Source: Calothrix sp. MO_192.B10 | GTDB lineage: Bacteria > Cyanobacteriota > Cyanobacteriia > Cyanobacteriales > Nostocaceae | Reading direction: 5' to 3' | NCBI GenBank assembly: GCA_030065055.1 | Contig: JASJDS010000098.1 | Location: 1 to 64,000, forward strand | DNA: 64,000 nt | Shown: positions 1-64,000 of the stretch, one piece after another | Numbering within the stretch: position 1 is the stretch's first letter | How the letters are laid out: every line of letters starts with the position of its first letter | Notes under the pieces: generated by a model | What the model saw: the letters and a program-made list of their open reading frames with translations, nothing else | What the model was told of the DNA's origin: nothing | The model's database searches: none | Made by a program: the position numbers and the translations under genes

Positions 1-364
1 AAATTAAGTAGTCGGGGTGAAACTCCTCTAGAATCGTGAAAACTCTGCTGAAATAGTGCAGCACTTTGATCTAGGAATTTTAGGGACATCGTGAGTCGAA
101 AACACGTTAAACAGACAGTAAGTCTTAACAGGCTGAAAATACGAGGAAAATCTTTTATGGTATCGCGGGGCACGCGAGAACCGCTCCAGCAAATGAGAGC
201 AACGCTTCTGGAGAGATAGACCTCTGGTTTATTCCAAATTAGGCTTGTTAATTGGTACATTTTGTACGGTTAAACGGTTTAATAACTGCCAGCAATGGAT
301 GGGATAAATTAAGTTAGCTCGCTGAAAGAAGAATCCCCGCCCTTGTAGGGCGTGGGAGTGTCAA
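1..364 (+). mobile_element. Right end of a probable IS200/IS605-type (TnpB) element, truncated by the window edge
   Basis: An open frame in phase 1 ends in TGA at 37-39 (tail ...SSRGETPLES), which could be the C-terminus of a transposon protein such as TnpB; too little is left to identify it. About 290 untranslated bases follow, with a CTCCAG/CTGGAG stem at 184-213. The stretch ends with GAATCCCCGCCCTTGTAGGG and a hairpin (about 335-356), then GGAGTGTCAA at 355-364. That terminal hairpin plus TCAA pattern matches the right ends of cyanobacterial IS605-family elements as I know them. In TnpB systems the region before the right end encodes the guide (omega) RNA. The call rests on pattern and position, not on an intact gene. 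Confidence 0.5.
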
Positions 365-392
365 TAAACTGTCGAATTAACGGAAGGCAAAA

Positions 393-821
393 ATGCAAGA
401 ACCAGAATCCATTGGAACTAAGTCTTCAGAGACACAAATACCAGAGATAAATAACCAAGCAGGAACAATTACTAAACTTCAGCCGCCTATGCAATCTCAA
501 GAGCAGTGGCTAAAATATGGAGAGCTAGCTTCTAGCTTTTTAGGCGCGATGCCAGAATATGTGGGAACTTTCTTTGGTAAGTACAAACAGCCCTTAGTGA
601 GCGTTGCTTTAATTATTGGGGCGGTTGTTGCTGTTAAGGTTGTCCTTGCTATTTTGGGTGCTTTAAATGATATTCCCCTAGTGGCACCAACCTTTGAGTT
701 GATTGGTATTGGTTATTCTGCGTGGTTTGTCTATCGCTATTTACTCAATGCTTCAAGAAGACAAGAGCTAAGTAGTGAAATTAATACATTGAAAGCACAA
801 GTTATGGGTGAAGACAAATAA
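393..821 (+). CDS. CAAD-domain membrane protein (CurT/CURT1-like)
   Basis: A 142-residue protein with a hydrophilic N-terminal 50 residues, then an amphipathic stretch, two membrane segments (about residues 65-90 and 97-120) and a charged C-terminal helix. The segment FELIGIGYSAWFVYRYLL is the hallmark of the CAAD domain, found in cyanobacterial aminoacyl-tRNA synthetases and in free-standing thylakoid proteins. Free-standing members include CurT (Synechocystis Slr0483), which bends thylakoid membranes; the short length fits that group. GGAAGG at 382-387 serves as ribosome binding site. The end of a transposable element lies only 28 bases before the ATG, so the native promoter may have been displaced. 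Whether it is the true CurT orthologue or a paralogue cannot be told here. Confidence 0.85.
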   Translation: MQEPESIGTKSSETQIPEINNQAGTITKLQPPMQSQEQWLKYGELASSFLGAMPEYVGTFFGKYKQPLVSVALIIGAVVAVKVVLAILGALNDIPLVAPTFELIGIGYSAWFVYRYLLNASRRQELSSEINTLKAQVMGEDK

Positions 822-832
822 GTTGTTCTCAG

Positions 833-884
833 CATCCGTAATTTCGATATACAGCTAATTTCGTGCTGATTTACGGATGTTTTG
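833..884 (+). terminator. Terminator of the CAAD gene
   Basis: CATCCGTAA (833-841) pairs with TTACGGATG (871-879) and a T run follows. CAGCA/TGCTG can extend the pairing inside the arms. It starts 11 bases after the stop codon. Confidence 0.6.
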
Positions 885-917
885 ACAATAACTCGACTTA
901 CGCACAGACAACATACA

Positions 918-942
918 GTCATTGCGACGCAAGGAAGCAATC
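918..942 (+). repeat. Dispersed short repeat, copy 1
   Basis: The 25-base unit around ATTGCGACGCAAGGAAGCAA recurs with one change in inverted orientation at 38266-38290. It is non-coding in both places. Confidence 0.7.
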
Positions 943-987
943 TCAAATACCTCATTCTCCTAACCAGTGCGTAAGTCCTAAATAAAT

Positions 988-1032
988 AAAAGTGGTCAAG
1001 ACAATTGTATATAGCAAACCTTGACCACTTTT
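988..1032. terminator. Bidirectional terminator between convergent genes
   Basis: AAAAGTGGTCAAG (988-1000) is perfectly complementary to CTTGACCACTTTT (1020-1032). The arms end in A and T tracts, so the hairpin can stop transcription from both sides; it lies 14 bases past the stop of the SLH gene. Confidence 0.75.
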
Positions 1033-1046
1033 ATTTTGGCGAGTTC

Positions 1047-2195
1047 TTAAGATTCGCTCTTGGGACGTACTATATTAGGGGATTTAATCGCATCTAATTT
1101 GTTCATCCGTACTAAGGTTTGATAAATCATAACTGCTGCCTCGCCACGGGTAGCTTCTTTGTTCGGTAAGAGTAGTTGTTGTTCGGGAGATTCCACTACT
1201 ACTAGCTGATTCATAGTAGCTGCTGCGACTTTACCAATGGCGTAATTAGGAATATCTTTGGCATCTTTATAAATGCTGATAACTTTCTCTGGATTGTCAG
1301 GAATGGGGAGATTTAAGCCACTGGCAAGGGCAACTAAAACTTGTACTCGGGGAATTCTTTGATCGGGTTTAAAGTTTTGATCGGGATAGCCTTTTAAAAA
1401 TCCAGTGTCAATACCTTTTTGGATGGCTTTTTTCCCCCAAAAATCTTCAGCCACATCTTTAAAATTTAATGCTTTTTCAGGAACTGGTTTATCAATAGCT
1501 TTTTGTAACATGGCAGCGAATTGTGCCCTGTTAATAGGCTCATTGGGTCGAAAAGTGTAATCAGAAAACCCTTCTATCAGGCGATTTTCTCGTTTTGAAA
1601 GAACATCGATAAAACGCTTTCCCCAAAAATTCTCTGTATCAGGAAAGACAATGGGAGGGGGAATGATTGATTTCTGATTACTAGGAGTTGTTTCGGGTGA
1701 GGCAGGAGTTGTTGCAGTTGAGTCAGGAGTTTCTCCGGGTGAGGTAGGTGATGGAACCGGGACTACTGCTGATGGCCCAACAGGGGATGAAGTTGATGGA
1801 GATGTATCCTGGGGAGGGACATTCCCATTTTGAGAGCCAATAATACTAGATACACCCCCTGCGATTCCTGCGATTCCTGCTGTCCCTGCTATGCCTCCTA
1901 TTCCAGTAGAGTCCTTATCCTTTTCACCACCGGTGATAGGAGTAGGAGTAGCTGTAGGAGCAGGAGTGGGGAATAAAGAACCTTGTAAATCGGAAATAGA
2001 GGATGTAGGGGACACGGAAGGTGTCGGTGTGGTAGACGGCAACTTACTAAATTGCCAGCCAGTGGTTTGTCGAGATAATGACCACCACATAATTGCCCCA
2101 ATGGTAGTAAAAGCGACAAAAATCGCAATGAATTCATCAAACCCCAAATTTCTTGATGGGGAAGAATTGCGATCGTCAGAATTGGTATTAGTCAT
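1047..2195 (-). CDS. Membrane-anchored protein with three SLH domains
   Basis: I place the start at the ATG ending at 2195 (MTNTNSDD), giving 382 residues; the frame is open 13 codons further but without a better ribosome site. Residues about 18-40 form one membrane segment (FDEFIAIFVAFTTIGAIMWW). Then comes a Pro/Thr/Ser-rich linker with a Gly-Ile-Ala repeat (about 98-122), and three S-layer homology domains at about 185-235, 245-295 and 307-360, each with the YPD/FRP-NxPxxRAQ type motifs. SLH domains bind cell-wall polymer. Unlike the common cyanobacterial SLH porins, no OprB barrel follows, so it probably tethers the inner membrane to the wall; that role is inferred. Confidence 0.85.
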   Translation of the reverse strand: MTNTNSDDRNSSPSRNLGFDEFIAIFVAFTTIGAIMWWSLSRQTTGWQFSKLPSTTPTPSVSPTSSISDLQGSLFPTPAPTATPTPITGGEKDKDSTGIGGIAGTAGIAGIAGGVSSIIGSQNGNVPPQDTSPSTSSPVGPSAVVPVPSPTSPGETPDSTATTPASPETTPSNQKSIIPPPIVFPDTENFWGKRFIDVLSKRENRLIEGFSDYTFRPNEPINRAQFAAMLQKAIDKPVPEKALNFKDVAEDFWGKKAIQKGIDTGFLKGYPDQNFKPDQRIPRVQVLVALASGLNLPIPDNPEKVISIYKDAKDIPNYAIGKVAAATMNQLVVVESPEQQLLLPNKEATRGEAAVMIYQTLVRMNKLDAIKSPNIVRPKSES

Positions 2196-2298
2196 CTTGA
2201 TTATTTGATGAAGACTAAAAAGGTGTTTAACCAAATTAAGCCATAGATGAGCACTTTATACCAAACTCTTACTTAACACCCTGTTACTTAACTCTCAA

Positions 2299-2398
2299 AG
2301 CACTACGTGCTAGGGAACAGGGAACTCTTAACAGGGAACAGCAAGCTATCAAAGGGTTTCAGAATTTAGAAATGTCCACGCCCTAAATGCGTAGTGCT
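2299..2398. repeat. Fold-back element of about 100 bp
   Basis: AGCACTACG (2299-2307) recurs inverted as CGTAGTGCT (2390-2398), with CTAGGG/CCCTAA continuing the imperfect match inward. No open frame is inside. Confidence 0.5.
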
Positions 2399-2428
2399 AT
2401 ATTTGTCGGTTCAGGGGAAAAGGGAAAG

Positions 2429-2459
2429 AAAAAACCTTTAACCCTTACCCTTTAACCTT
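2429..2459 (+). repeat. 31-bp dispersed repeat, copy 1
   Basis: A pyrimidine-rich unit (core CCTTTAACCCTTACCCTTTA) is identical over 31 bases to 21524-21554. In both places a run of AGGGGAAAAGG-like bases precedes it and can pair with it. Confidence 0.7.
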
Positions 2460-2515
2460 GTCCCCAAACCAAATTTTGAGTTCAAGCAGGCATCCACCGA
2501 GTAGTATTGACTCAA

Positions 2516-3802
2516 CTAAAGTACTCGTAACAGACTGGGAATACTATGTATTGGATCCAAACTGCGTATTTCTGCCAATGCTTGCCTAAAATCCCCTTCC
2601 CGTACATCGTGGGTAACAACCACAATCTCTGCTAGCTCTCCCTGGAATCCAGTTTGCACCACCGATTCTAAACTCACCCCATATTTACCAAAACAAGTAC
2701 CTAATTTCCCAATTACCCCCGGTTGGTCTTTGGTGAGAAAACGGGCGTAAAATCTGGTGACAAGTTCTTCTATGGGTGCTATTTGACTGTAGTCATGATG
2801 CCTACAAGTTAACAGAGGATTGGCGTTTTCGGTGCTAAGTTTCAGCTCTGCTACTAAATTGAGAATATCTGAACATACGGCACTAGCAGTTGCTCCCGCA
2901 CCAGCACCGGGACCAAAGAACATTACCTGTCCAATGGGTTCTCCTTCCACCAGAATGGCGTTATAAACGCCGTTAATACTGGCTAAGGGATGGTCTGTGG
3001 GTACTAAGGTTGGATGTACCCTCACTGATAATGGAGCAGATAAATTGTCTTGGTGAGCGATCGCTAGTAATTTAATCACAAAACCCAATTTATCAGCATA
3101 GGCAATATCTGTCTTGCTAACTTGACGAATCCCCTCACAATAAACATCTTCCAGTTTAATCCGCCCATCAAAGGCTAAGGAAGCAAGAATGGCAATTTTA
3201 TCCGCAGCATCTAAACCATCCACATCAGCGGTGGGATCGGCTTCCGCATAACCCAAACGTTGGGCATCAGCTAAAACATCATCGAAGTTACCACCTTCTG
3301 AACGCATCCGTGTCAAAATATAGTTGGTTGTACCATTAACAATACCAGTTACCGTATTAATACGGTTGACACTCAAAGACTGTTTCAAAGGACGAACCAC
3401 CGGAATTCCACCACCAACGGCAGCTTCCAACATCACATATACCCCTGCTTGGTTGGCGGCGGTGAAAATCTCATCCCCAAACCGAGAAATTACAGCTTTA
3501 TTTGCAGTTACCACGTGTTTGCCACATTGAATAGCCTTGAGAATTAGCGATCGCGCAGGCTCCAATCCCCCCATTAATTCCACCACAATATCCACCTGAG
3601 GATCGGTGACAATGGATTCTAGATCGGTTGTGATGACACTATCTGGTAATGTAACTTGCCTGGGTTTATCTAAGGAGCGGACTCCCACCCGATATATCTC
3701 TATTTCTGACAGTAAGGGATGCCTTCCAGTGCCATCTGATAGTAACTCCACTGTACCCGTGCCAACAGTACCTAATCCTAAGATTCCCAACTTAATGCCC
3801 AC
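2516..3802 (-). CDS. hom: Homoserine dehydrogenase
   Basis: Reduces aspartate semialdehyde to homoserine with NAD(P)H, the branch point to threonine and methionine. The 428 residues show an N-terminal Rossmann domain with GLGTVGTGT (residues 8-16), the catalytic homoserine dehydrogenase domain with GIVNGTTNYILT and a downstream EADPTADVDGLDAADK, and a C-terminal ACT domain (from about 350) that usually senses threonine. This is the usual monofunctional length; there is no aspartokinase fusion. The start is GTG at 3800-3802 with GAGG eight bases upstream. It lies downstream of petH on the same strand with a hairpin between, so it is probably a separate transcript. Confidence 0.95.
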   Translation of the reverse strand: MGIKLGILGLGTVGTGTVELLSDGTGRHPLLSEIEIYRVGVRSLDKPRQVTLPDSVITTDLESIVTDPQVDIVVELMGGLEPARSLILKAIQCGKHVVTANKAVISRFGDEIFTAANQAGVYVMLEAAVGGGIPVVRPLKQSLSVNRINTVTGIVNGTTNYILTRMRSEGGNFDDVLADAQRLGYAEADPTADVDGLDAADKIAILASLAFDGRIKLEDVYCEGIRQVSKTDIAYADKLGFVIKLLAIAHQDNLSAPLSVRVHPTLVPTDHPLASINGVYNAILVEGEPIGQVMFFGPGAGAGATASAVCSDILNLVAELKLSTENANPLLTCRHHDYSQIAPIEELVTRFYARFLTKDQPGVIGKLGTCFGKYGVSLESVVQTGFQGELAEIVVVTHDVREGDFRQALAEIRSLDPIHSIPSLLRVL

Positions 3803-3844
3803 AAATAAAGCCTCAATTTATACCAAAAACAACCAATAACAATT

Positions 3845-3869
3845 GTAGGGTGGGCAACGCCCACCCTAC
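3845..3869 (-). terminator. Hairpin behind petH (dispersed palindrome)
   Basis: GTAGGGTGGGC (3845-3855) and GCCCACCCTAC (3859-3869) form an 11-bp stem with a three-base loop, 46 bases after the petH stop; the minus-strand sequence after it is T-rich. The palindrome also belongs to a family of GC-rich repeats common in cyanobacteria. Confidence 0.6.
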
Positions 3870-3915
3870 CAGGATTAGATTAATTTTTTTTACTAAGCCT
3901 AACTAAACTTTAGTC

Positions 3916-5205
<1,290 letters not shown>

Positions 5206-5220
5206 TCAAAAAAATCCTTA

Positions 5221-5275
5221 CCAAGTATAAGCTTCAGTTTACCGAATTTCGGTAACACAAAGCTGAGTTACTTGG
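5221..5275. promoter_or_regulatory. Nested inverted repeat in the petH leader
   Basis: An inner palindrome TTACCGAA-T-TTCGGTAA (5239-5255) sits within an outer repeat CCAAGTA (5221-5227) / TACTTGG (5269-5275), 49 to 104 bases before the petH ATG. It could be a protein-binding operator or an RNA stem in the leader. It does not fit the NtcA consensus GTA-N8-TAC. Confidence 0.45.
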
Positions 5276-6425
5276 AAATAAGGAATTTTTTTTGCCAATA
5301 CCTTGCTCAGTACACTCGCCAAAGATGTATAGGCATAGCAATACACACACCTGTTCACCTATTAAGTTACAGGATTAGCCTTTTGGAGAATGTTAATAGT
5401 GAGTCAATTTAGTTTTTTTATGCACTACTATCACCAAGTCAGAGATAGCTTTACTTCGCTCCTACCAACTAGTACCACCTCAAGTTTATCTTGATGGATA
5501 GTTTTCACTGCTTTTCGATTTCCCTTTTCCCTTACCCTTTTCGATTTACCCGTCAATTGAAAATTGACAGACTACTAGTTATCTGGGAAAGGTAAACCTT
5601 GGAAAATACCCAACAGTTATCACTCATTTTTATGGTCTAGCTAGTTATTTCCCCAGGGAAAGGCGTTAGTCCTGAGTTAGAACAGAGTTAGGGACTTTTA
5701 TATCCTGTTTATGAATTAATCCATGACTAGGTGATGATGTTATCAATTATCCATAGCGAGGGAGACGTGATATTAGCAACTACAATTAAGTTTCACTTGA
5801 TGTGAAACATATGTCAACCTCCCTATACAGTTTACCTAGATGTGGCTATCAACTTATGTTAAGGCTAATTTTTATACCGATGATTTTTTCAACCTAGAAG
5901 TTACTTATTACCTATATATTACCTGTATGTTAGGAGAGCAACCGATTGCAAGCTATATTGCCTAGTCTCAAATAAAACTGCACAAGACAGGGTAATATCA
6001 TATCTTATTTTAAAGATAACTGGGATTTTCCCCAGAAAAACTCGACGTTATTCAGAGAATATCTTGCGATCGCAAATATTACTTTGTCATTACCCTTCAA
6101 CCTCAATCTAAATAGATTGGATAATGCCTTGTAATAGAATAACCCCTTCTGTTAAAATCCAATGTATCACTAGGATTAAATACTTAGCAGTAACAGACTA
6201 ATTATAGTGGTGATGAGTGGCAGATACTACCAAAAGCTGACTCATAATTATTCTAATTGCTGGTGCTGGGTAGGGATAACGCAGGATAAACCAACGGGGT
6301 CAACCCCCTGGCTGCAAAACTGCTAGTTGAAAAAAATATTGATTGACAAGCAACCCCGTGCCCACGAAAGGTGCTCTGGGTAGTGCGAGTCGTGACTCAT
6401 TTTTTTAGCATTTAAGAGGAGATAT
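5276..6425. other. Long gene-free region between petH and prk
   Basis: About 1.15 kb, AT-rich, with no open frame that looks coding. It holds small hairpins (GTCAATT-GAA-AATTGAC at 5552-5568; GTTTCAC/GTGAAAC at 5790-5808) and a repeat at 6373-6398 shared with 39955-39980. Both flanking genes point outward, so petH and prk promoters must lie here. Confidence 0.6.
6373..6398 (+). repeat. Dispersed repeat before prk
   Basis: GCTCTGGGTAGTGCGAGTCG and the following bases recur, inverted with two or three changes, at 39955-39980. This copy ends 27 bases before the prk ATG, thus in its leader. Confidence 0.6.
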
Positions 6426-7430
6426 ATGACAAATACGCCGGAAAGGGTTGTACTAATAGGAGTAGCCGGGGACTCAGGTTGTGGTAAATCTACATTTTTG
6501 CGTCGCCTGATAGACTTATTTGGCGAAGAGCTAATGACAGTGATCTGTTTGGATGATTATCACTCCTTAGATCGCAAACAGCGCAAAGAAACTGGAATTA
6601 CTGCACTAGACCCCAGAGCTAACAATTTTGATTTGATGTACGAGCAAATCAAAATGCTCAAAAATGGTCAAGGAATTGATAAGCCAATCTATAACCACGA
6701 AACTGGTGCAATCGATCCGCCAGAACGGGTAGAACCAAATCATATTATCGTGGTTGAAGGGCTACATCCTTTATATGACGAACGGGTTCGAGAATTACTA
6801 GACTTCAGCGTTTATTTAGATATTAGTGATGAAGTCAAAATCGCCTGGAAAATTCAACGGGATATGGCAGAAAGGGGTCACCGCTATGAAGATGTTCTAG
6901 CGGCAATCAACTCTCGCAAACCTGATTTCCAGAAGTATATAGAACCACAAAGAGAGTTTGCGGATGTAGTTCTCCAAGTACTGCCCACCAACTTGATTAA
7001 AAACGATACCGAGCGCAAAGTATTGCGGGTGCGGATGCTGCAACGGGAAGACAAAGAAGATTTTGAGCCAGTGTATCTATTTGACCAAGGTTCGACAATT
7101 CAGTGGACTCCTTGTGGACGGAAACTGACTTGTTCTTACCCTGGTATGCAAATGTACTATGGTTCCGATGTATACTATGGTCGCTACGTATCTGTATTAG
7201 AGGTTGATGGCCAGTTTGATAACCTGGAAGAGGTAATTTACATCGAAACCCATCTCAGCAATACATCTACCAAATATCAAGGTGAGATGACCCATTTATT
7301 GCTACAACACCGCGAGTATCCTGGTTCCAACAATGGAACTGGTCTATTCCAGGTTTTGACAGGCTTAAAGATGCGTTCTACCTATGAGCAGCTAACATCC
7401 CAAGAAGCGAAGTTAGCACTCAAAGCATAA
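6426..7430 (+). CDS. prk: Phosphoribulokinase
   Basis: Phosphorylates ribulose 5-phosphate to ribulose 1,5-bisphosphate for Rubisco in the Calvin cycle. The 334-residue length is that of the cyanobacterial/plant type. The P-loop GDSGCGKST is at about residues 15-23, and the cysteine in it together with a second Cys (VICLDDYHS) is the redox-regulated pair known for this family. The catalytic DDYHS and the CP12/GAPDH-binding C-terminal part are present. AGAGGAG at 6416-6422 precedes the ATG. A terminator follows within 35 bases, so the gene is probably transcribed alone. Confidence 0.97.
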   Translation: MTNTPERVVLIGVAGDSGCGKSTFLRRLIDLFGEELMTVICLDDYHSLDRKQRKETGITALDPRANNFDLMYEQIKMLKNGQGIDKPIYNHETGAIDPPERVEPNHIIVVEGLHPLYDERVRELLDFSVYLDISDEVKIAWKIQRDMAERGHRYEDVLAAINSRKPDFQKYIEPQREFADVVLQVLPTNLIKNDTERKVLRVRMLQREDKEDFEPVYLFDQGSTIQWTPCGRKLTCSYPGMQMYYGSDVYYGRYVSVLEVDGQFDNLEEVIYIETHLSNTSTKYQGEMTHLLLQHREYPGSNNGTGLFQVLTGLKMRSTYEQLTSQEAKLALKA

Positions 7431-7463
7431 GATAACAATATTTTATTGACAATCGTAATGGGG

Positions 7464-7493
7464 GGGTACCTATTTATGAGTACCCTACTTTTT
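7464..7493 (+). terminator. Terminator of prk
   Basis: GGGTAC (7464-7469) pairs with GTACCC (7480-7485), followed by TACTTTTTT. Confidence 0.7.
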
Positions 7494-7889
7494 TACATAA
7501 CTTGGCTTATGGGATTGTCAAACCTTCAACTGCCTTCGGGAGAATAATTAAGGTTTGGGAACCTTTGAGTAATTAGTCTTGGTTTTCGACTTATATACCG
7601 AGTATACCCAAAATTTCGACTAAGTTTAGCCTAATTTACCTAATTTTTTGGCTATTTAGTATAGTTATTACTCCATTAAAGATAGAAAACTCTTACCAGA
7701 TAATGTTCTCCTAAGAGGTGTGCATATCATAAATTTCATTTATTTTCAAAATATTACCTAGAAATCTAACAATTTTGATGAAGATAAAAAAACAATAACT
7801 GTTAGTTGTAAAAATATTGTTATGATTTGATTCCAGATGAAGATTGCTGAACTAGATGTAAAAATTTAGCCAGCCCAACATTTTTCACC
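7494..7889. other. Gene-free AT-rich region before metK
   Basis: No gene seen. CAAACCTT (7519-7526) and AAGGTTTG (7550-7557) form an inverted repeat. No SAM riboswitch motif was recognised, though metK lies directly downstream. Confidence 0.5.
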
Positions 7890-7903
7890 AGGAGGAATAC
7901 AAT

Positions 7904-9166
7904 TTGTCTAATCGTTATCTCTTTACCTCCGAGTCAGTGACAGAAGGGCATCCAGATAAAGTCTGCGATCAAATTTCTGACACCATTCTCGATACCGTCT
8001 TAGCGCAAGACCCCACCAGCCGGGTGGCAGCTGAGGTTGTAGTTAACACTGGTTTGGTTTTAATTACCGGTGAAATTACCACTAAAGCTAATGTCAATTA
8101 TATTGACATTGCCCGCCAGAAAATTGCTGAAATCGGCTATGTAGATGCCGATAATGGCTTTTCTGCCAACAGTGCTAGTATTCTCATTGCTTTAGACCAA
8201 CAATCTCCTGATATTGCCCAAGGGGTAGACAGTGCCCATGAGACCCGCCAAGAGTCGAGCGATGAAATGTTCGATAAAATTGGTGCTGGCGACCAAGGCA
8301 TTATGTTTGGCTTCGCTTGTAACGAAACACCAGAGATGATGCCTTTGCCCATTAGCCTTGCCCATCGCATTGCTCGTCGATTAGCAGCAGTTCGTAAAAC
8401 TGGCGAGCTACCATACCTCCGTCCTGATGGTAAAACCCAGGTTTCTGTGGTTTATGAAGATGGACGACCTGTTGGGATTGATACCATCTTAATTTCTACC
8501 CAGCATACTGCTACCATTGGGGATATTAAGGATGATGCAGGAGTACAGGCAAAGATTAAGGAAGACCTATGGTCTCAGGTAGTTGAACCAGTGTTTGGTG
8601 ATCTGGAAATTAAGCCAGATTCTAAAACACGTTACTTTGTCAACCCCACCGGTAAGTTTGTAGTTGGTGGTCCCCAGGGCGATGCTGGTTTGACTGGTAG
8701 GAAGATTATTGTTGACACCTATGGTGGCTATTCCCGTCATGGTGGTGGTGCTTTCTCCGGTAAGGACCCCACAAAGGTAGACCGTTCTGCTGCCTATGCT
8801 TGCCGCTATGTCGCTAAGAATATTGTGGCAGCAGGTTTAGCTCAAAAATGTGAAGTCCAACTGAGTTACGCCATTGGTGTTGCTAAACCAGTAAGTATTT
8901 TGGTGGAAACCTTTGGCACTGGTACAGTGGATGACAAAGTTCTACTAGAATTAGTTCAAGAGAATTTTGAACTGCGCCCTGCTGGAATTATTCACACCTT
9001 TAACTTATGCAATCTACCCAATGAACGAGGCGGACGTTTTTATCAGGACGTCGCGGCTTACGGTCATTTTGGGCGGAATGATTTAGATTTGCCTTGGGAG
9101 CGTACCGATAAGGCAGAATTGTTGAAGTCAGCTGCTAGTAAAAAACAACCTACTGCGATCGCTTAG
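7904..9166 (+). CDS. metK: S-adenosylmethionine synthetase
   Basis: Makes SAM from methionine and ATP. The 420-residue chain has the family signatures [12 protein letters not shown] near residue 15 (metal and ATP binding), [12 protein letters not shown] near 126 and the glycine-rich [16 protein letters not shown] near 290. The start is TTG (7904-7906), encoding MSNRYLF; AGGAGG at 7890-7895 lies eight bases before it and no ATG is near, so the rare start is well supported. The product supplies the many methyltransferases in this window and, with metH further on, completes the methyl cycle. Confidence 0.97.
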
Positions 9167-9190
9167 TAACGATCTAATGTAGCCATCATC

Positions 9191-9235
9191 GGATGGGTAC
9201 ATCCTTTTTTCCCCATCACTTAATCAATGATGGGG
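9191..9235 (+). terminator. Terminator of metK with a second hairpin behind it
   Basis: GGATG-GGTA-CATCC (9191-9204) is followed by six T. A second stem, CCCCATCA (9211-9218) / TGATGGGG (9228-9235), comes at once after and could act in the other direction. Confidence 0.75.
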
Positions 9236-9257
9236 AGAAAGTCAAACTAAAATTAAC

Positions 9258-9485
9258 TTAATTTTCTACCTCCAGACACCAGGCATAAATGCAAATGACC
9301 AATTCTGGTCGTCCTTGGAGGTTTTCGCTATCATGGGGATGAATTAAGCAAGTATTTATGCTACGCTGACTCAACCTTAGGGAGATCAAAAAAATCAAAT
9401 ACCCAGCTCGATCAAATATATTTTGGACAAAACCCAGAGTAATTGGGTATTTTATAACTTGGAACTGCCTTAGCTGTTTTGGCAT
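9258..9485 (-). CDS. Possible small protein, unknown
   Basis: A 75-codon frame (MPKQLRQFQVIKYP...) with one hydrophobic stretch near residues 20-40. I recognise no family. It lies alone between metK and the histidine kinase, and no clear ribosome binding site precedes it. It may be spurious. Confidence 0.22.
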   Translation of the reverse strand: MPKQLRQFQVIKYPITLGFVQNIFDRAGYLIFLISLRLSQRSINTCLIHPHDSENLQGRPELVICIYAWCLEVEN

Positions 9486-9743
9486 CTACATTTATCAGTC
9501 CGCAAAATGTTGGTACAATACCATATCTAGGAATCGATTCCTGATGGTACATTAGTACTGTGTTAATTTAACATTGACATCAAAAATGGTTGAATATGAG
9601 CAATGGAATCAAACTAATTTTGGAGCAGTTATTTGCTTGATTTATAAAAAAAATATTATAAATTTGTGAATCAGTAGTCAATCTTCTTTAATAGCTGAGT
9701 GAAGATGTGGTAACTTTTGCGGGAGGGCAAGGAGATTTGAGGG

Positions 9744-11468
9744 ATGCTAACTCGAAAGCCAACCGCTGTTGACAACAATTTAGAAACTCAAGATATGTCA
9801 GCCGAGCAGCCCTCGACGGACGAACTTCCTACCATCGAATTTCCATCTAGTCGGAAATTGAAAGCCAGTTCTTGGCGTATTCATCAAAAGATAGGTTATG
9901 GTTACTTTTTAGCAATTGGCATTGGATTTTTTGGCTCTCTAACTGGGTTAGTAACTGCCAATTTCTATCGAGGGAAAGAAACTAGGGAGTTTCAGCGCGC
10001 CCAACAACAAACGCAACTCCTAGCTAGCTACCAAAACGCAGTAGCTGAGGCACAACTGCATAGTGCTAATTTCCCTGCTGTATTAAACAATCCAATCCGA
10101 CTGTCTACCAAGAAAAAGAAATTTTTCTTGCACATTGAGAAAGCCAAAGAATTACAGCCCCAAATAGCCAAATTTATTAACCGCCATCCTAAAGAGTTAG
10201 CTGCCAACCAAGGAATTTTAAGGGCTTTATTAGAAAATTATGCTCAAAACTTAGAGAGCTACGTTGTGCAAATTCAGCCCATATTGGCAGAGGTTGAGCA
10301 AAAAACTCAGCAGTCTCAGGAACTATCCCAACAACAGTCAAAATTGCTGGCAATTATGGGTGGCAATACAGCCATGCAATTGGAACAGTTGTCAGCAAAG
10401 TTAGATAAAATTTTACAATCTGCCGAAAATCGTCAATGGAAAAGGGCTAGAGAATTAGAAGAAGCCAAACTAGTTGAGAGATTAATCTCTATTTTGAGTA
10501 TGTTGCTCTCCGTAGCCATCGCAGCACTGGTAGCATGGCGAACTTCACGAGCGATCGCCGAGCCTGTGATTACGGTAACTCAAATTGCCGAGCAGGTAGC
10601 CAAGAAATCGAATTTCGATTTGCGAGCGCCTGTAACTACGGATGATGAAATTGGCTTATTAGCCAAATCCCTCAATCGTCTGATTGAGAGAGTATCCCAG
10701 CGCACCCAGGAACTGCAACAAGCCAAAGAAGAAGCAGAAGCTGCCAGTAAAACCAAGAGTCAATTTTTAGCCAATGTCAGCCACGAACTACGTACACCGC
10801 TCAATGCTGTCATTGGTTTGAGTCAATTGTTACAGGATGATGCTGCTGATTTAGGATTATCTGGGGATTTTGCGACGGATTTAGAAACAATTAATACAGC
10901 AGGCAAACATTTATTGGAGTTAATCAACGATATTCTCGACTTGTCCAAAATTGAAGCCGGGAAGATGACTCTATATCCAGAGACATTTGATGTCAAAACT
11001 TTGATTAATAATCTAGTTTTGACGGTCAAATCAGCAATGGAGCAAAATGGTAACTGTTTGGAGTTAGATTGCGATCCACAATTAGGAACTATGTACGCCG
11101 ATCAAACAAGAATGCGGCAAGTACTGTTAAATCTACTGAGTAACGCGGCTAAATTTACAACCAATGGAAAAGTCTGTCTGATAGTGAAAATCGACAATAT
11201 GGATCTATCAAGAAATGGCTCAGAGAGTACTATTGTTTTTACTGTCAGTGATACGGGCATTGGTATGTCAGATCAACAACAGGAACGACTATTTCAACCC
11301 TTTACCCAAGGAGATGCTACCACAACTAAAAAGTACGGTGGTACGGGATTAGGTTTAGCAATTAGCCGTTATTTTTGTCAGATGATGGGGGGAGATATTA
11401 CAGTTCAAAGCGAGGTGGGATTAGGTTCTACTTTTACTGTCTCCTTACCACTAAAGGTTGAAGGATAG
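9744..11468 (+). CDS. Membrane-bound sensor histidine kinase
   Basis: A 574-residue kinase. After a 50-residue cytoplasmic tail come membrane segment 1 (51-72), a mainly helical periplasmic sensor region with no recognised ligand domain, membrane segment 2 (247-265), a HAMP linker (266-318), a coiled coil and the HisKA domain with the phosphoacceptor His347 in [14 protein letters not shown]. The ATPase domain has the N box ([12 protein letters not shown]), DTGIGM and GTGLGLAIS. All catalytic motifs are intact, and there is no attached receiver domain. No response regulator gene is next to it, so its partner is unknown. The ATG at 9744 has a GGAG/GAGGG region just upstream. Confidence 0.93.
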
Positions 11469-11497
11469 TCTTGTTGAAAACAGGTGCGGATACAATG

Positions 11498-11548
11498 GAA
11501 TTTAGAATTTAGAATTCACAATGAAGAAAAATAATTCTAAATTCTTCA
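11498..11548. repeat. Inverted repeat between convergent genes
   Basis: GAATTTAGAATT (11498-11509) pairs with AATTCTAAATTC (11533-11544), and ATGAAGAA/TTCTTCAT overlaps it. Situated between two converging stop codons it may act as a weak bidirectional terminator; the AATTC-rich unit is a common cyanobacterial spacer repeat. Confidence 0.45.
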
Positions 11549-11596
11549 TTCTTAATTCTTGATTGTAGAATTGACCTGGCTTTAGCCCGGAGAGTG

Positions 11597-12391
11597 TCAA
11601 GATAAAAATGGAGTGAACGTAGGCAATAACTCCTTGCGACTAACTATCAGGGAAGGAAAAGAGCGATCGCTATAATCTGTCTTTGGTGATAATGGAAATG
11701 GTTCCGAACCGAGGGATACCCACACACCCCCCGCAGCTTGCACGATTGGCCAAGAAGCAGCAATATCCCATACTTTTGGTGTTGCTTCTAGACAACCCAA
11801 TACGGCACCATTGGCAACGGTGAGGAAGTTATAACTAGCAACACCCAACATCCGAATTTTACAAGGAAAGTTTGTTCGCATTACCCTTGTACTGCGGGAA
11901 CAAAGATTGAAAAAACGATCTTGGCTGGGAGCGTCGTTACTGGTATGTATGGGGTGATGATTGCGGAAGGCTCCCATAGGTGTTTTTAAGCCAGATGTAC
12001 CTTCCCAGAAGCCATGAAAAGTCTCATTTAGTGGTGGTAAGTAGACATAACCAAATACTGGTACCCCTTCATACAATAAACCCATAGAAATTGACCAGAT
12101 AGGGATACCTCTTGTAAAGTTAGTTGTGCCGTCTAAAGGGTCAACTACCCAACACCATTCCTTCCCTGAAAATACTTGCTCTCCTTCTTCTGTGAGGATT
12201 CCATAGCTGGGAAAATTTGCTGTGATCGCATCTCGGATTTCCCGATCCGCCCATTTATCTGCACGGGTTACTAAACTACCATCAGCTTTGCGTGTAGCTT
12301 GTACTTGCCCAAAATCTTGCATTAATTGTTTTCCCACCCTGGTAGCAGTAGTTTGGGAAAATTCCAGTACCGTTGTCCAAAAATCTGTCAT
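11597..12391 (-). CDS. Inositol monophosphatase family phosphatase
   Basis: I start it at the ATG ending at 12391 (MTDFWTTVLEF), giving 264 residues; the frame runs 40 codons further upstream but that part is of spacer-repeat composition. The metal-binding motifs of the Mg-dependent, Li-sensitive phosphatase family are all present: a Glu in LTEEGEQVF, WVVDPLDGTTNF and, near the C-terminus, VWDIAASWPIVQAAGG. Members act on inositol phosphates, PAP, histidinol phosphate or fructose 1,6-bisphosphate, and the substrate cannot be read from sequence. It stands alone, converging on the histidine kinase gene. Confidence 0.9.
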   Translation of the reverse strand: MTDFWTTVLEFSQTTATRVGKQLMQDFGQVQATRKADGSLVTRADKWADREIRDAITANFPSYGILTEEGEQVFSGKEWCWVVDPLDGTTNFTRGIPIWSISMGLLYEGVPVFGYVYLPPLNETFHGFWEGTSGLKTPMGAFRNHHPIHTSNDAPSQDRFFNLCSRSTRVMRTNFPCKIRMLGVASYNFLTVANGAVLGCLEATPKVWDIAASWPIVQAAGGVWVSLGSEPFPLSPKTDYSDRSFPSLIVSRKELLPTFTPFLS

Positions 12392-12519
12392 AGAATAATT
12401 ATCTGATGAAAAGTGTTTGCAAATCAAGATAGTAGACCTGTTGCAAAATTGCCTTTTACAAGAGGTAGGCAACAAGGAACAGGCAATGTTAAGAGTTCCC
12501 GACTTCTGCAAGAAGTCTA

Positions 12520-12554
12520 GTTACCCTACTCCTGGGTAACCACAAGGGTTACCC
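12520..12554. repeat. Alternating hairpin, GTTACCC/GGGTAAC
   Basis: GTTACCC (12520-12526), GGGTAAC (12534-12540) and again GTTACCC (12548-12554): the middle arm can pair with either neighbour, giving two exclusive stems. Confidence 0.6.
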
Positions 12555-12687
12555 CTACTCCCGATCACATTATTCTTGCATCATTGTTTATTTCCTTTAC
12601 CCGATAAGTTTAACCAAGTTTTGTATAGCAGCCTAAAAAACAATATCCCCAACTTAATTAAATAAATTAGGGATCTAAATCAGTTAT

Positions 12688-12735
12688 GTGACATACTCCC
12701 ACAAGTCGCGCAAGCTTACAGTGTGGGCTTTTCAG
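12688..12735 (-). mobile_element. Solo right end resembling an IS200/IS605 element
   Basis: Read on the minus strand, AAAAGCCCACA... ends in TGTGGGAGTATGTCAC: a CCCACA/TGTGGG stem (12698-12703 with 12722-12727), then GGAGTATGTCA. The form is like the element end at 335-364. No transposase remains nearby, so it would be a remnant or a PATE-like non-autonomous copy. Confidence 0.35.
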
Positions 12736-13043
12736 CAGCTCTTGCTATTGCAAAAAAATTTATCTTTTTTATTTTAAATATTTGTAAACCTGGTTAATTT
12801 CAGCTTTTTCCATGTTTACCTTGACTTGATAATTTTGAGTTAACCGATTAATTATTGGAGAATACTAGCTGCTACCTGAATGCATAAGAAGTTTTTATGA
12901 TTACTTTTCTTCTGAATTCTTGATAGCCAGCTAAATTCTGTAAATTTGTTGAGAATATCAAGGTCACGGTTGACAAGCCTGGTTAACCCACGTAAATCAA
13001 GATTATCCAGACTATCACACGTGATCAGCACTGAACTAATTCC

Positions 13044-14537
13044 TTAGCTGTTGGCACCAGTGGAATCTAGGTTTTTGCTGGAAGAGGTGGATACTTCACG
13101 ACGGGATGTCCGCAGTTTTGGTTTGGGAGATGGTCTTCTGTCTCCGTCAGAAGAACGTTGGCGAGAGCCAGAAGATGAACGGCGACCATTGCGTAATTTG
13201 GGCTTACTCATCTGTTCTTCAGGAATTTCGTCGGCTTGTAACCAAGATGGACGGGTTTGGTCATAAGCCATTTGTAGAGCCGCAGCAGCAATAGCATGGG
13301 CATCATATTGTTCGCTGAGTTCGCTGACAATGGGTAAAAAGGATGCCAGTCTTTCCCCAGTCAGAGTTTCCCGGACTTGAGTTTGTAATTTTTCCAGTTG
13401 CCGTGTTTCAATTTGTGCCCTGGTAGGAATGGATAGTACCTGCCAACTTTGACGCACGTGACGCTCAAAGGACTGCTGTTTGCGCCGTTCAAAAGGTTGT
13501 ACCAAAGAAATAGCAGTACCTTCATTCCCAGCCCTACCTGTACGACCAATTCGGTGTACGTAGGTTTCTGGGCTATCGGGTAAGTCAAAATTAATCACAT
13601 GGGATAGTTCGCTCACATCTAATCCCCGTGCGGCAATATCCGTGGCTACCACCCAACGCACTTGGCGATTGCGGAACCTCTTTAATAGACGTTCTCTGGC
13701 CTGTTGGGATAAATCGCCGTGGTATTCATCCACACTGTGGCCAGCAGTTTGTAACTGATTGGTCAGTTCTGCTGCTGTACGACGAGTACGGACAAAGATA
13801 ATTGCAGTTTCTGGATCTTCCATTTCCAGAATTGGTTGTAATGCCCTGGCTTTTGTCCAGTGGCGAGGAATTAGATATGCTAACTGGTTAATTTTGTTGG
13901 GTGCAGCTTTGGGCTGTTGTACGGTAACGGTGACTGGTGAGTTTAAGAATTTATTCACCAATTGCCGAATTGAAGGGGGCATAGTTGCTGAGAATAAAGC
14001 TGTCTGTCTTTCTGCGGGAGCTTGAGACAAAATTTTCTCCACATCGTCAATGAAGCCCATACTTAACATTTCATCGGCTTCATCTAAAACAAACCACTCC
14101 ACAGAATCTAGCTTCAGACAACCCCTATCGAGTAAGTCAATTACCCTTCCTGGTGTGCCCACAACTACATGCACTCCCCGCTTGAGTTGCATAATTTGGC
14201 GGTCAATTGATTGACCGCCATAAGTTGCTAAAACCCGTAATCCTTGTCTACCAATGAAGTTGGAGATGGCACTATGGACTTGGATCGCCAATTCCCGAGT
14301 AGGGGCCAAAATTAAAGCCTGTACTGCCCTGTGCTTCACATCTAACCGTTCCAAAATCGGCAGGGAGAATGCTGCTGTTTTACCAGTACCAGTTTGTGAT
14401 TGTCCAACTACATCACGTCCACTTAATAAATGGGGAATTGCTTGCTGTTGGATATTAGTTGGCTCAGTAAAGCCTAGTTTTTCTAATTGTTGAGCGCGTT
14501 CTTGGGAAAGGCCTAATTCTTGGAACGAAAGGTTCAT
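13044..14537 (-). CDS. crhR: DEAD-box RNA helicase
   Basis: An ATP-dependent RNA helicase of 497 residues. It shows the Q motif (GFTEPTNIQQQAIP), Walker A SQTGTGKT, PTRELAIQ, TPGR, DEAD, SAT, FVRTRR, ARGLDV and HRIGRTGRAG in order, then a C-terminal tail of about 110 residues rich in Arg, Ser and Lys that should bind RNA. I start at the ATG ending at 14537, with AGGAG six bases before it. It lies 84 bases behind rimO on the same strand, the arrangement of the cyanobacterial rimO-crhR operon, in which CrhR is cold- and redox-induced and autoregulates. The context supports the symbol; a CrhB/CrhC-type paralogue is less likely. Confidence 0.9.
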   Translation of the reverse strand: MNLSFQELGLSQERAQQLEKLGFTEPTNIQQQAIPHLLSGRDVVGQSQTGTGKTAAFSLPILERLDVKHRAVQALILAPTRELAIQVHSAISNFIGRQGLRVLATYGGQSIDRQIMQLKRGVHVVVGTPGRVIDLLDRGCLKLDSVEWFVLDEADEMLSMGFIDDVEKILSQAPAERQTALFSATMPPSIRQLVNKFLNSPVTVTVQQPKAAPNKINQLAYLIPRHWTKARALQPILEMEDPETAIIFVRTRRTAAELTNQLQTAGHSVDEYHGDLSQQARERLLKRFRNRQVRWVVATDIAARGLDVSELSHVINFDLPDSPETYVHRIGRTGRAGNEGTAISLVQPFERRKQQSFERHVRQSWQVLSIPTRAQIETRQLEKLQTQVRETLTGERLASFLPIVSELSEQYDAHAIAAAALQMAYDQTRPSWLQADEIPEEQMSKPKLRNGRRSSSGSRQRSSDGDRRPSPKPKLRTSRREVSTSSSKNLDSTGANS

Positions 14538-14624
14538 CAAGTCTCCTAATGTAGTTAGTTTAATTTTGATTTGGGGTTAGTTGGCTGTGATTAATTAGTG
14601 GTGAAATGTTTCACAACCAACAAT

Positions 14625-15944
14625 TTATTTCTGGATTACTCGACCATAGAGGTCATAGGTATCCGCATTGGCGATCGCTACTGGTACGATGGTTCCCAAT
14701 TTGACTTCACCTTGGACATATACCTGTCCGTCAACTTCTGGGGCAAACCTACCGGAACGACCAATTAACTCTCCTGTGCGGGGATTTTCCTGTTCAATCA
14801 GTACATCCACTACTTTGCCTACTTCCTGGAGGTTTTTCCGCAGAGAAATCGGCTGTTGTACTGTCATTAAGGCATCTCGCCGTTCATCCATTACTTCTTG
14901 AGGCAGTTGGTGAGGTAAATCATATGCAGCTGTTCCCTCCTCTGAAGAAAAAGTGAACACACCAACATGGTCAAATTGGTGATGTTGGACAAATTGCAAC
15001 AAATGCTGAAAATGTTTTTCTGTCTCTCCTGGAAAACCAACAATAAAGGTTGTCCGTAAAACTGCTTCTGGCAATGCTGCCTTAATTCCCTCAATCACCG
15101 AGTCATTGACTCGCCCTTGCCAAGGACGATTCATTGCCCGCAGCACTTCGGGATGGGAATGTTGTAAGGGCAAATCTAAATAAGGAAGGACGTTGGGGGT
15201 TTCTTTGATGGCAGCCAGTACATCTGGTGTTAATCCTGTGGGATAGGCATAGTGCATCCGAATCCAAGGGACATTTACTTTCCCTAACGCCCGCAGTAGT
15301 TCCCCTAATTTGGGTTTGCCGTAAATATCTAAGCCATAGTTGGTAGTAATCTGGGAAATCAGAACTATCTCCTGTACCCCTTGAGCGGCTAGTTGTTCTG
15401 CCTCGGCAACAATGGATTCAATAGTCCGCGATCGCTGTTTTCCTCGCAAATGGGGAATAATACAAAAAGCACAACTATAATCACATCCTTCTGCGACCCT
15501 CAGGTAAGCGACTCCTTCAGTTGTCGTCCTGTAGCGAGGAATAGTTTCATCAGCTATATAAGTTGGCTGATTACTTATTTGTTTGACTCGCTCTCCTTTC
15601 TCTGCCCGTTCAATCACATTGACTATTTTTTGATAATCGCCAGTACCAACTACTGCCACCGCCTCCGGCAACTCCTCTAATAGCTGCTCCTGAAAGTGCT
15701 GTGCCATGCAGCCAGTAATGACAATTTTCTTATCTGCTTCTGCCAGCTCCACTAAAGTCCTGACAGATTCTTCCCTTGCTGCTTCAATAAAGCTACAAGT
15801 ATTAACAATTACATAATCTGCTAAATCTTCATTGTTATCTACGCCATAACCTGCTTCTACCAGCAGACCTAGCATATGCTCTGTATCAACACGATTTTTT
15901 TCACAACCCAGGTGAGAAATGGCAATTGTTGGCTTGTCACCCAT
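14625..15944 (-). CDS. rimO: Ribosomal protein S12 methylthiotransferase
   Basis: Adds a methylthio group to an Asp of ribosomal protein S12. Length (439) and domain order are typical: an N-terminal methylthiotransferase domain with three cluster-binding cysteines ([35 protein letters not shown]), a radical SAM domain with CDYSCAFC (CxxxCxxC), and a C-terminal TRAM domain. The VDTEHM form after the first Cys separates RimO from the tRNA enzyme MiaB. The ATG ends at 15944. It is the first gene of the pair with the helicase. Confidence 0.95.
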
Positions 15945-16789
15945 ATCTAAAGAAATGATTTTCCACTTTTCCTCATTGATTAGTTATTAAGTTTCAGCTA
16001 CAGCTGATATCTCTGGAAACTTGGTGTCAGTCCAGACCTACTAACTTAATATTCTCCTCTGCCATTTGCACCCAATAAGAGCAATCACCCTATTTAATAT
16101 TAAGGTCATGCTATGATATTCTTACTAATATCTTTGTCAGAGAAAAATTCCAGCGTCTTTGGGTAAATTAGACACTTAATATTTTTTAATATCGCGCTTC
16201 GGCAATTTATATTACCACAGCGTCCGCGTTTTCAATCTACCCTGTGGGAACTAGCCCTAGGTCGGACACTTGTGACAACCTTAACCAATAATTCCAAGTA
16301 GCACAAATCACTACTGAGAATTTTTTGGTTGTTTACCAAGTGCCAGTGGCCTATGTAGAGAAGTTGTAACCCTCAGGAAAAACGCGCTGGCGCAACGCCT
16401 GAAAGGCGGTAATAAAACCTTATCGCTTTGACTCGACCTGGAAAAAAATCTCAGGTTCAAACAAGTTCCTCACTCAAAAGCATCGATCAAGGAAAAAAAT
16501 TCCCCTGATGCTACTTTTTGCGAGTAGCAAACTCCTCTTAATAGCCAGGTTTTATCTTAACATATCTTATGGGAGCTTTGAAGCAAAATTCCATCCCAAG
16601 GGGGAGGTAATCAAGCAACCAATCCAAAATTTGTGGAAATGGAAGAACAGACTGATAGTACACAAGCCAGACATTAGAAACGCTCAAAAGGTTTCCAGCT
16701 CAAGGTGGGAGCCTAGCTAGGAGTGTTAACTAATCCCAATTCCTGATACAAATTAAAAATCATGCATTCTTCCCTCATAGCTAAAAGAC
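15945..16789. other. Gene-free region between rimO and btpA
   Basis: About 845 bases between divergent genes, so it should hold both promoters. I see no convincing gene; a 70-codon frame at 16508-16720 has no known features. A small hairpin CGCCT-GAA-AGGCG lies near 16397-16410. I could not identify a known structured RNA, though the length would allow one. Confidence 0.5.
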
Positions 16790-17638
16790 GTGGACTTATA
16801 TCAAGTATTTAAAACCAGAACACCAATAATTGGAGTGGTCCACTTACTACCACTTCCCACCTCACCTCGTTGGGGAGGTAATCTCAAAGCAGTTATAGAT
16901 CGTGCGGAGCAAGAAGCTACAGCCTTAGCCAGTGGAGGAGTAGACGGAATTATTGTCGAAAATTTTTTTGACGCGCCATTTACCAAAAAACAAGTAGACC
17001 CGGCAGTGGTTAGTGCCATGACTGTGATCGTACAACAGATACAAAGCTTGGTAACAATACCTATTGGTCTTAACGTCTTGCGGAACGATGCTCAAAGTGG
17101 ATTGGCGATCGCCAGTTGTGTCGAGGCACAATTCATTCGGGTGAATGTGTTTAATGGTGTCATGGCAACGGATCAGGGATTAATTGAAGGAGAGGCACAT
17201 CAATTACTACGCTACCGGCGGGAATTAGGTAGTGATGTCAAAATTATGGCTGATGTCCTAGTTAAGCACGCACGACCCTTAGGTGCAATTAATCTGACCA
17301 ATGCAGTGCAAGATACCATTGAACGGGGTTTGGCAGATGCGGTAATTTTATCTGGTTGGGCAACGGGTAGTCCTCCAACTCAGGAAGACTTGGAATTAGC
17401 TTCCAGTGCCGCCAAAGGTACCCCAGTATTGATTGGAAGTGGAGCGAGTTGGGAAAATATTGCTAAACTGATGCAAGCGGCAGATGGTGTAATTGTTTCC
17501 AGTTCTCTGAAACGTCACGGTCGTCGCGAACTACCCATTGATCCCAATCGTGTTAATCAATTTGTAGAAGCAGCACACCAAAGCTGGAATACGCCAGAGG
17601 GTAGTCAATCTACTTCCTCATTAAAGCTACACTCTTAG
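16790..17638 (+). CDS. btpA: Photosystem I biogenesis protein BtpA
   Basis: BtpA is a thylakoid-associated protein needed to accumulate or stabilise photosystem I in cyanobacteria. The 282-residue chain begins MDLYQVFKTRTPIIGVVHLLPLPTSPRWGG-type sequence and keeps the (beta-alpha)8-barrel motifs of the family: GGVDGIIVENFFD, IGLNVLRND, FIRVNVFNG, MADVLVKHARPLG, VLIGSGAS and GVIVSSSLK. The start appears to be GTG at 16790; no strong ribosome site precedes it, and the next ATG would cut into the barrel. A disulfide-forming VKOR gene follows 121 bases later on the same strand, so the two may form a photosystem-assembly unit. Confidence 0.94.
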   Translation: MDLYQVFKTRTPIIGVVHLLPLPTSPRWGGNLKAVIDRAEQEATALASGGVDGIIVENFFDAPFTKKQVDPAVVSAMTVIVQQIQSLVTIPIGLNVLRNDAQSGLAIASCVEAQFIRVNVFNGVMATDQGLIEGEAHQLLRYRRELGSDVKIMADVLVKHARPLGAINLTNAVQDTIERGLADAVILSGWATGSPPTQEDLELASSAAKGTPVLIGSGASWENIAKLMQAADGVIVSSSLKRHGRRELPIDPNRVNQFVEAAHQSWNTPEGSQSTSSLKLHS

Positions 17639-17759
17639 CTACGGAATGGTGAATGGGTGATGGGTAGTAATAGGTGATGGTGACTGGAAGTGAAGCATTA
17701 TCAATATTCTTCTACCCTATGAACCAATTACCAATTGCTCAATATTTAATTACCTTTTT

Positions 17760-18728
17760 ATGATTCGCCGTCGTTCTACTCCCTGGATTCATAAATGGTC
17801 GCGGTTTATTATTGCCGCGATCGCTACTTGTGGTGCTTTGACAACAGCTTACCTCACCTTTGAAAAATTAACCGGAGGTCAAGCCGCTTGTGTGGTCGAA
17901 GCTGGTACTAAAGGCTGTAAAGATGTACTTTCCAGCCCTTGGGCCACAGTTTTTGGTCAACCATTGGCTTTGTTTGGCTTCTTGGCATACGCTGGTATGG
18001 TAATATTTGCTTTGGCACCCCTAGCATTCAAGGCAGAAAATAATAAAGAACAGCGTCAAAAAATCGAAAATTTAACTTGGTTATTGCTACTATCAGGTGC
18101 CATAGCCATGACTGTCTTTAGTGGCTACTTGATGTATGTGCTAGCAGTTAACATCCAAGCAGTTTGTCCTTATTGTATTGCTTCAGCTTTATTTTCCCTG
18201 AGTATGCTAGTTCTTACCATCATTGGTCGTACTTGGGAAGACATTGGACAAATTTTCTTTACCGCCATTGTAGTGGGTATGATCACTTTGATTGGCACCC
18301 TAGGGATATACGCCAATATCAACAACCCCAATGCTGGTTTACCCACTACTCCTACTCCCACAGGACAACCCACACAGGGAATAGGTTGGGAAATTGCTAC
18401 TACTTCTGGGGAATCAGAAATAGAGTTGGCTCGTCATCTGAAAAAAATAGGTGCGAAAAAATATGCCGCTTGGTGGTGTCCCCATTGCCACGAACAAAAG
18501 CAATTGTTTGGTAAGGAAGCTACGGCAGAACTAAATATTATTGAATGCGATCCTCGGGGTAAAAATGCTGCTCCTGATGTATGTAAAGCAGCTAATATTA
18601 AAGGTTACCCCACCTGGATAATTAATGGTAAACAGTACCCCAACGTACAACCACTCAAGAAACTCGCCGAAGTTTCTGGTTATAAAGGACCCCAGGAATT
18701 TAAGAATTTCCCGGACTATTTCCAGTAG
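17760..18728 (+). CDS. VKOR-thioredoxin fusion (thiol-disulfide oxidoreductase)
   Basis: A 322-residue membrane protein. The N-terminal part has four to five membrane helices with the VKOR cysteines: a loop pair in CVVEAGTKGC (about residues 45-54) and the quinone-side CPYC (about 139-142). The C-terminal part is a thioredoxin-like domain with WWCPHC (about 239-244) and the cis-Pro region GYPTWIING. Such fusions make disulfides in the thylakoid lumen/periplasm and pass electrons to quinone; the plant homologue LTO1 is needed for photosystem II assembly. The sequence is complete with all active cysteines. The ATG at 17760 lacks a strong ribosome site. Confidence 0.93.
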   Translation: MIRRRSTPWIHKWSRFIIAAIATCGALTTAYLTFEKLTGGQAACVVEAGTKGCKDVLSSPWATVFGQPLALFGFLAYAGMVIFALAPLAFKAENNKEQRQKIENLTWLLLLSGAIAMTVFSGYLMYVLAVNIQAVCPYCIASALFSLSMLVLTIIGRTWEDIGQIFFTAIVVGMITLIGTLGIYANINNPNAGLPTTPTPTGQPTQGIGWEIATTSGESEIELARHLKKIGAKKYAAWWCPHCHEQKQLFGKEATAELNIIECDPRGKNAAPDVCKAANIKGYPTWIINGKQYPNVQPLKKLAEVSGYKGPQEFKNFPDYFQ

Positions 18729-19060
18729 TTTTCATAATTTTTAACTCAGGGTGCGTTAATGACTTTTTCCTTGTCCTGACGCACCGCATTCAATAAGAAA
18801 CCGATTATACAACAAACCTTTATTACATTAACCTTTTCCCAAGCCAAATAACTAACAACTAACAACCATTTTCAAGTTAAGGCACCTCTGATGATTTTTC
18901 CGCTCAAACCCTCTTCCTTCTGACTTCACTTGACAAGAAGCATTGATTGATAAATATTTCAGCCCATTTCTCCCTCTCACAAATTATTCTGGCTTGCTAT
19001 AGTAATAATTTATAATTAGCGATCATCCATTACAAACGTATAATATAAAAATTTTTACCA
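18729..19060. other. Gene-free region with a hairpin
   Basis: GGTGCGT (18750-18756) and ACGCACC (18779-18785) form an inverted repeat just behind the VKOR gene and may serve as its terminator, though no T run follows. The rest is AT-rich upstream sequence of the cyclase gene. Confidence 0.45.
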
Positions 19061-21304
19061 GTGAATACCCGTGAAAATACTGCAATTAAGCAGGTAATGG
19101 GAATGAGTGAGCAGCTAGGCAAAAATGTATTTAGATCTTGGTTGCAATTGAAACAATCATTTGCAGGCAGAAAAAGAGAATTAATTACAGCCTCTAGTGT
19201 GGCAATATTTATTTTTATATTGCGTTACTTTGGATTGCTGCAATATATAGAGTTGGCTATGTTGGATCAATTTTTTCGCTTGCGTCCAGCAGAAGTCCCC
19301 AAAGATAGAATTACACTTGTAGTGATTGATGAACCTTCTTTACGACAAATTGGTTCTTGGCCAATTCAGGACAAGGTACTGGCAAAATTAATCAAAAAAA
19401 TCAAACTCGACAAACCACGGGCTATTGGTTTACATCTTTATCGAGATTTGGCTGTAGAACCTGGTCATCAGCAATTACAACAAGTTTATCAATCCACACC
19501 CAATTTAATTGGGATTGAACTATTGGCTACCCAAAGCAATGCTAGGGTTTTACCGCCACCAATACTCAGTCAACGCCATCAAGTTGGTTTTAATAATCTC
19601 CTGTATGATATTGATGGTAAAGTTCGTCGCAACTCTTTATATTGGCATATTAATAAGCAGAGACATGAAAGTTTTGCCTTCAAGCTAGCAAAGTTATATC
19701 TAGCAAAAGAAGGGATTAAACCCCATCCAGCAGCTAATAACCATAGGTATTTACAACTTGGTAAGGCTGTGTTTCGCCGTTTTCAGCCCAATGATGGTGG
19801 TTATGTAAAGGAAGACAACAGAGGGTACCAAATTTTATCTAACTTCCCCAAGTATGGCTGTAGAAAATCTCACCCAGGTACTTGTGGTTTTCGCAAAGTA
19901 TCATTGCGGGATGTATTAGCAAATAAAGTTCCGGGTCAATTTTTTCAAGATCGGATTGTTTTAATTGGCTCTACAGCTACAAGTATTCAAGATTTTGTTC
20001 TGACTCCAAACTCCGGCATGGTGATGGGTAAAGTTAAGGGTATAACTGGAGTGGAGCTACAAGCTTATTTTATTAGTGAATTAATTTCTGCTGCCCGTAA
20101 AGAAAGACCTTTGCTCAAGGTTTGGTCTGAACCAATGGAATGGTTATGGATTTTTGGCTGGGCTTATTTGGGGGCAATTACAATTTGGCAAATCCAAAAT
20201 CTCAGTACTAGTACCTTCAGGATTATATTTTCTAGTTGCTTGTTAACAAGTAGTGCCTATTTAGCATTTATTCTTGGTTGGTGGTTGCCTCTTGTACCTG
20301 CTTTTCTCACATTTTGTGGCTCTGCTGTTGCCATAACGTATCAAATAACTCAGATACAAGAAGGATTGAAACGCTCCAAAGAGTTTTTAGATGAATTGAT
20401 TAATACTATTCCCGATCCAATTTTTGTCAAAAATGAAAAGCATCAGTGGATTGTTGTCAATGATGCTTATTGCCAATTGATTGGTTATCCCAAAATTGAT
20501 TTACTGGAAAGATCCGACTATGATTTTTTCCCAAAACAGGAAGCTGATATATTTCGCGCTCGGGATAAATTGGTGTTTCAAAATCAATATCCCCAGGAGG
20601 ATGAAGAAGAATTTACCAATGCCACTGGTCAAACCTATTTAATTGCCACTAAGCGATCGCTCCATAAAGATGCAGCAGGTAATTTATTTCTCATAGGGAT
20701 TATCAGAGATATTACTGAGCGTAAACTGAGGGAAGAAAATTTGAAGCGCAAGGCAGATGAATTATTTCGTTCTAACTATGAATTAAAAGCTCAAGAAGAT
20801 CGCCTACGATACCTAGCTTACCACGACCCTTTGACTGGACTTGCCAATCGCAAATATTTCTTAGAACAACTCCAGGAATCTCTGGAATGGTCAGCCCAAA
20901 ACAAATCCTTGTTGGCAGTCTTATTTATTGATTTAGATGGTTTTAAACAAGTCAATGATACCTTTGGTCACGAAATGGGCGATCGCTTGCTGGTAACTGT
21001 TGCTCAACGTCTAAATAATACTTTGCGTACTAGTGATACTGTCTCCCGTTTAGGTGGTGACGAATTTACTATTATCTTAAGAGCAATTCCTGATATAAAA
21101 ATAGTGACTCAAGTGGCTGAAAAGCTACTCTCAGTTATTACAAAGCCTATTATCTTAGATATAAATACAGCTACTATATCCGCAAGTATAGGTATTAGTA
21201 TATACCCAATCAATAGTAGCAATGCAGATATTCTCATCCAACAAGCGGATGCGGCAATGTATCGTGCAAAACATTCTGGGAAGAACTGCTTTGAGTTTGC
21301 TTGA
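19061..21304 (+). CDS. CHASE2-PAS-GGDEF diguanylate cyclase
   Basis: Probably makes the second messenger cyclic di-GMP. The 747 residues comprise a membrane segment (about 40-60), an extracytoplasmic CHASE2 sensor domain (to about 345), a cluster of three membrane helices (about 360-430), a PAS domain (about 445-560; FVKNEKHQWIVVNDAYC, GIIRDITERK) and a C-terminal GGDEF domain with intact RLGGDEF. RTSD lies five residues before it, the product-inhibition I site. No EAL domain is attached. The start is GTG at 19061 and I see no close ribosome site. Ligands of CHASE2 and PAS are unknown. Confidence 0.93.
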   Translation: MNTRENTAIKQVMGMSEQLGKNVFRSWLQLKQSFAGRKRELITASSVAIFIFILRYFGLLQYIELAMLDQFFRLRPAEVPKDRITLVVIDEPSLRQIGSWPIQDKVLAKLIKKIKLDKPRAIGLHLYRDLAVEPGHQQLQQVYQSTPNLIGIELLATQSNARVLPPPILSQRHQVGFNNLLYDIDGKVRRNSLYWHINKQRHESFAFKLAKLYLAKEGIKPHPAANNHRYLQLGKAVFRRFQPNDGGYVKEDNRGYQILSNFPKYGCRKSHPGTCGFRKVSLRDVLANKVPGQFFQDRIVLIGSTATSIQDFVLTPNSGMVMGKVKGITGVELQAYFISELISAARKERPLLKVWSEPMEWLWIFGWAYLGAITIWQIQNLSTSTFRIIFSSCLLTSSAYLAFILGWWLPLVPAFLTFCGSAVAITYQITQIQEGLKRSKEFLDELINTIPDPIFVKNEKHQWIVVNDAYCQLIGYPKIDLLERSDYDFFPKQEADIFRARDKLVFQNQYPQEDEEEFTNATGQTYLIATKRSLHKDAAGNLFLIGIIRDITERKLREENLKRKADELFRSNYELKAQEDRLRYLAYHDPLTGLANRKYFLEQLQESLEWSAQNKSLLAVLFIDLDGFKQVNDTFGHEMGDRLLVTVAQRLNNTLRTSDTVSRLGGDEFTIILRAIPDIKIVTQVAEKLLSVITKPIILDINTATISASIGISIYPINSSNADILIQQADAAMYRAKHSGKNCFEFA

Positions 21305-21385
21305 TCTCCCTTAACGCTTCGAGGCTAGGTGTAACCCATATAGTACTAATACGGTTTCTGTATAAAAATGTAATTTATATCGATT

Positions 21386-21414
21386 GTAGAGACGTTGCAC
21401 TGCAACGTCTCTAC
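21386..21414. repeat. GTAGAGACGTTGCA palindrome, copy 1
   Basis: A 14-bp inverted repeat (GTAGAGACGTTGCA, its complement after one C) forms a near-perfect hairpin. A copy with one change is the core of the element at 25448-25559. Confidence 0.8.
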
Positions 21415-21523
21415 AAAATCTATTTGGCGCAACTTTACATAGAATTGGTATAAGCATATGGGGACTGGACATCATGTTTTGTCCGAAGGGGAAGAGGGAA
21501 AGAGCAAGGGGAAAAGGTGGAAG

Positions 21524-21554
21524 AAAAAACCTTTAACCCTTACCCTTTAACCTT
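21524..21554 (+). repeat. 31-bp dispersed repeat, copy 2
   Basis: Identical over 31 bases to 2429-2459 and, like it, preceded by purine-rich sequence able to pair with it. Confidence 0.7.
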
Positions 21555-22010
21555 TTCCTCCAAATATATTATCCATAAGATAGATGTATCTACTGCTATT
21601 TTCATATATTCTGAGTTTATTCATATAATTCGAGATTTTATAAAAATTCTTTACAAAAACTTAACCTAACTTGATATTAAACTAGGAGTATTACGGAAAA
21701 ATATTTATTTTTATTAAAAAGAAAAAACTTTCCTATATATATAAGCTTATTTTTTTTGTCTTTTAAAAAAAAACTATGTAGAATTTACTGAAACAAAAAT
21801 TAAGTTTTTGTGAAAAAACAAACATTTATCCGATTTCAGGGGGATATTTATAAGTCATGAGAACTGTTTTATTCGGTATCCTCATCTATTGACACTAGTT
21901 TGTACCTTAGTATTCACCCGGTTAAACACGGAAATTTCATCTCTTTTACCTCTAGGAAATGCATATTTTTGACGAAATAATATATCTAAATTTTGATAAA
22001 AAGGAAAAAT

Positions 22011-22286
22011 ATGAAGAGCATAATGGGTCATAGCTGCAAATTTACAGGTTTTATGATGCTTTCTGTCGGATTATCCCTGATAGCACCGACAATTATCGAA
22101 ACAACGAATATTTTGAGTAACTTACAGGTTAGTTGCATGAATAATATTACGAATCATAATTCCGTAAATATTCGGATGAATGGTCTAGATTTACAATACA
22201 ATGGTTTTCAGACACCATTAAACTGTGAATACAATCCTCCCAACTATGGTGCTCCTGATAGTTGGCATGGTAGCGGCACTCGATAA
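22011..22286 (+). CDS. Small secreted protein with GAP...GSGTR tail
   Basis: 91 residues from the ATG at 22011, which has AAGGA six bases upstream; the frame also opens at a TTG 18 bases earlier. Residues 12-31 are hydrophobic (FTGFMMLSVGLSLIAPTII), either a signal peptide or an anchor. The rest is Asn-rich with two cysteines (VSCMNN and LNCEYN). It ends NPPNYGAPDSWHGSGTR, resembling the PPxxGxPxxxxGxGTR motif I know from the N-terminus of mature DUF928 and other secreted cyanobacterial proteins. Here the motif is the very C-terminus. Function unknown. The upstream region is very AT-rich. Confidence 0.6.
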   Translation: MKSIMGHSCKFTGFMMLSVGLSLIAPTIIETTNILSNLQVSCMNNITNHNSVNIRMNGLDLQYNGFQTPLNCEYNPPNYGAPDSWHGSGTR

Positions 22287-22371
22287 CAAAATCATTGATT
22301 AGAAATTTGTACTTTATTGTTGCTGTTTTGCTGGGTAGCAAAACTACTGGTATCTATGGCAACCAAATAAT

Positions 22372-24048
22372 TTAATCTGTGATTTTCGGGGATTTCCACC
22401 AGTTATATTCCTGGACTAAGGTATGAACTTGCCAAGAACTTTCTGTGTGAGGATAGTCTGTACGGTAGTGTCCCCCACGACTTTCGGTTCTAAAAAGAGC
22501 ACTGTTAAGAATCAAGTAAGCTATATCTAGTAAATTCCGAGTTTCAGCCCATAACTGCAATTTACTTGCCATATCTGGTGAAGCCAAATTAATAGTTTCT
22601 TGGGGGCTGAGGGCAAATAAACATTTACTTAAAGGTAAGTTAGCAAAATCCTGCTGCCAAGATTTGATAGTGGAAATAGCAGCTGCTAATCCTGCCTGTT
22701 GACGACAAATGCCAGCACTTTGCCAGACTAGGCGTGGTAGATTTTGCCTTAGTTCTTGTAGTTGTTGCTGTTGTTTTTGCCATTGTTCTTCAGATATATC
22801 TAATTCCCTAACCATTGGTATGGGTACATCAGATGGTGGTAAGTTTGGCAATTTGAGGTTAGCCATTTGTGCCCCAAAGACAATGCATTCGAGGAGAGAA
22901 TTGCTAGCAAGGCGATTGGCTCCATGTACTCCTGTACTTGCTGTTTCTCCCACAGCGTATAAACCAGGGATATTAGTGTGGTTATTTAAATCTGTCGCAA
23001 TACCTCCCATCCAATAGTGGGCTGCTGGAGCTACGGGAATGGGTTCAGAGAAGACATCAACACCCCACCGTTGACAAACTTGAATAATATTGGGAAAGCG
23101 GTGACGAATTTTTTCGGGGGGGATGGGACGCATATCCAACCAGACATGGGCCGTGGCGGGTTCAGTGGATGTACGTTGTAAATGAGTGAAAATGGCTCGA
23201 CTAACCACATCTCTGGGAGCCAGTTCCCCATCCTTGTGGTAGTCAAAGACAAAACGCCGCCCTGTATCATCAATCAAATGTGCCCCTTCTCCCCGCACAG
23301 CTTCGCTAATTAAAAAGCGATCGGCACCAGGTTTGGTCAAAGCTGTGGGATGAAATTGAACAAATTCTAAGTCTCTGAGTATGGCTCCTGCCCGCCATGC
23401 TAGGGCGACTCCATCTCCCGTACTCACAGTTGGATTGGTGGTTTGGGCAAATACTTGTCCCCCTCCCCCTGTGGCTAAAATGACTACACCGGCTTGAATA
23501 GTGCGAATTTGACCTTGATAAAACAGGCTAATGCCTTGGCAGTGTTGGGTTTGTGGTGACAACCATAGATTTAAAGCCAAAGCTTGTTGAATTACCTGAA
23601 TGTTCTGGCGTTTCAATACTTGAGCGGTGAGAGTAGTAGTTACTTCCCTACCTGTAGTATCAGCCGCATGGAGAACCCGGTGACGGGAATGGGCTGCTTC
23701 TAAGGTAAGTGCTAAATTACCATCGTGACGGTCAAAAGCTACCCCCAATTCTACTAAAGATTGAATGCAGCTAGGAGCGTGGTGGGCAATAAATTCAACT
23801 GCGGTGCGGGAGCACAAACCTGCACCTGCTTTCAGGGTATCTGCAACGTGGAGACTGGGGGAATCTTCAGGACCTACTGCCGCTGCAATACCTCCTTGTG
23901 CCCAATCACTAGCAGATAAAGAAACGGTTTCTTTGGTAATTAAGCCGACTCGCAGGTGATTGGGGATACACAGAGCCGTATATAAACCGGCTGCACCAGC
24001 ACCGATTACGAGAACATCAAATTGGTGGGGAATATCTGTTTGAGGCAA
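22372..24048 (-). CDS. nadB: L-aspartate oxidase
   Basis: Oxidises L-aspartate to iminoaspartate, the first step of NAD synthesis from aspartate. The 558-residue flavoprotein has the FAD-binding GAGAAGLYTAL at the N-terminus, SASDWAQGGIAAAVG, the substrate-site RGEGAHLID, HPTAL, and the second FAD motif VGETASTGVHGANRLASNSL, as in the succinate dehydrogenase/fumarate reductase flavoprotein family. The C-terminal helical domain is present. The frame starts at TTG (24046-24048, MPQTDIPH), with no ATG near enough to keep the FAD motif; the ribosome site is weak. Confidence 0.95.
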   Translation of the reverse strand: MPQTDIPHQFDVLVIGAGAAGLYTALCIPNHLRVGLITKETVSLSASDWAQGGIAAAVGPEDSPSLHVADTLKAGAGLCSRTAVEFIAHHAPSCIQSLVELGVAFDRHDGNLALTLEAAHSRHRVLHAADTTGREVTTTLTAQVLKRQNIQVIQQALALNLWLSPQTQHCQGISLFYQGQIRTIQAGVVILATGGGGQVFAQTTNPTVSTGDGVALAWRAGAILRDLEFVQFHPTALTKPGADRFLISEAVRGEGAHLIDDTGRRFVFDYHKDGELAPRDVVSRAIFTHLQRTSTEPATAHVWLDMRPIPPEKIRHRFPNIIQVCQRWGVDVFSEPIPVAPAAHYWMGGIATDLNNHTNIPGLYAVGETASTGVHGANRLASNSLLECIVFGAQMANLKLPNLPPSDVPIPMVRELDISEEQWQKQQQQLQELRQNLPRLVWQSAGICRQQAGLAAAISTIKSWQQDFANLPLSKCLFALSPQETINLASPDMASKLQLWAETRNLLDIAYLILNSALFRTESRGGHYRTDYPHTESSWQVHTLVQEYNWWKSPKITD

Positions 24049-24560
24049 GGTAGTGGATGGGAGAGAAAGGATGAATCAAATCATTATCATTCATCCTACC
24101 AAGAAAAACGTTGACAGCCTCCAGGATAAATTAAACCTACTTAAACGCTGCGGATTTGGGTTGAGGAATTTTAATAATTTTGAAATGCAGGCTTTGCTAT
24201 TTTGGCATTTTCCAACTCGAATTTCTTGAGTAATAGAAGGACGGTCTGATTGTGTTGTGAAAACCCCACGCATTAAAATTAATTGACTTAGTAAAATTGC
24301 TGAGAATAAACTTTCTTCGTAATCTAATTCTTTGATTAAATGGCTGATAATACTAATAATTAATAATCCAACTATCAGTAACTAAGCGACTTTCTTACGT
24401 CTTAATAAATTAGCTGCAAGAATATTTGAACGTAGTCATCAGGCTTGTAACAGAGGCGCACCAATCACCGATTGTGACAATTGCGTAAGTCCTGACTAAG
24501 TTAGCCAGGGGTAGTTCACTATTTTAGCCCACTAAGTACGGAAGAGCCAGATACATAAAA
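24049..24560. other. Gene-free region upstream of nadB
   Basis: No convincing gene; a 60-codon minus-strand frame (24091-24273) shows no features. It should hold the nadB promoter. Confidence 0.5.
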
Positions 24561-24590
24561 TATCCCACCCCTGAAAATAGGAGCGGGATA
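24561..24590 (-). terminator. Terminator of psbU
   Basis: On the minus strand TATCCC and GGGATA (24561-24566 with 24585-24590) form the stem, and TTTTATG follows, 30 bases after the psbU stop. Confidence 0.6.
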
Positions 24591-24619
24591 GAATCAATTG
24601 AAATGAACTACTAAAGCAG

Positions 24620-25060
24620 TTATCTGTAAATACCAGGGTTAATGCGATCATCTCCTTCATTAAAGAGAGATTCTGGTGGATTGACTGTAAAGTTGTCTAA
24701 ATTACCCTGAAGGATTTTTTGTTGGCGTTCGCTCAATCCTGGAATATTCAACACATCCTCTACTTTCTCGTAGGGAGCATATCTGATAATTTTGCTTGCC
24801 AAAGTTGGATACAGTCCTCGGTAACTCTGGAAAGCCCGCACATTAGTGTTATTCAAATCGATTTTGTCACCATATACATCTGCCAACTTATCATCGGCTC
24901 GATTCCGCCGTGTTGCTTCACCTTCAACCGCCAAAATAGAGACTGATGGTAAAGTCAAACTCTGTAAATTGGCAGCTTGGGCTATTGGTGGTGCGGCAAA
25001 CCATCCACAAAAACCAACTAATAAACTAAATACTGTTAATAAACGCGCTAAATGCTTCAC
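24620..25060 (-). CDS. psbU: Photosystem II 12 kDa extrinsic protein
   Basis: PsbU caps the lumenal side of the oxygen-evolving complex in cyanobacteria and stabilises the Mn cluster. The 146-residue precursor has a signal peptide (residues 1-29, ...FAAPPIAQA) for export to the lumen. The mature part carries tandem helix-hairpin-helix motifs ([33 protein letters not shown]) and the conserved C-terminus [11 protein letters not shown]. The start is GTG (25058-25060) with AAAGAGG about ten bases upstream. It is transcribed alone, ending in its own terminator. Confidence 0.96.
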
Positions 25061-25669
25061 TATTTTCTACCTCTTTCCATCAAACTGAAATATCAGCTTT
25101 CAGCCGGGAGCATTGGGTTACAACATTTGGTATGAGTCCTCATACCCGAAAAATTGTAGCAGCCAAACAAGGGAATTGCAGAAATTTTCTATCAAACAAA
25201 CCAACGGTATATTGTTTCTCCATCGTTTACCAAATATTGGTCATTAGGAGATCCATTGGATTAATCAAAACCCAATAGCTTTATCCTTGGTTTATATGAA
25301 TTTTTGTTACTTCTACATCCTTTACCTTCAACCTTATGCTTATAGCTGATTGCTTGATAAACACACAGCAGTCATCAGAAACTAATATACAGCTTAAGTG
25401 AAATACCTCAACCTGCTTCCTGAGGTTTGGGTGTCCATAATATTTACGGCGTTGCTGAATCCATGTATGAAAATTATGTTGCATGATTCCAAAACCCTTG
25501 TAGAGACGTTGCACTGCAACCTCTCTACACCCGTATTCATACTTCAAATCAGCAACGCCATATTTACGATTGCCTGGGTTGACAGTAATTTTATGCAAAA
25601 ATGTGAAAAATAGATCTTCAAACAGCTTGTCACCAAAGGGCTTAAGGGGATAAACCGGCTACCAGAGAG
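25061..25669. other. Gene-free region holding a MITE
   Basis: Apart from the element at 25440-25567, no gene or known RNA. The 105-codon frame across it (25281-25598, minus) runs through the element and is not believable. Confidence 0.6.
25440..25567. mobile_element. MITE with 11-bp terminal inverted repeats and 8-bp target duplication
   Basis: GGCGTTGCTGA (25448-25458) and its exact complement TCAGCAACGCC (25549-25559) bound a 112-bp element. The flanks are the direct repeat ATATTTAC (25440-25447 and 25560-25567), as a target-site duplication would leave. GTATGAA/TTCATAC extends the inner match. The centre is a hairpin (25500-25528), a copy with one change of the one at 21386-21414. There is no coding capacity, so a transposase must have acted in trans. 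Confidence 0.85.
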
Positions 25670-26410
25670 TTAAGCTACAATTGCTGCCAATAAAAATAGA
25701 CTATCTACCAAGATGGTACTCAGAACCGCTCCACTAAAGGCGTACCAATGCTGCTTACCAGTGCTTAAAGGAAGTATACCCACTGTCAACAACACTAAGC
25801 CAAGTATCAGTGCCCATGATTCGCCCCAAGGCGTTTGTACTTGTAACAATGCTTTTTGTAAAATTGGCGCGATGGTTTCTGGCTCTACTCTCATAATTTG
25901 TCGCCAATAAGGCATCAAATCTACCAGATAAAAATAGATGTCGGTAACAACTGTACCCAGTAAAGAACCCAAATAAAACCAATTACCTATCTTTCCCCAA
26001 TTCTTGGTTAACAAAAACCACAACACAAATGGCAAACCAATGGATTCTACTGGTAAATGCCATAGGGGTTCCCAACGCAACCAACCCCAGTAAATACCAC
26101 CAGCTAACCAACTCCAACTAAATCCATATAGCACATCTCCCCAAGCATATGTTGCGGGACGTGACATTAATGAGAGGCTTAACCATACCCAACCGGCTGT
26201 TAATCCTAAACTCATCCAGGGTAGCGATCGCACTAATGGTGCTTCAATAAATACTGGCACGGATACTAGGAAAACTGCTGCGGCGAATACCAACCAAGTT
26301 TGTTGAGCGAGTAATTTACTCCACCATGAGAATTCGGTTCTTTGGCGTAGTTCAAAGGCTTGGACTGAGGATTTACTAGGAGCGTAGGAAGACAAGGTGT
26401 TGTTAACCAA
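25670..26410 (-). CDS. DUF3120 integral membrane protein
   Basis: A 246-residue protein with about seven predicted membrane helices, rich in Trp (for example YGFSWSWLAGGIYWGWLRWEPLW, of which the core WSWLAGxIYWGWLRWEPL is the family mark). DUF3120 is conserved in cyanobacteria and of unknown function. The frame opens with TTG at 26410 (MVNNTLSSY); no ATG occurs before the first helix, so the exact start is uncertain. It is divergent from uppP. Confidence 0.85.
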   Translation of the reverse strand: MVNNTLSSYAPSKSSVQAFELRQRTEFSWWSKLLAQQTWLVFAAAVFLVSVPVFIEAPLVRSLPWMSLGLTAGWVWLSLSLMSRPATYAWGDVLYGFSWSWLAGGIYWGWLRWEPLWHLPVESIGLPFVLWFLLTKNWGKIGNWFYLGSLLGTVVTDIYFYLVDLMPYWRQIMRVEPETIAPILQKALLQVQTPWGESWALILGLVLLTVGILPLSTGKQHWYAFSGAVLSTILVDSLFLLAAIVA

Positions 26411-26931
26411 AATTTTAATATTTGTTACTTAACTTAACTTAACTTTATTCAAGATACCACACCACAAAATCCCCCCCGGGGGCATTTTGATTATACAGGA
26501 ATATTGTCTGACCCGGAAATCTCTGTGCTGTCAATGTAAAGTTGGAGAGTGATGAGGTGATGGTTGGTGGTTGTTGGTTGTTGGTTGTTGGTTGACAGTT
26601 GACGGTTTAATTCTTTCACTCCCACACTCCCCACACTCCCCACACTCCCCACACTCCCCACACTCCCCACACTCCCCACACTCCCCACACTCCCCACACT
26701 TCCCTCACTCCTCTGCTTGCTATGAGAGCGATATATGCTACAAATTCTCCCAAGTGTATTTTGGGGTAGTGTAAAGTGTAATGCTTATGAAACAATGGTT
26801 ATCTGACAAAAAACATCAGGTAATATTTGATGCATCTATTATGAACTGCATACAGAAGAACACATGAAAGTTACTATTCCTTGTTCTTCATTCTCGATTC
26901 CCTGTTCCCTTTTGTTGAGCTTCACAGATAA
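26411..26931. other. Gene-free region with simple repeats
   Basis: Spacer between the DUF3120 gene and uppP. It is dominated by tandem simple repeats (listed next) and carries no gene. Confidence 0.6.
26558..26704. repeat. Two adjoining simple-sequence arrays
   Basis: A GGTTGTT heptamer array (about 26558-26597) is followed by about nine tandem CACTCCCCA nonamers (26617-26704). Both strands read as repetitive frames (HSP and GSV), which explains two false short genes. Arrays like this change length readily. Confidence 0.85.
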
Positions 26932-27891
26932 ATGGTTCTATCAAAACGTCAACTATTCGTACTTTTAACGGCAACATCCACCGTCATATCTGTGGCGGTA
27001 TCCCCTATACCAGCTTTGAGCCAAACAGATGCTACCGCTAATGTCGCTTCTGGAATGAATGTGTGGCAAGCCATTTTCCTTGGCTTTGTGCAAGGAGCTA
27101 CAGAGTTTCTGCCTATCAGCAGCACTGCCCATTTAAAAGCAGTACCAGTGATGTTAGGCTGGGGAGATCCGGGAGTAGCTTTTACCGCCGTAATTCAGTT
27201 GGGTAGTATTGCCGCTATTCTCTGGTATTTTTGGGGTTTGTTGATGGAAGTGATTAAGGGAGCTACCAGTGCAATAGCTCGTTCCGACTATCAAGATAAT
27301 AACTTTCGTATTGCTTTGGGAATTGCCATCGGTACCCTTCCCATCGTATTTTTGGGATTGTTAATTAAAAGCTTTTTTTCTCAGTTTTATGATGCTAATT
27401 TACGGAGTATGGGAGCAATTGCGATCGCATCTATTTTTATGTCCTTACTAATGGGTTTAGCAGAAAAAATGGGTCAACGCAAGCGCGGTTTTGACACACT
27501 GGGGATGAACGATGGTATCCTGATGGGATTTGCTCAGGCTTTAGCCCTAGTTCCAGGTTCTTCTCGTTCTGGTTCTACCTTAACGGGGGGATTGTTTATG
27601 GGTTTAGAGAGGGAAACAGCCGCCCGCTTTTCTTTTCTGCTGGGTATTCCTGCCATTACCCTCTCTGGCTTGGTGGAACTAAAAGATTTATTATCCACCG
27701 GAATTGGAGATGCTGGAATAGTCACTCTAATTGCTGGAGTAATTTCATCGGCTATCTTTTCTTACCTAGCAATTGATTGGTTGCTGCGCTTTCTGCAAAC
27801 TAGAAGTATATGGGTGTTTGTGTGGTATAGACTTATATTTGGTGTGGTTATTTTAGGTGCCATTGGCACACAACTAATAGGTAATTCGTAA
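26932..27891 (+). CDS. uppP: Undecaprenyl-diphosphatase
   Basis: Recycles the lipid carrier of peptidoglycan and polysaccharide synthesis by removing one phosphate from undecaprenyl diphosphate. The 319 residues have an N-terminal hydrophobic extension (about 1-30), then the polytopic core with the two active-site signatures: GFVQGATEFLPISSTAH (about 52-68) with the catalytic Glu, and PGSSRSGSTLTGGLFMG (about 206-222) with the catalytic Arg. The ATG at 26932 has no strong ribosome site. It lies on its own strand behind a repeat-filled spacer. Confidence 0.95.
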   Translation: MVLSKRQLFVLLTATSTVISVAVSPIPALSQTDATANVASGMNVWQAIFLGFVQGATEFLPISSTAHLKAVPVMLGWGDPGVAFTAVIQLGSIAAILWYFWGLLMEVIKGATSAIARSDYQDNNFRIALGIAIGTLPIVFLGLLIKSFFSQFYDANLRSMGAIAIASIFMSLLMGLAEKMGQRKRGFDTLGMNDGILMGFAQALALVPGSSRSGSTLTGGLFMGLERETAARFSFLLGIPAITLSGLVELKDLLSTGIGDAGIVTLIAGVISSAIFSYLAIDWLLRFLQTRSIWVFVWYRLIFGVVILGAIGTQLIGNS

Positions 27892-27929
27892 TTCATAATT
27901 CATAATTCGTAATTAACATTTCCCTCTTG

Positions 27930-28136
27930 GGCGCAAGCCGCAGCGCCCCTACTCTTTCACTCCGGGCGGGGAAACCCCGCCCCTACTCTTTCACTCCTTC
28001 ACTCCTTCACTCCGGGCGGGGAAACCCCGCCCCTACTCCTTCACTCCTTCACTCCGGGCGGGGAAACCCCGCCCCTACTCTTTCCCTCCTTCCCTGCTTC
28101 ACTCCTTCCCTGCTTCACTCCTCCCCTCCTCCCCAC
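27930..28136. repeat. Tandem array of GGGCGGGGAAACCCCGCCC hairpins
   Basis: Three exact copies of the 19-base palindrome (27964-27982, 28014-28032, 28056-28074) are joined by CTACTC(C/T)TTCACTCC runs of varied length. A related GCGCAAGCCGCAGCGCCCC unit precedes them. Single copies stand at 42608-42626 and, decayed, at 42675-42688. The array ends six bases before the next gene's ATG, so it is in that gene's leader. Confidence 0.85.
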
Positions 28137-28143
28137 ACTCCCC

Positions 28144-29475
28144 ATGATTAGTCCTGCTCGCATTTCTCAAGTACTACCGGATTCTATCGCCGCTGAGGTT
28201 GGATTTACCCCTGGAGATGCAATTGTCAGTATTAACGGTAGCCAACCACGGGATTTAATTGATTATCAATTCCTGTGCGCTGATGAGGTGTTGGAATTAG
28301 AAGTATTGGATGAAGCTGGTAAAATACATCACATAGAGATTGAGAAGGACTATGATGATGATTTGGGGTTGGAATTTGAAACAGCTTTGTTTGACGGTTT
28401 GATTCAATGTAATAACCGTTGTCCGTTTTGTTTTATCGATCAACAACCACCAGGAAAGCGAGAAAGTCTGTATTTCAAGGATGATGATTACCGATTGAGC
28501 TTTTTATATGGCTCTTATCTTACCTTGACTAATTTACCGTCAAGGGAATGGCAGCGCATTGAGCAAATGCGTTTGTCTCCCTTATATGTTTCTGTTCATG
28601 CTACAGAACCGGAAGTACGTACCAGATTGTTGAAAAATCCCCGCGCTGCCCAAATCTTGTCCCAACTGGAGTGGTTCCAAGAGAGAAGACTGCAAATTCA
28701 CGCACAAGTTGTGTTGTGTCCTAGTATCAATGATGGCATTTATCTGGAACAAACCCTACGTGACTTAGCGTCATTCCATAGAGGTGAAGTGCCTGCGGTA
28801 GCGTCGGTGGCAGTGGTGCCGGTGGGGTTAACCAAGTTTCGTCCCCAAGAGGATGAATTGATACCTGTAACTAGGGAAAAAGCTTTAGAAGTGATTGACC
28901 AAGTGCGATCGCTACAGCAGGAATTTCGCCAACAATTTGGTTCCACTTTTGCCTGGTTAGCGGATGAATGGTTTTTAATTGCTGGTGAGGATTTGCCATG
29001 TGAATCTGAATATGAAGACTATCCCCAAATTGATAATGGGGTTGGTTCTATTCGGTTGTTTATTCAGCAATTTATAGATGCTGCCAATCAATTATTACCG
29101 GAGCAGGTGCCACCCCGGAAATTTACCTGGGTAGTGGGTAATGCTGTGGAGCGAGCATTTCAACCGATCCTAGAACGCTTAAATCGTGTTTCTGGGTTGG
29201 AGGTGAATATGCGCGCCTTATCAAGTGATTATTGGGGACAAAATATTACAGTCACTGGTTTACTCACAGGTTATGATTTAATTACCAAGCTACAAGGGCA
29301 ACAATTAGGTGATGGAATTTTATTGCCAACGGTAATGCTCAAACATGGAGAATTGGTATTTTTAGATGATATAAATGTTGAAGAAGTATCCCGTCAACTG
29401 CATACAAAAATATTCCCAGTTGCAGGGGTAGAAGAATTTATCAAAACCTGTATATCGGCTCTATCTGCATCATAA
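28144..29475 (+). CDS. PDZ/radical-SAM-like Fe-S protein with DUF512
   Basis: A 443-residue protein found throughout cyanobacteria (the TIGR03279 type). Residues 1-70 form a PDZ-like domain (GFTPGDAIVSINGSQPRDLID). A radical SAM-like core carries CNNRCPFCFIDQ (about residues 92-103, CxxxCxxC) for a 4Fe-4S cluster, and the C-terminal half is DUF512 (LLTGYDLI near the end). The reaction is unknown; homologues are described only as putative Fe-S oxidoreductases. The ATG follows an array of GC-rich hairpins without a recognisable ribosome site, so expression may be affected by the array. Confidence 0.9.
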   Translation: MISPARISQVLPDSIAAEVGFTPGDAIVSINGSQPRDLIDYQFLCADEVLELEVLDEAGKIHHIEIEKDYDDDLGLEFETALFDGLIQCNNRCPFCFIDQQPPGKRESLYFKDDDYRLSFLYGSYLTLTNLPSREWQRIEQMRLSPLYVSVHATEPEVRTRLLKNPRAAQILSQLEWFQERRLQIHAQVVLCPSINDGIYLEQTLRDLASFHRGEVPAVASVAVVPVGLTKFRPQEDELIPVTREKALEVIDQVRSLQQEFRQQFGSTFAWLADEWFLIAGEDLPCESEYEDYPQIDNGVGSIRLFIQQFIDAANQLLPEQVPPRKFTWVVGNAVERAFQPILERLNRVSGLEVNMRALSSDYWGQNITVTGLLTGYDLITKLQGQQLGDGILLPTVMLKHGELVFLDDINVEEVSRQLHTKIFPVAGVEEFIKTCISALSAS

Positions 29476-29501
29476 AACATCATTTATAAAATTAATCATT
29501 T

Positions 29502-29527
29502 AAATTGGGATTCCCAATTTTAAAAAA
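29502..29527 (+). terminator. Possible terminator hairpin
   Basis: AAATTGGGA (29502-29510) and TCCCAATTT (29512-29520) form a palindrome 26 bases behind the DUF512 gene. A tract of A, not T, follows, so its direction is doubtful. Confidence 0.3.
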
Positions 29528-29599
29528 ACTCATAAATACTTGTCAAAATCTTTATAAAATAACTGAAAACTGTATGATTCAACAACACAGGAGATAATA

Positions 29600-32410
29600 G
29601 TGGCAAAACAGAAAGTCAACGCTAAAAATCAAACATTAAAGCTACAAAAAGCAGGATGTTTTATTTTTAAGTTACAGTTATTGCTGGTTAGTTTTTGCCA
29701 CATTGTGCCTGCATCAGCAGCAGACAACCAACCTGTATTAAGCATTATTCAAACTCCAGAAAATACCCAGCAATGGCAAGGAATTAGCAAACGGTTGCAA
29801 GCAGCCGGGGTGAAATATTGCGTGATTCCTCTGAATAATATTAGAAGGATGGCTGATTGGGGCGATCGCAGGGTGGTATTTCTCCCCAATGTAGAAACAT
29901 TAACACCAACCCAGGCGATCGCTCTAGAAGAATGGATGGGTAAGGGTGGACGTTTAATTGCTAGCGGTCCTACAGCTAGTTTATCTTCTCCAGGGGTGCG
30001 ACAATTAATGCAATCCCTATTGGGTGGTTATTGGGGATTTAGTCTCAGTAGTCCGCAAAAATTAGAGCGATCGCCAATTAAAACCCAACGGTGGGCAGGC
30101 AATAGCCAGCTATTCGGCAAAGTCAGTGGCGGTGTTGTTGTCCCCAATGGGATCACAGGTAAAGCGGCTGCGGTTTGGAACTCTGAAGATAATTCGGCTG
30201 CGGTGGTTGCAACTTCCCGCTCTACCTTGTTTGGATGGCGTTGGGGAATAGATCAAGTAGCAGCAGCAGATTTAGATACTGCTTGGTTACAAGCCACCCT
30301 GAAACGCTATCAAACTCGGGCTAAAACTGCTCCCAAAATAATTGCAGGAGCTAATTCTCAATGCTCTACCCAACTAGCTAAACTGCCCAGTTCTACCCAA
30401 AAACGGAGTAGTCAGGTATCAAAAGTAACTGAAAGAAAACCAGAGGTGACAAACACACCCACATCACCGCCTCCCCCCTCTGTTACTTCCAGAAACACAA
30501 ATGCACCAGGTTCAGTTACTCCCCGCCAAACCGCATTTGCTCCCATACCCAGAGCTATTCCCCCTGTCCCCATCCGCAAGTCAGAAGAAGATATTGACCA
30601 GTTACAAGAAAGGGTACGCTTAGATGTGCGCCCCAATTCTGGGAAACCCATTAGCCGTGCAGAAGCCGTTACTCTGCAACAAGAATTGAAAAGTTTGATT
30701 GGACGGGTGGAAAGTTCCCATCTTGCGGCTCAAGCTGCTAATCCTGGAGCGATCGCTAATAATCCCATTTTGAGCAAAGCACAGCCGGTGCGGTTTGCCA
30801 GTGTTAAACCTGGAACCATATCAGCTAGCACCCAGAAAGCACTGTCACGGGCAAAGCAAATAGCCAATAACTTGCCCCAATTAGTAGCACAAAAGAGGTA
30901 TGCTCAAGCACGGCAACAGTGGTTAATGGCTAAAGCATCCTTATTACAGGAATTTCCCATCGATCGCCGATTAGCACAACCAGAAATTCGAGCAATGTGG
31001 TTGGATCGAGGAACCATCGTCCGTGCGGGTAGCGAACAGGGATTAGCCAAAATATTCGATCGCATGGCACAATCTGGAATTAATACGGTATTCTTTGAAA
31101 CATTAAATGCTAGTTACACTATTTATCCCAGCAAAGTCGCGCCCCAAAAAAATCCCTTAATTCGTGGTTGGGACCCCCTCGCAGCAGCAGTTAAACTAGC
31201 CAAGGCTAGGGGTATGGAATTACACGCTTGGGTGTGGGTATTTGCCGCAGGCAATCGTAACCATAATAAATTGCTTAACCTACCTAGTAATTATCCAGGG
31301 CCAGTATTAGCCGCCCATCCAACTTGGGCAAACCGCGATCGTCAAGGTAGGATGATTCCTAAAGGAAAGAAAAAGCCATTTTTTGACCCGGCAAATCCTC
31401 AGGTACAAAAGTATTTACTCGACCTTTACGAAGAAATAGTCACTCGCTATCAAGTGGATGGCTTGCAGTTAGACTATATTCGCTATCCATTCCAAGATCC
31501 GGCTAGGGGGCAAACTTACGGTTATGGAGCGGCATCAAGGTCTAAATTTAGACAATTAACAGGGGTAGATCCCATTAATATTACCCCCAGACAGCGGCAA
31601 ATGTGGCAAAAGTGGACAGAGTTTCGTACCCAGCAAGTCGATAATTTTGTCGCTCAAGTTTCAGAAAGATTACGAAAGAAAAACCCCAAATTAATTTTGT
31701 CTGCCGCTGTTTTCCCCTTACCAGAACGGGAAAGGATTCAAAAATTGCAACAAGATTGGGAAGTGTGGGCAAAACGCGGGGATGTAGACATGATTGTACC
31801 TATGACTTATGCCCTAGATACCATCCGTTTTCAGCGACTCGCCAAACCTTGGATTGCTGCGAGTAAATTAGGTTCTAGCTTATTAGTTCCGGGGATTCGT
31901 TTACTTTCCTTACCTACCTTGGGAGCAGTGGATCAAATTCAGTTAGTCAGGGATTTACCTGTAAACGGTTATGCTCTGTTTGCAGCAGAGAACTTACACA
32001 GCGACTTGCAAAAAGTTTTTAGTAGTACCCAAGGTGCATCTGTGGGGAGCAAAAACGAACCTATAGCTTACCGTCAGCCTTTTCAAACCGCAGCCATTCG
32101 CTATGGTGCTTTGCAGAAAGAATGGCAATTAGTAGAGGAAAATAAGCAACTAAACTTACCTGGAAATACCCTATCAACCTTTAAATCCCAGGCCAAAAGT
32201 TTAGAAAATATTTTGACTAAATTAGCCGCAGAACCGAAGCAGAGCAATATAGTTGCAGCAAGAGCTACCTTGGCTCGTTTCCAATCGCGATTCCGCATTT
32301 GGATGCGGGTACATGGTGAGAAGAATCCCTATCAAGTCAAGGTGTGGGAAAATCGGCTGATTGCCATAGAAAAGCTCTTGCGTTATGGGGAAAGGGCGCA
32401 ATCTCGATAA
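29600..32410 (+). CDS. Secreted GHL10-type glycoside hydrolase family protein
   Basis: 936 residues. The start is GTG at 29600 with AGGAGA six bases upstream. Residues about 19-40 form a signal peptide ending VPASAAD. An N-terminal region resembles a glutamine-amidotransferase-like fold (VVFLPNVETLTPTQAIALEEWM). A Pro/Thr/Ser-rich linker follows (about 265-340), and the catalytic region (about 463-790) matches the DUF187/GHL10 family: EIRAMWLDRG at its start, TVFFETLNASYTIYPS, HAWVWVFAAGN, DGLQLDYIRYP with the likely acid residues, and MIVPMTYA. It probably cleaves a cell-wall or sheath polysaccharide in the periplasm; the substrate is unknown. No operon partner is apparent. Confidence 0.88.
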   Translation: MAKQKVNAKNQTLKLQKAGCFIFKLQLLLVSFCHIVPASAADNQPVLSIIQTPENTQQWQGISKRLQAAGVKYCVIPLNNIRRMADWGDRRVVFLPNVETLTPTQAIALEEWMGKGGRLIASGPTASLSSPGVRQLMQSLLGGYWGFSLSSPQKLERSPIKTQRWAGNSQLFGKVSGGVVVPNGITGKAAAVWNSEDNSAAVVATSRSTLFGWRWGIDQVAAADLDTAWLQATLKRYQTRAKTAPKIIAGANSQCSTQLAKLPSSTQKRSSQVSKVTERKPEVTNTPTSPPPPSVTSRNTNAPGSVTPRQTAFAPIPRAIPPVPIRKSEEDIDQLQERVRLDVRPNSGKPISRAEAVTLQQELKSLIGRVESSHLAAQAANPGAIANNPILSKAQPVRFASVKPGTISASTQKALSRAKQIANNLPQLVAQKRYAQARQQWLMAKASLLQEFPIDRRLAQPEIRAMWLDRGTIVRAGSEQGLAKIFDRMAQSGINTVFFETLNASYTIYPSKVAPQKNPLIRGWDPLAAAVKLAKARGMELHAWVWVFAAGNRNHNKLLNLPSNYPGPVLAAHPTWANRDRQGRMIPKGKKKPFFDPANPQVQKYLLDLYEEIVTRYQVDGLQLDYIRYPFQDPARGQTYGYGAASRSKFRQLTGVDPINITPRQRQMWQKWTEFRTQQVDNFVAQVSERLRKKNPKLILSAAVFPLPERERIQKLQQDWEVWAKRGDVDMIVPMTYALDTIRFQRLAKPWIAASKLGSSLLVPGIRLLSLPTLGAVDQIQLVRDLPVNGYALFAAENLHSDLQKVFSSTQGASVGSKNEPIAYRQPFQTAAIRYGALQKEWQLVEENKQLNLPGNTLSTFKSQAKSLENILTKLAAEPKQSNIVAARATLARFQSRFRIWMRVHGEKNPYQVKVWENRLIAIEKLLRYGERAQSR

Positions 32411-32990
32411 TGGGATGATGGGGTAATGGGGTGATGGGATGATGAAGTAATGAGCTGTAGGGGCACGGCATCCGAGATATTGTTTCATCTGCAATAATAT
32501 TAACCACGCCGTGCCCTTTGCCCGTGGAGATATTGTTTCATCTGCAATAATCTTAACCACGCCGTGCCCTTTGCCCGTGGAGATATTGTTTCATCTGCGA
32601 TAATATTCACCACGCCGTGCCCTTTGTCCGTGGAAATATTGTTCCATCTGTAATAATATTAACCACGCCGTGACCTGATCAAGGGGATGGGCACGGCGTG
32701 GTCAATTCTTTTGGCTTATAGAATTATCTTACTGATGCCGTGCCCCTACTTCATCACTCCTTCACTTTATCAATAAATTTGGGAATTTCTGCGATCGCTA
32801 ACCCTGGAAATTACAGAGCAATCGCCCTTGGGGCGGCTCTTGGAGGGAGCATCGCAGTTCATTTTTTACCTAAACTTTACAGATAAATAGTTGTAATCAA
32901 AAAAATTATTATGTCAAGATATTTTACAAAATAGTAAATTAAGTCTTAAGTCGAAAATCACCACAATAATTTAAATTTGCTTGGGAAAAT
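32411..32990. other. Gene-free region, mostly tandem repeat, before metH
   Basis: The 53-bp array fills the first half; the second half is plain AT-rich sequence. I found no cobalamin-riboswitch signature, although metH is B12-dependent. Confidence 0.6.
32474..32705. repeat. Four tandem 53-bp repeats closed by an inverted end
   Basis: Units begin at 32474, 32527, 32580 and 32633 (GAGATATTGTTTCATCTGCA...), each ending in CCACGCCGTGCCC and CCCGTGG. Behind the fourth, GGGCACGGCGTGG (about 32689-32701) is the inverted form of the unit's GC-rich part, so a long terminal stem is possible. The fourth unit is the most diverged. Confidence 0.9.
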
Positions 32991-35900
32991 ATGACTTATC
33001 CTTTTTTAGAACGTCTCAATAGTCCGCAGCGTCCGGTTTTAGTGTTTGATGGCGCTATGGGAACTAATCTCCAAGTCCAAAATCTCACGGCTGAGGATTT
33101 TGGTGGCCCAGAATACGAAGGTTGTAATGAATATCTGGTTCACACCAAGCCGGAAGCAGTAGCAACAGTACACCGGGGTTTCTTGGCTGCGGGTGCGGAT
33201 GTAATTGAAACCGATACCTTTGGCGGTACATCCGTTGTTTTAGCAGAATATGACCTGGCTGACCAAGCTTATTATTTGAATAAAACTGCTGCTGAGTTAG
33301 CGAAAAAAGTGGTGGCGGAATTTTCTACCCCAGAAAAGCCCCGGTTTGTGGCCGGTTCTATGGGACCAGGGACTAAATTACCTACTTTGGGTCACATTGA
33401 CTTTGACACCCTGAAAAACGCCTATGTAGAGCAAGCTGAGGCTTTATTTGATGGTGGGGTGGATCTATTCCTGGTGGAAACCTGTCAGGATGTATTGCAA
33501 ATTAAAGCTGCACTCAACGCCATTGAGGAAGTATTTGCCAAAAAAGGCGATCGCCGTCCGTTAATGGTTTCTGTCACAATGGAAACGATGGGGACAATGT
33601 TGGTGGGTACGGAAATCAGCGCGGTGGTGACGATTTTGTCACCCTATAATATTGATATTTTGGGGTTAAACTGTGCCACTGGTCCCGATTTGATGAAGCC
33701 ACATATTAAGTATCTATCGGAGCATTCGCCATTTATTGTTTCCTGTATTCCCAATGCGGGTTTACCGGAGAATGTCGGTGGTCAAGCACATTACAAATTG
33801 ACCCCGATGGAATTACGGATGAATTTAATGCATTTCATCGAAGATTTAGGTGTCCAAGTGATTGGGGGTTGCTGTGGGACACGTCCGGAACACATTCAAG
33901 CATTGGCAGAAATTGCCCAGGATTTAACACCAAAGGTAAGGGAACCGGAATTGGAAGCGGCGGCGGCTTCTATTTATGGTACTCAACCATATGACCAAGA
34001 TAATTCTTTCTTGATTATTGGCGAAAGATTAAATGCCAGTGGTTCCAAGAAATGCCGTACCATGTTGAACGATGAAGACTGGGACGGACTGGTATCTATG
34101 GGTAGGGCGCAAGTTAAGGAAGGTGCCCACATCCTGGATGTGAACGTGGATTATGTGGGACGGGATGGCGTGCGCGATATGCACGAGTTAGCTTCCCGCC
34201 TAGTAAATAATATTACCCTTCCCTTAATGCTAGACTCCACGGAATGGGAGAAAATGGAGGCTGGCTTAAAGGTTGCTGGGGGTAAATGTTTGCTTAACTC
34301 CACCAACTACGAAGATGGGGAACCCCGCTTTTTGAAGGTGTTGGAATTAGCCAAGAAATATGGTGCTGGGGTAGTCATTGGTACTATCGATGAAGATGGT
34401 ATGGCGCGGACAGCCGAGAAAAAATTTGCGATCGCTCAACGTGCCTATCGCCAAGCTTTAGAATATGGTATACCCGCCCATGAGATATTTTTTGACACCT
34501 TAGCTCTACCAATTTCTACGGGGATTGAGGAAGATAGGGAAAATGGTAAAGCTACCATTGAAGCCATCCGTCGCATTCGTCAAGAATTACCAGGATGTCA
34601 CGTAGTTTTGGGTGTTTCCAATGTTTCCTTTGGCTTAAATCCCGCCGCACGGATAGTACTCAACTCCATGTTCCTCCACGAATGTATGGCGGTGGGAATG
34701 GATGCAGCTATCGTGAGTGCTAACAAAATTTTACCCCTGTCCAAGATTGAGGAGAAGCACCAAGAAGTTTGTCGCCACCTAATTTACGACGAACGTAAAT
34801 TTGAAGGAGATGTCTGCGTTTATGACCCCTTGGGCGAACTTACTACCATGTTTGAAGGGGTAAGTGCCAAACGGGATAAGGGTGTTGATGAAAATCTTCC
34901 CATTGAGGAGCGTCTCAAGCAGCATATTATCGATGGGGAGCGCATTGGCTTGGAAGATGCACTTAAGCAAGCCATGGAAAAGTATCCCCCATTGGATATT
35001 GTTAACGTTTACCTACTGGATGGAATGAAAGTGGTGGGTGAGTTGTTCGGTTCTGGACAAATGCAGCTACCCTTCGTCTTACAATCAGCAGAAACCATGA
35101 AAGCGGCGGTGGCTTTCCTTGAACCCCACATGGAAAAATCCGAAGCCGAGGAAGACAACGCCAAGGGAACCTTTATTATTGCCACGGTTAAGGGTGATGT
35201 CCATGATATTGGTAAAAACTTGGTAGATATTATCCTTTCCAACAACGGTTATCGGGTGATTAACCTGGGAATCAAACAACCAGTGGAAAATATCATCGAA
35301 GCCTATAACCAGCATAAAGCCGATTGTATTGCCATGAGTGGCTTATTGGTGAAATCCACGGCGTTTATGAAGGAGAACTTGCAGGTATTTAACGAAAAGG
35401 GTATTACCGTTCCCGTAATTTTAGGTGGTGCGGCACTAACTCCCAAATTTGTCCACGAAGACTGCCAAAACACCTATAACGGTAAAGTGGTTTACGGTAA
35501 AGATGCATTCTCTGACTTGCATTTCATGGATAAACTCATGCCAGCCAAAGCCGCTGAACAATGGGATGATATCCAAGGATTTTTGGGAGAATTTGCCGAA
35601 GCAGAATCCTCAAATGGTCATAAATCAGCAGGGGAAGATAAGCAAACAAAGAAAAAACCAGCAGAACCCCAAATCATTGATACTCGCCGTTCTGAAGCCG
35701 TTGACATTGATACAGAACGTCCCACACCACCCTTCTGGGGAACTAAGCTACTGCAACCAGAAGATATTCCCCTGGAAGAGTTATTCTGGTACTTGGATTT
35801 ACAGGCTTTGATTGCTGGACAATGGCAGTTTAGAAAGCCAAAAGACCAATCTAAGGAAGAGTATCAAGCTTTCTTACAAGAGAAAGTTTATCCCATCTTA

Positions 35901-36530
35901 GAAACTTGGAAGCAACGGGTAATTGAGGAGAACTTGTTGCATCCCCAGGTGATTTATGGGTATTTCCCTTGTCAGGCTGAGGGGAATACGCTTTATATAT
36001 ATAACCACAAAGACGCAAAGGACGCGAAGGAGATAGTTACCAGTTTTGAGTTTCCCCGACAAAAATCCCTGCGACGGTTGTGTATTGCCGATTTCTTTGC
36101 ACCGAAGGAGTCGGGAGTGGTTGATGTATTCCCCATGCAAGCGGTGACGGTGGGTGAAGTAGCTACGGAGTTTGCCCAAAAGTTATTTGCCGATAATTCA
36201 TACACAGACTATCTGTATTTTCACGGTATAGCAGTGCAAGTGGCTGAGGCATTAGCTGAGTGGACACACGCGAGAATCCGCCGTGAGCTTGGTTTTGGAG
36301 GAGAAGACCCTGATAATATTCGGGATGTACTAGCCCAGAGGTATCGAGGTTCTCGGTATAGTTTTGGCTACCCTGCTTGTCCCAATATTCAGGATCAGTA
36401 CAAGCAGTTGGAACTGCTGGAAACTGACCGAATTAAGATGTATATGGATGAAAGTGAGCAGTTGTATCCGGAACAGTCTACGACGGCGATTATTACTTAT
36501 CACCCCGTAGCGAAGTACTTTAGCGCGTAA
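32991..36530 (+). CDS. metH: Cobalamin-dependent methionine synthase
   Basis: Transfers the methyl group of 5-methyltetrahydrofolate to homocysteine through B12. The 1179 residues hold all four modules: the homocysteine domain (1-310; Zn ligands in LNCATG and [11 protein letters not shown]), the pterin-binding domain (about 335-600; [11 protein letters not shown]), the B12 cap and B12-binding domain with DVHDIGKN (His738 is the cobalt ligand), and the C-terminal reactivation domain (from about 920; [25 protein letters not shown]). In the last domain the frame contains a captured genomic repeat encoding [10 protein letters not shown] (about residue 1005). A terminator follows. With metK it forms the methyl cycle. 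Confidence 0.97.
36003..36032 (+). repeat. Spacer-type repeat captured inside metH
   Basis: AACCACAAAGACGCAAAGGA and the next ten bases differ mainly by G/A changes from the spacer repeat at 36573-36605 (AACCGCAGAGACGCAGAGGA...). It is read in frame as [10 protein letters not shown]. Confidence 0.75.
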
Positions 36531-36537
36531 TATGATA

Positions 36538-36568
36538 CCCCCTCTTCGATTGTGGAGAGGGGGAATTT
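36538..36568 (+). terminator. Terminator of metH
   Basis: CCCCCTCT (36538-36545) pairs with AGAGGGGG (36556-36563), followed by AATTTTA, eight bases after the stop. Confidence 0.75.
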
Positions 36569-36572
36569 TATG

Positions 36573-36605
36573 AACCGCAGAGACGCAGAGGACGCAGAGG
36601 AAGAG
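36573..36605 (+). repeat. GACGCAGAG-type short tandem repeat
   Basis: A tandemly built spacer repeat (AACCGCAGAGACGCAGAGGA...) of a type widespread in cyanobacterial genomes. It is the closest relative in the window of the piece inside metH. Confidence 0.8.
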
Positions 36606-36678
36606 AGGTGTTTGTTCAGTTTATTTCGGTGGCAGGATATACTAACGTTTGACGATAGTAACGTAAAGCGATAGGATT

Positions 36679-36963
36679 GTGATTGTTAGTTTTAAATCTG
36701 AGGAAACAAAGCTCATCTTTGACGGCTTTATATCTTCTGATTTGCCGCCGAATATCCAAAAGACTGCTTTACGAAAACTGCTGATTCTTGATGCTGCAAC
36801 CTCAATTAATGATTTGCGCGTTCCACCTGGTAATCGCTTAGAAAAACTAGTTGGCGATAGGAAGGGACAGTACAGTATTCGTATTAACGAACAATGGCGA
36901 ATCTGCTTTGTATGGACGGAGGAGAAGAATGTTTCGGAAGTAGAAATAGTAGATTACCACTGA
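36679..36963 (+). CDS. higB: HigB-family toxin (RelE superfamily)
   Basis: A 94-residue toxin of a type II toxin-antitoxin pair; HigB proteins are ribosome-dependent mRNA interferases. The family pattern is clear: MIVSFKSEETKLIF at the start, ALRKLLILDAA, DLRVPPGNRLEKLVGDRKGQ, YSIRINEQWRICFVW and a VEIVDYH end. The start is GTG at 36679; no strong ribosome site is seen. The antitoxin gene begins three bases after its stop, the toxin-first order usual for higBA. The sequence is complete and may be active. Confidence 0.9.
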   Translation: MIVSFKSEETKLIFDGFISSDLPPNIQKTALRKLLILDAATSINDLRVPPGNRLEKLVGDRKGQYSIRINEQWRICFVWTEEKNVSEVEIVDYH

Positions 36964-36966
36964 CTT

Positions 36967-37287
36967 ATGGAAATGATTATGAATAGTAACCGTTTACCAA
37001 ATATACACCCTGGGGAAATATTACAACTAGAATTTTTGCAACCCCTCAATATCACCCCTTATCGTTTGAGCAAAGATATAGGTGTAGCTCAAACAAGAAT
37101 TAGTGAAATTTTATCTGGAAAACGCAGTATTACAGCAGATACAGCTTTGCGTTTATCTCGTTATTTTGGTAATAGTGCTCAGTTTTGGTTGAATTTACAA
37201 ACGCAATACGATGTACGTCAAGCTCTGGAAGAAAATGCAGAAATTTACAATCAAATATCTAAACTTCCTTTAAATGATGTAGCCTGA
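36967..37287 (+). CDS. higA: HigA-family antitoxin
   Basis: A 106-residue Xre-type helix-turn-helix protein: HPGEILQLEFLQPLNITPYR, then LSKDIGVAQTRISEILSGKR (the recognition region), SITADTALRLSRYFGNSAQFWLNLQ. It should neutralise HigB and repress the pair. ATG codons at 36967 and 36979 are both possible; the second (MNSNRLPN) matches the usual HigA length better. It is the second gene of the higBA unit. Confidence 0.92.
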   Translation: MEMIMNSNRLPNIHPGEILQLEFLQPLNITPYRLSKDIGVAQTRISEILSGKRSITADTALRLSRYFGNSAQFWLNLQTQYDVRQALEENAEIYNQISKLPLNDVA

Positions 37288-37395
37288 GTTTGTCAAGGAA
37301 AATATTTCAGCGCGTAATAGTTTATCATTTGTGGGTGAGAAGACCCTACCCGAGCACGAAGTGGAGTAGGGATGATAGCGAACTTTAAACTAAAT

Positions 37396-37538
37396 ATAGG
37401 AATCCGATTTGATTGTTGAATAAAATTAGGTACTTGTAGTACTTGTTAGGGTGCGTTATGCTAAAAGCACTCCGCACCTAAAAGATTACTGGATGGTGCG
37501 TTACGCTTTGCGGTAACACACCCTACGTGTTTTAAGCG
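37396..37538. repeat. Fold-back dispersed element, short copy (143 bp)
   Basis: Shares its start (ATAGGAATCCGATTTGATTG..., through TTAGGTACTTGTAG) and its end (ACACACCCTACGTGTTTTAA) with the 204-bp copy at 49500-49703. The inner ends, TAGGGTGCGTTA and TAACACACCCTA, are inverted repeats. The middle parts differ. Confidence 0.8.
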
Positions 37539-37643
37539 CTCGCTAGACTTGCATAAATTACAGGTTAAGGAAGAGTTTGTTTATAGGAGAATCGCGCTGG
37601 GATAGTCAAATACGCACAATAATACCCTAGTGAGGGATAACAG

Positions 37644-37672
37644 ATCCCCGACTTCTTAAAGAAGTCGGGGAT
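37644..37672. repeat. ATCCCCGACTTCTT palindrome
   Basis: ATCCCCGACTTCTT and its complement form a hairpin, followed by CGCTCACACCCGCGA. The same unit with a 33-base larger loop is at 44149-44210, followed by CGCTCATGCCCGCGA. Confidence 0.85.
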
Positions 37673-37735
37673 CGCTCACACCCGCGAATTGTCAAAATTA
37701 ATGCAACACAATTTATTGATAACCTCACCATTTTC

Positions 37736-38179
37736 TTACCCTTCTCCAGAAATTTGACAAAATATAGTCCTATTTCTCGCTCCATCTAATTCAAAAAATA
37801 ATACCGATTGATAAGTTCCCAAAGCTAATTTGCCATCCACAATGGGAATTACCTCACTAGTACTCATAGTCATCGCCATAAGGTGAGAGTGAGCATTCAT
37901 GGGTTCGTCTGGGGGAATATTCGCTCTTAAATGCAGATCATTATGTAAATACTTATCTGACTCTGGTGCTAATTTACGTAAATATACTTTGATATCTTCT
38001 AATAGTCTTTCCTCGTATTCATTGATAGCTAATGCAGTGGTTGTGTGGCGAGAAAAAATTAAAGCTTGACCATTTTGTATTGGGGTTGCTGTAATTAAAT
38101 CTTGAATTTGTGGAGTAATGTTGTGAATATTAATTCCTGGATTTGTTTTAATTTCAATGATTTTATGAAAAATAGCCAT
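37736..38179 (-). CDS. YjbQ/UPF0047 family protein
   Basis: A 147-residue member of a widespread single-domain family; E. coli YjbQ has weak thiamine-phosphate synthase activity in vivo, but its main role is unsettled. Signatures present: FSRHTTTALAINEYEERL, the His-rich NDLHLRANIPPDEPMNAHSHL split over about residues 80-100, and LALGTYQSVLFFELDGARNR. The conserved His residues suggest metal binding. The ATG ends at 38179. It is monocistronic as far as seen. Confidence 0.88.
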   Translation of the reverse strand: MAIFHKIIEIKTNPGINIHNITPQIQDLITATPIQNGQALIFSRHTTTALAINEYEERLLEDIKVYLRKLAPESDKYLHNDLHLRANIPPDEPMNAHSHLMAMTMSTSEVIPIVDGKLALGTYQSVLFFELDGARNRTIFCQISGEG

Positions 38180-38484
38180 TATATTCTTGTTAATACTGAA
38201 ATGGTAAATTCAACCTCGTCTACCTTGAGAACCGTAGTTTTATCCCATGAGTTTGTAGACTTTGGGATTGCTTCCTTACGTCGCAATGACATATCTGAAC
38301 CTGAGTTCGGGATAAGCTGCAACCCTCATTATACGGTTGATTGATTTTGGTATCAGTCAACGTGTTTGCGTCGTTTCAGCCAATTAACGGTAAATAAACC
38401 TCCTTAACCCGAACTGAGGTTATCTGAATAATTAGAAACTCCAGGTTTAAACATGGATGAGGTTTATGGATGTAATCACTTATC
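38180..38484. other. Gene-free spacer
   Basis: Contains the second copy of the 25-base repeat (38266-38290, inverted relative to 918-942) and nothing else I can identify. Confidence 0.55.
38266..38290 (-). repeat. Dispersed short repeat, copy 2
   Basis: GATTGCTTCCTTACGTCGCA and the next five bases are the complement of 918-942 with one change. Confidence 0.7.
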
Positions 38485-39651
38485 CTAAGCCAAAATGGTC
38501 TGTAAACCCCTAACTAATCTTTCGATTCCCTGCTTCGCCGTATCTTTTTGCAGCGCACCATAAGCTACCCGTAAATAACACCCATCATCCATACCAAAGG
38601 TTGTACCGGGAATGACTGCAACTTGATGCTCGCAGATGAGTTGCTTGACTAGCTCAAAGGCATCCATTTGGGTATGAACCTTGAGGAAAAAGTAAAAAGC
38701 ACCATCAGCAGGGGCAATGGTACATAATCCTTCTAGGGGTTTGAGTAACTCAATTACCTCCTCCCGCACTTGTGCCAACTCAGCAATGTGATTCTCTAAA
38801 TAATCTGGTTGTGCTTGCAATGCGCCCAACGCTGCATACTGGGAAACTACAGGGGGACAAATCAAAATAGTATCTTGAACCTTCTTTACTGATGCTAGGA
38901 GGTGCTGGGGAATTACCATATAGCCAATACGCCAACTAGCAAATCCATAAGCCTTAGAAAGACTGTAAAGGGAAATGGTATGTTGGCTGCTGTTAGGGAA
39001 TGCACCAGGGGAAGTATGTTTCACCCCGTTATAAGTGAAGTATTCGTAAGCCTCATCACTGATATGATAGATATTGCGATCGCTACAAATTTGATGAACC
39101 TGTTGTAATGCTACTTGTGGATAAACTGCACCCGTGGGATTATTGGGGGAAATGGTGACTACTGCACGGGTTTTAGGAGTAATTGCATCGACAATTGCCT
39201 GGGGACGCAGTTGATAATTATCATCTGTTTGTACTAATACTGGACGACACCCCGCCATGGAAATTGCCATTTCATGGTTGAAATAATAGGGTGTGTTGAG
39301 AATAATTTCATCCCCAGGAGAAGTTATGGCTAAAATGGCATTCATAAATGCCATGTTGCTACCAGCTGTGACAACTATACAGTTTTCGTAGGTTATTTCA
39401 ATCCCATTAAATGTTTGTAATTTTGCTGTCAATGTTGTGGTTAAAGGAGGAATTCCCTCCACAGCTTTGTAGAGATTATTAGCCGGTTCGGCGAGGAATT
39501 TAGATAAAAAATCTATCGCTTCTGAGGGTGGAGAATAGGAAACCACGCCTTGTCCTAAGGAAATCGTTCCCGGACAATTTTTAATTAATTCACCAACTAC
39601 AGGAATAATGGGCGATTGTACCGCCTCCATGCGCGAAAGAAAAGATTTCAT
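38485..39651 (-). CDS. Class I/II pyridoxal-phosphate aminotransferase
   Basis: 388 residues from the ATG ending at 39651 (MKSFLSRMEAV); an ATG three codons earlier is also possible. It is a fold-type I aminotransferase of the aspartate-aminotransferase superfamily: SLGQGVVSYSPP, TAGSNMAFMNAI, ISPNNPTGAVYP, DEAYEYF, and the PLP-binding Lys in SLSKAYGFASWRIGYM. The C-terminal Arg that binds the carboxylate is in YLRVAYG. The amino donor cannot be deduced. It stands alone between spacers. Confidence 0.92.
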   Translation of the reverse strand: MKSFLSRMEAVQSPIIPVVGELIKNCPGTISLGQGVVSYSPPSEAIDFLSKFLAEPANNLYKAVEGIPPLTTTLTAKLQTFNGIEITYENCIVVTAGSNMAFMNAILAITSPGDEIILNTPYYFNHEMAISMAGCRPVLVQTDDNYQLRPQAIVDAITPKTRAVVTISPNNPTGAVYPQVALQQVHQICSDRNIYHISDEAYEYFTYNGVKHTSPGAFPNSSQHTISLYSLSKAYGFASWRIGYMVIPQHLLASVKKVQDTILICPPVVSQYAALGALQAQPDYLENHIAELAQVREEVIELLKPLEGLCTIAPADGAFYFFLKVHTQMDAFELVKQLICEHQVAVIPGTTFGMDDGCYLRVAYGALQKDTAKQGIERLVRGLQTILA

Positions 39652-40140
39652 GAAATACACTTATAATACTTTTGCCATTTTTTGTTGAATAACCAGACAA
39701 TCTCGTTATGCATATTATGGTAGATTTGTACAGGCTGTAAATACTGAGATTTATTTATATTTTGCTTCCCGATTAATTCACTAAATCTTCATAGCGTTAT
39801 AGAGACATAAATCTAATCATATATTTATACTTGAAAAGTAAATTATTTAGAGAAATTTGTGACCAATAAATATACTGGATACAAGCCCTCAGATTCATTC
39901 TTGGATAAAAAAGAAGTTTACTATCATTATTTCAAAACCTTGGCTTTAGATATAGGGTCACGACTCGTGCTACCCAGAGCGACTGTCGTCGTCGCGGGGG
40001 TCGTTCTGAATCCAAAATCCAAAATCTAAAATCTAAAATTGAATGACCGAATCGGGAACTTAATAAATATTTAATCAGTCACTGACAGCACTTACTTCAA
40101 GGTTTTATCCATACTGTTCAGCCAATATTTAAGAGGATTT
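39652..40140. other. Gene-free spacer with repeats
   Basis: AT-rich. It holds the repeat at 39955-39980 and, from about 40012, CAAAATCTAAAATCTAAAAT-type simple repeat also found inverted near 43281. The promoter of the Cys-repeat protein gene must be here. Confidence 0.55.
39955..39980 (-). repeat. Dispersed repeat, copy 2
   Basis: GGGTCACGACTCGTGCTACC and the next six bases are the near-complement of 6373-6398 upstream of prk. Confidence 0.6.
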
Positions 40141-40740
40141 ATGATGTTATTCCAGAGAAATTTTTGGAAACTCTCTGCAACGGGTATGGCAGTCTTTGTT
40201 AGCATCTTTACCAGTAGCATTCCAGTAACAGCAGAAGAAAGTCTTCTCAATCAAAATCAAGCAGACAATTTAGAGTATACAATAGCGCAACTAAACAAGG
40301 AGAGCCGAAGATATGACTCTTGTTTGAGGAGAGCAGATAGTAGAGAAGAAAAAAAATACTGTAAAAGAGTTTTCGGTAGATCGGCAAAAGGTAGATACCG
40401 AAGAAGGGGTAGAAGATATAACTCTTGTTTAAGGAAAGCCGATAGCAGACGTGAAATAAGGGAATGTAGAAGAATTTTTGGTAGAACTAATGAAGGTAGA
40501 TACCGAAGGAGTAGAAGATATAACTCTTGTTTAAGGAAAGCTGATAGCAGACGTGAAATAAGGGAATGTAGAAGAATTTTTGGTAGAACTAACGAAGGTA
40601 ATAACAGATGGAGAGCTAGACGTTGGGACAGAGAACGCCGTCAAAGATTTCGCCGGTGCATGAATAATGCGTACAGCAGACGACAGGAAAAGCGGTGTTT
40701 GAAAATTCGTAGGCAAAAAAATCCTTACGCTTACGACTAA
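40141..40740 (+). CDS. Secreted arginine-rich protein with four CX12C repeats
   Basis: 199 residues, ATG at 40141 after GAGG. Residues about 8-31 form a signal peptide (ATGMAVFVSIFTSSIPVTA). The mature chain is extremely basic and built of four units, each with two cysteines exactly 12 residues apart: SCLRRADSREEKKYC, SCLRKADSRREIRECR (twice) and RCMNNAYSRRQEKRC. Units 2 and 3 are nearly identical in DNA as well (about 105 bp, starting near 40390 and 40495), a recent duplication. The pattern suggests disulfide-closed helical hairpins in the periplasm or outside. I recognise no family; a polyanion-binding or antimicrobial-like role would be a guess. A strong terminator follows. Confidence 0.75.
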   Translation: MMLFQRNFWKLSATGMAVFVSIFTSSIPVTAEESLLNQNQADNLEYTIAQLNKESRRYDSCLRRADSREEKKYCKRVFGRSAKGRYRRRGRRYNSCLRKADSRREIRECRRIFGRTNEGRYRRSRRYNSCLRKADSRREIRECRRIFGRTNEGNNRWRARRWDRERRQRFRRCMNNAYSRRQEKRCLKIRRQKNPYAYD

Positions 40741-40776
40741 TACAAGATTTTGTGACTACATCTCTCTATAATTCAT

Positions 40777-40815
40777 CCCACGCTCTGCTTCGCGGTGAAA
40801 CGTGGGTTTTTTTTT
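40777..40815 (+). terminator. Terminator of the Cys-repeat protein gene
   Basis: CCCACG (40777-40782) pairs with CGTGGG (40801-40806), with a GCTTCGC inner part, followed by nine T. Confidence 0.85.
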
Positions 40816-41163
40816 ACCTAATTACTTGCCATTACCAATGGAGATTCTTTATTAGGGAAAACTAGAAAATAAATTCTCCAATTTCATTGACTCGAACTAC
40901 TTTCTTTGCCTGCTAATTCTAATTGATAATTATATGATCAATCCTAGATATTAACTCCAGGGAGAAAATTTGATGTTGAGTCGATTACCAAATTGCATTA
41001 CCACCCCTTCTTGGTGGCAATTAATAAATCTAAAATCCTAATTGACTTGCACTTATTCCCCAATAAAGTAGCCTAAAAGCATTGATAAATCAATATTTTT
41101 CAGTTATTCAGCAGACCCTAATTATGAATTATCAATTATCAATTACGAATTATTCTGACTCTC
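40816..41163. other. Gene-free spacer
   Basis: AT-rich with AATTATCAATTA-type simple repeats near 41121. Nothing else is seen. Confidence 0.5.
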
Positions 41164-41712
41164 CTACTGAATATGCATATGCCGGAAGATAGCAGCAATA
41201 TTACGAGCATCATCAATTCCTCGATGATGCGTACCTTGTAATTCCATGCCTAGATACTGCAAAGCTTGTGCCATGCCAAATTTTCTGGATACCCCTAAAT
41301 ATTCGGAAAATTCCTGTTTGATATTTCTGTGTTCGGAAGCAAACGGATAAGGAATTTGATGAAATTTACAATCTTGGATAAATTGATTTTTGTCATAGTT
41401 TCCCCAAGAACAAAATACATAATTGGGAAAAGGGAAAATCCATTTTTTCAATTCAGTAATTACTTCAGGGAAAGTAGGTGCTGCATCTACATCCTGTTGT
41501 TTAATAGTGGTCAATTCCGTGCAGAAATCTGTTAATTGAGGATGAATTATTGGTTTGACAAATTGCTGAAATTCAGAATCAATCTTCCATGTTGAGGGAT
41601 TTAACATCACCGCCCCAATTTCGATGATTTCCATCTGACGACGAGGAATACTATTGTCCTTGGAGCAAGTAGCTTCTAAATCAATGATGAGAAAATGTCT
41701 TGCGTTTATCAT
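41164..41712 (-). CDS. DEDDh 3'-5' exonuclease
   Basis: A 182-residue nuclease domain of the ERI1/KapD type. The metal-binding residues are in LIIDLEATCSKD (Asp and Glu, ExoI), WGNYDKNQF (Asp, ExoII) and HHRGIDDARNIA (His and Asp, ExoIII). GTHHRGIDDA is typical of the 3'hExo/ERI1 group, which trims structured RNA ends in eukaryotes; the bacterial substrate is not established. The ATG ends at 41712. It begins three bases behind the stop of the membrane protein gene on the same strand, so both are likely co-transcribed. Confidence 0.9.
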   Translation of the reverse strand: MINARHFLIIDLEATCSKDNSIPRRQMEIIEIGAVMLNPSTWKIDSEFQQFVKPIIHPQLTDFCTELTTIKQQDVDAAPTFPEVITELKKWIFPFPNYVFCSWGNYDKNQFIQDCKFHQIPYPFASEHRNIKQEFSEYLGVSRKFGMAQALQYLGMELQGTHHRGIDDARNIAAIFRHMHIQ

Positions 41713-41715
41713 GTG

Positions 41716-42171
41716 TTATTTATTACTAGAAGTAAAAGGTTTGAGCCAACCCCATTTTATTGATAAATCTAAACACTTAGCTGTCAAAAAGAACCAGAGC
41801 AAGCTGGCGATCGCCAAAATCATGGCAGGCATTACTGTATCATTTAGGTTGAAGCCCATATCTATTTGAGTTAAACCCCTGACTAACCCGAAAGCAAGCA
41901 CAGCACCCGATTTGAGATGGGGATTTTCGTCTTGGCGGATAATGTAGCGGTAGGTAACGCCAAACAAAAATCCAGAAAAAGTAGCCGTAGTTGCACTGAG
42001 AATCAGGTGTAAATCTAATACATTTTTATATCTCAAACTAGGTAATTGTAATAAGTGAGCCAGCCAAGCCGTAATACCGAAGGCACAGAGGAGGCACAAA
42101 CCCCCAATAATACCTGCTTTGAGGGACTCAAGTCGTTCTGCCAGCAAAATAGAGTTACCAGTATCGTTCAT
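41716..42171 (-). CDS. Four-helix membrane protein, unknown
   Basis: A 151-residue protein with about four membrane segments (near residues 20-42, 52-72, 83-98 and 112-133). SATTATFSGFLFGVTYRY and GLVRGLTQIDMGF look like conserved cores of a cyanobacterial family that I cannot name. It is followed after three bases by the exonuclease gene and is transcribed away from petN. Confidence 0.75.
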   Translation of the reverse strand: MNDTGNSILLAERLESLKAGIIGGLCLLCAFGITAWLAHLLQLPSLRYKNVLDLHLILSATTATFSGFLFGVTYRYIIRQDENPHLKSGAVLAFGLVRGLTQIDMGFNLNDTVMPAMILAIASLLWFFLTAKCLDLSIKWGWLKPFTSSNK

Positions 42172-42265
42172 CTAACTTTTGACTTTTAACTTCCGCCAAG
42201 GGGTTAACTATTCCCAGTATGATAAAGATTGAAGTCGTTTTGTAAATTGGCACAGAAAGATCGCT

Positions 42266-42352
42266 ATGATTTTGACACTAGGTTGGGTTTCACTGTTGAC
42301 CCTTTTCACATGGTCGATTGCTATGGTAGTTTGGGGACGCAACGGACTATAA
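42266..42352 (+). CDS. petN: Cytochrome b6f complex subunit PetN
   Basis: A 28-residue single-helix protein, the smallest subunit of the cytochrome b6f complex. The sequence [11 protein letters not shown]...[15 protein letters not shown] agrees closely with cyanobacterial PetN, including the invariant VVWGRNGL end. The ATG is at 42266; it lacks the extra Ala seen after Met in some homologues. TATGAT at 42218-42223 could be the -10 box. A second tiny gene begins seven bases after the stop. It is divergent from the membrane-protein/exonuclease pair. Confidence 0.93.
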
Positions 42353-42359
42353 GAGAACC

Positions 42360-42521
42360 GTGGAAAGTCCATTCCTGAGTATTTTGGCTTTAGTCGCCTT
42401 TGTACTGCTGATAGTAGTAACAGGTGGCGTTGGTTATTTAACCCTAGCAAATTGGCGCGATCGCCGTCGCCAAGAGAAAGAAAAACGGGAACTCCGACAA
42501 ACTACCTCCAGACGGAGATAA
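42360..42521 (+). CDS. 53-residue membrane protein behind petN
   Basis: From GTG at 42360 the frame encodes MESPFLSILALVAFVLLIVV...: one strong membrane helix (about residues 6-29, ending TGGVGYLTL), then a highly charged tail (WRDRRRQEKEKRELRQ) that should face the cytoplasm. AAGAGAA before the start may be its ribosome site. It begins seven bases after petN on the same strand, so co-transcription and a link to the b6f complex are likely by context. I cannot name a family; the helix-plus-basic-tail form and the coding pattern suggest a real gene. Confidence 0.72.
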   Translation: MESPFLSILALVAFVLLIVVTGGVGYLTLANWRDRRRQEKEKRELRQTTSRRR

Positions 42522-42607
42522 TTCCGGAAATTTCAATTAATTTAACCGAACTTAACAGTAGGGATGCGATCGCTTCTCTACTGTTAATTTTTCTCCTCCT
42601 TCCCTCT

Positions 42608-42688
42608 GGGCGGGGAAACCCCGCCCCTACTCCATCACTCCTTCCCTCCATCACTCCTTCCCTCCTTCTCGACCGGCGGGGAAACCCT
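42608..42688. repeat. GGGCGGGGAAACCCCGCCC repeat, single copy and a decayed one
   Basis: The 19-base palindrome (42608-42626) and the partial GGCGGGGAAACCC (42675-42687) are joined by CTACTCCATCACTCC-type runs, as in the array at 27964-28074. They sit between the petN unit and the CBS gene. Confidence 0.8.
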
Positions 42689-42805
42689 ACCTCTACTCCA
42701 TTACTCAAATCAATGCAAGTAACAATCTATTGCGCCCCATCTGGTCAAGAGTGGTAATTTTCTACAATAATGCCAAAGTGATTGATAAAAGGTCTTAACA
42801 AACAA

Positions 42806-43270
42806 ATGCCTAAAACTGTTGCCGATGTAATGAGCCGCGATCCAATTGTTGTCCGGCGCGAAACACCTCTCCAAGAAGCCATTCAGATTTTGGCTGAAAA
42901 ACGTATTAGTGGATTACCTGTTGTGGATGATGCTGGTAAATTGGTGGGCATTATTTCGGAAGCGGACTTAATGTGGCAAGAAACTGGCATAACTCCACCT
43001 GCATACATTATGTTTCTAGATAGTGTGATTTACCTCCAAAATCCCGCCACTTACGAACGGGATTTGCATAAGGCACTAGGACAAAATGTAGGGGATGCCA
43101 TGAGTAAAAATCCCATTACCACCAAGAGCGATACACTTCTCAAACAAGCGGCAAAAATAATGAGCGATCGCAATGTGCATCGATTACCAGTACTTGACAG
43201 TGAAGAAAAAGTAGTTGGTATCCTCACCCGTGGTGATATCATTCGCGCTATGGCAGCCAGCCAAGATTAA
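42806..43270 (+). CDS. CBS-domain pair protein
   Basis: 154 residues from the ATG at 42806 (MPKTVADVMSRDP); the frame extends eight codons further. The protein is just two CBS domains: VADVMSRDPIVVRRETPL...GLPVVDDAGKLVGIISEADLM, and VGDAMSKNPITTKSDTLL...RLPVLDSEEKVVGILTRGDII. Such stand-alone pairs bind adenine nucleotides and regulate partner enzymes. A 35-residue insert lies between the domains (about residues 62-90). The partner is unknown; the next gene is the HEAT-repeat protein. Confidence 0.9.
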   Translation: MPKTVADVMSRDPIVVRRETPLQEAIQILAEKRISGLPVVDDAGKLVGIISEADLMWQETGITPPAYIMFLDSVIYLQNPATYERDLHKALGQNVGDAMSKNPITTKSDTLLKQAAKIMSDRNVHRLPVLDSEEKVVGILTRGDIIRAMAASQD

Positions 43271-43422
43271 TTGAATAATTTTAGATTTTAGATTTTAGAT
43301 TCAAGGGAACAGGGAATAGGGAACACCGGATGAGTGTGGTGGGAACCTTCTGCTCCCGGTGCCTCCAACTTGAGCTGCCTCCTTCAATCCCTACTCCCTA
43401 TTTGCAAAACCAGGATGATTAC

Positions 43423-44088
43423 ATGAGTATTACCCCCGAATCTGTCAAGGAGTTGTTAAGTTCTGAAGACTTAGGTGTACGCTTGCGGGCTGTTAATCAA
43501 ATCCGTCAGTTGGAACCAAACATCGGTTTTGAGTTAATTCAAGGTGCGATCGACGATCCAAGCTCTCGCGTTCGTTATTCAGCTATTAGCCAATTAGATA
43601 CCTTGGGCGGGCAAGATTTAGATGCATCTTTAAAGATATTACGCGATCGCTTACTCAATGATCCAGAACCAGATGTTCAAGCAGCTGCAGCTGACTGCTT
43701 GGGCGCTCTGAAGTTGAGCGTAGCATTTGATGATTTACAACATTTGTACCAGACTACTGGTGAATGGATAGTTCAATTTAGTATTATTGCTACCTTAGGA
43801 GAGTTGGGAGATACTCGTGCTTTTGGACTTTTACAAGAGGCACTGGTATCAGACAATGAATTAATCAAAACTGCTGCCATTAGCTCCTTAGGGGAGTTAG
43901 GCGATATCCAAGCAATTCCTCTGTTGGCCCCCTACGCTAACCATTCAGACTGGCAATTACGCTTTCGACTGGTGCAGGCTTTAAATCGTTTGGGAGGCGC
44001 CCAAGCCCAATCTATCTTAGAAACTCTTGCTCAAGATGAAGTAGAAGCAGTATCAGCAGAAGCTCAACGCTCTTTACAGAACTTTTGA
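43423..44088 (+). CDS. nblB: HEAT-repeat protein, NblB homologue
   Basis: 221 residues from the ATG at 43423 (MSITPESVKELLSSEDLG); the longer frame upstream starts in spacer repeats. It is made of HEAT/PBS-lyase-type repeats, e.g. PSSRVRYSAISQLDTLG, PDVQAAAADCLGALK, WIVQFSIIATLGELGDTRA, ELIKTAAISSLGELGDIQA and WQLRFRLVQALNRLGG. This matches cyanobacterial NblB-type proteins, involved in phycobilisome breakdown and related to bilin lyases of the CpcE/F type. Which NblB paralogue it is cannot be settled here. Confidence 0.8.
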   Translation: MSITPESVKELLSSEDLGVRLRAVNQIRQLEPNIGFELIQGAIDDPSSRVRYSAISQLDTLGGQDLDASLKILRDRLLNDPEPDVQAAAADCLGALKLSVAFDDLQHLYQTTGEWIVQFSIIATLGELGDTRAFGLLQEALVSDNELIKTAAISSLGELGDIQAIPLLAPYANHSDWQLRFRLVQALNRLGGAQAQSILETLAQDEVEAVSAEAQRSLQNF

Positions 44089-44616
44089 ACCAAAATCTTG
44101 AGCATAGTCCCTGATTAGTTCATCTTAGTTCATCAGGCTAGGTAACAGATCCCCGACTTCTGAATCAATATCTGCACATTGCAGCGATTCCTAGGATAGA
44201 AGTCGGGGATCGCTCATGCCCGCGACTCATCTAAATTCACCCAGCTACTCGTGGGCTTTGCGCTAAATTCTGTAACATAACAGCGAAGCAACATGAAATA
44301 TTTACAAAATACCTCTTTAGAGGGATGTCAAAAATCATTTTTATTATCTTAAAAAGTAAGTATTCACTGAAAAAAATATCTACAGTTGGGAATGTTATTC
44401 AATCATTAGCTATAGCTAGCGATTCAAGATTTACCAGAAATTTATTTATCAAAACGTTATGAAAATTGCTATCGGAAATAGAACCATTTGTATATGAAAG
44501 TTTCTTAAATTTTTTGAGATAAATAGAGACTTTTATCAATATAAAGTGAAATTACTTAACTAAGAATCATTTTGTGTTATCAATAGACGTAATAAATTCT
44601 CAAATTTCATGTGCAT
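44089..44616. other. Gene-free region upstream of the sugar cluster
   Basis: Contains the interrupted palindrome at 44149-44210, then about 350 bases of AT-rich sequence that should hold the cluster's promoter. Confidence 0.55.
44149..44210. repeat. ATCCCCGACTTC palindrome with enlarged loop
   Basis: ATCCCCGACTTCT (44149-44161) and AGAAGTCGGGGAT (44198-44210) are the arms of the repeat at 37644-37672, here separated by 36 bases. Confidence 0.85.
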
Positions 44617-45465
44617 ATGAAAGTAGGAATACTGGCAGGAGGACTGGGGACGCGTCTATCTGAGGAAACGGTAGAAAAGCCGAAGCCAATGGTAGAAATA
44701 GGCGGGAAGCCAATTATGTGGCATATCATGATGAACTATGCTCATCATGGCTTCCAAGACTTTGTCATTGCTTTGGGATATAAAGCAGAAGTCATCAAAA
44801 AATATATGGTGGACTACTGTTCCCTCAACAGCAATCTGACAGTGAACCTGCGCCAAGGGAACGTGCAAATGCACGGGGGATACAAACCAGATTGGAACGT
44901 AGATTTAATTGATACTGGTTTGTATACCAATACTGGCGGACGGATCAAAAGATTAGCACCCTACATGGGTAATGAAACCTTCATGCTTACTTGGGGAGAT
45001 GGGGTCTCAGATATTAATCTTCAAGAACTACTAGCATTCCATAAATCCCATGGTAAGCTAGCCACCCTGACAGCAGTACACCCACCATCTAGATTCGGAC
45101 ATATGGAATTGGATGGAGACCAGATCTGTGAATTTTCAGAAAAACCCCAAACCAAAGACGGATGGATTAATGGTGCATTCTTCGTCTTGGAACCGGGAGT
45201 CTTTGATTACATCGCTGGGGATGATACTCAATGGGAGAAAGAACCATTGGAATCTTTAGCCAAAGATGGACAATTAATGGCCTATAAATACACAGGCTTC
45301 TGGCAATGCATGGATACCTTAAGGGATAAGCGAAGGCTAGAAACTCTGTGGTCGAATGGTAATGCACCTTGGAAAATTTGGGAGGACATAGAAGATAATG
45401 CGAGTACTACTAACGGGACACAAAGGTTACATCGGCACGATACTCGCGCCCATGCTGGTAGCTAA
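44617..45465 (+). CDS. rfbF: Glucose-1-phosphate cytidylyltransferase
   Basis: Makes CDP-glucose from CTP and glucose 1-phosphate, the entry to CDP-deoxysugars of lipopolysaccharide. 282 residues from the ATG at 44617. The nucleotidyltransferase signature GGLGTRLSEETVEKPKPMVE is at the N-terminus; GDGVSDINL, AVHPPSRFGHMEL, WINGAFFVLEPGVFDY and GFWQCMDTLRDK are diagnostic for RfbF. Homologues usually stop near APWKIWE; here the frame runs about 26 residues further, and its last 68 bases overlap the epimerase gene in another frame. The tail is probably not functional. It is the first gene of the cluster. Confidence 0.93.
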   Translation: MKVGILAGGLGTRLSEETVEKPKPMVEIGGKPIMWHIMMNYAHHGFQDFVIALGYKAEVIKKYMVDYCSLNSNLTVNLRQGNVQMHGGYKPDWNVDLIDTGLYTNTGGRIKRLAPYMGNETFMLTWGDGVSDINLQELLAFHKSHGKLATLTAVHPPSRFGHMELDGDQICEFSEKPQTKDGWINGAFFVLEPGVFDYIAGDDTQWEKEPLESLAKDGQLMAYKYTGFWQCMDTLRDKRRLETLWSNGNAPWKIWEDIEDNASTTNGTQRLHRHDTRAHAGS

Positions 45466-46435
45466 GGGGCATGAAGTAGTTGGTTTAGATAGCGATTTAT
45501 ACGAAAACAGCACTTTTGGCGAAGGTATGCCAGAAATACCTGAAATTAAAAAAGATATCCGCGATATTCAATTAGAGGATGTAGAAGGGTTTGATGCTGT
45601 ATTGCATTTAGCCGGACTATCTAATGATCCCTTGGGAAATCTTAACCCCGAACTCACCTATGATATTAACCACCAAGCATCGGTGAAGTTGGCCGAGTTA
45701 AGCAAACAAGCGGGAGTCAGTCGTTACATCTTTTCTTCTTCTTGTAGTAACTATGGTGCAGGTGGCACTGACTGGTTAACAGAAGAATCAGATTTTAATC
45801 CCGTCACCCCCTATGGCATTTCTAAGGTCAAGGTAGAACAAGATGTTGCTAAACTAGCAGACGACAACTTTTCTCCTACTTTCCTACGTAATGCTACTGC
45901 CTATGGTGTATCACCTAGACTCAGATTTGACTTGGTGTTAAACAATTTGGTAGCTTGGGCGTTTACCACAGGTAAGGTATTTATTAAAAGCGATGGTACA
46001 CCCTGGAGACCTATCGTTCATATTGAAGATATTTCTCGGGCTTTTGTTGCTGTCATGGAAGCACCTAGGGAATTGATTCACAATCAAGCTTTCAATGTGG
46101 GACGCAACGAGGATAATTACCAGATTCGGGACATTGCCAACATAGTTGAAAAAACTGTACCGGGCTGTCGCATTGAATATGCCCAAGGAGTAGCACCTGA
46201 TACCCGTTGTTATCGAGTTAATTGCAGCAAAATCCTTAATACCCTACCGGATTTCCAACCACAATGGAATGCGACTAAGGGAGCGCAAGAACTTTATAAC
46301 ATCTACAAACAAGTTGGGTTAACCCTGGAAGAATTTGAAGGACCGAGATACCAACGAATTGCCCACATCCAAAAATTACTGCGTGAATCTCGCCTAGATA
46401 ATAATCTACGCTGGCGGACTGAAGCAGCTGTGTAA
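45398..46435 (+). CDS. NAD-dependent sugar epimerase/dehydratase (extended SDR)
   Basis: 345 residues starting MRVLLTGHKGYIGTILAP, an NAD-binding motif of the extended SDR type with Lys in place of a usual small residue. SSSCSNYGAGG holds the catalytic Ser/Thr region and TPYGISKVKVEQD the YxxxK pair; FNVGRNEDNYQIRDIA is also typical. It acts on a nucleotide sugar, presumably CDP- or dTDP-activated, given the rfbF neighbour. The ATG at 45398 lies inside the end of rfbF (68-base overlap), which implies translational coupling. Confidence 0.9.
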   Translation: MRVLLTGHKGYIGTILAPMLVAKGHEVVGLDSDLYENSTFGEGMPEIPEIKKDIRDIQLEDVEGFDAVLHLAGLSNDPLGNLNPELTYDINHQASVKLAELSKQAGVSRYIFSSSCSNYGAGGTDWLTEESDFNPVTPYGISKVKVEQDVAKLADDNFSPTFLRNATAYGVSPRLRFDLVLNNLVAWAFTTGKVFIKSDGTPWRPIVHIEDISRAFVAVMEAPRELIHNQAFNVGRNEDNYQIRDIANIVEKTVPGCRIEYAQGVAPDTRCYRVNCSKILNTLPDFQPQWNATKGAQELYNIYKQVGLTLEEFEGPRYQRIAHIQKLLRESRLDNNLRWRTEAAV

Positions 46436-46495
46436 TTCAATTCTAGGACTAACTCTCGTCCTTTGAATATTATCCATGGTTGACAACAGTGCTTT

Positions 46496-46559
46496 CCTGA
46501 ATTCTGTAGGTTTTGCCTTGCTAACAGTAAGGCATTAAAATCAAACCTACTGATTCAGG
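46496..46559. repeat. Long imperfect hairpin between epimerase and methyltransferase
   Basis: CCTGAATTCTGTAGGTTT at the left and AAACCTACTGATTCAGG at the right pair with one small internal loop; GCCTTGC...GTAAGGC closes the inner part. It may act as terminator or be a fold-back remnant. Confidence 0.6.
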
Positions 46560-46634
46560 ATTGCGAATATCTATAAAAAGACCACAACAAAATTATTGAT
46601 GCGATACAGGAAGCGTCAAGCCTCCTGCTTATCG

Positions 46635-46651
46635 CTATCAGGTGATAGGAG
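46635..46651 (+). promoter_or_regulatory. Hairpin overlapping a ribosome binding site
   Basis: CTATCA-GG-TGATAG (46635-46648) runs directly into AGGAG (46647-46651), about ten bases before the ATG at 46661. Forming the stem would occupy part of the ribosome site. Confidence 0.35.
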
Positions 46652-46660
46652 TAAATTTTA

Positions 46661-47890
46661 ATGCCCAATTCTCAGCCCATCTGCCGTTCTTGTGGCAATC
46701 CAGATTTAGAGTTAATTATTGATTTTGGTTATACTCCCCTGGCGGATAGACTGTTAACCAAAGACCAATTAGAAAAACCCGAATATACAGCTTTATTGGA
46801 TTTGGCATTTTGTCCCGATTGTGGACTGGTACAGATTAATGAAACAGTACCGCCAGAAATCCTGTTTTATGATGATTATCCCTATTTTTCTTCAGTATCA
46901 CCATCTCTATTGAAACATTTTGGTGACAGTGCCCAGGCAATCATCAAGTCCCGACCTCTAGATAGTAATAGTTTAGTGGTTGAGGCTGCTAGTAATGACG
47001 GGTATATGCTGAAAAACTTTGTGGAAAAGGGCATTCCCGTATTAGGAATTGACCCTGCCGAAAAACCTGCGGCGGTGGCGAATGAGGCGGGAGTACCTAC
47101 CATGTGTACTTTCTTCACCAAGGATTTAGCAATTAAATTGGTGGAGGAAGGTAAACAAGCAGATGTATTTTTAGCAAATAATGTCTTGGCTCACGTTCCC
47201 GATTTAAATGGGTTTGTGGCTGGATTCGGGACTTTGTTAAAAGATACTGGAGTAGCGGTAATTGAAGCACCCTATGTGGTAGATTTAGTTGATCACTGCG
47301 AATTTGATACGATTTACCACCAGCACTTGTGTTACTTCTCCGTCACAGCTTTGGATAAGTTGTTCCGCAGACATGGTTTGTATTTAAATCATGTGGAACG
47401 GACAAAAATCCACGGTGGTTCTTTGCGCCTATTTATTGAGAAGCAAGAAGCGGTTCAGGATTCTGTCAAGTCCTTGTTAAAAATGGAATCTGAGCGTAAA
47501 GTAGATCGGATAGATTATTATCAAGAATTTGGCGATCGCATTGCTGAAGTTAAGGAATCCTTATTAAATATTCTCTGGGATTTGAAGCGTCAAGGCAAGA
47601 AGGTTGTTGGTTATGGTGCGGCAGCAAAAGCAACCACTTTACTAAGTTATTTTGGTATCAATAAAACCCTGTTAGACTATGTTGCCGATTTAAACCAGTT
47701 TAAGCAGGGTAAGTTTATGAGTATCAATCACTTACCAATTGTGCCACCATCCCGAATTGTAGAAGATATGCCTGATTATGTATTAATTTTGGCTTGGAAT
47801 TTTGCTGAGGAAATTATGCAACAGCAGCAAGCTTATCAGCAAAAGGGTGGTAAGTTTATCGTTCCCATTCCTCAACCCAAAATTGTGTAG
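46661..47890 (+). CDS. Sugar C-methyltransferase (TylC3/CloU type), first of three
   Basis: 409 residues with the three-part build of deoxysugar C-methyltransferases: an N-terminal zinc-binding domain (CRSCGNPD ... CPDCGLVQ), a central SAM-binding domain ([33 protein letters not shown]) and a C-terminal domain with a second Rossmann fold ([32 protein letters not shown]). Known members add a branching methyl group to a keto-sugar nucleotide. Together with RfbF and the epimerase this points to a branched deoxysugar. It is separated by a hairpin-rich spacer from the epimerase gene. Confidence 0.92.
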
Positions 47891-48065
47891 TTGTTAAAAT
47901 TCTTACTTATTGGGAGTCAGGATATGATTAATTCTGACTCCTGACTATGGAATAAATACTTCCGGTTTTCCTCTTTATTACATGAATTGAGCACAAGATA
48001 TAAACTGGTAAATTTGTGCGAACTGGAAAAATCGATCGTTTTAAAACCAATTGGAGATAATTTTA

Positions 48066-49289
48066 ATGGTTGGAAATCAAGTATTATCAGAGCAATCAAC
48101 ATCAGCAGCTAAATTGGCAGAATACACTTGCCCAAATTGCGGACACAAAGGACTATCCCTGTTTTATGAAGTACCTCAGGTTCCCGTCCATAGCTGCTTA
48201 ATGATGTCCAGCCAGGAGGAAGCACAGAATTTCCCCTGTGGAGATGTAGTTCTAGGATTTTGTGACCATTGTGGTTTTATCACCAACATTGAATTCGATC
48301 GCAAATGGTCAGCCTATGCTCCCAATTATGAAGACCAACAAAGCTATTCTCCCACATTTAACAAGTTTGCCCTAGACTTAGCCAATCGTTTAATTGAAAA
48401 ATATGACCTCCACAACAAAGATATTGTGGAAATTGGTTGTAGCAAAGGGGATTTTCTACTGTTATTGTGTGAATTAGGCAATAATCGCGGTGTAGGTATT
48501 GACCCCAGCGTTGTTCCCGGACGAGTTAACAGTGAAGCTGCTGAACGGGTAACTTTCATTCAAGACTATTATGGCGAACAACACGCCAAATATGTGGGTG
48601 ATTTTATCTGCTGTCGTCACACCTTAGAACACATTCAGCCCACCTTTGAGTTTATCACCACTGTGCGCCGTTCTATCGGCGATCGCCACATTCCCGTGTT
48701 CTTTGAAATTCCCGATACCACCCGTGTCCTCAAGGATATGGCTTTTGAGGATATTTACTACGAACACACCTCCTATTTTACCCCTGGTTCCTTAGCTCGG
48801 TTGTTCCGTGCTTGCGGTTTTGAAGTCACCGATTTATACCGGGATTATGGGGATCAATATTTATTTATTGAAGCCATACCAGTGGCTACAACCTCGGATA
48901 AAATTCATCCTTTTGAAGAAACTTTGGCGCAAACCATCGAGGATGTCAAATACTTCGCTGACAATATTCAGAACAAGTTGGATGATTGGAAGCAGAAGCT
49001 AGAAACTATGCAAGCACAAGGTCAAAAAGTGGTTGTTTGGGGTTCTGGCTCTAAGTGTGTTGCTTTCCTCACCACCCTAGATACCATCGACAAAATTCAA
49101 TATGTGGTTGATATTAATCCCCACCGTCATGGCAAATTTATTCCTGGAGTTGGTAAACAAATCATGTCTCCGGAGTTTTTGAAAGAATATCAACCAGATA
49201 CGGTAATTGTCATGAATTCTATCTATTGCCAAGAAATTCAAAAAATGCTGGATGACATGGGAGTATCGACAAAAGTTATTCCTCTGTAA
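48066..49289 (+). CDS. Sugar C-methyltransferase family protein, second of three
   Basis: 407 residues from the ATG at 48066 (MVGNQVLSEQ), with GGAG nine bases upstream. It has the Zn-ribbon (CPNCGHKGL ... CDHCGFITN), the SAM motif VEIGCSKGDFLLLLCELG with VGIDPS, the motif CCRHTLEHIQPT and the C-terminal Rossmann part (KVVVWGSGSKCVAFLTTL, VVDINPHRHGKFIPG). It is closer to the third enzyme (49844) than to the first: both share an insert after the first Cys pair and CELGNNRGVG. Function as for the first, by family; the methylated sugar is unknown. Confidence 0.9.
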   Translation: MVGNQVLSEQSTSAAKLAEYTCPNCGHKGLSLFYEVPQVPVHSCLMMSSQEEAQNFPCGDVVLGFCDHCGFITNIEFDRKWSAYAPNYEDQQSYSPTFNKFALDLANRLIEKYDLHNKDIVEIGCSKGDFLLLLCELGNNRGVGIDPSVVPGRVNSEAAERVTFIQDYYGEQHAKYVGDFICCRHTLEHIQPTFEFITTVRRSIGDRHIPVFFEIPDTTRVLKDMAFEDIYYEHTSYFTPGSLARLFRACGFEVTDLYRDYGDQYLFIEAIPVATTSDKIHPFEETLAQTIEDVKYFADNIQNKLDDWKQKLETMQAQGQKVVVWGSGSKCVAFLTTLDTIDKIQYVVDINPHRHGKFIPGVGKQIMSPEFLKEYQPDTVIVMNSIYCQEIQKMLDDMGVSTKVIPL

Positions 49290-49318
49290 GCGATAAATCC
49301 TTCGTTGGGGAAAACAAT

Positions 49319-49732
49319 GGGAGCATCCCAAATATTAAATATTGTAGTGCGGGCATCTTGCCCGCTTCCTGGACATTAGGGAGCTTTCCGGCTCCCACTA
49401 CATATTTTTTTAACAGGGATGCTTCCTGTTTTCCTCCCTATGTTCTACCGCGACAAAATATTAAATTAATTTTGTACATTTAGTTGCGTACATAGTTCTA
49501 TAGGAATCCGGTTTGATTGTTGAATAAAATTAGGTACTTGTAGGGTGTGTTATGGCTTTAGCTTTTAGCGAAGCCATGCCCGTTGTTCGCACAGCTTTGC
49601 CGCAGGCTAGCCACCCTGTTAGGGTTAGGGCTATACGCACGCCCGCCATATTACCGGATGGTGCCGTACTCTCGTCGATAACACACCCTACGTGTTTTAA
49701 GCGTTACAAACTTAAATATTTGGGATGCTCCC
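49319..49732. mobile_element. Composite non-autonomous element, 18-bp inverted ends
   Basis: GGGAGCATCCCAAATATT (49319-49336) recurs exactly inverted as AATATTTGGGATGCTCCC (49715-49732). Between the arms are a GCGGGC-ATCTT-GCCCGC hairpin (49349-49365) and the 204-bp fold-back repeat (49500-49703). The 99-codon frame inside is not believable. No target duplication is evident. It separates methyltransferase genes 2 and 3. Confidence 0.7.
49500..49703. repeat. Fold-back dispersed element, long copy (204 bp)
   Basis: GTAGGGTGTGTTA near the start and TAACACACCCTAC near the end are exact inverted repeats. Its outer bases match the 143-bp copy at 37396-37538, while its centre is longer and unrelated. 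Confidence 0.8.
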
Positions 49733-49843
49733 CAAATGCAAGCATCTTACTCCAAAAAACTCACTGTTGCCTGTTCCCCCTTCCCTATTCCCTCTCTCAA
49801 AGGGAGATAAAATTCTTGATGTTGAAAAGGTATAGAGAAATTC

Positions 49844-51031
49844 ATGAATAATCCATCTCAACATATCTGCCCTGTATGCGGCTCTTCTCATTTTGAAATA
49901 TTTTTTGAAATGTTAGAGATGCCCATCTTTTGTAATGTTCTCTGGCCAGAAAAAAAAGATGCCCAAAATTGTGATAAGGGAGATATTAAGCTAGCTTTCT
50001 GTTCTAGCTGTGGTTTCATTGGCAATGTAGCGTTTGACCCATCTTTATTAGACTATACCCAAGCTTATGAAAACTCCTTAGATTTTTCTCCCAGATTTCA
50101 AAATTATTCTCAATCTTTAGCGGAAAGATTAATAGAAACTCATAACTTACAAAATCAAGACATTATTGAAATTGGTTGCGGCAAGGGAGAATTTTTAGTT
50201 TCATTGTGCGAACTGGGTAATAACCGGGGAGTAGGATTTGACCCCACCTATGTACCCTTACCAGAACATGAAAAGGTTAAAGATAAAACCACATTTATTC
50301 AAGATTACTATTCCGATAAATATGCAGATTATGCCAGTGATTTTATTTGCTGTCGGCATACATTAGAGCATATTCCTCAACCAAATACTTTGTTAGCAAA
50401 TCTCCGCAAAGCCATTGGTAATCGTCACAATACAGCGATCTTTTTTGAAGTTCCCAATGCTTTAGATACATTCCAAAACATGGCTATTTGGGATATTATC
50501 TACGAACATTGTTGCTATTTTGCTCCGGTATGCTTATCCCACGCTTTTGCATCCAATGGATTCCAGGTACAAAAAACCTCTGAGGAATTTCGCAATCAGT
50601 TTCTCTGCCTAGAGGCTGTACCAGGAGAGAGCAATAGGGAAATGGACGAACAACAAATTAGTGATTTGCAACAACTTACCCAAGATATTCAAACCTTTGG
50701 TAGTAGATTTGCCAACAAGGTAGAAGCTTGGCAAACTAAGCTGGAGTATATCACTAGTCAAGACCAACGCACAGTAGTGTGGGGTGCAGGTTCTAAAGGG
50801 GTAACTTTCCTCAATTTGTTAAAGAATAGGAATCAGATTGAATTTATAGTAGACCTTAATCCCCGCAAACAAGGAATGTATGTGGCTGGAACGGGTCAAA
50901 GAATTGTTGCGCCGGATTTCTTACGGGATTATCAACCAGAATTAATATTAATTATGAATCCTGTTTACGAGGAAGAAATCCGTCAAATGACGGCAGATAT
51001 GGGCTTAAGTGCGGAATTTCTCTGTGTCTAG
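49844..51031 (+). CDS. Sugar C-methyltransferase family protein, third of three
   Basis: 395 residues, paralogous to the preceding enzyme. Zn-ribbon CPVCGSSHF ... CSSCGFIGN, SAM motif IEIGCGKGEFLVSLCELG with VGFDPT, CCRHTLEHIPQP, and C-terminal TVVWGAGSKGVTFLNLL, IVDLNPRKQGMYVAG. It arose with the second gene by duplication, and a repeat-bearing element now separates them. Its stop overlaps the stop of the converging Rieske gene in the palindrome CTAG (51028-51031). Confidence 0.9.
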   Translation: MNNPSQHICPVCGSSHFEIFFEMLEMPIFCNVLWPEKKDAQNCDKGDIKLAFCSSCGFIGNVAFDPSLLDYTQAYENSLDFSPRFQNYSQSLAERLIETHNLQNQDIIEIGCGKGEFLVSLCELGNNRGVGFDPTYVPLPEHEKVKDKTTFIQDYYSDKYADYASDFICCRHTLEHIPQPNTLLANLRKAIGNRHNTAIFFEVPNALDTFQNMAIWDIIYEHCCYFAPVCLSHAFASNGFQVQKTSEEFRNQFLCLEAVPGESNREMDEQQISDLQQLTQDIQTFGSRFANKVEAWQTKLEYITSQDQRTVVWGAGSKGVTFLNLLKNRNQIEFIVDLNPRKQGMYVAGTGQRIVAPDFLRDYQPELILIMNPVYEEEIRQMTADMGLSAEFLCV

Positions 51032-51477
51032 ACTTTTTTAACTAGCACTGCGTCACCTTCCACTTTAGCAGTGTAGGTGGGTATGGGTTGTTTGGCAGGA
51101 GCTTTGAGCACCTGTCCATCAATCCCAAATTCAGAGCCATGACAGCGACAGAGAAATTTTTTGCTGTCAGTTTCCCATCCCACTATACAACCTGCATGGG
51201 TACATTTAGGATTGACAGCAATCAGATTATTATCTTTAGATGTACCTACAATCAATACTGGACCAATGGGTGAATTTTTAGCTAGTAATTGACCCTTACT
51301 ATCCAAATCTGCAACTGAGCCAACCTTTTGCCAATCTTCATTATTTGTAGGTGTTGTTGGATTTGTAGATGTTGCTGGGGGATTATTATTATCTGGAGAA
51401 CAGGCTGCGATCGCAACTGGTAAACTAGTAGATACACACCCTACACCAACCCAAGTTAAGAAGTCACGACGATTCAT
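51028..51477 (-). CDS. Tat-exported Rieske [2Fe-2S] protein, probable lipoprotein
   Basis: 149 residues from the ATG ending at 51477 (MNRRDFLTW); a GTG three codons earlier is also open. RRDFLTW is a twin-arginine signal and VAIAAC ends it as a plausible lipobox, so the protein should be exported folded and perhaps lipid-anchored. A Pro/Thr/Asn-rich linker follows, then the Rieske domain with CTHAGC and CRCHGSEFG binding the cluster. It is not PetC: the membrane helix and PetC-specific loops are missing. It may be an electron carrier for an unknown periplasmic enzyme. It converges on the third methyltransferase gene. Confidence 0.88.
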   Translation of the reverse strand: MNRRDFLTWVGVGCVSTSLPVAIAACSPDNNNPPATSTNPTTPTNNEDWQKVGSVADLDSKGQLLAKNSPIGPVLIVGTSKDNNLIAVNPKCTHAGCIVGWETDSKKFLCRCHGSEFGIDGQVLKAPAKQPIPTYTAKVEGDAVLVKKV

Positions 51478-52201
51478 AAGTACCACAAGATATTTTTTAC
51501 TTTTTCACAATATCAGTAATTTGTGCTACTTCAGTTATCGGTTTCATCGTTGATTTTGGAAGCATCCCAATTTTTGAAAAACATAGAGGCGAGAAAATTA
51601 CTTCGCGATGAATACTCGCGAAGTAATTTGGCATTTTAATCTTGGGATTCCTCATCTTCAAGCTCAGAGCCAGTAATATAGTAATATAGTAATATAGCGG
51701 TTTTCAGTTGAGTAAAGTACACAAATTTTACCTCACCCCCAAGACCACACTACCTCACCACCGCAACTGCCTCGGCTATACAAGCAAAGCCTGCCTACGC
51801 AGGCTAAAAAACTTAATTTTTCGTGTTATTGATAAAAATATATGTTTATTAATGATATCAAAAACCAGTATTAATACTTTTGTGCAAGATGTCAGTTAAG
51901 AGATTTTGGTGTTAAACATAATACTTTTCAAACATCCTCTTAACCCCATTTTTACGTTGATTTCCAAAAGTTTGGGGTTTATTGATATTTTGGATTACAT
52001 GTTATTTTTATTAGTAAAAAAGTTTATACTTTCGTGAAATATTAATTCATACCACTTTTATATATTGAGTACAGTTGTGTATGATACCCCTGATGATAAA
52101 AGGCACACTAAGTTATCCAACTTTTTAGATATATAAGGAGATTAAGTTAGTGTTTTTTTACCGCAGTTACAGTTATGGTTCTGTCGCAAAAAATGATGCA
52201 T
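51478..52201. other. Gene-free region with repeats
   Basis: Holds the 14-bp inverted repeat at 51595-51629, three tandem AGTAATATA units (about 51672-51697) and a small AGCCTGC/GCAGGCT hairpin near 51789-51806. The 63-codon frame at 51708 is not supported. Confidence 0.5.
51595..51629. repeat. Perfect 14-bp inverted repeat
   Basis: AAATTACTTCGCGA (51595-51608) and TCGCGAAGTAATTT (51616-51629) with a seven-base loop. It lies upstream of the Rieske gene, with A and T at the ends, so a bidirectional terminator or a mobile repeat are both possible. Confidence 0.8.
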
Positions 52202-52384
52202 TGGACAGTAGACAGAAAAGGAAACACATGAGACTTTATGCTGAATGCGAAGCGAGATAGAAAATCAGCATAAAGATTCTTGAAAAAAGTTTTGAAAGCC
52301 GGAGATAACAAGCAGCCTAGAGTAATAAATGTAGACAAGAATGCTGCTTATCCTCCAGAATTGGAACAACTCAAAGAAGAATAA
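52202..52384 (+). pseudogene. Relic of an IS6-family transposase
   Basis: Read in one frame, the stretch gives TVDRKGNT-stop-DFMLNAKRDRKSA-stop-RFLKKVLKA followed by NKQPRVINVDKNAAYPPELE and a final stop. This matches the DDE core of IS6/IS240-type transposases (…RxVDxxGNTLDFMLSxKRD…, …RVINVDKNxAYP…). There are two in-frame stops (52229 and about 52265) and no N-terminal part or inverted ends, so it is dead. It ends 37 bases before the STAND gene start. Confidence 0.85.
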
Positions 52385-52420
52385 ATATTAAACACAGAGA
52401 GTAAATTGAGGTCTACAAAT

Positions 52421-55400
52421 ATGCAAAAATCCTTGAATTACCAAAAGCGTAATCGTGGAGTTAGTCTTACTCATGAAGGTTTGCAAAAGTTGCAAGCAGC
52501 ACGTCGGCAGTCTGAATTTGATAACAATTTTGGAAAGAGATATAGTCTTGAAGATATTAGTCAGATGACTAGCTTAGATATTCTGACTATTAGAAAGGTA
52601 TTAAATTGTAGTAAAGGAGTTGATAAACGAACACTTGAATATCTCTTTGCTGCTTTTAAAATCCATCTAGAAGAAAGCGATTATTCAAATTCAAATTCAA
52701 CTGTACGGCAAGATTGGGGAGAAGCAGTTTCTGTTTCAGATTTTTACGGGCGTAATGAAGATATCTCTATACTAGAGGAGTGGTTGCTTAAAGACAATTG
52801 TAAACTAGTAGCTATTCTGGGAATGGGTGGCATTGGCAAGACTTCTTTATCTATTAAGCTAATGCAAAAAATAAGTAATAAATTTGATTGTATCATTTGG
52901 CGATCGCTTAAATATTCTCCATCAATTCATACAGTATTAGATGATATTATACAATTCTTGGTAGATGATCATAAATATGAAATAAACCTGGAAATAACTG
53001 TTAATGAAAAAATATCTTTGTTACTTAATTGTTTAAAAAAGCAAAGGTGTTTATTAATCCTCGATAATGTAGAAACATTGTTACGTGTTGGCTGCCCTTG
53101 TGGTCAATATATTGATGGATATAATGAGTATAGTGAACTTTTTTCTCGGATAGGTGAATCAGAACATCAAAGCTGTTTAGTGATTACAGCGCGTGAAAAA
53201 CTCAAAGAAATAGCTTTGATGGAAGGAGAGAATTTTCCGGTTCGAGTATTTCAAATCAAGGGTTTAGGAAAATTAGAAAGTAAAAAAATTCTTAAGAGTA
53301 AAAGTCTGAAGGGATCAGAAGATAAATTTGATATATTGGCTGAATGGTATAATGGTAATCCTTTAGCATTAAAAATTGTAGGTTCTACAATTCAAGATCT
53401 ATTCAATGGCTATATTGACGAATTTTTACAACATGAAATGACGGTATTTGGGGATATTCGTGATTTATTAGATCAGCATTTTGAACGTTTATCAGATATT
53501 GAAAAAGATATCATGTACTGGCTGGCAATTAATCAAGAACCAGTTTCAATATCTGAATTATCTCACGATTTAATTTCTCCAATTCCTAAAATCACTCTAA
53601 TAGAAACATTAGAATCACTAAGAAGGCGTTTCTTGATTGAACATTCTGATAGTTATTTTACATTGCAATCCGTATTAATGGATTATGTAATTTGTCGATT
53701 TACTCAAGTAATTTCTGAGGAGATAATCAACCAAGAGTTTTCCTTATTTAATAATTACGCATTAATCAAAGCTACAGCGAAAGATTATGTCAGAGAACAT
53801 CAAAATCATCTAATTCTTCAACCGATAATCAATAAATTAAAACTCGTATTTAGAGGAAAAAATAATTTAGAAAAACACTTATTCAAAATCCTCAAAAATC
53901 TCCGCAATACTTATCATTTGAATGTTGGCTATACAGCAGGTAATGTTTTAAACATACTTTGCTATCTAGGAGCAGACTTAAGGGAATATGATTTTTCTTC
54001 TTTAACGATTTTGCAAGCCGATTTACGCAATATCAATTTGAAAAAGGCTAATTTTCATGGAGCAAATCTCCAAAATTCATCTTTTTCTGAAACTTTCAGT
54101 GGCATCATGTCCCTTGCATTTGATCCCAAGGGAAATTTCATGGCTGGGGGAGACAGCACTGGAAACATTCACTTGTGGAAAATTTCTGATCAAAAAAGAA
54201 TTTTTATCCTGCGAGGTCATACCAGTTGGGTTGTTTCCCTTGCTTTTTCTCATGATGGCAAGATGCTTGTGAGTGGGAGTAGTGACTGTACAGTCAAGCT
54301 ATGGAATATGACTGACAATTATTGCCTCAAAACCTGGAATGATCACACAGGGGAGGTTTGGTCAGTGGCTTTTAGTCCTGATGGTGAGTTCATAGCAAGT
54401 GGGAGTGATGACAATACCATAAGACTGAGGAGAGTAAGTACAGGTAAGTGCTTAAAAATTTTTACAGGACATAGGAGTTGGGTAACTTCTCTTGCTTTCA
54501 CTGGCGATGGAAAAATGCTGTTTAGTAGTAGCGACGATCACACCATCAAATTATGGAACATATACACAGGTAAATGTTTGAGAATATATCAAGGACATTG
54601 CGATGGAATTCGGTCAATTTCCCTGAGTCCGGATGGTCAAATATTAGCCAGTGGCAGTGAAGATTGCACGATCAAGTTATGGAATGTTAGTACAGGAGAA
54701 TGTCTAGAAACTCTTGATGGACATACAAATCGCATATTTTCCGTCAGTTTTAGCCCACGGGGAGATTTGCTAGCAAGCGGCAGTCATGACTATACCGTGA
54801 GATTGTGGGAAATTAAAACTGCACAATGTGTGAAAGTATTTCAGGAACATTCTAATTGGGTGTTTGCTGTTGCCTTCAATCCCAAAGGTGATTTGTTAGC
54901 TAGTGGTAGTCAAGATCAAACACTAAAACTCACAGATGTCAAAACAAGACTATGCTGCAAAACATTTCATGGATATTCTAATCAGGTGCTTGCCCTTGCT
55001 TTTAGCCCTGATAGTCAAATATTAGCCAGTGGAGGGCATGATCGCACTATCAAACTTTGGCAGATAAATTCCAGTGAGCCTGTAACAAGTCTAGTTGGAC
55101 ATGGTAATTTGGTTTACTCAGTTGCGATCGCGCCGAAAGGTGACATCTTAGCAAGTGGCAGTGGAGATAAAACTATTAAACTTTGGGACATTAAAACAGG
55201 TCAAAATTTGAATACTCTCAAGGGACATCAAGGTACGATACGCTCAATTGCGTTCCAGCCAGACGGATGTACATTAGCAAGTGGTAGCGAAGACAACACA
55301 ATCAGGTTATGGAACTTATCGACTGGACAAGTTTTGAGAGTTTTGGCAGGACACGAGGCGGCAATTTGGTCAATCGCGTTTAGCCCAAACTCTCCCATAA

Positions 55401-55951
55401 TTGCCAGTGGTGCTTGGGAAGAAACAATCAGATTGTGGAACTTTCAAACTGGTGAGTGTATTAAAACTTTAGGAGGACATAAAAGTTGGGTTTGGTCAGT
55501 CGCCTTCAGTGCCGATGGTAATATGCTAGCCAGTTCTAGCCCTGATGGCACAATCAGGTTGTGGAGTGTTAGGAGTGGTACATGTATTAAAGTTCTGAGT
55601 TTACCAACAGGGTGGGCACTTTCACTGGCGTTTAGTCCCGATGGACAGACACTGGTAAGTAGTAATCACGACATGACGCTGAAACTGTGGTCCCTGAAGA
55701 CTTACGAATGTACAAAAACATTTGCCGGACATACAAGGAATTGGATTTGGTCGGTAGTTTTTGATCCAACTGGTGAACTTTTAGCTAGTGGTTGCGAAGA
55801 CGAAACGATAAGGATTTGGGATGTCAGGAGTGGAAAAAATTTAAGAATTCTCAAAACAGAGGATATTTATAGTGGTACGAAGTTCACAGATGTAAGTGGG
55901 ATTACCGAAGCAACAAGGTCTTCACTACAAGCTTTAGGGGCAATTATTTGA
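52421..55951 (+). CDS. STAND NTPase with NB-ARC, pentapeptide and 14 WD40 repeats
   Basis: 1176 residues from the ATG at 52421 (MQKSLNYQ), with TGAGGT upstream. Residues 10-85 are the HTH-like domain typical of cyanobacterial NB-ARC proteins (RGVSLTHEGLQKLQAAR, YSLEDISQMT, GVDKRTLEYLFAAF). The NTPase has FYGRNEDI, Walker A GMGGIGKTS (about 134-142), Walker B CLLILDNVE, TAREK and GNPLALKIV. A helical region and a short pentapeptide-like stretch (TILQADLRNINLKKANFHGA) link to 14 WD40 repeats (about 560-1145), enough for two seven-bladed propellers that would sense a ligand. No effector domain is visible. Such proteins are signal-transducing or defence switches; the target is unknown. Confidence 0.92.
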   Translation: MQKSLNYQKRNRGVSLTHEGLQKLQAARRQSEFDNNFGKRYSLEDISQMTSLDILTIRKVLNCSKGVDKRTLEYLFAAFKIHLEESDYSNSNSTVRQDWGEAVSVSDFYGRNEDISILEEWLLKDNCKLVAILGMGGIGKTSLSIKLMQKISNKFDCIIWRSLKYSPSIHTVLDDIIQFLVDDHKYEINLEITVNEKISLLLNCLKKQRCLLILDNVETLLRVGCPCGQYIDGYNEYSELFSRIGESEHQSCLVITAREKLKEIALMEGENFPVRVFQIKGLGKLESKKILKSKSLKGSEDKFDILAEWYNGNPLALKIVGSTIQDLFNGYIDEFLQHEMTVFGDIRDLLDQHFERLSDIEKDIMYWLAINQEPVSISELSHDLISPIPKITLIETLESLRRRFLIEHSDSYFTLQSVLMDYVICRFTQVISEEIINQEFSLFNNYALIKATAKDYVREHQNHLILQPIINKLKLVFRGKNNLEKHLFKILKNLRNTYHLNVGYTAGNVLNILCYLGADLREYDFSSLTILQADLRNINLKKANFHGANLQNSSFSETFSGIMSLAFDPKGNFMAGGDSTGNIHLWKISDQKRIFILRGHTSWVVSLAFSHDGKMLVSGSSDCTVKLWNMTDNYCLKTWNDHTGEVWSVAFSPDGEFIASGSDDNTIRLRRVSTGKCLKIFTGHRSWVTSLAFTGDGKMLFSSSDDHTIKLWNIYTGKCLRIYQGHCDGIRSISLSPDGQILASGSEDCTIKLWNVSTGECLETLDGHTNRIFSVSFSPRGDLLASGSHDYTVRLWEIKTAQCVKVFQEHSNWVFAVAFNPKGDLLASGSQDQTLKLTDVKTRLCCKTFHGYSNQVLALAFSPDSQILASGGHDRTIKLWQINSSEPVTSLVGHGNLVYSVAIAPKGDILASGSGDKTIKLWDIKTGQNLNTLKGHQGTIRSIAFQPDGCTLASGSEDNTIRLWNLSTGQVLRVLAGHEAAIWSIAFSPNSPIIASGAWEETIRLWNFQTGECIKTLGGHKSWVWSVAFSADGNMLASSSPDGTIRLWSVRSGTCIKVLSLPTGWALSLAFSPDGQTLVSSNHDMTLKLWSLKTYECTKTFAGHTRNWIWSVVFDPTGELLASGCEDETIRIWDVRSGKNLRILKTEDIYSGTKFTDVSGITEATRSSLQALGAII

Positions 55952-56001
55952 GAATGGGATGATTCTATCCATGCAACAAATAATTGCCTCGATCTATTTA
56001 T

Positions 56002-56811
56002 TTAGATGCGGTTGCCCTCATCTACTATCCGCGCCCCCAGTAAAGAGATAGCTACTAGCACTGCCATCCCACTTGCTGTAATGACGATCGCAGTTTTTTG
56101 CTGCCCTGTGATATTGCCCATCACAATCCCAATGAGCGCCCAAATAATTGCCAAACCACAATACCAATTGCCTTTACTCAAGAAAGTGACAACAGTACCG
56201 ATAATCCCTGCCACAATCACCGTCATAATGGAGAAGTTCAACTCCGATAGTCCGAAATAATCGAATCCAGAGACTTTGAGTGCTTGGGATATCACCGCAA
56301 AAGTGGCAATTGATTCCCATCCTGTGAACACACTCACAGGGAAAACAACAAACCACTTTTGGGCGGTTGTAAATGAACCATGTCGGCGTACTACTTCGAC
56401 AAAAGCGTTGCCAATCATTAACCAGACAAAGATAATTAGCACAACAGAATGCCAATTTACTCCCTGAAGTTGGTAATCAATCTCCCACAGGGTACTGCCT
56501 AAGAAAGCAGCTGCAGTAAAGAAGCCGATGCGGCGTAGAAATGGGTCGGAACGCTGACTAGGTAGGGATTGATAGACGGAATAGCCAATGCAAGTCAAAA
56601 AAATCAACAACCAGATAAAGAAGGTGTAATTAGCAGGTGTAACAGGCGTTTCGACAACATTAGAGCGTGTCCAGATCGGTTGACCGATGCCAGTGATATC
56701 TGCAAAGAAGGGTGAAATTGCCTGAGCGATCGCTAGTACGACGTTGAGGATTTGCCGTATTTGATCTCGAAATGTAGGCACAGATATGTCAGTTTCAAAA
56801 TTGACGGTCAT
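56002..56811 (-). CDS. TspO/MBR-like membrane protein, long form
   Basis: 269 residues with about eight membrane segments after a 20-residue tail. VTPANYTFFIWLLIFLTCIGY resembles the PxxYTFxIWxxIY core of TspO-related tryptophan-rich proteins, and FLGSTLWEIDYQL and FVVFPVSVFTGWESIATF are further conserved-looking parts. TspO proteins bind porphyrins, which would fit the nearby hemC; however, this is the long, uncharacterised branch and ligand binding is only inferred. The ATG ends at 56811. Confidence 0.65.
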   Translation of the reverse strand: MTVNFETDISVPTFRDQIRQILNVVLAIAQAISPFFADITGIGQPIWTRSNVVETPVTPANYTFFIWLLIFLTCIGYSVYQSLPSQRSDPFLRRIGFFTAAAFLGSTLWEIDYQLQGVNWHSVVLIIFVWLMIGNAFVEVVRRHGSFTTAQKWFVVFPVSVFTGWESIATFAVISQALKVSGFDYFGLSELNFSIMTVIVAGIIGTVVTFLSKGNWYCGLAIIWALIGIVMGNITGQQKTAIVITASGMAVLVAISLLGARIVDEGNRI

Positions 56812-56852
56812 ATTGTGTTTGAACTTTTTTACAAGTTTAGACGAGTGGACTA

Positions 56853-56882
56853 CCTACACTGACCGCAAGCCGTCAGTGTAGG
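56853..56882 (-). terminator. Strong hairpin between two minus-strand genes
   Basis: CCTACACTGAC (56853-56863) and GTCAGTGTAGG (56872-56882) form an 11-bp stem 91 bases past the stop of the VOC-like gene. The minus-strand sequence after it lacks a T run for 20 bases, so it may be a repeat instead. Confidence 0.45.
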
Positions 56883-56972
56883 CTTCCCAACTCATTGTAA
56901 ATTTTAGTCCATAGATGTAAAGTATTTGCTACTGCTTGAGGATTAAATCAAGCGATCGCCATCATTTACCTG

Positions 56973-57443
56973 CTATTTTGCCGTAAAAATAGTTGATTTT
57001 GTTGGTGATTCTAATTTTTGTTGCTTGATAAATTTCAGATACTGCTCAGACATGATCGGAGTCATTAGCTCCAACAAAAACTTGTTTTCTAACCAAAACT
57101 CAATCACTTGAAATTGACCGCGATCGCCGACTGATATCCGCCAACCTTCACGCATGGCAATTTGCTCCACCTCATACTGACTGATAGGCACAGAAATAGT
57201 TACCTGTGTAGAAGCAAATTGAGAGTGATGATGATTATACTCATAAACAACTTTTTTTTGTTTGAGCCTCATTTCAATTCCAGAGGGTAGTAACTCGATT
57301 GCTGTTCCATAGTCATCTCCTTTGAGAACAATGTAGCTACCAGGACAAATTGCAAATGGGACAACGCGCCCATGCCAAATTTCAGCGATCACTTTAGCAA
57401 CATGGAGAGGAGCATCGACAGCAATAGAAATGTGATGAAGCAT
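56973..57443 (-). CDS. VOC-like small protein, paralogue A
   Basis: 156 residues: MLHHISIAVDAPLHVAKVIAEI at the N-terminus, GSYIVLKGDDYGTAIELLPSG, VTISVPISQYEVEQIAMREGW and VIEFWLENKFLLELMTP. The beta-alpha-beta arrangement and the opening LHHISIAV recall the vicinal oxygen chelate (glyoxalase) fold, but the usual metal ligands are not obvious. About half of the residues match the next gene, 42 bases upstream of it. Function unknown. Confidence 0.75.
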   Translation of the reverse strand: MLHHISIAVDAPLHVAKVIAEIWHGRVVPFAICPGSYIVLKGDDYGTAIELLPSGIEMRLKQKKVVYEYNHHHSQFASTQVTISVPISQYEVEQIAMREGWRISVGDRGQFQVIEFWLENKFLLELMTPIMSEQYLKFIKQQKLESPTKSTIFTAK

Positions 57444-57484
57444 AAGACATTGACCTAATATTAATAATTTAAAATTCCCAATTT

Positions 57485-58006
57485 TTAAAAGCCAAACTTG
57501 ATGCTGGAAAAACTAGATGCGATCGCCTGAATTTTTCTCAATCCACCCATGATTAATGCTAAAACCATAAACTCTTGGGGAGTCATAGATTTAACATATT
57601 GAGGAACTGTTGCAGGTAAGATTAGCTCTAATAAGAATTTGTTTTCTAACCAGAACTCAATTAACTTGAAGCGACCCCGATTACCTACTGCCATATGCCA
57701 GCCTTCTCTCTGGGCAATTTTCTCAATCTCAGGTTGCGTCAATGGCACAGAAATCGCTAAATGTACCGGGGAGAACTCAGAGTAATTGGGATTATATTGG
57801 TACTCAAATTTATCTCGACTTTGTCCTACTATAACTTCATTTCCTGCCGGGGATAAAACTATTGCTGAACCATATTCATCGTTGACTAAAACAGTATAAC
57901 TATAGGGATACTCACTACCTCGTAAAATACTGCCATGTAAAATCTCCGCTAAAACATTAGCAACATGAAGAGGATGCTCAACAGGAATAGAAATGCGATG
58001 CAGCAT
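57485..58006 (-). CDS. VOC-like small protein, paralogue B
   Basis: 173 residues from the ATG ending at 58006 (MLHRISIPVEHPL), the point that aligns with paralogue A; the frame is open 22 codons further. It shares HPLHVANVLAEILHG, SYTVLVNDEYGSAIVLSPAG, HLAISVPLTQPEIEKIAQREGW and LIEFWLENKFLLELILP with A, plus an extra C-terminal tail of about 25 residues (MVLALIMGGLRKIQAIASSF), partly hydrophobic. The tandem pair on the minus strand is a local duplication. Function unknown. Confidence 0.75.
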   Translation of the reverse strand: MLHRISIPVEHPLHVANVLAEILHGSILRGSEYPYSYTVLVNDEYGSAIVLSPAGNEVIVGQSRDKFEYQYNPNYSEFSPVHLAISVPLTQPEIEKIAQREGWHMAVGNRGRFKLIEFWLENKFLLELILPATVPQYVKSMTPQEFMVLALIMGGLRKIQAIASSFSSIKFGF

Positions 58007-58254
58007 AAAAGATTTACCTTTTGTTGAAGAATGAAGAGGTGAAAATAGCAAAATGTTGTTATTTACTAACAATAATTAAACCTTGTCTAAATTGATAATT
58101 TTAGTTTTTTTCTGTTGCAATGATACAAAGCTCAAGTAACTAAAATTGTGGCATCAACTGGAGGGAAAGATGTAGTTAGTGAAGGAGTTACAACAGTAGA
58201 GATAACCTTTCAACTATTCCTATGACTAAATCTGTGCATATCTAAATAGGATTC

Positions 58255-59082
58255 CTAATTACTGTTTACACAAGTGATAAACTCCATTTTGACAGTTTTA
58301 TCTGCGGCTAATTTTCTCGGTAAAGTAATAATTGGCAACGAAAAAACAAAGCTGGTAAGATGGTAAACGATAGGGCCATAAGCTTCCCGGAGCATTGTTC
58401 TTAATAAAGAGTAATTAGTCCGCTTACCCCAATCAAAAGTTCTGATGATTGTCTCCTCAGTTACGTCTAACTCACTTACAACTTGCAATCCAGCATCTTT
58501 AAACATTTGATAATGCTCATTAATGCCGGTCATGTATTTACTTTCAAAAAACACTGCCGCTAACTGACGCACCAAGCAAGAACATGACTCTAATAAGTAG
58601 TCTGCAATTGCTAAATAACAGTTTGGCTTCAAAACTCTTTGAATTTCCTTAAACACAGACTGCTTATCTTGAATGTGATAAATTGACTCCACGGCGATGA
58701 CATGATCAAAAAAATCAGATGCAAAACTCATGTTGACGGCATCCATCTGATGTACTTCAATGAGATTTTCCAAGTTGGCATTTTGGACAGATTTTCTGGC
58801 TCTGAGAACATTATCTGCCACCAAATCAATCGCATGGACATGACAGCCAAAAGTCTTAGCCAACCATATTGCACCTGCTCCGCCTCCGCATCCTAAATCT
58901 AGAACAATATCGCCTGTTTTGATGGATAGAGTCTTTGTCAGTTCTTGCAAGTAACGGACATGAGCTATATCTAATCTATCTTCCTGCATATCTTCTGCCC
59001 AATAGCCTTGATGAAAGTGACTACTTTCTTCTTGAAAAACTGAGTAGAGTGTTGTAGTTGATTGATGATTGGTAGTAGTCAT
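58255..59082 (-). CDS. SAM-dependent methyltransferase (class I)
   Basis: 275 residues. The SAM motif VLDLGCGGGAGAIWLAK (about residues 60-76), HAIDLVADNVLRAR, MDAVNMSFASDFFDHVIAVES and an E-rich post II region are typical of small-molecule C-, N- or O-methyltransferases of the UbiE/sarcosine type. YHIQDKQSVFKEIQRVLKPN also fits. The C-terminal part (about 200-265) is hydrophobic. The gene starts ten bases behind hemC on the same strand, so it is very likely co-transcribed with it; a tetrapyrrole or other natural product is a possible substrate, not shown. Confidence 0.9.
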   Translation of the reverse strand: MTTTNHQSTTTLYSVFQEESSHFHQGYWAEDMQEDRLDIAHVRYLQELTKTLSIKTGDIVLDLGCGGGAGAIWLAKTFGCHVHAIDLVADNVLRARKSVQNANLENLIEVHQMDAVNMSFASDFFDHVIAVESIYHIQDKQSVFKEIQRVLKPNCYLAIADYLLESCSCLVRQLAAVFFESKYMTGINEHYQMFKDAGLQVVSELDVTEETIIRTFDWGKRTNYSLLRTMLREAYGPIVYHLTSFVFSLPIITLPRKLAADKTVKMEFITCVNSN

Positions 59083-59092
59083 TGTCTTTATC

Positions 59093-60052
59093 CTAGTTAT
59101 ATTGTTCAGCTTTAATTTGATTCAAAATTTCCTGTGCGCCCTGTTGGCGTAAATTTTCAGCCAGTTGAATACCTAAAGATTCTGCTTCGCTAGATTTACC
59201 ACTGATACTCTCTTTAATGAAATGTTTGCCATCCAAACTGGCGACTAATCCGATTAAAGTCAAAGTATCTGCTTCTAGTTGGGTATGAACACCAATTGGT
59301 ACTTGACAACCACCTTCTAGTTCCCGCAAAAAAGCACGTTCAGCTATAATGCGATCGCAAGTTGGTTGATGTTCGAGTAACTTCAGAAGTGAAAGTACGG
59401 GGAGGTTATCATGACGACATTCAATTCCCAAAGCAGCTTGTCCGACAGCGTAAAGACAAATATCAGGTGGTAATACTTGATGAATGCGATCAACCATTCC
59501 CAATCGCTGTAAGCCTGCTACAGCTAAAATGAGTGCATCATATTCGCCACTATCTAACTTTGCCAGACGTGTGTTCACGTTTCCTCGCACATCTTTAAAT
59601 ACCAATTGGGGAAAGTGATGACGCAACTGTGCCAGTCGCCGTAGAGAAGAAGTACCAACTACTGCACCTGCTGGTAAGGTATCAATTTGCTGATCTTGAT
59701 GTTTTTCATGCACAACTAAGGCATCTGCTGGATTTTCTCGTTTGGTGACAGCAGCTAAGATTAATCCTTCGGGAAGACAAGTTGGTAAATCTTTGAGAGA
59801 GTGAACCGCAAAGTCAATTTCGCGGTTGAGCATTGCCAATTCCAGTTCTTTAGTGAAGAGTCCTTTATCACCGATTTTAGCTAATGCCACATCCAAGATG
59901 TTATCTCCTTGAGTGGATATGGTATGAACTTCAAAAGTAATATCAGGAAATTGGTTTTGGAGTCGGTCTTTTACCCAATGAGTTTGGACAAGAGCAAGTT
60001 GACTTTTCCGAGAGCCAATACGGATGGTATGAGGAAAACTGTAATTCTCCAT
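59093..60052 (-). CDS. hemC: Hydroxymethylbilane synthase
   Basis: Joins four porphobilinogens into hydroxymethylbilane, on the way to heme, chlorophyll and bilins. 319 residues: [69 protein letters not shown] and [10 protein letters not shown], whose Cys carries the dipyrromethane cofactor. All catalytic Arg and Asp residues are present. By memory it is more diverged from Anabaena HemC than I would expect of a housekeeping copy in Nostocales. It is followed after ten bases by a methyltransferase, an unusual partner; it may be a second copy. Confidence 0.95.
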
Positions 60053-60265
60053 AGGTTTTTCCTTAATTTCAACAATTATTTCTCAAATCCAGTAACAGAT
60101 ACCAAACCATTAAGGAACGTGGATTTATTAACTTACAATTCTTGTTCATCAGCTAACCTGGTATTTAAAAGTCTTTAAACCAAGTTTTGCACTTTATTTA
60201 ATCCACATTTCTAAGTAGTTACGCAGAGACAGGGAACTCTTAACAGGAAAATAATGTATGTAGAA

Positions 60266-61489
60266 CTACGCATGACGTGAACTTGCTCCACTGGCAGCAA
60301 ACAATGCAGCAACTACCAGACAAATTGCACTACTCCAATAGGGAGTGTTTGCACCAAAGTAATCGAAGGTAAAACCTGCCCAAACTGGGCCAAAGATGAG
60401 TGCTAGGCTACTGATTGCTTGGGCTGCTCCTAGAACTGCTCCTTGCTGATGCCAAGAAGCTTGTTTTGAGATAGTACCAGTCATTGTGGGAATGGCAATA
60501 CCACTACCAACTGAAAGTAAAGTAATGGCCAAATAAAGCATTGATACATTCACAGCTAATGCCACAGTCGCATAACCTACAGCCATAGATGCCAAACCTA
60601 CAATGATCAGTCTTTGTTCATCAAATCGCTGAACTAAACGACGAGTAATTAATCCTTGCATGAAGATAGCAACTATCCCAATGTAAGCAAATATTCCGCC
60701 GTTTTGTTGAGGACCTAAACCAAAGCGCACAAACGTGAAGAGGGCAAAATTAGTTTGTAACGCGCTAAAAGCAAAGTTTTGGGCAAAGTTCGCCAGCAAA
60801 AACTGACGCAAGGCTGGACGTTGTAATCCTTCTCGAATTTGCCTGAAGGGATTTAGTTGTTGGAGAGCGATCGCACCTTTTAGCCGTCTTTCTCGTGGCA
60901 GTGATTCTGGTAAGATAAAAAACCCCCAAATGGCACTAAACAATGACAAACTACCTGCTACAAAAGCTGGAGCTTGCAGACTCATCTGACTGAGCCAACC
61001 GCCCAAAGCGGGGCCAATCACAAACCCGATACCAAAGGCAGCCCCAATCAAAGCAAAGTTTTTAGCTCGGTTTTCAGGAGAACTCACATCAGCGATATAA
61101 GCTTGAGCAACGGCAATATTTCCCCCAGTCATACCATCGAATAAGCGAGCAGCAAACAACAGCCACAGAGCATTAGCAAATCCAAATACGAGGTCTGCTA
61201 GCCCTGTGCCAATCACACTGATGAGTAAAACCAGTCTTCGTCCATAGCGATCAGACAAAAGCCCTAATGCCGGAGCTGCAATGAATTGAGCAAAGTAAAA
61301 GCACAACCCAAGAAGTCCCACAATTAGTGCATCCTGATTGAACTGTCCAACTAAAAAGGGAATAATTGGCACGAGAATGCCTGCCCCCAAGAAATCCAAA
61401 AGAACAGTAATGAAGATAAATGCGATCGCCTTGCGGTCTACTGTCGGCTGATGATTAGACGACAGTGGTAATTGCTTGGATTTGTGCAT
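60266..61489 (-). CDS. MFS exporter (TetA/DHA1-like)
   Basis: 407 residues with 12 predicted membrane helices. The loop 2-3 signature GLLSDRYGRRLVLL and the helix 5 motif GAAFGIGFVIGPALGG identify a drug:proton antiporter of the DHA1 group. The tail NxxG-type helices of TetA are also seen. It probably exports a small molecule, perhaps a product of the neighbouring enzymes, but could be a general efflux pump. The ATG ends at 61489. It lies on the same strand as hemC with about 200 bases between. Confidence 0.9.
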   Translation of the reverse strand: MHKSKQLPLSSNHQPTVDRKAIAFIFITVLLDFLGAGILVPIIPFLVGQFNQDALIVGLLGLCFYFAQFIAAPALGLLSDRYGRRLVLLISVIGTGLADLVFGFANALWLLFAARLFDGMTGGNIAVAQAYIADVSSPENRAKNFALIGAAFGIGFVIGPALGGWLSQMSLQAPAFVAGSLSLFSAIWGFFILPESLPRERRLKGAIALQQLNPFRQIREGLQRPALRQFLLANFAQNFAFSALQTNFALFTFVRFGLGPQQNGGIFAYIGIVAIFMQGLITRRLVQRFDEQRLIIVGLASMAVGYATVALAVNVSMLYLAITLLSVGSGIAIPTMTGTISKQASWHQQGAVLGAAQAISSLALIFGPVWAGFTFDYFGANTPYWSSAICLVVAALFAASGASSRHA

Positions 61490-61809
61490 AACGTTTTTCT
61501 AAAATAAATCCCTACCTGATCGCATGAAAAAGCCCTGCCTTGGAAAAGGAGGGAATCAGACCCTGGCATTGCTCACTGATTGAAAATAGATGCTAGAACA
61601 CCGATTCATTAATAAAATACAAGACTGAAAAACCCTGTTTTAAGTTTTTTTACAACGAATTTTTCGTTGTTTCAGCCGCAGTAAAACCAAGTTTTGGTCA
61701 TGATTCTGAATACTGAATAGGTGTTCTATGAAGAGCGTAGGCAGAGGGAGAAAATACCCTACTCAGAACCGGTTAAACACCCCGCTTCTGCTAACAGTAG
61801 TTTTTCAAA
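61490..61809. other. Gene-free spacer with hairpin
   Basis: ACAACGAA (61652-61659) and TTCGTTGT (61663-61670) form a small stem. Otherwise nothing is seen; the MFS promoter should be here. Confidence 0.5.
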
Positions 61810-62823
61810 CTAGCTAGGAGAGATACCAACAAAAAAGTCAGTACTGCTTACATCTGGTTTATTAGATAGGTTGGCAAATAAGATTTGGCTTGCTCCCCCT
61901 ACACCATCAGCATCAAAATACAAGTTACCGTTGTCGATGTTATAAATTAATCTCTGACTAGAAGTAACTGCTGCCGAACCAAGTACAAACTGTTCTTCTG
62001 CAAGGGGAGTTAGACCTTCTTTGGATGTGAGTTCATCACCGAAAAATGTCGGAGCGAGGATAATGATATCTCGTTGATTATCAGTGTTTTCAGCACCCAA
62101 AAAACCGAAATCTGTAATGATGTCAACGCCTTCGTTGGGATTATCAAAAATAAATGAATCACCACCACTACCACCTTTGAGAATATCTTTGCCTGCACCA
62201 CCATTGATTAGGTCATCGCCACCTTCACCAATAATATTGTCGTCGCCATTGTTACCAAAAAGCAAGTCACCGTCTTCGTTACCACTGATAAAGTCTTGAC
62301 CATCACCACCATTTAACACATCAACCCCGATGTTACCAATGAGGCGATCATTACCTTCATCACCGTACATAACGTCAATAAATATACCACCAACTATGAC
62401 ATCATCACCAGTACCACCGCTTAATATGTTAATATCATCGCTCCCATTGCCCCCATTGATGTAGTCGTTACCAGCATCACCATAGACTACATCGTTACCA
62501 TTGCCACCGTTAATAAAATCGTTACCATTGCCACCGTTAATAAAATCGTTACCATTGCCACCATACAAAACATCTCTGTCATCGCCTGCATCTAGAACAT
62601 CGTCACCCTCGCCACCATCCATATAGGATTCGCCTACGGCGTTAATGAGAGTATCATTCCCAGCACCTCCGATCAAACCATCATCACCATCAGAAGAATC
62701 TAAAACATCATTACCTTCTTTGCCATATATAGTATCGTTACCAGAGTAACCAAATAAAATATCATCTTCTGAAGTTCCTAAAAGAATATCGCTGACACCA
62801 GGAAGACCAATAATAGTAGCCAT
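61810..62823 (-). CDS. RTX-type calcium-binding repeat protein
   Basis: 337 residues built of about 20 nonapeptides GGxGxDxUx (e.g. YGGNGNDFINGGNGNDF), which bind calcium as a beta-roll, from residue 12 to about 230. A conserved C-terminal region follows (DIITDFGF, FDNPNEGVDIITDF, YNIDNGNLYFDADGVGG) that serves as a type I secretion signal in such proteins. There is no catalytic domain and no N-terminal signal. AGGAGAAAG precedes the ATG ending at 62823. Two adjoining repeats encode FINGGNGND identically (62500-62560), a recent duplication. A surface or S-layer-like role is likely. Confidence 0.92.
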   Translation of the reverse strand: MATIIGLPGVSDILLGTSEDDILFGYSGNDTIYGKEGNDVLDSSDGDDGLIGGAGNDTLINAVGESYMDGGEGDDVLDAGDDRDVLYGGNGNDFINGGNGNDFINGGNGNDVVYGDAGNDYINGGNGSDDINILSGGTGDDVIVGGIFIDVMYGDEGNDRLIGNIGVDVLNGGDGQDFISGNEDGDLLFGNNGDDNIIGEGGDDLINGGAGKDILKGGSGGDSFIFDNPNEGVDIITDFGFLGAENTDNQRDIIILAPTFFGDELTSKEGLTPLAEEQFVLGSAAVTSSQRLIYNIDNGNLYFDADGVGGASQILFANLSNKPDVSSTDFFVGISPS

Positions 62824-62909
62824 GTTACTTTCTCCTTGTTTGGTTCAATTTTTGAGCTAAAAATGCATGAATGCAGTCGATAATGATAGATAAATTGAGT
62901 AGATATCAA

Positions 62910-64000
62910 TCACCATTGATAGTTAGAGTTATTAAAACTCTCACTAATTTGTTTAACTTCTGTCATCACTTCACCGATTCTTTCTTGAAAGAAACTTACA
63001 TCAGATTCATTTATGAGCAGATTACTGCAAAATCTAGATATCGGCGAAAATTGAATACCGTAATCTCTACAAACCTTGGCAATTAATATGTCTTGAAACA
63101 TGGAATTATTTTCATAATCTCCAGGATGACTCATGGGATGTGACTGAGAATGAAAAACTAACACATTAGGCGCTCCTTGAATCACCATTGGTATTCCTAC
63201 ACTGTTGGCTGCTTCTACGAGATAATGACCTATTTGATTCAAGAAGCCATTCATTCTCTCATAGCAAGAACTATCCTTTTCTAGGATTTCAATAGTTGCT
63301 AAAACGGCAGCTAATCCTAGGGGATAACCATTGAATGTACCAGCGTGAATAACTCTTTGATCTGTATAGAGTTGCATAATTTCTTTCTTGCCAACAATGG
63401 CTGAGACTGGTAATGCCCCTCCAGCCATAGCTTTAGCAAAAACTGTAATATCGGGTGTAACGCCTAACAAAGACTGTGCCCCACCAAGAGCGACTCTAAA
63501 TCCAGTAATGACTTCATCAAATATCAGAACTACATGATGAAGATTACAAAGTTCTCTCACCTTTTCCAAATATCCTGGGTTTGGAAATATACCACCTCCA
63601 TTGATACAGATAGGCTCCATAATTACAGAGCCAATTTCGTTACCTTGCTCTTGCAACAGTTGTTCTAAAGCCTCAATATTATTCCAGGGAATCAGAAAAG
63701 ATTGATCCTGAAAAATGCCAGGGGCGCGTCCTTCAGTCCCTAGAAGATCCCCTTCATAATCAATAGGGACAGGATGATCAGGGGATGCTTGTCTACCTCC
63801 CATAATATTGTCTGCATTACCGTGAAAATGACCCTCAAATCGAATAAATTTTGGCTTCTGGGTATAAGCTCTGGCAAGTCTAATCGCATTCTGCACAGAT
63901 TCGGTGCCACTCAAACCAAATCGCACCATTTCAGCACTAGGAACATGATGAATAATCCGTTCACAAACAGATTCTTCTAGATCACATTGATCAACGGAAA
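62910..64000 (-). CDS. Class III aminotransferase, GSA-aminomutase-like (partial)
   Basis: The 5' end lies beyond the window; the open frame runs to the edge (…SVDQCDLEESVCERIIHHVPSAEMVRFG). It is related to glutamate-1-semialdehyde aminomutase: VRFGLSGTESVQNAIRLARA, RFEGHFHGNAD, IFDEVITGFR, the PLP Lys in TVFAKAMAGGALPVSA and HAGTFNGYPLGLAA. It is not the standard HemL: the segment DYEGDLLGTEGRAPGIF and the AKAMAGG context are those of aminotransferases in natural-product pathways, such as stand-alone or PKS/NRPS-embedded AMT domains. Whether the missing part fuses to such a module cannot be seen. Confidence 0.85.
   Translation of the reverse strand, partial: SVDQCDLEESVCERIIHHVPSAEMVRFGLSGTESVQNAIRLARAYTQKPKFIRFEGHFHGNADNIMGGRQASPDHPVPIDYEGDLLGTEGRAPGIFQDQSFLIPWNNIEALEQLLQEQGNEIGSVIMEPICINGGGIFPNPGYLEKVRELCNLHHVVLIFDEVITGFRVALGGAQSLLGVTPDITVFAKAMAGGALPVSAIVGKKEIMQLYTDQRVIHAGTFNGYPLGLAAVLATIEILEKDSSCYERMNGFLNQIGHYLVEAANSVGIPMVIQGAPNVLVFHSQSHPMSHPGDYENNSMFQDILIAKVCRDYGIQFSPISRFCSNLLINESDVSFFQERIGEVMTEVKQISESFNNSNYQW

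Follow-up and report, generated by a model that had tools for sequence, protein, structure and literature searches.

The closest described counterpart of the gene reported here is sgl0002 of Synechocystis sp. PCC 6803, which is annotated as a hypothetical protein of 49 amino acids at positions 159812-159961 of the minus strand and lies about 42 bases behind petN (sml0004, 160004-160093) (PMC5126843). In 2016, sgl0002 was noted to be located near petN and to be co-expressed with photosynthesis genes, and its expression was found to cluster with that of 15 photosystem II (PSII), 8 photosystem I (PSI), 3 cytochrome b6f and 12 phycobilisome genes (PMC4770689). These two articles were the only ones in the open full-text literature in which we found sgl0002 mentioned. 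The cytochrome b6f complex itself contains the tiny single-pass proteins PetG, PetL, PetM and PetN, which are present in the structures as stoichiometric subunits. A regulatory subunit of b6f, PetP (Ssr2998), is shared by cyanobacteria and red algae; a role in tuning b6f under illumination has been proposed for it, and it binds peripherally on the cytoplasmic side, above PetG, PetL, PetM and PetN (PMC9342900).

We analyzed a stretch of 64,000 nucleotides from Calothrix sp. MO_192.B10 (contig JASJDS010000098.1, positions 1 to 64,000 of the forward strand), hereafter referred to as the window. An original prediction, made from the letters of the window, had described a 28-codon petN gene, a spacer of seven bases and a 53-codon frame with a GTG start. 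This layout was found to hold exactly (coordinates 42266-42352 and 42360-42521), and the features of the locus are as follows:

42266..42352, plus strand: petN (cytochrome b6f subunit VIII), 28 codons, ATG start
42350..42359, plus strand: petN stop codon and 7-base spacer TAAGAGAACC, by direct reading
42360..42521, plus strand: small membrane-protein gene (encoding the petN-following protein), 53 codons, GTG start
42552..42592, plus strand: terminator-like hairpin with a 13-bp stem and a GCGATCGC loop core, followed by TTTTT

As judged from curated family models, the upstream frame is certainly PetN; it matched Pfam PF03742 over its full length (E=1.1e-16, 60.8 bits against a cut-off of 20.3) and the NCBIfam PetN equivalog NF011331 (70.9 bits against a cut-off of 56). 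The expectation that both frames, lying below the usual gene-size limits, would be missed did not hold for petN, which is caught by these models, nor for the second gene, which by position and size corresponds to the annotated sgl0002 of Synechocystis. We consider sgl0002 to be very probably the orthologue of the small gene in the window, as indicated by its position behind petN, its strand, its size and its one predicted hydrophobic domain, a single helix (PMC5126843, PMC4770689), although its gap to petN is longer (about 42 versus 7 bases).

Regarding the neighboring genes, the frame at 41716-42171 (minus strand), which is divergent from petN, encodes a putative membrane protein of 151 residues without a Pfam match and was found near petN in 48 of the 72 relatives having 3 kb on either side. 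The CBS-domain gene located downstream in the window was near the small gene in only 1 of 72 relatives. The frame at 40141-40740 (plus strand) encodes a secreted-looking and very basic protein of 199 residues, also without a Pfam match, in which a RYNSCLRKADSRREIRECRRIFGR-type unit carrying two cysteines is repeated in tandem.

The petN-following protein of the window has the sequence MESPFLSILALVAFVLLIVVTGGVGYLTLANWRDRRRQEKEKRELRQTTSRRR. It contains a single membrane helix at about residues 5-29 (Kyte-Doolittle maximum, residues 5-25) followed by a basic tail (11 K/R and 4 D/E, pI 11.5), which confirmed the one clear membrane helix and the basic, charged tail described originally. The motif YLTLANWRDRRR in the window protein fits the family pattern YLTxx[ED]WRDRR(R), which ends the helix; the strict pattern was present in 140 of the 183 distinct copies and a relaxed form in 174 of them. 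Family products are single-pass proteins of 45-75 residues. AlphaFold2 predicted one helix for the window protein (residues 3-51, with 52 residues folded; mean pLDDT 86), which is expected for a protein of this kind and adds little.

To place the protein in a family, we compared it with Pfam and NCBIfam and found nothing above the cut-offs and only generic helices below them. In particular, the similarity to PsbZ/Ycf9 was a weak helix similarity below the cut-off (E=0.014-0.016); PF01737 scored 15.8 bits against a curated cut-off of 22.3, and the match spanned one helix, whereas PsbZ has two. The protein resembles PetP in being cyanobacterial and small; however, it was predicted as a single long membrane helix and had no family match in Pfam or NCBIfam, which sets it apart from the peripheral PetP. 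No credible PDB chain was revealed by sequence or profile search, although PetN of several b6f structures was recovered by the same kind of search. Additionally, Foldseek returned nothing credible for the protein among the PDB folds, a lone helix being an uninformative query. A mobile or viral origin of the gene was also considered and rejected, as no relative was found in viral contigs, phages or plasmids.

The original prediction had proposed searching for the frame behind petN in other cyanobacteria and looking for purifying selection, and it had named absence of the frame or random stop codons in close relatives as evidence against a gene. Shuffled 64-kb windows contained about 120-150 frames as long as the small frame; because such lengths arise often by chance, length alone is no evidence, and conservation decides whether a chance open frame simply happens to lie 3' of petN. 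The small frame was encoded by 58 of 59 relatives, and the exception was G028, the assembly of which also lacks petN. Upon a class-wide search with a profile built from 27 orthologues, the small gene was matched in 375 of 390 genomes of the same class, compared with 377 of 390 for PetN, and both were missing from 11 genomes. Across the phylum, it was found in 111 genomes, all belonging to the photosynthetic class, and in 0 of the 130 genomes of the other, non-photosynthetic classes. The 76 distinct close sequences showed a median dN/dS of 0.20, zero in-frame stops and the greatest variability at the third codon position, and selection on the gene is purifying. The GTG start was kept across the family, mostly at exactly seven bases 3' of petN. 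This conservation and selection, the shared start position and the retention of the gene where it is unlinked from petN rule out a chance open frame, to which we assign a negligible probability. The small frame is a real gene of ancient cyanobacterial origin, very probably translated from the petN message.

The small gene was located directly 3' of petN, on the same strand and within 250 bases (usually within a few bases), in 171 of the 183 distinct copies, a count that includes the broken Rhopalodia gibberula copy described below. Neither of the two neighboring genes counted above was retained this consistently. This linkage persisted in the deepest branches, including Gloeobacter-like genomes, presumably those of Gloeobacter violaceus and G. 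kilaueensis. About a dozen copies that were not found close to petN were also conserved, which indicates that conservation of the small gene is independent of any overlap with petN. The gap between the two genes was widened to about 140-670 bases in L176 (genome G062), L184, L185, L189 and L197. The upstream stretches of L178, L179, L181, L031, L035, L038, L039, L088, L103, L124 and L198 contained no petN, several of these stretches extending just 0.6-0.8 kb upstream. At L134 (genome G316), petN was followed by a hairpin, with unrelated sequence behind it and no recognizable copy of the small gene. Genome G170 had three matches, and two near-identical copies lay about 800 bases apart (G170:C4:529294-530225), possibly as a local duplication.

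Co-transcription with petN, which the tight spacing had suggested originally, was found to be very likely, because the gap measures seven bases, Shine-Dalgarno-like bases lie over the petN stop codon, and a hairpin with a T-run occurs solely after the second gene. The seven-base gap is too small for a terminator hairpin between petN and the small gene. Relatives carry GAGG, GGGG or GGAGG at the petN stop and spacer, a Shine-Dalgarno-like sequence that overlaps the stop codon. Such bases were present within 16 nt upstream of the small gene in 60 of the 76 distinct family sequences, and the version in the window itself was weak. The hairpin at 42552-42592 folded with -20.4 kcal/mol (z -6.9) and likely ends the two-gene transcript; similar hairpins were found 3' of the small gene in 18 of 30 relatives versus 18% of shuffles. 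An automatic terminator scan was blank in the window because it covers short loops only, and the hairpin was obtained by folding and a custom scan.

The near-constant linkage to petN (171/183), the likely co-transcription and the small, single-helix nature of the protein, which it shares with PetG, PetL, PetM and the product of the directly upstream petN, would all suit a b6f accessory subunit or assembly helper, the role proposed originally. Such a protein could be loosely bound and lost on purification, and it could be dispensable in endosymbionts if respiratory b6f needs less. However, PetG, PetL, PetM and PetN are present in the b6f structures, whereas the petN-following protein is found in no solved complex, and purified Synechocystis b6f consists of eight subunits and PetP (PMC9342900). 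A stable subunit is thus unsupported.

A natural experiment among endosymbionts also bears on this role. In four complete small genomes of 2.5-3.1 Mb (G398, G426, G604 and G605), which fall within a family of unicellular nitrogen fixers, the small gene was missing or weakly matched, and it was present in the free-living G392, G602 and G603 of the same genus. By matching to Table 1 of PMC5638926, G398 and G426 were identified as the spheroid bodies of Epithemia turgida and Rhopalodia gibberula, respectively, and G392 as the free-living Cyanothece PCC 8801; the identities of the other genomes were inferred. Spheroid-body endosymbionts are non-photosynthetic (PMC5638926, PMC11070190), and respiratory electron transport persists on the thylakoids of their relatives (PMC11070190). 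Neither an intact PsaA/B gene nor an intact PsbA/D (D1/D2-type) gene was found in the four genomes, where these were absent or reduced to fragments with stops. In contrast, petN, petM and the C-terminal cytochrome f domain of petA were all intact, and behind the intact petN a recognizable small gene remained in place but was broken by stops and frameshifts. The small gene was therefore lost together with the photosystems while b6f was kept. All four broken copies come from close relatives and may trace back to one loss of photosynthesis.

Since the small gene is broken where respiratory b6f is kept, b6f as such can probably be assembled and operated without it, and an obligatory assembly role is unsupported. 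PetN and PetM are kept in these photosystem-free endosymbionts, unlike the petN-following protein, which is not retained wherever b6f is. These comparisons make it improbable that the small protein belongs to the b6f core or is indispensable for its assembly, and we regard a loosely bound accessory subunit or helper as rather doubtful.

UCYN-A is reported to possess PSI and b6f but no PSII (PMC4804200). In the two UCYN-A-like genomes of our set (G572 and G573; sizes of 1.44 and 1.49 Mb), PSI was intact and PSII was absent, and a 44-residue open frame was present behind petN. This frame showed a dN/dS of 0.15 overall and 0.10 in the helix part, indicating purifying selection, and the small gene is thus retained with PSI alone. 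The contrast between retention and loss rests on about one event each, namely the one loss group and the UCYN-A lineage. As the gene is gone with the photosystems and kept with PSI alone, a function in light-driven flow on the b6f-PSI side is the most economical interpretation, which agrees with the expression clustering of sgl0002 (PMC4770689). The small protein would then probably serve light-driven electron flow and not b6f itself, as a transient partner of either b6f or PSI.

The tracking of the photosystems by the small gene, its retention in the PSI-only UCYN-A and the co-expression of sgl0002 with PSI, PSII and antenna genes could also be produced by a factor for PSI or PSII biogenesis or for chlorophyll delivery, which would share the petN message for co-regulation alone. 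The conserved gene-order partner is, however, a b6f gene and no photosystem gene. Moreover, the R. gibberula spheroid body, in which the small gene is already broken, has 9 of 10 chlorophyll genes in seemingly intact form (PMC5638926), and this argues against a simple tie to the chlorophyll pathway. Chlorophyll synthesis alone is accordingly a poor explanation and is disfavored, and we consider a biogenesis or delivery factor to be unlikely.

We also considered a general thylakoid membrane protein that has no specific role in electron transport and whose link to petN is historical. In favor of this, the protein consists of just one helix plus a basic tail, and binding to lipid head groups is common among such tails. 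However, the gene is kept in Gloeobacter-like genomes, and Gloeobacter has no thylakoids. It is also broken in diazoplasts, which still have thylakoids (PMC11070190). Thylakoid structure alone is thus insufficient, and a general thylakoid protein is very improbable.

A sequence difference within the family concerns the tail. In the UCYN-A-like copies L154 and L155 (G573 and G572, respectively), WRDRRR was changed to DRYGRY or DRHSSY. WKDKKR was found in place of WRDRRR in genomes that we take to be Prochlorococcus-like from their size and similarity. Phycobilisome binding, as the sole reason for WRDRRR suggested by the UCYN-A loss, was rejected, because Prochlorococcus-like genomes should lack phycobilisomes and keep WKDKKR. 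The basic tail is conserved alongside full oxygenic photosynthesis and is lost in the PSII-less lineage; judging from this one lineage, its main importance may lie in linear flow, and its loss in UCYN-A may mean that the tail is relevant to linear flow or PSII and not to PSI.

Returning to light-driven electron flow, we give an even chance to the more specific proposal that the small protein is a transient partner of b6f when b6f feeds PSI in the light. By the positive-inside rule, the basic YLTxxEWRDRRR tail would lie on the cytoplasmic side and the short acidic N-terminus on the lumenal side; the helix would be positioned beside the complex, with the basic tail as a putative cytoplasmic contact. 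A possible task is the docking of b6f, either to PSI or to partners in cyclic flow; alternatively, the protein may coordinate the biogenesis of b6f and PSI. We infer from these considerations a thylakoid location, the orientation given above, a physical contact with b6f or PSI and a molecular task of this kind. A further proposal, which we regard as tentative and rather doubtful, is that the protein is a universal, membrane-anchored ancestral coupling factor that would take b6f from a respiratory to a photosynthetic mode through a link to PSI or cyclic flow, its basic motif having become dispensable once PSII and linear flow were gone.

The small gene was already known in one organism as the hypothetical sgl0002. 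As far as the databases and the open full-text literature covered here show, its near-universal conservation, the lack of a family model for it and its disappearance along with photosynthesis had not been described. Among the oxygenic cyanobacteria sampled, nearly all keep the gene, a consistency close to that of petN, and yet it is without a Pfam or NCBIfam family. A protein that is kept with the photosystems and lost where respiratory b6f alone remains offers a direct genetic handle on the switch of b6f between respiration and photosynthesis in the thylakoid chain that is common to both.
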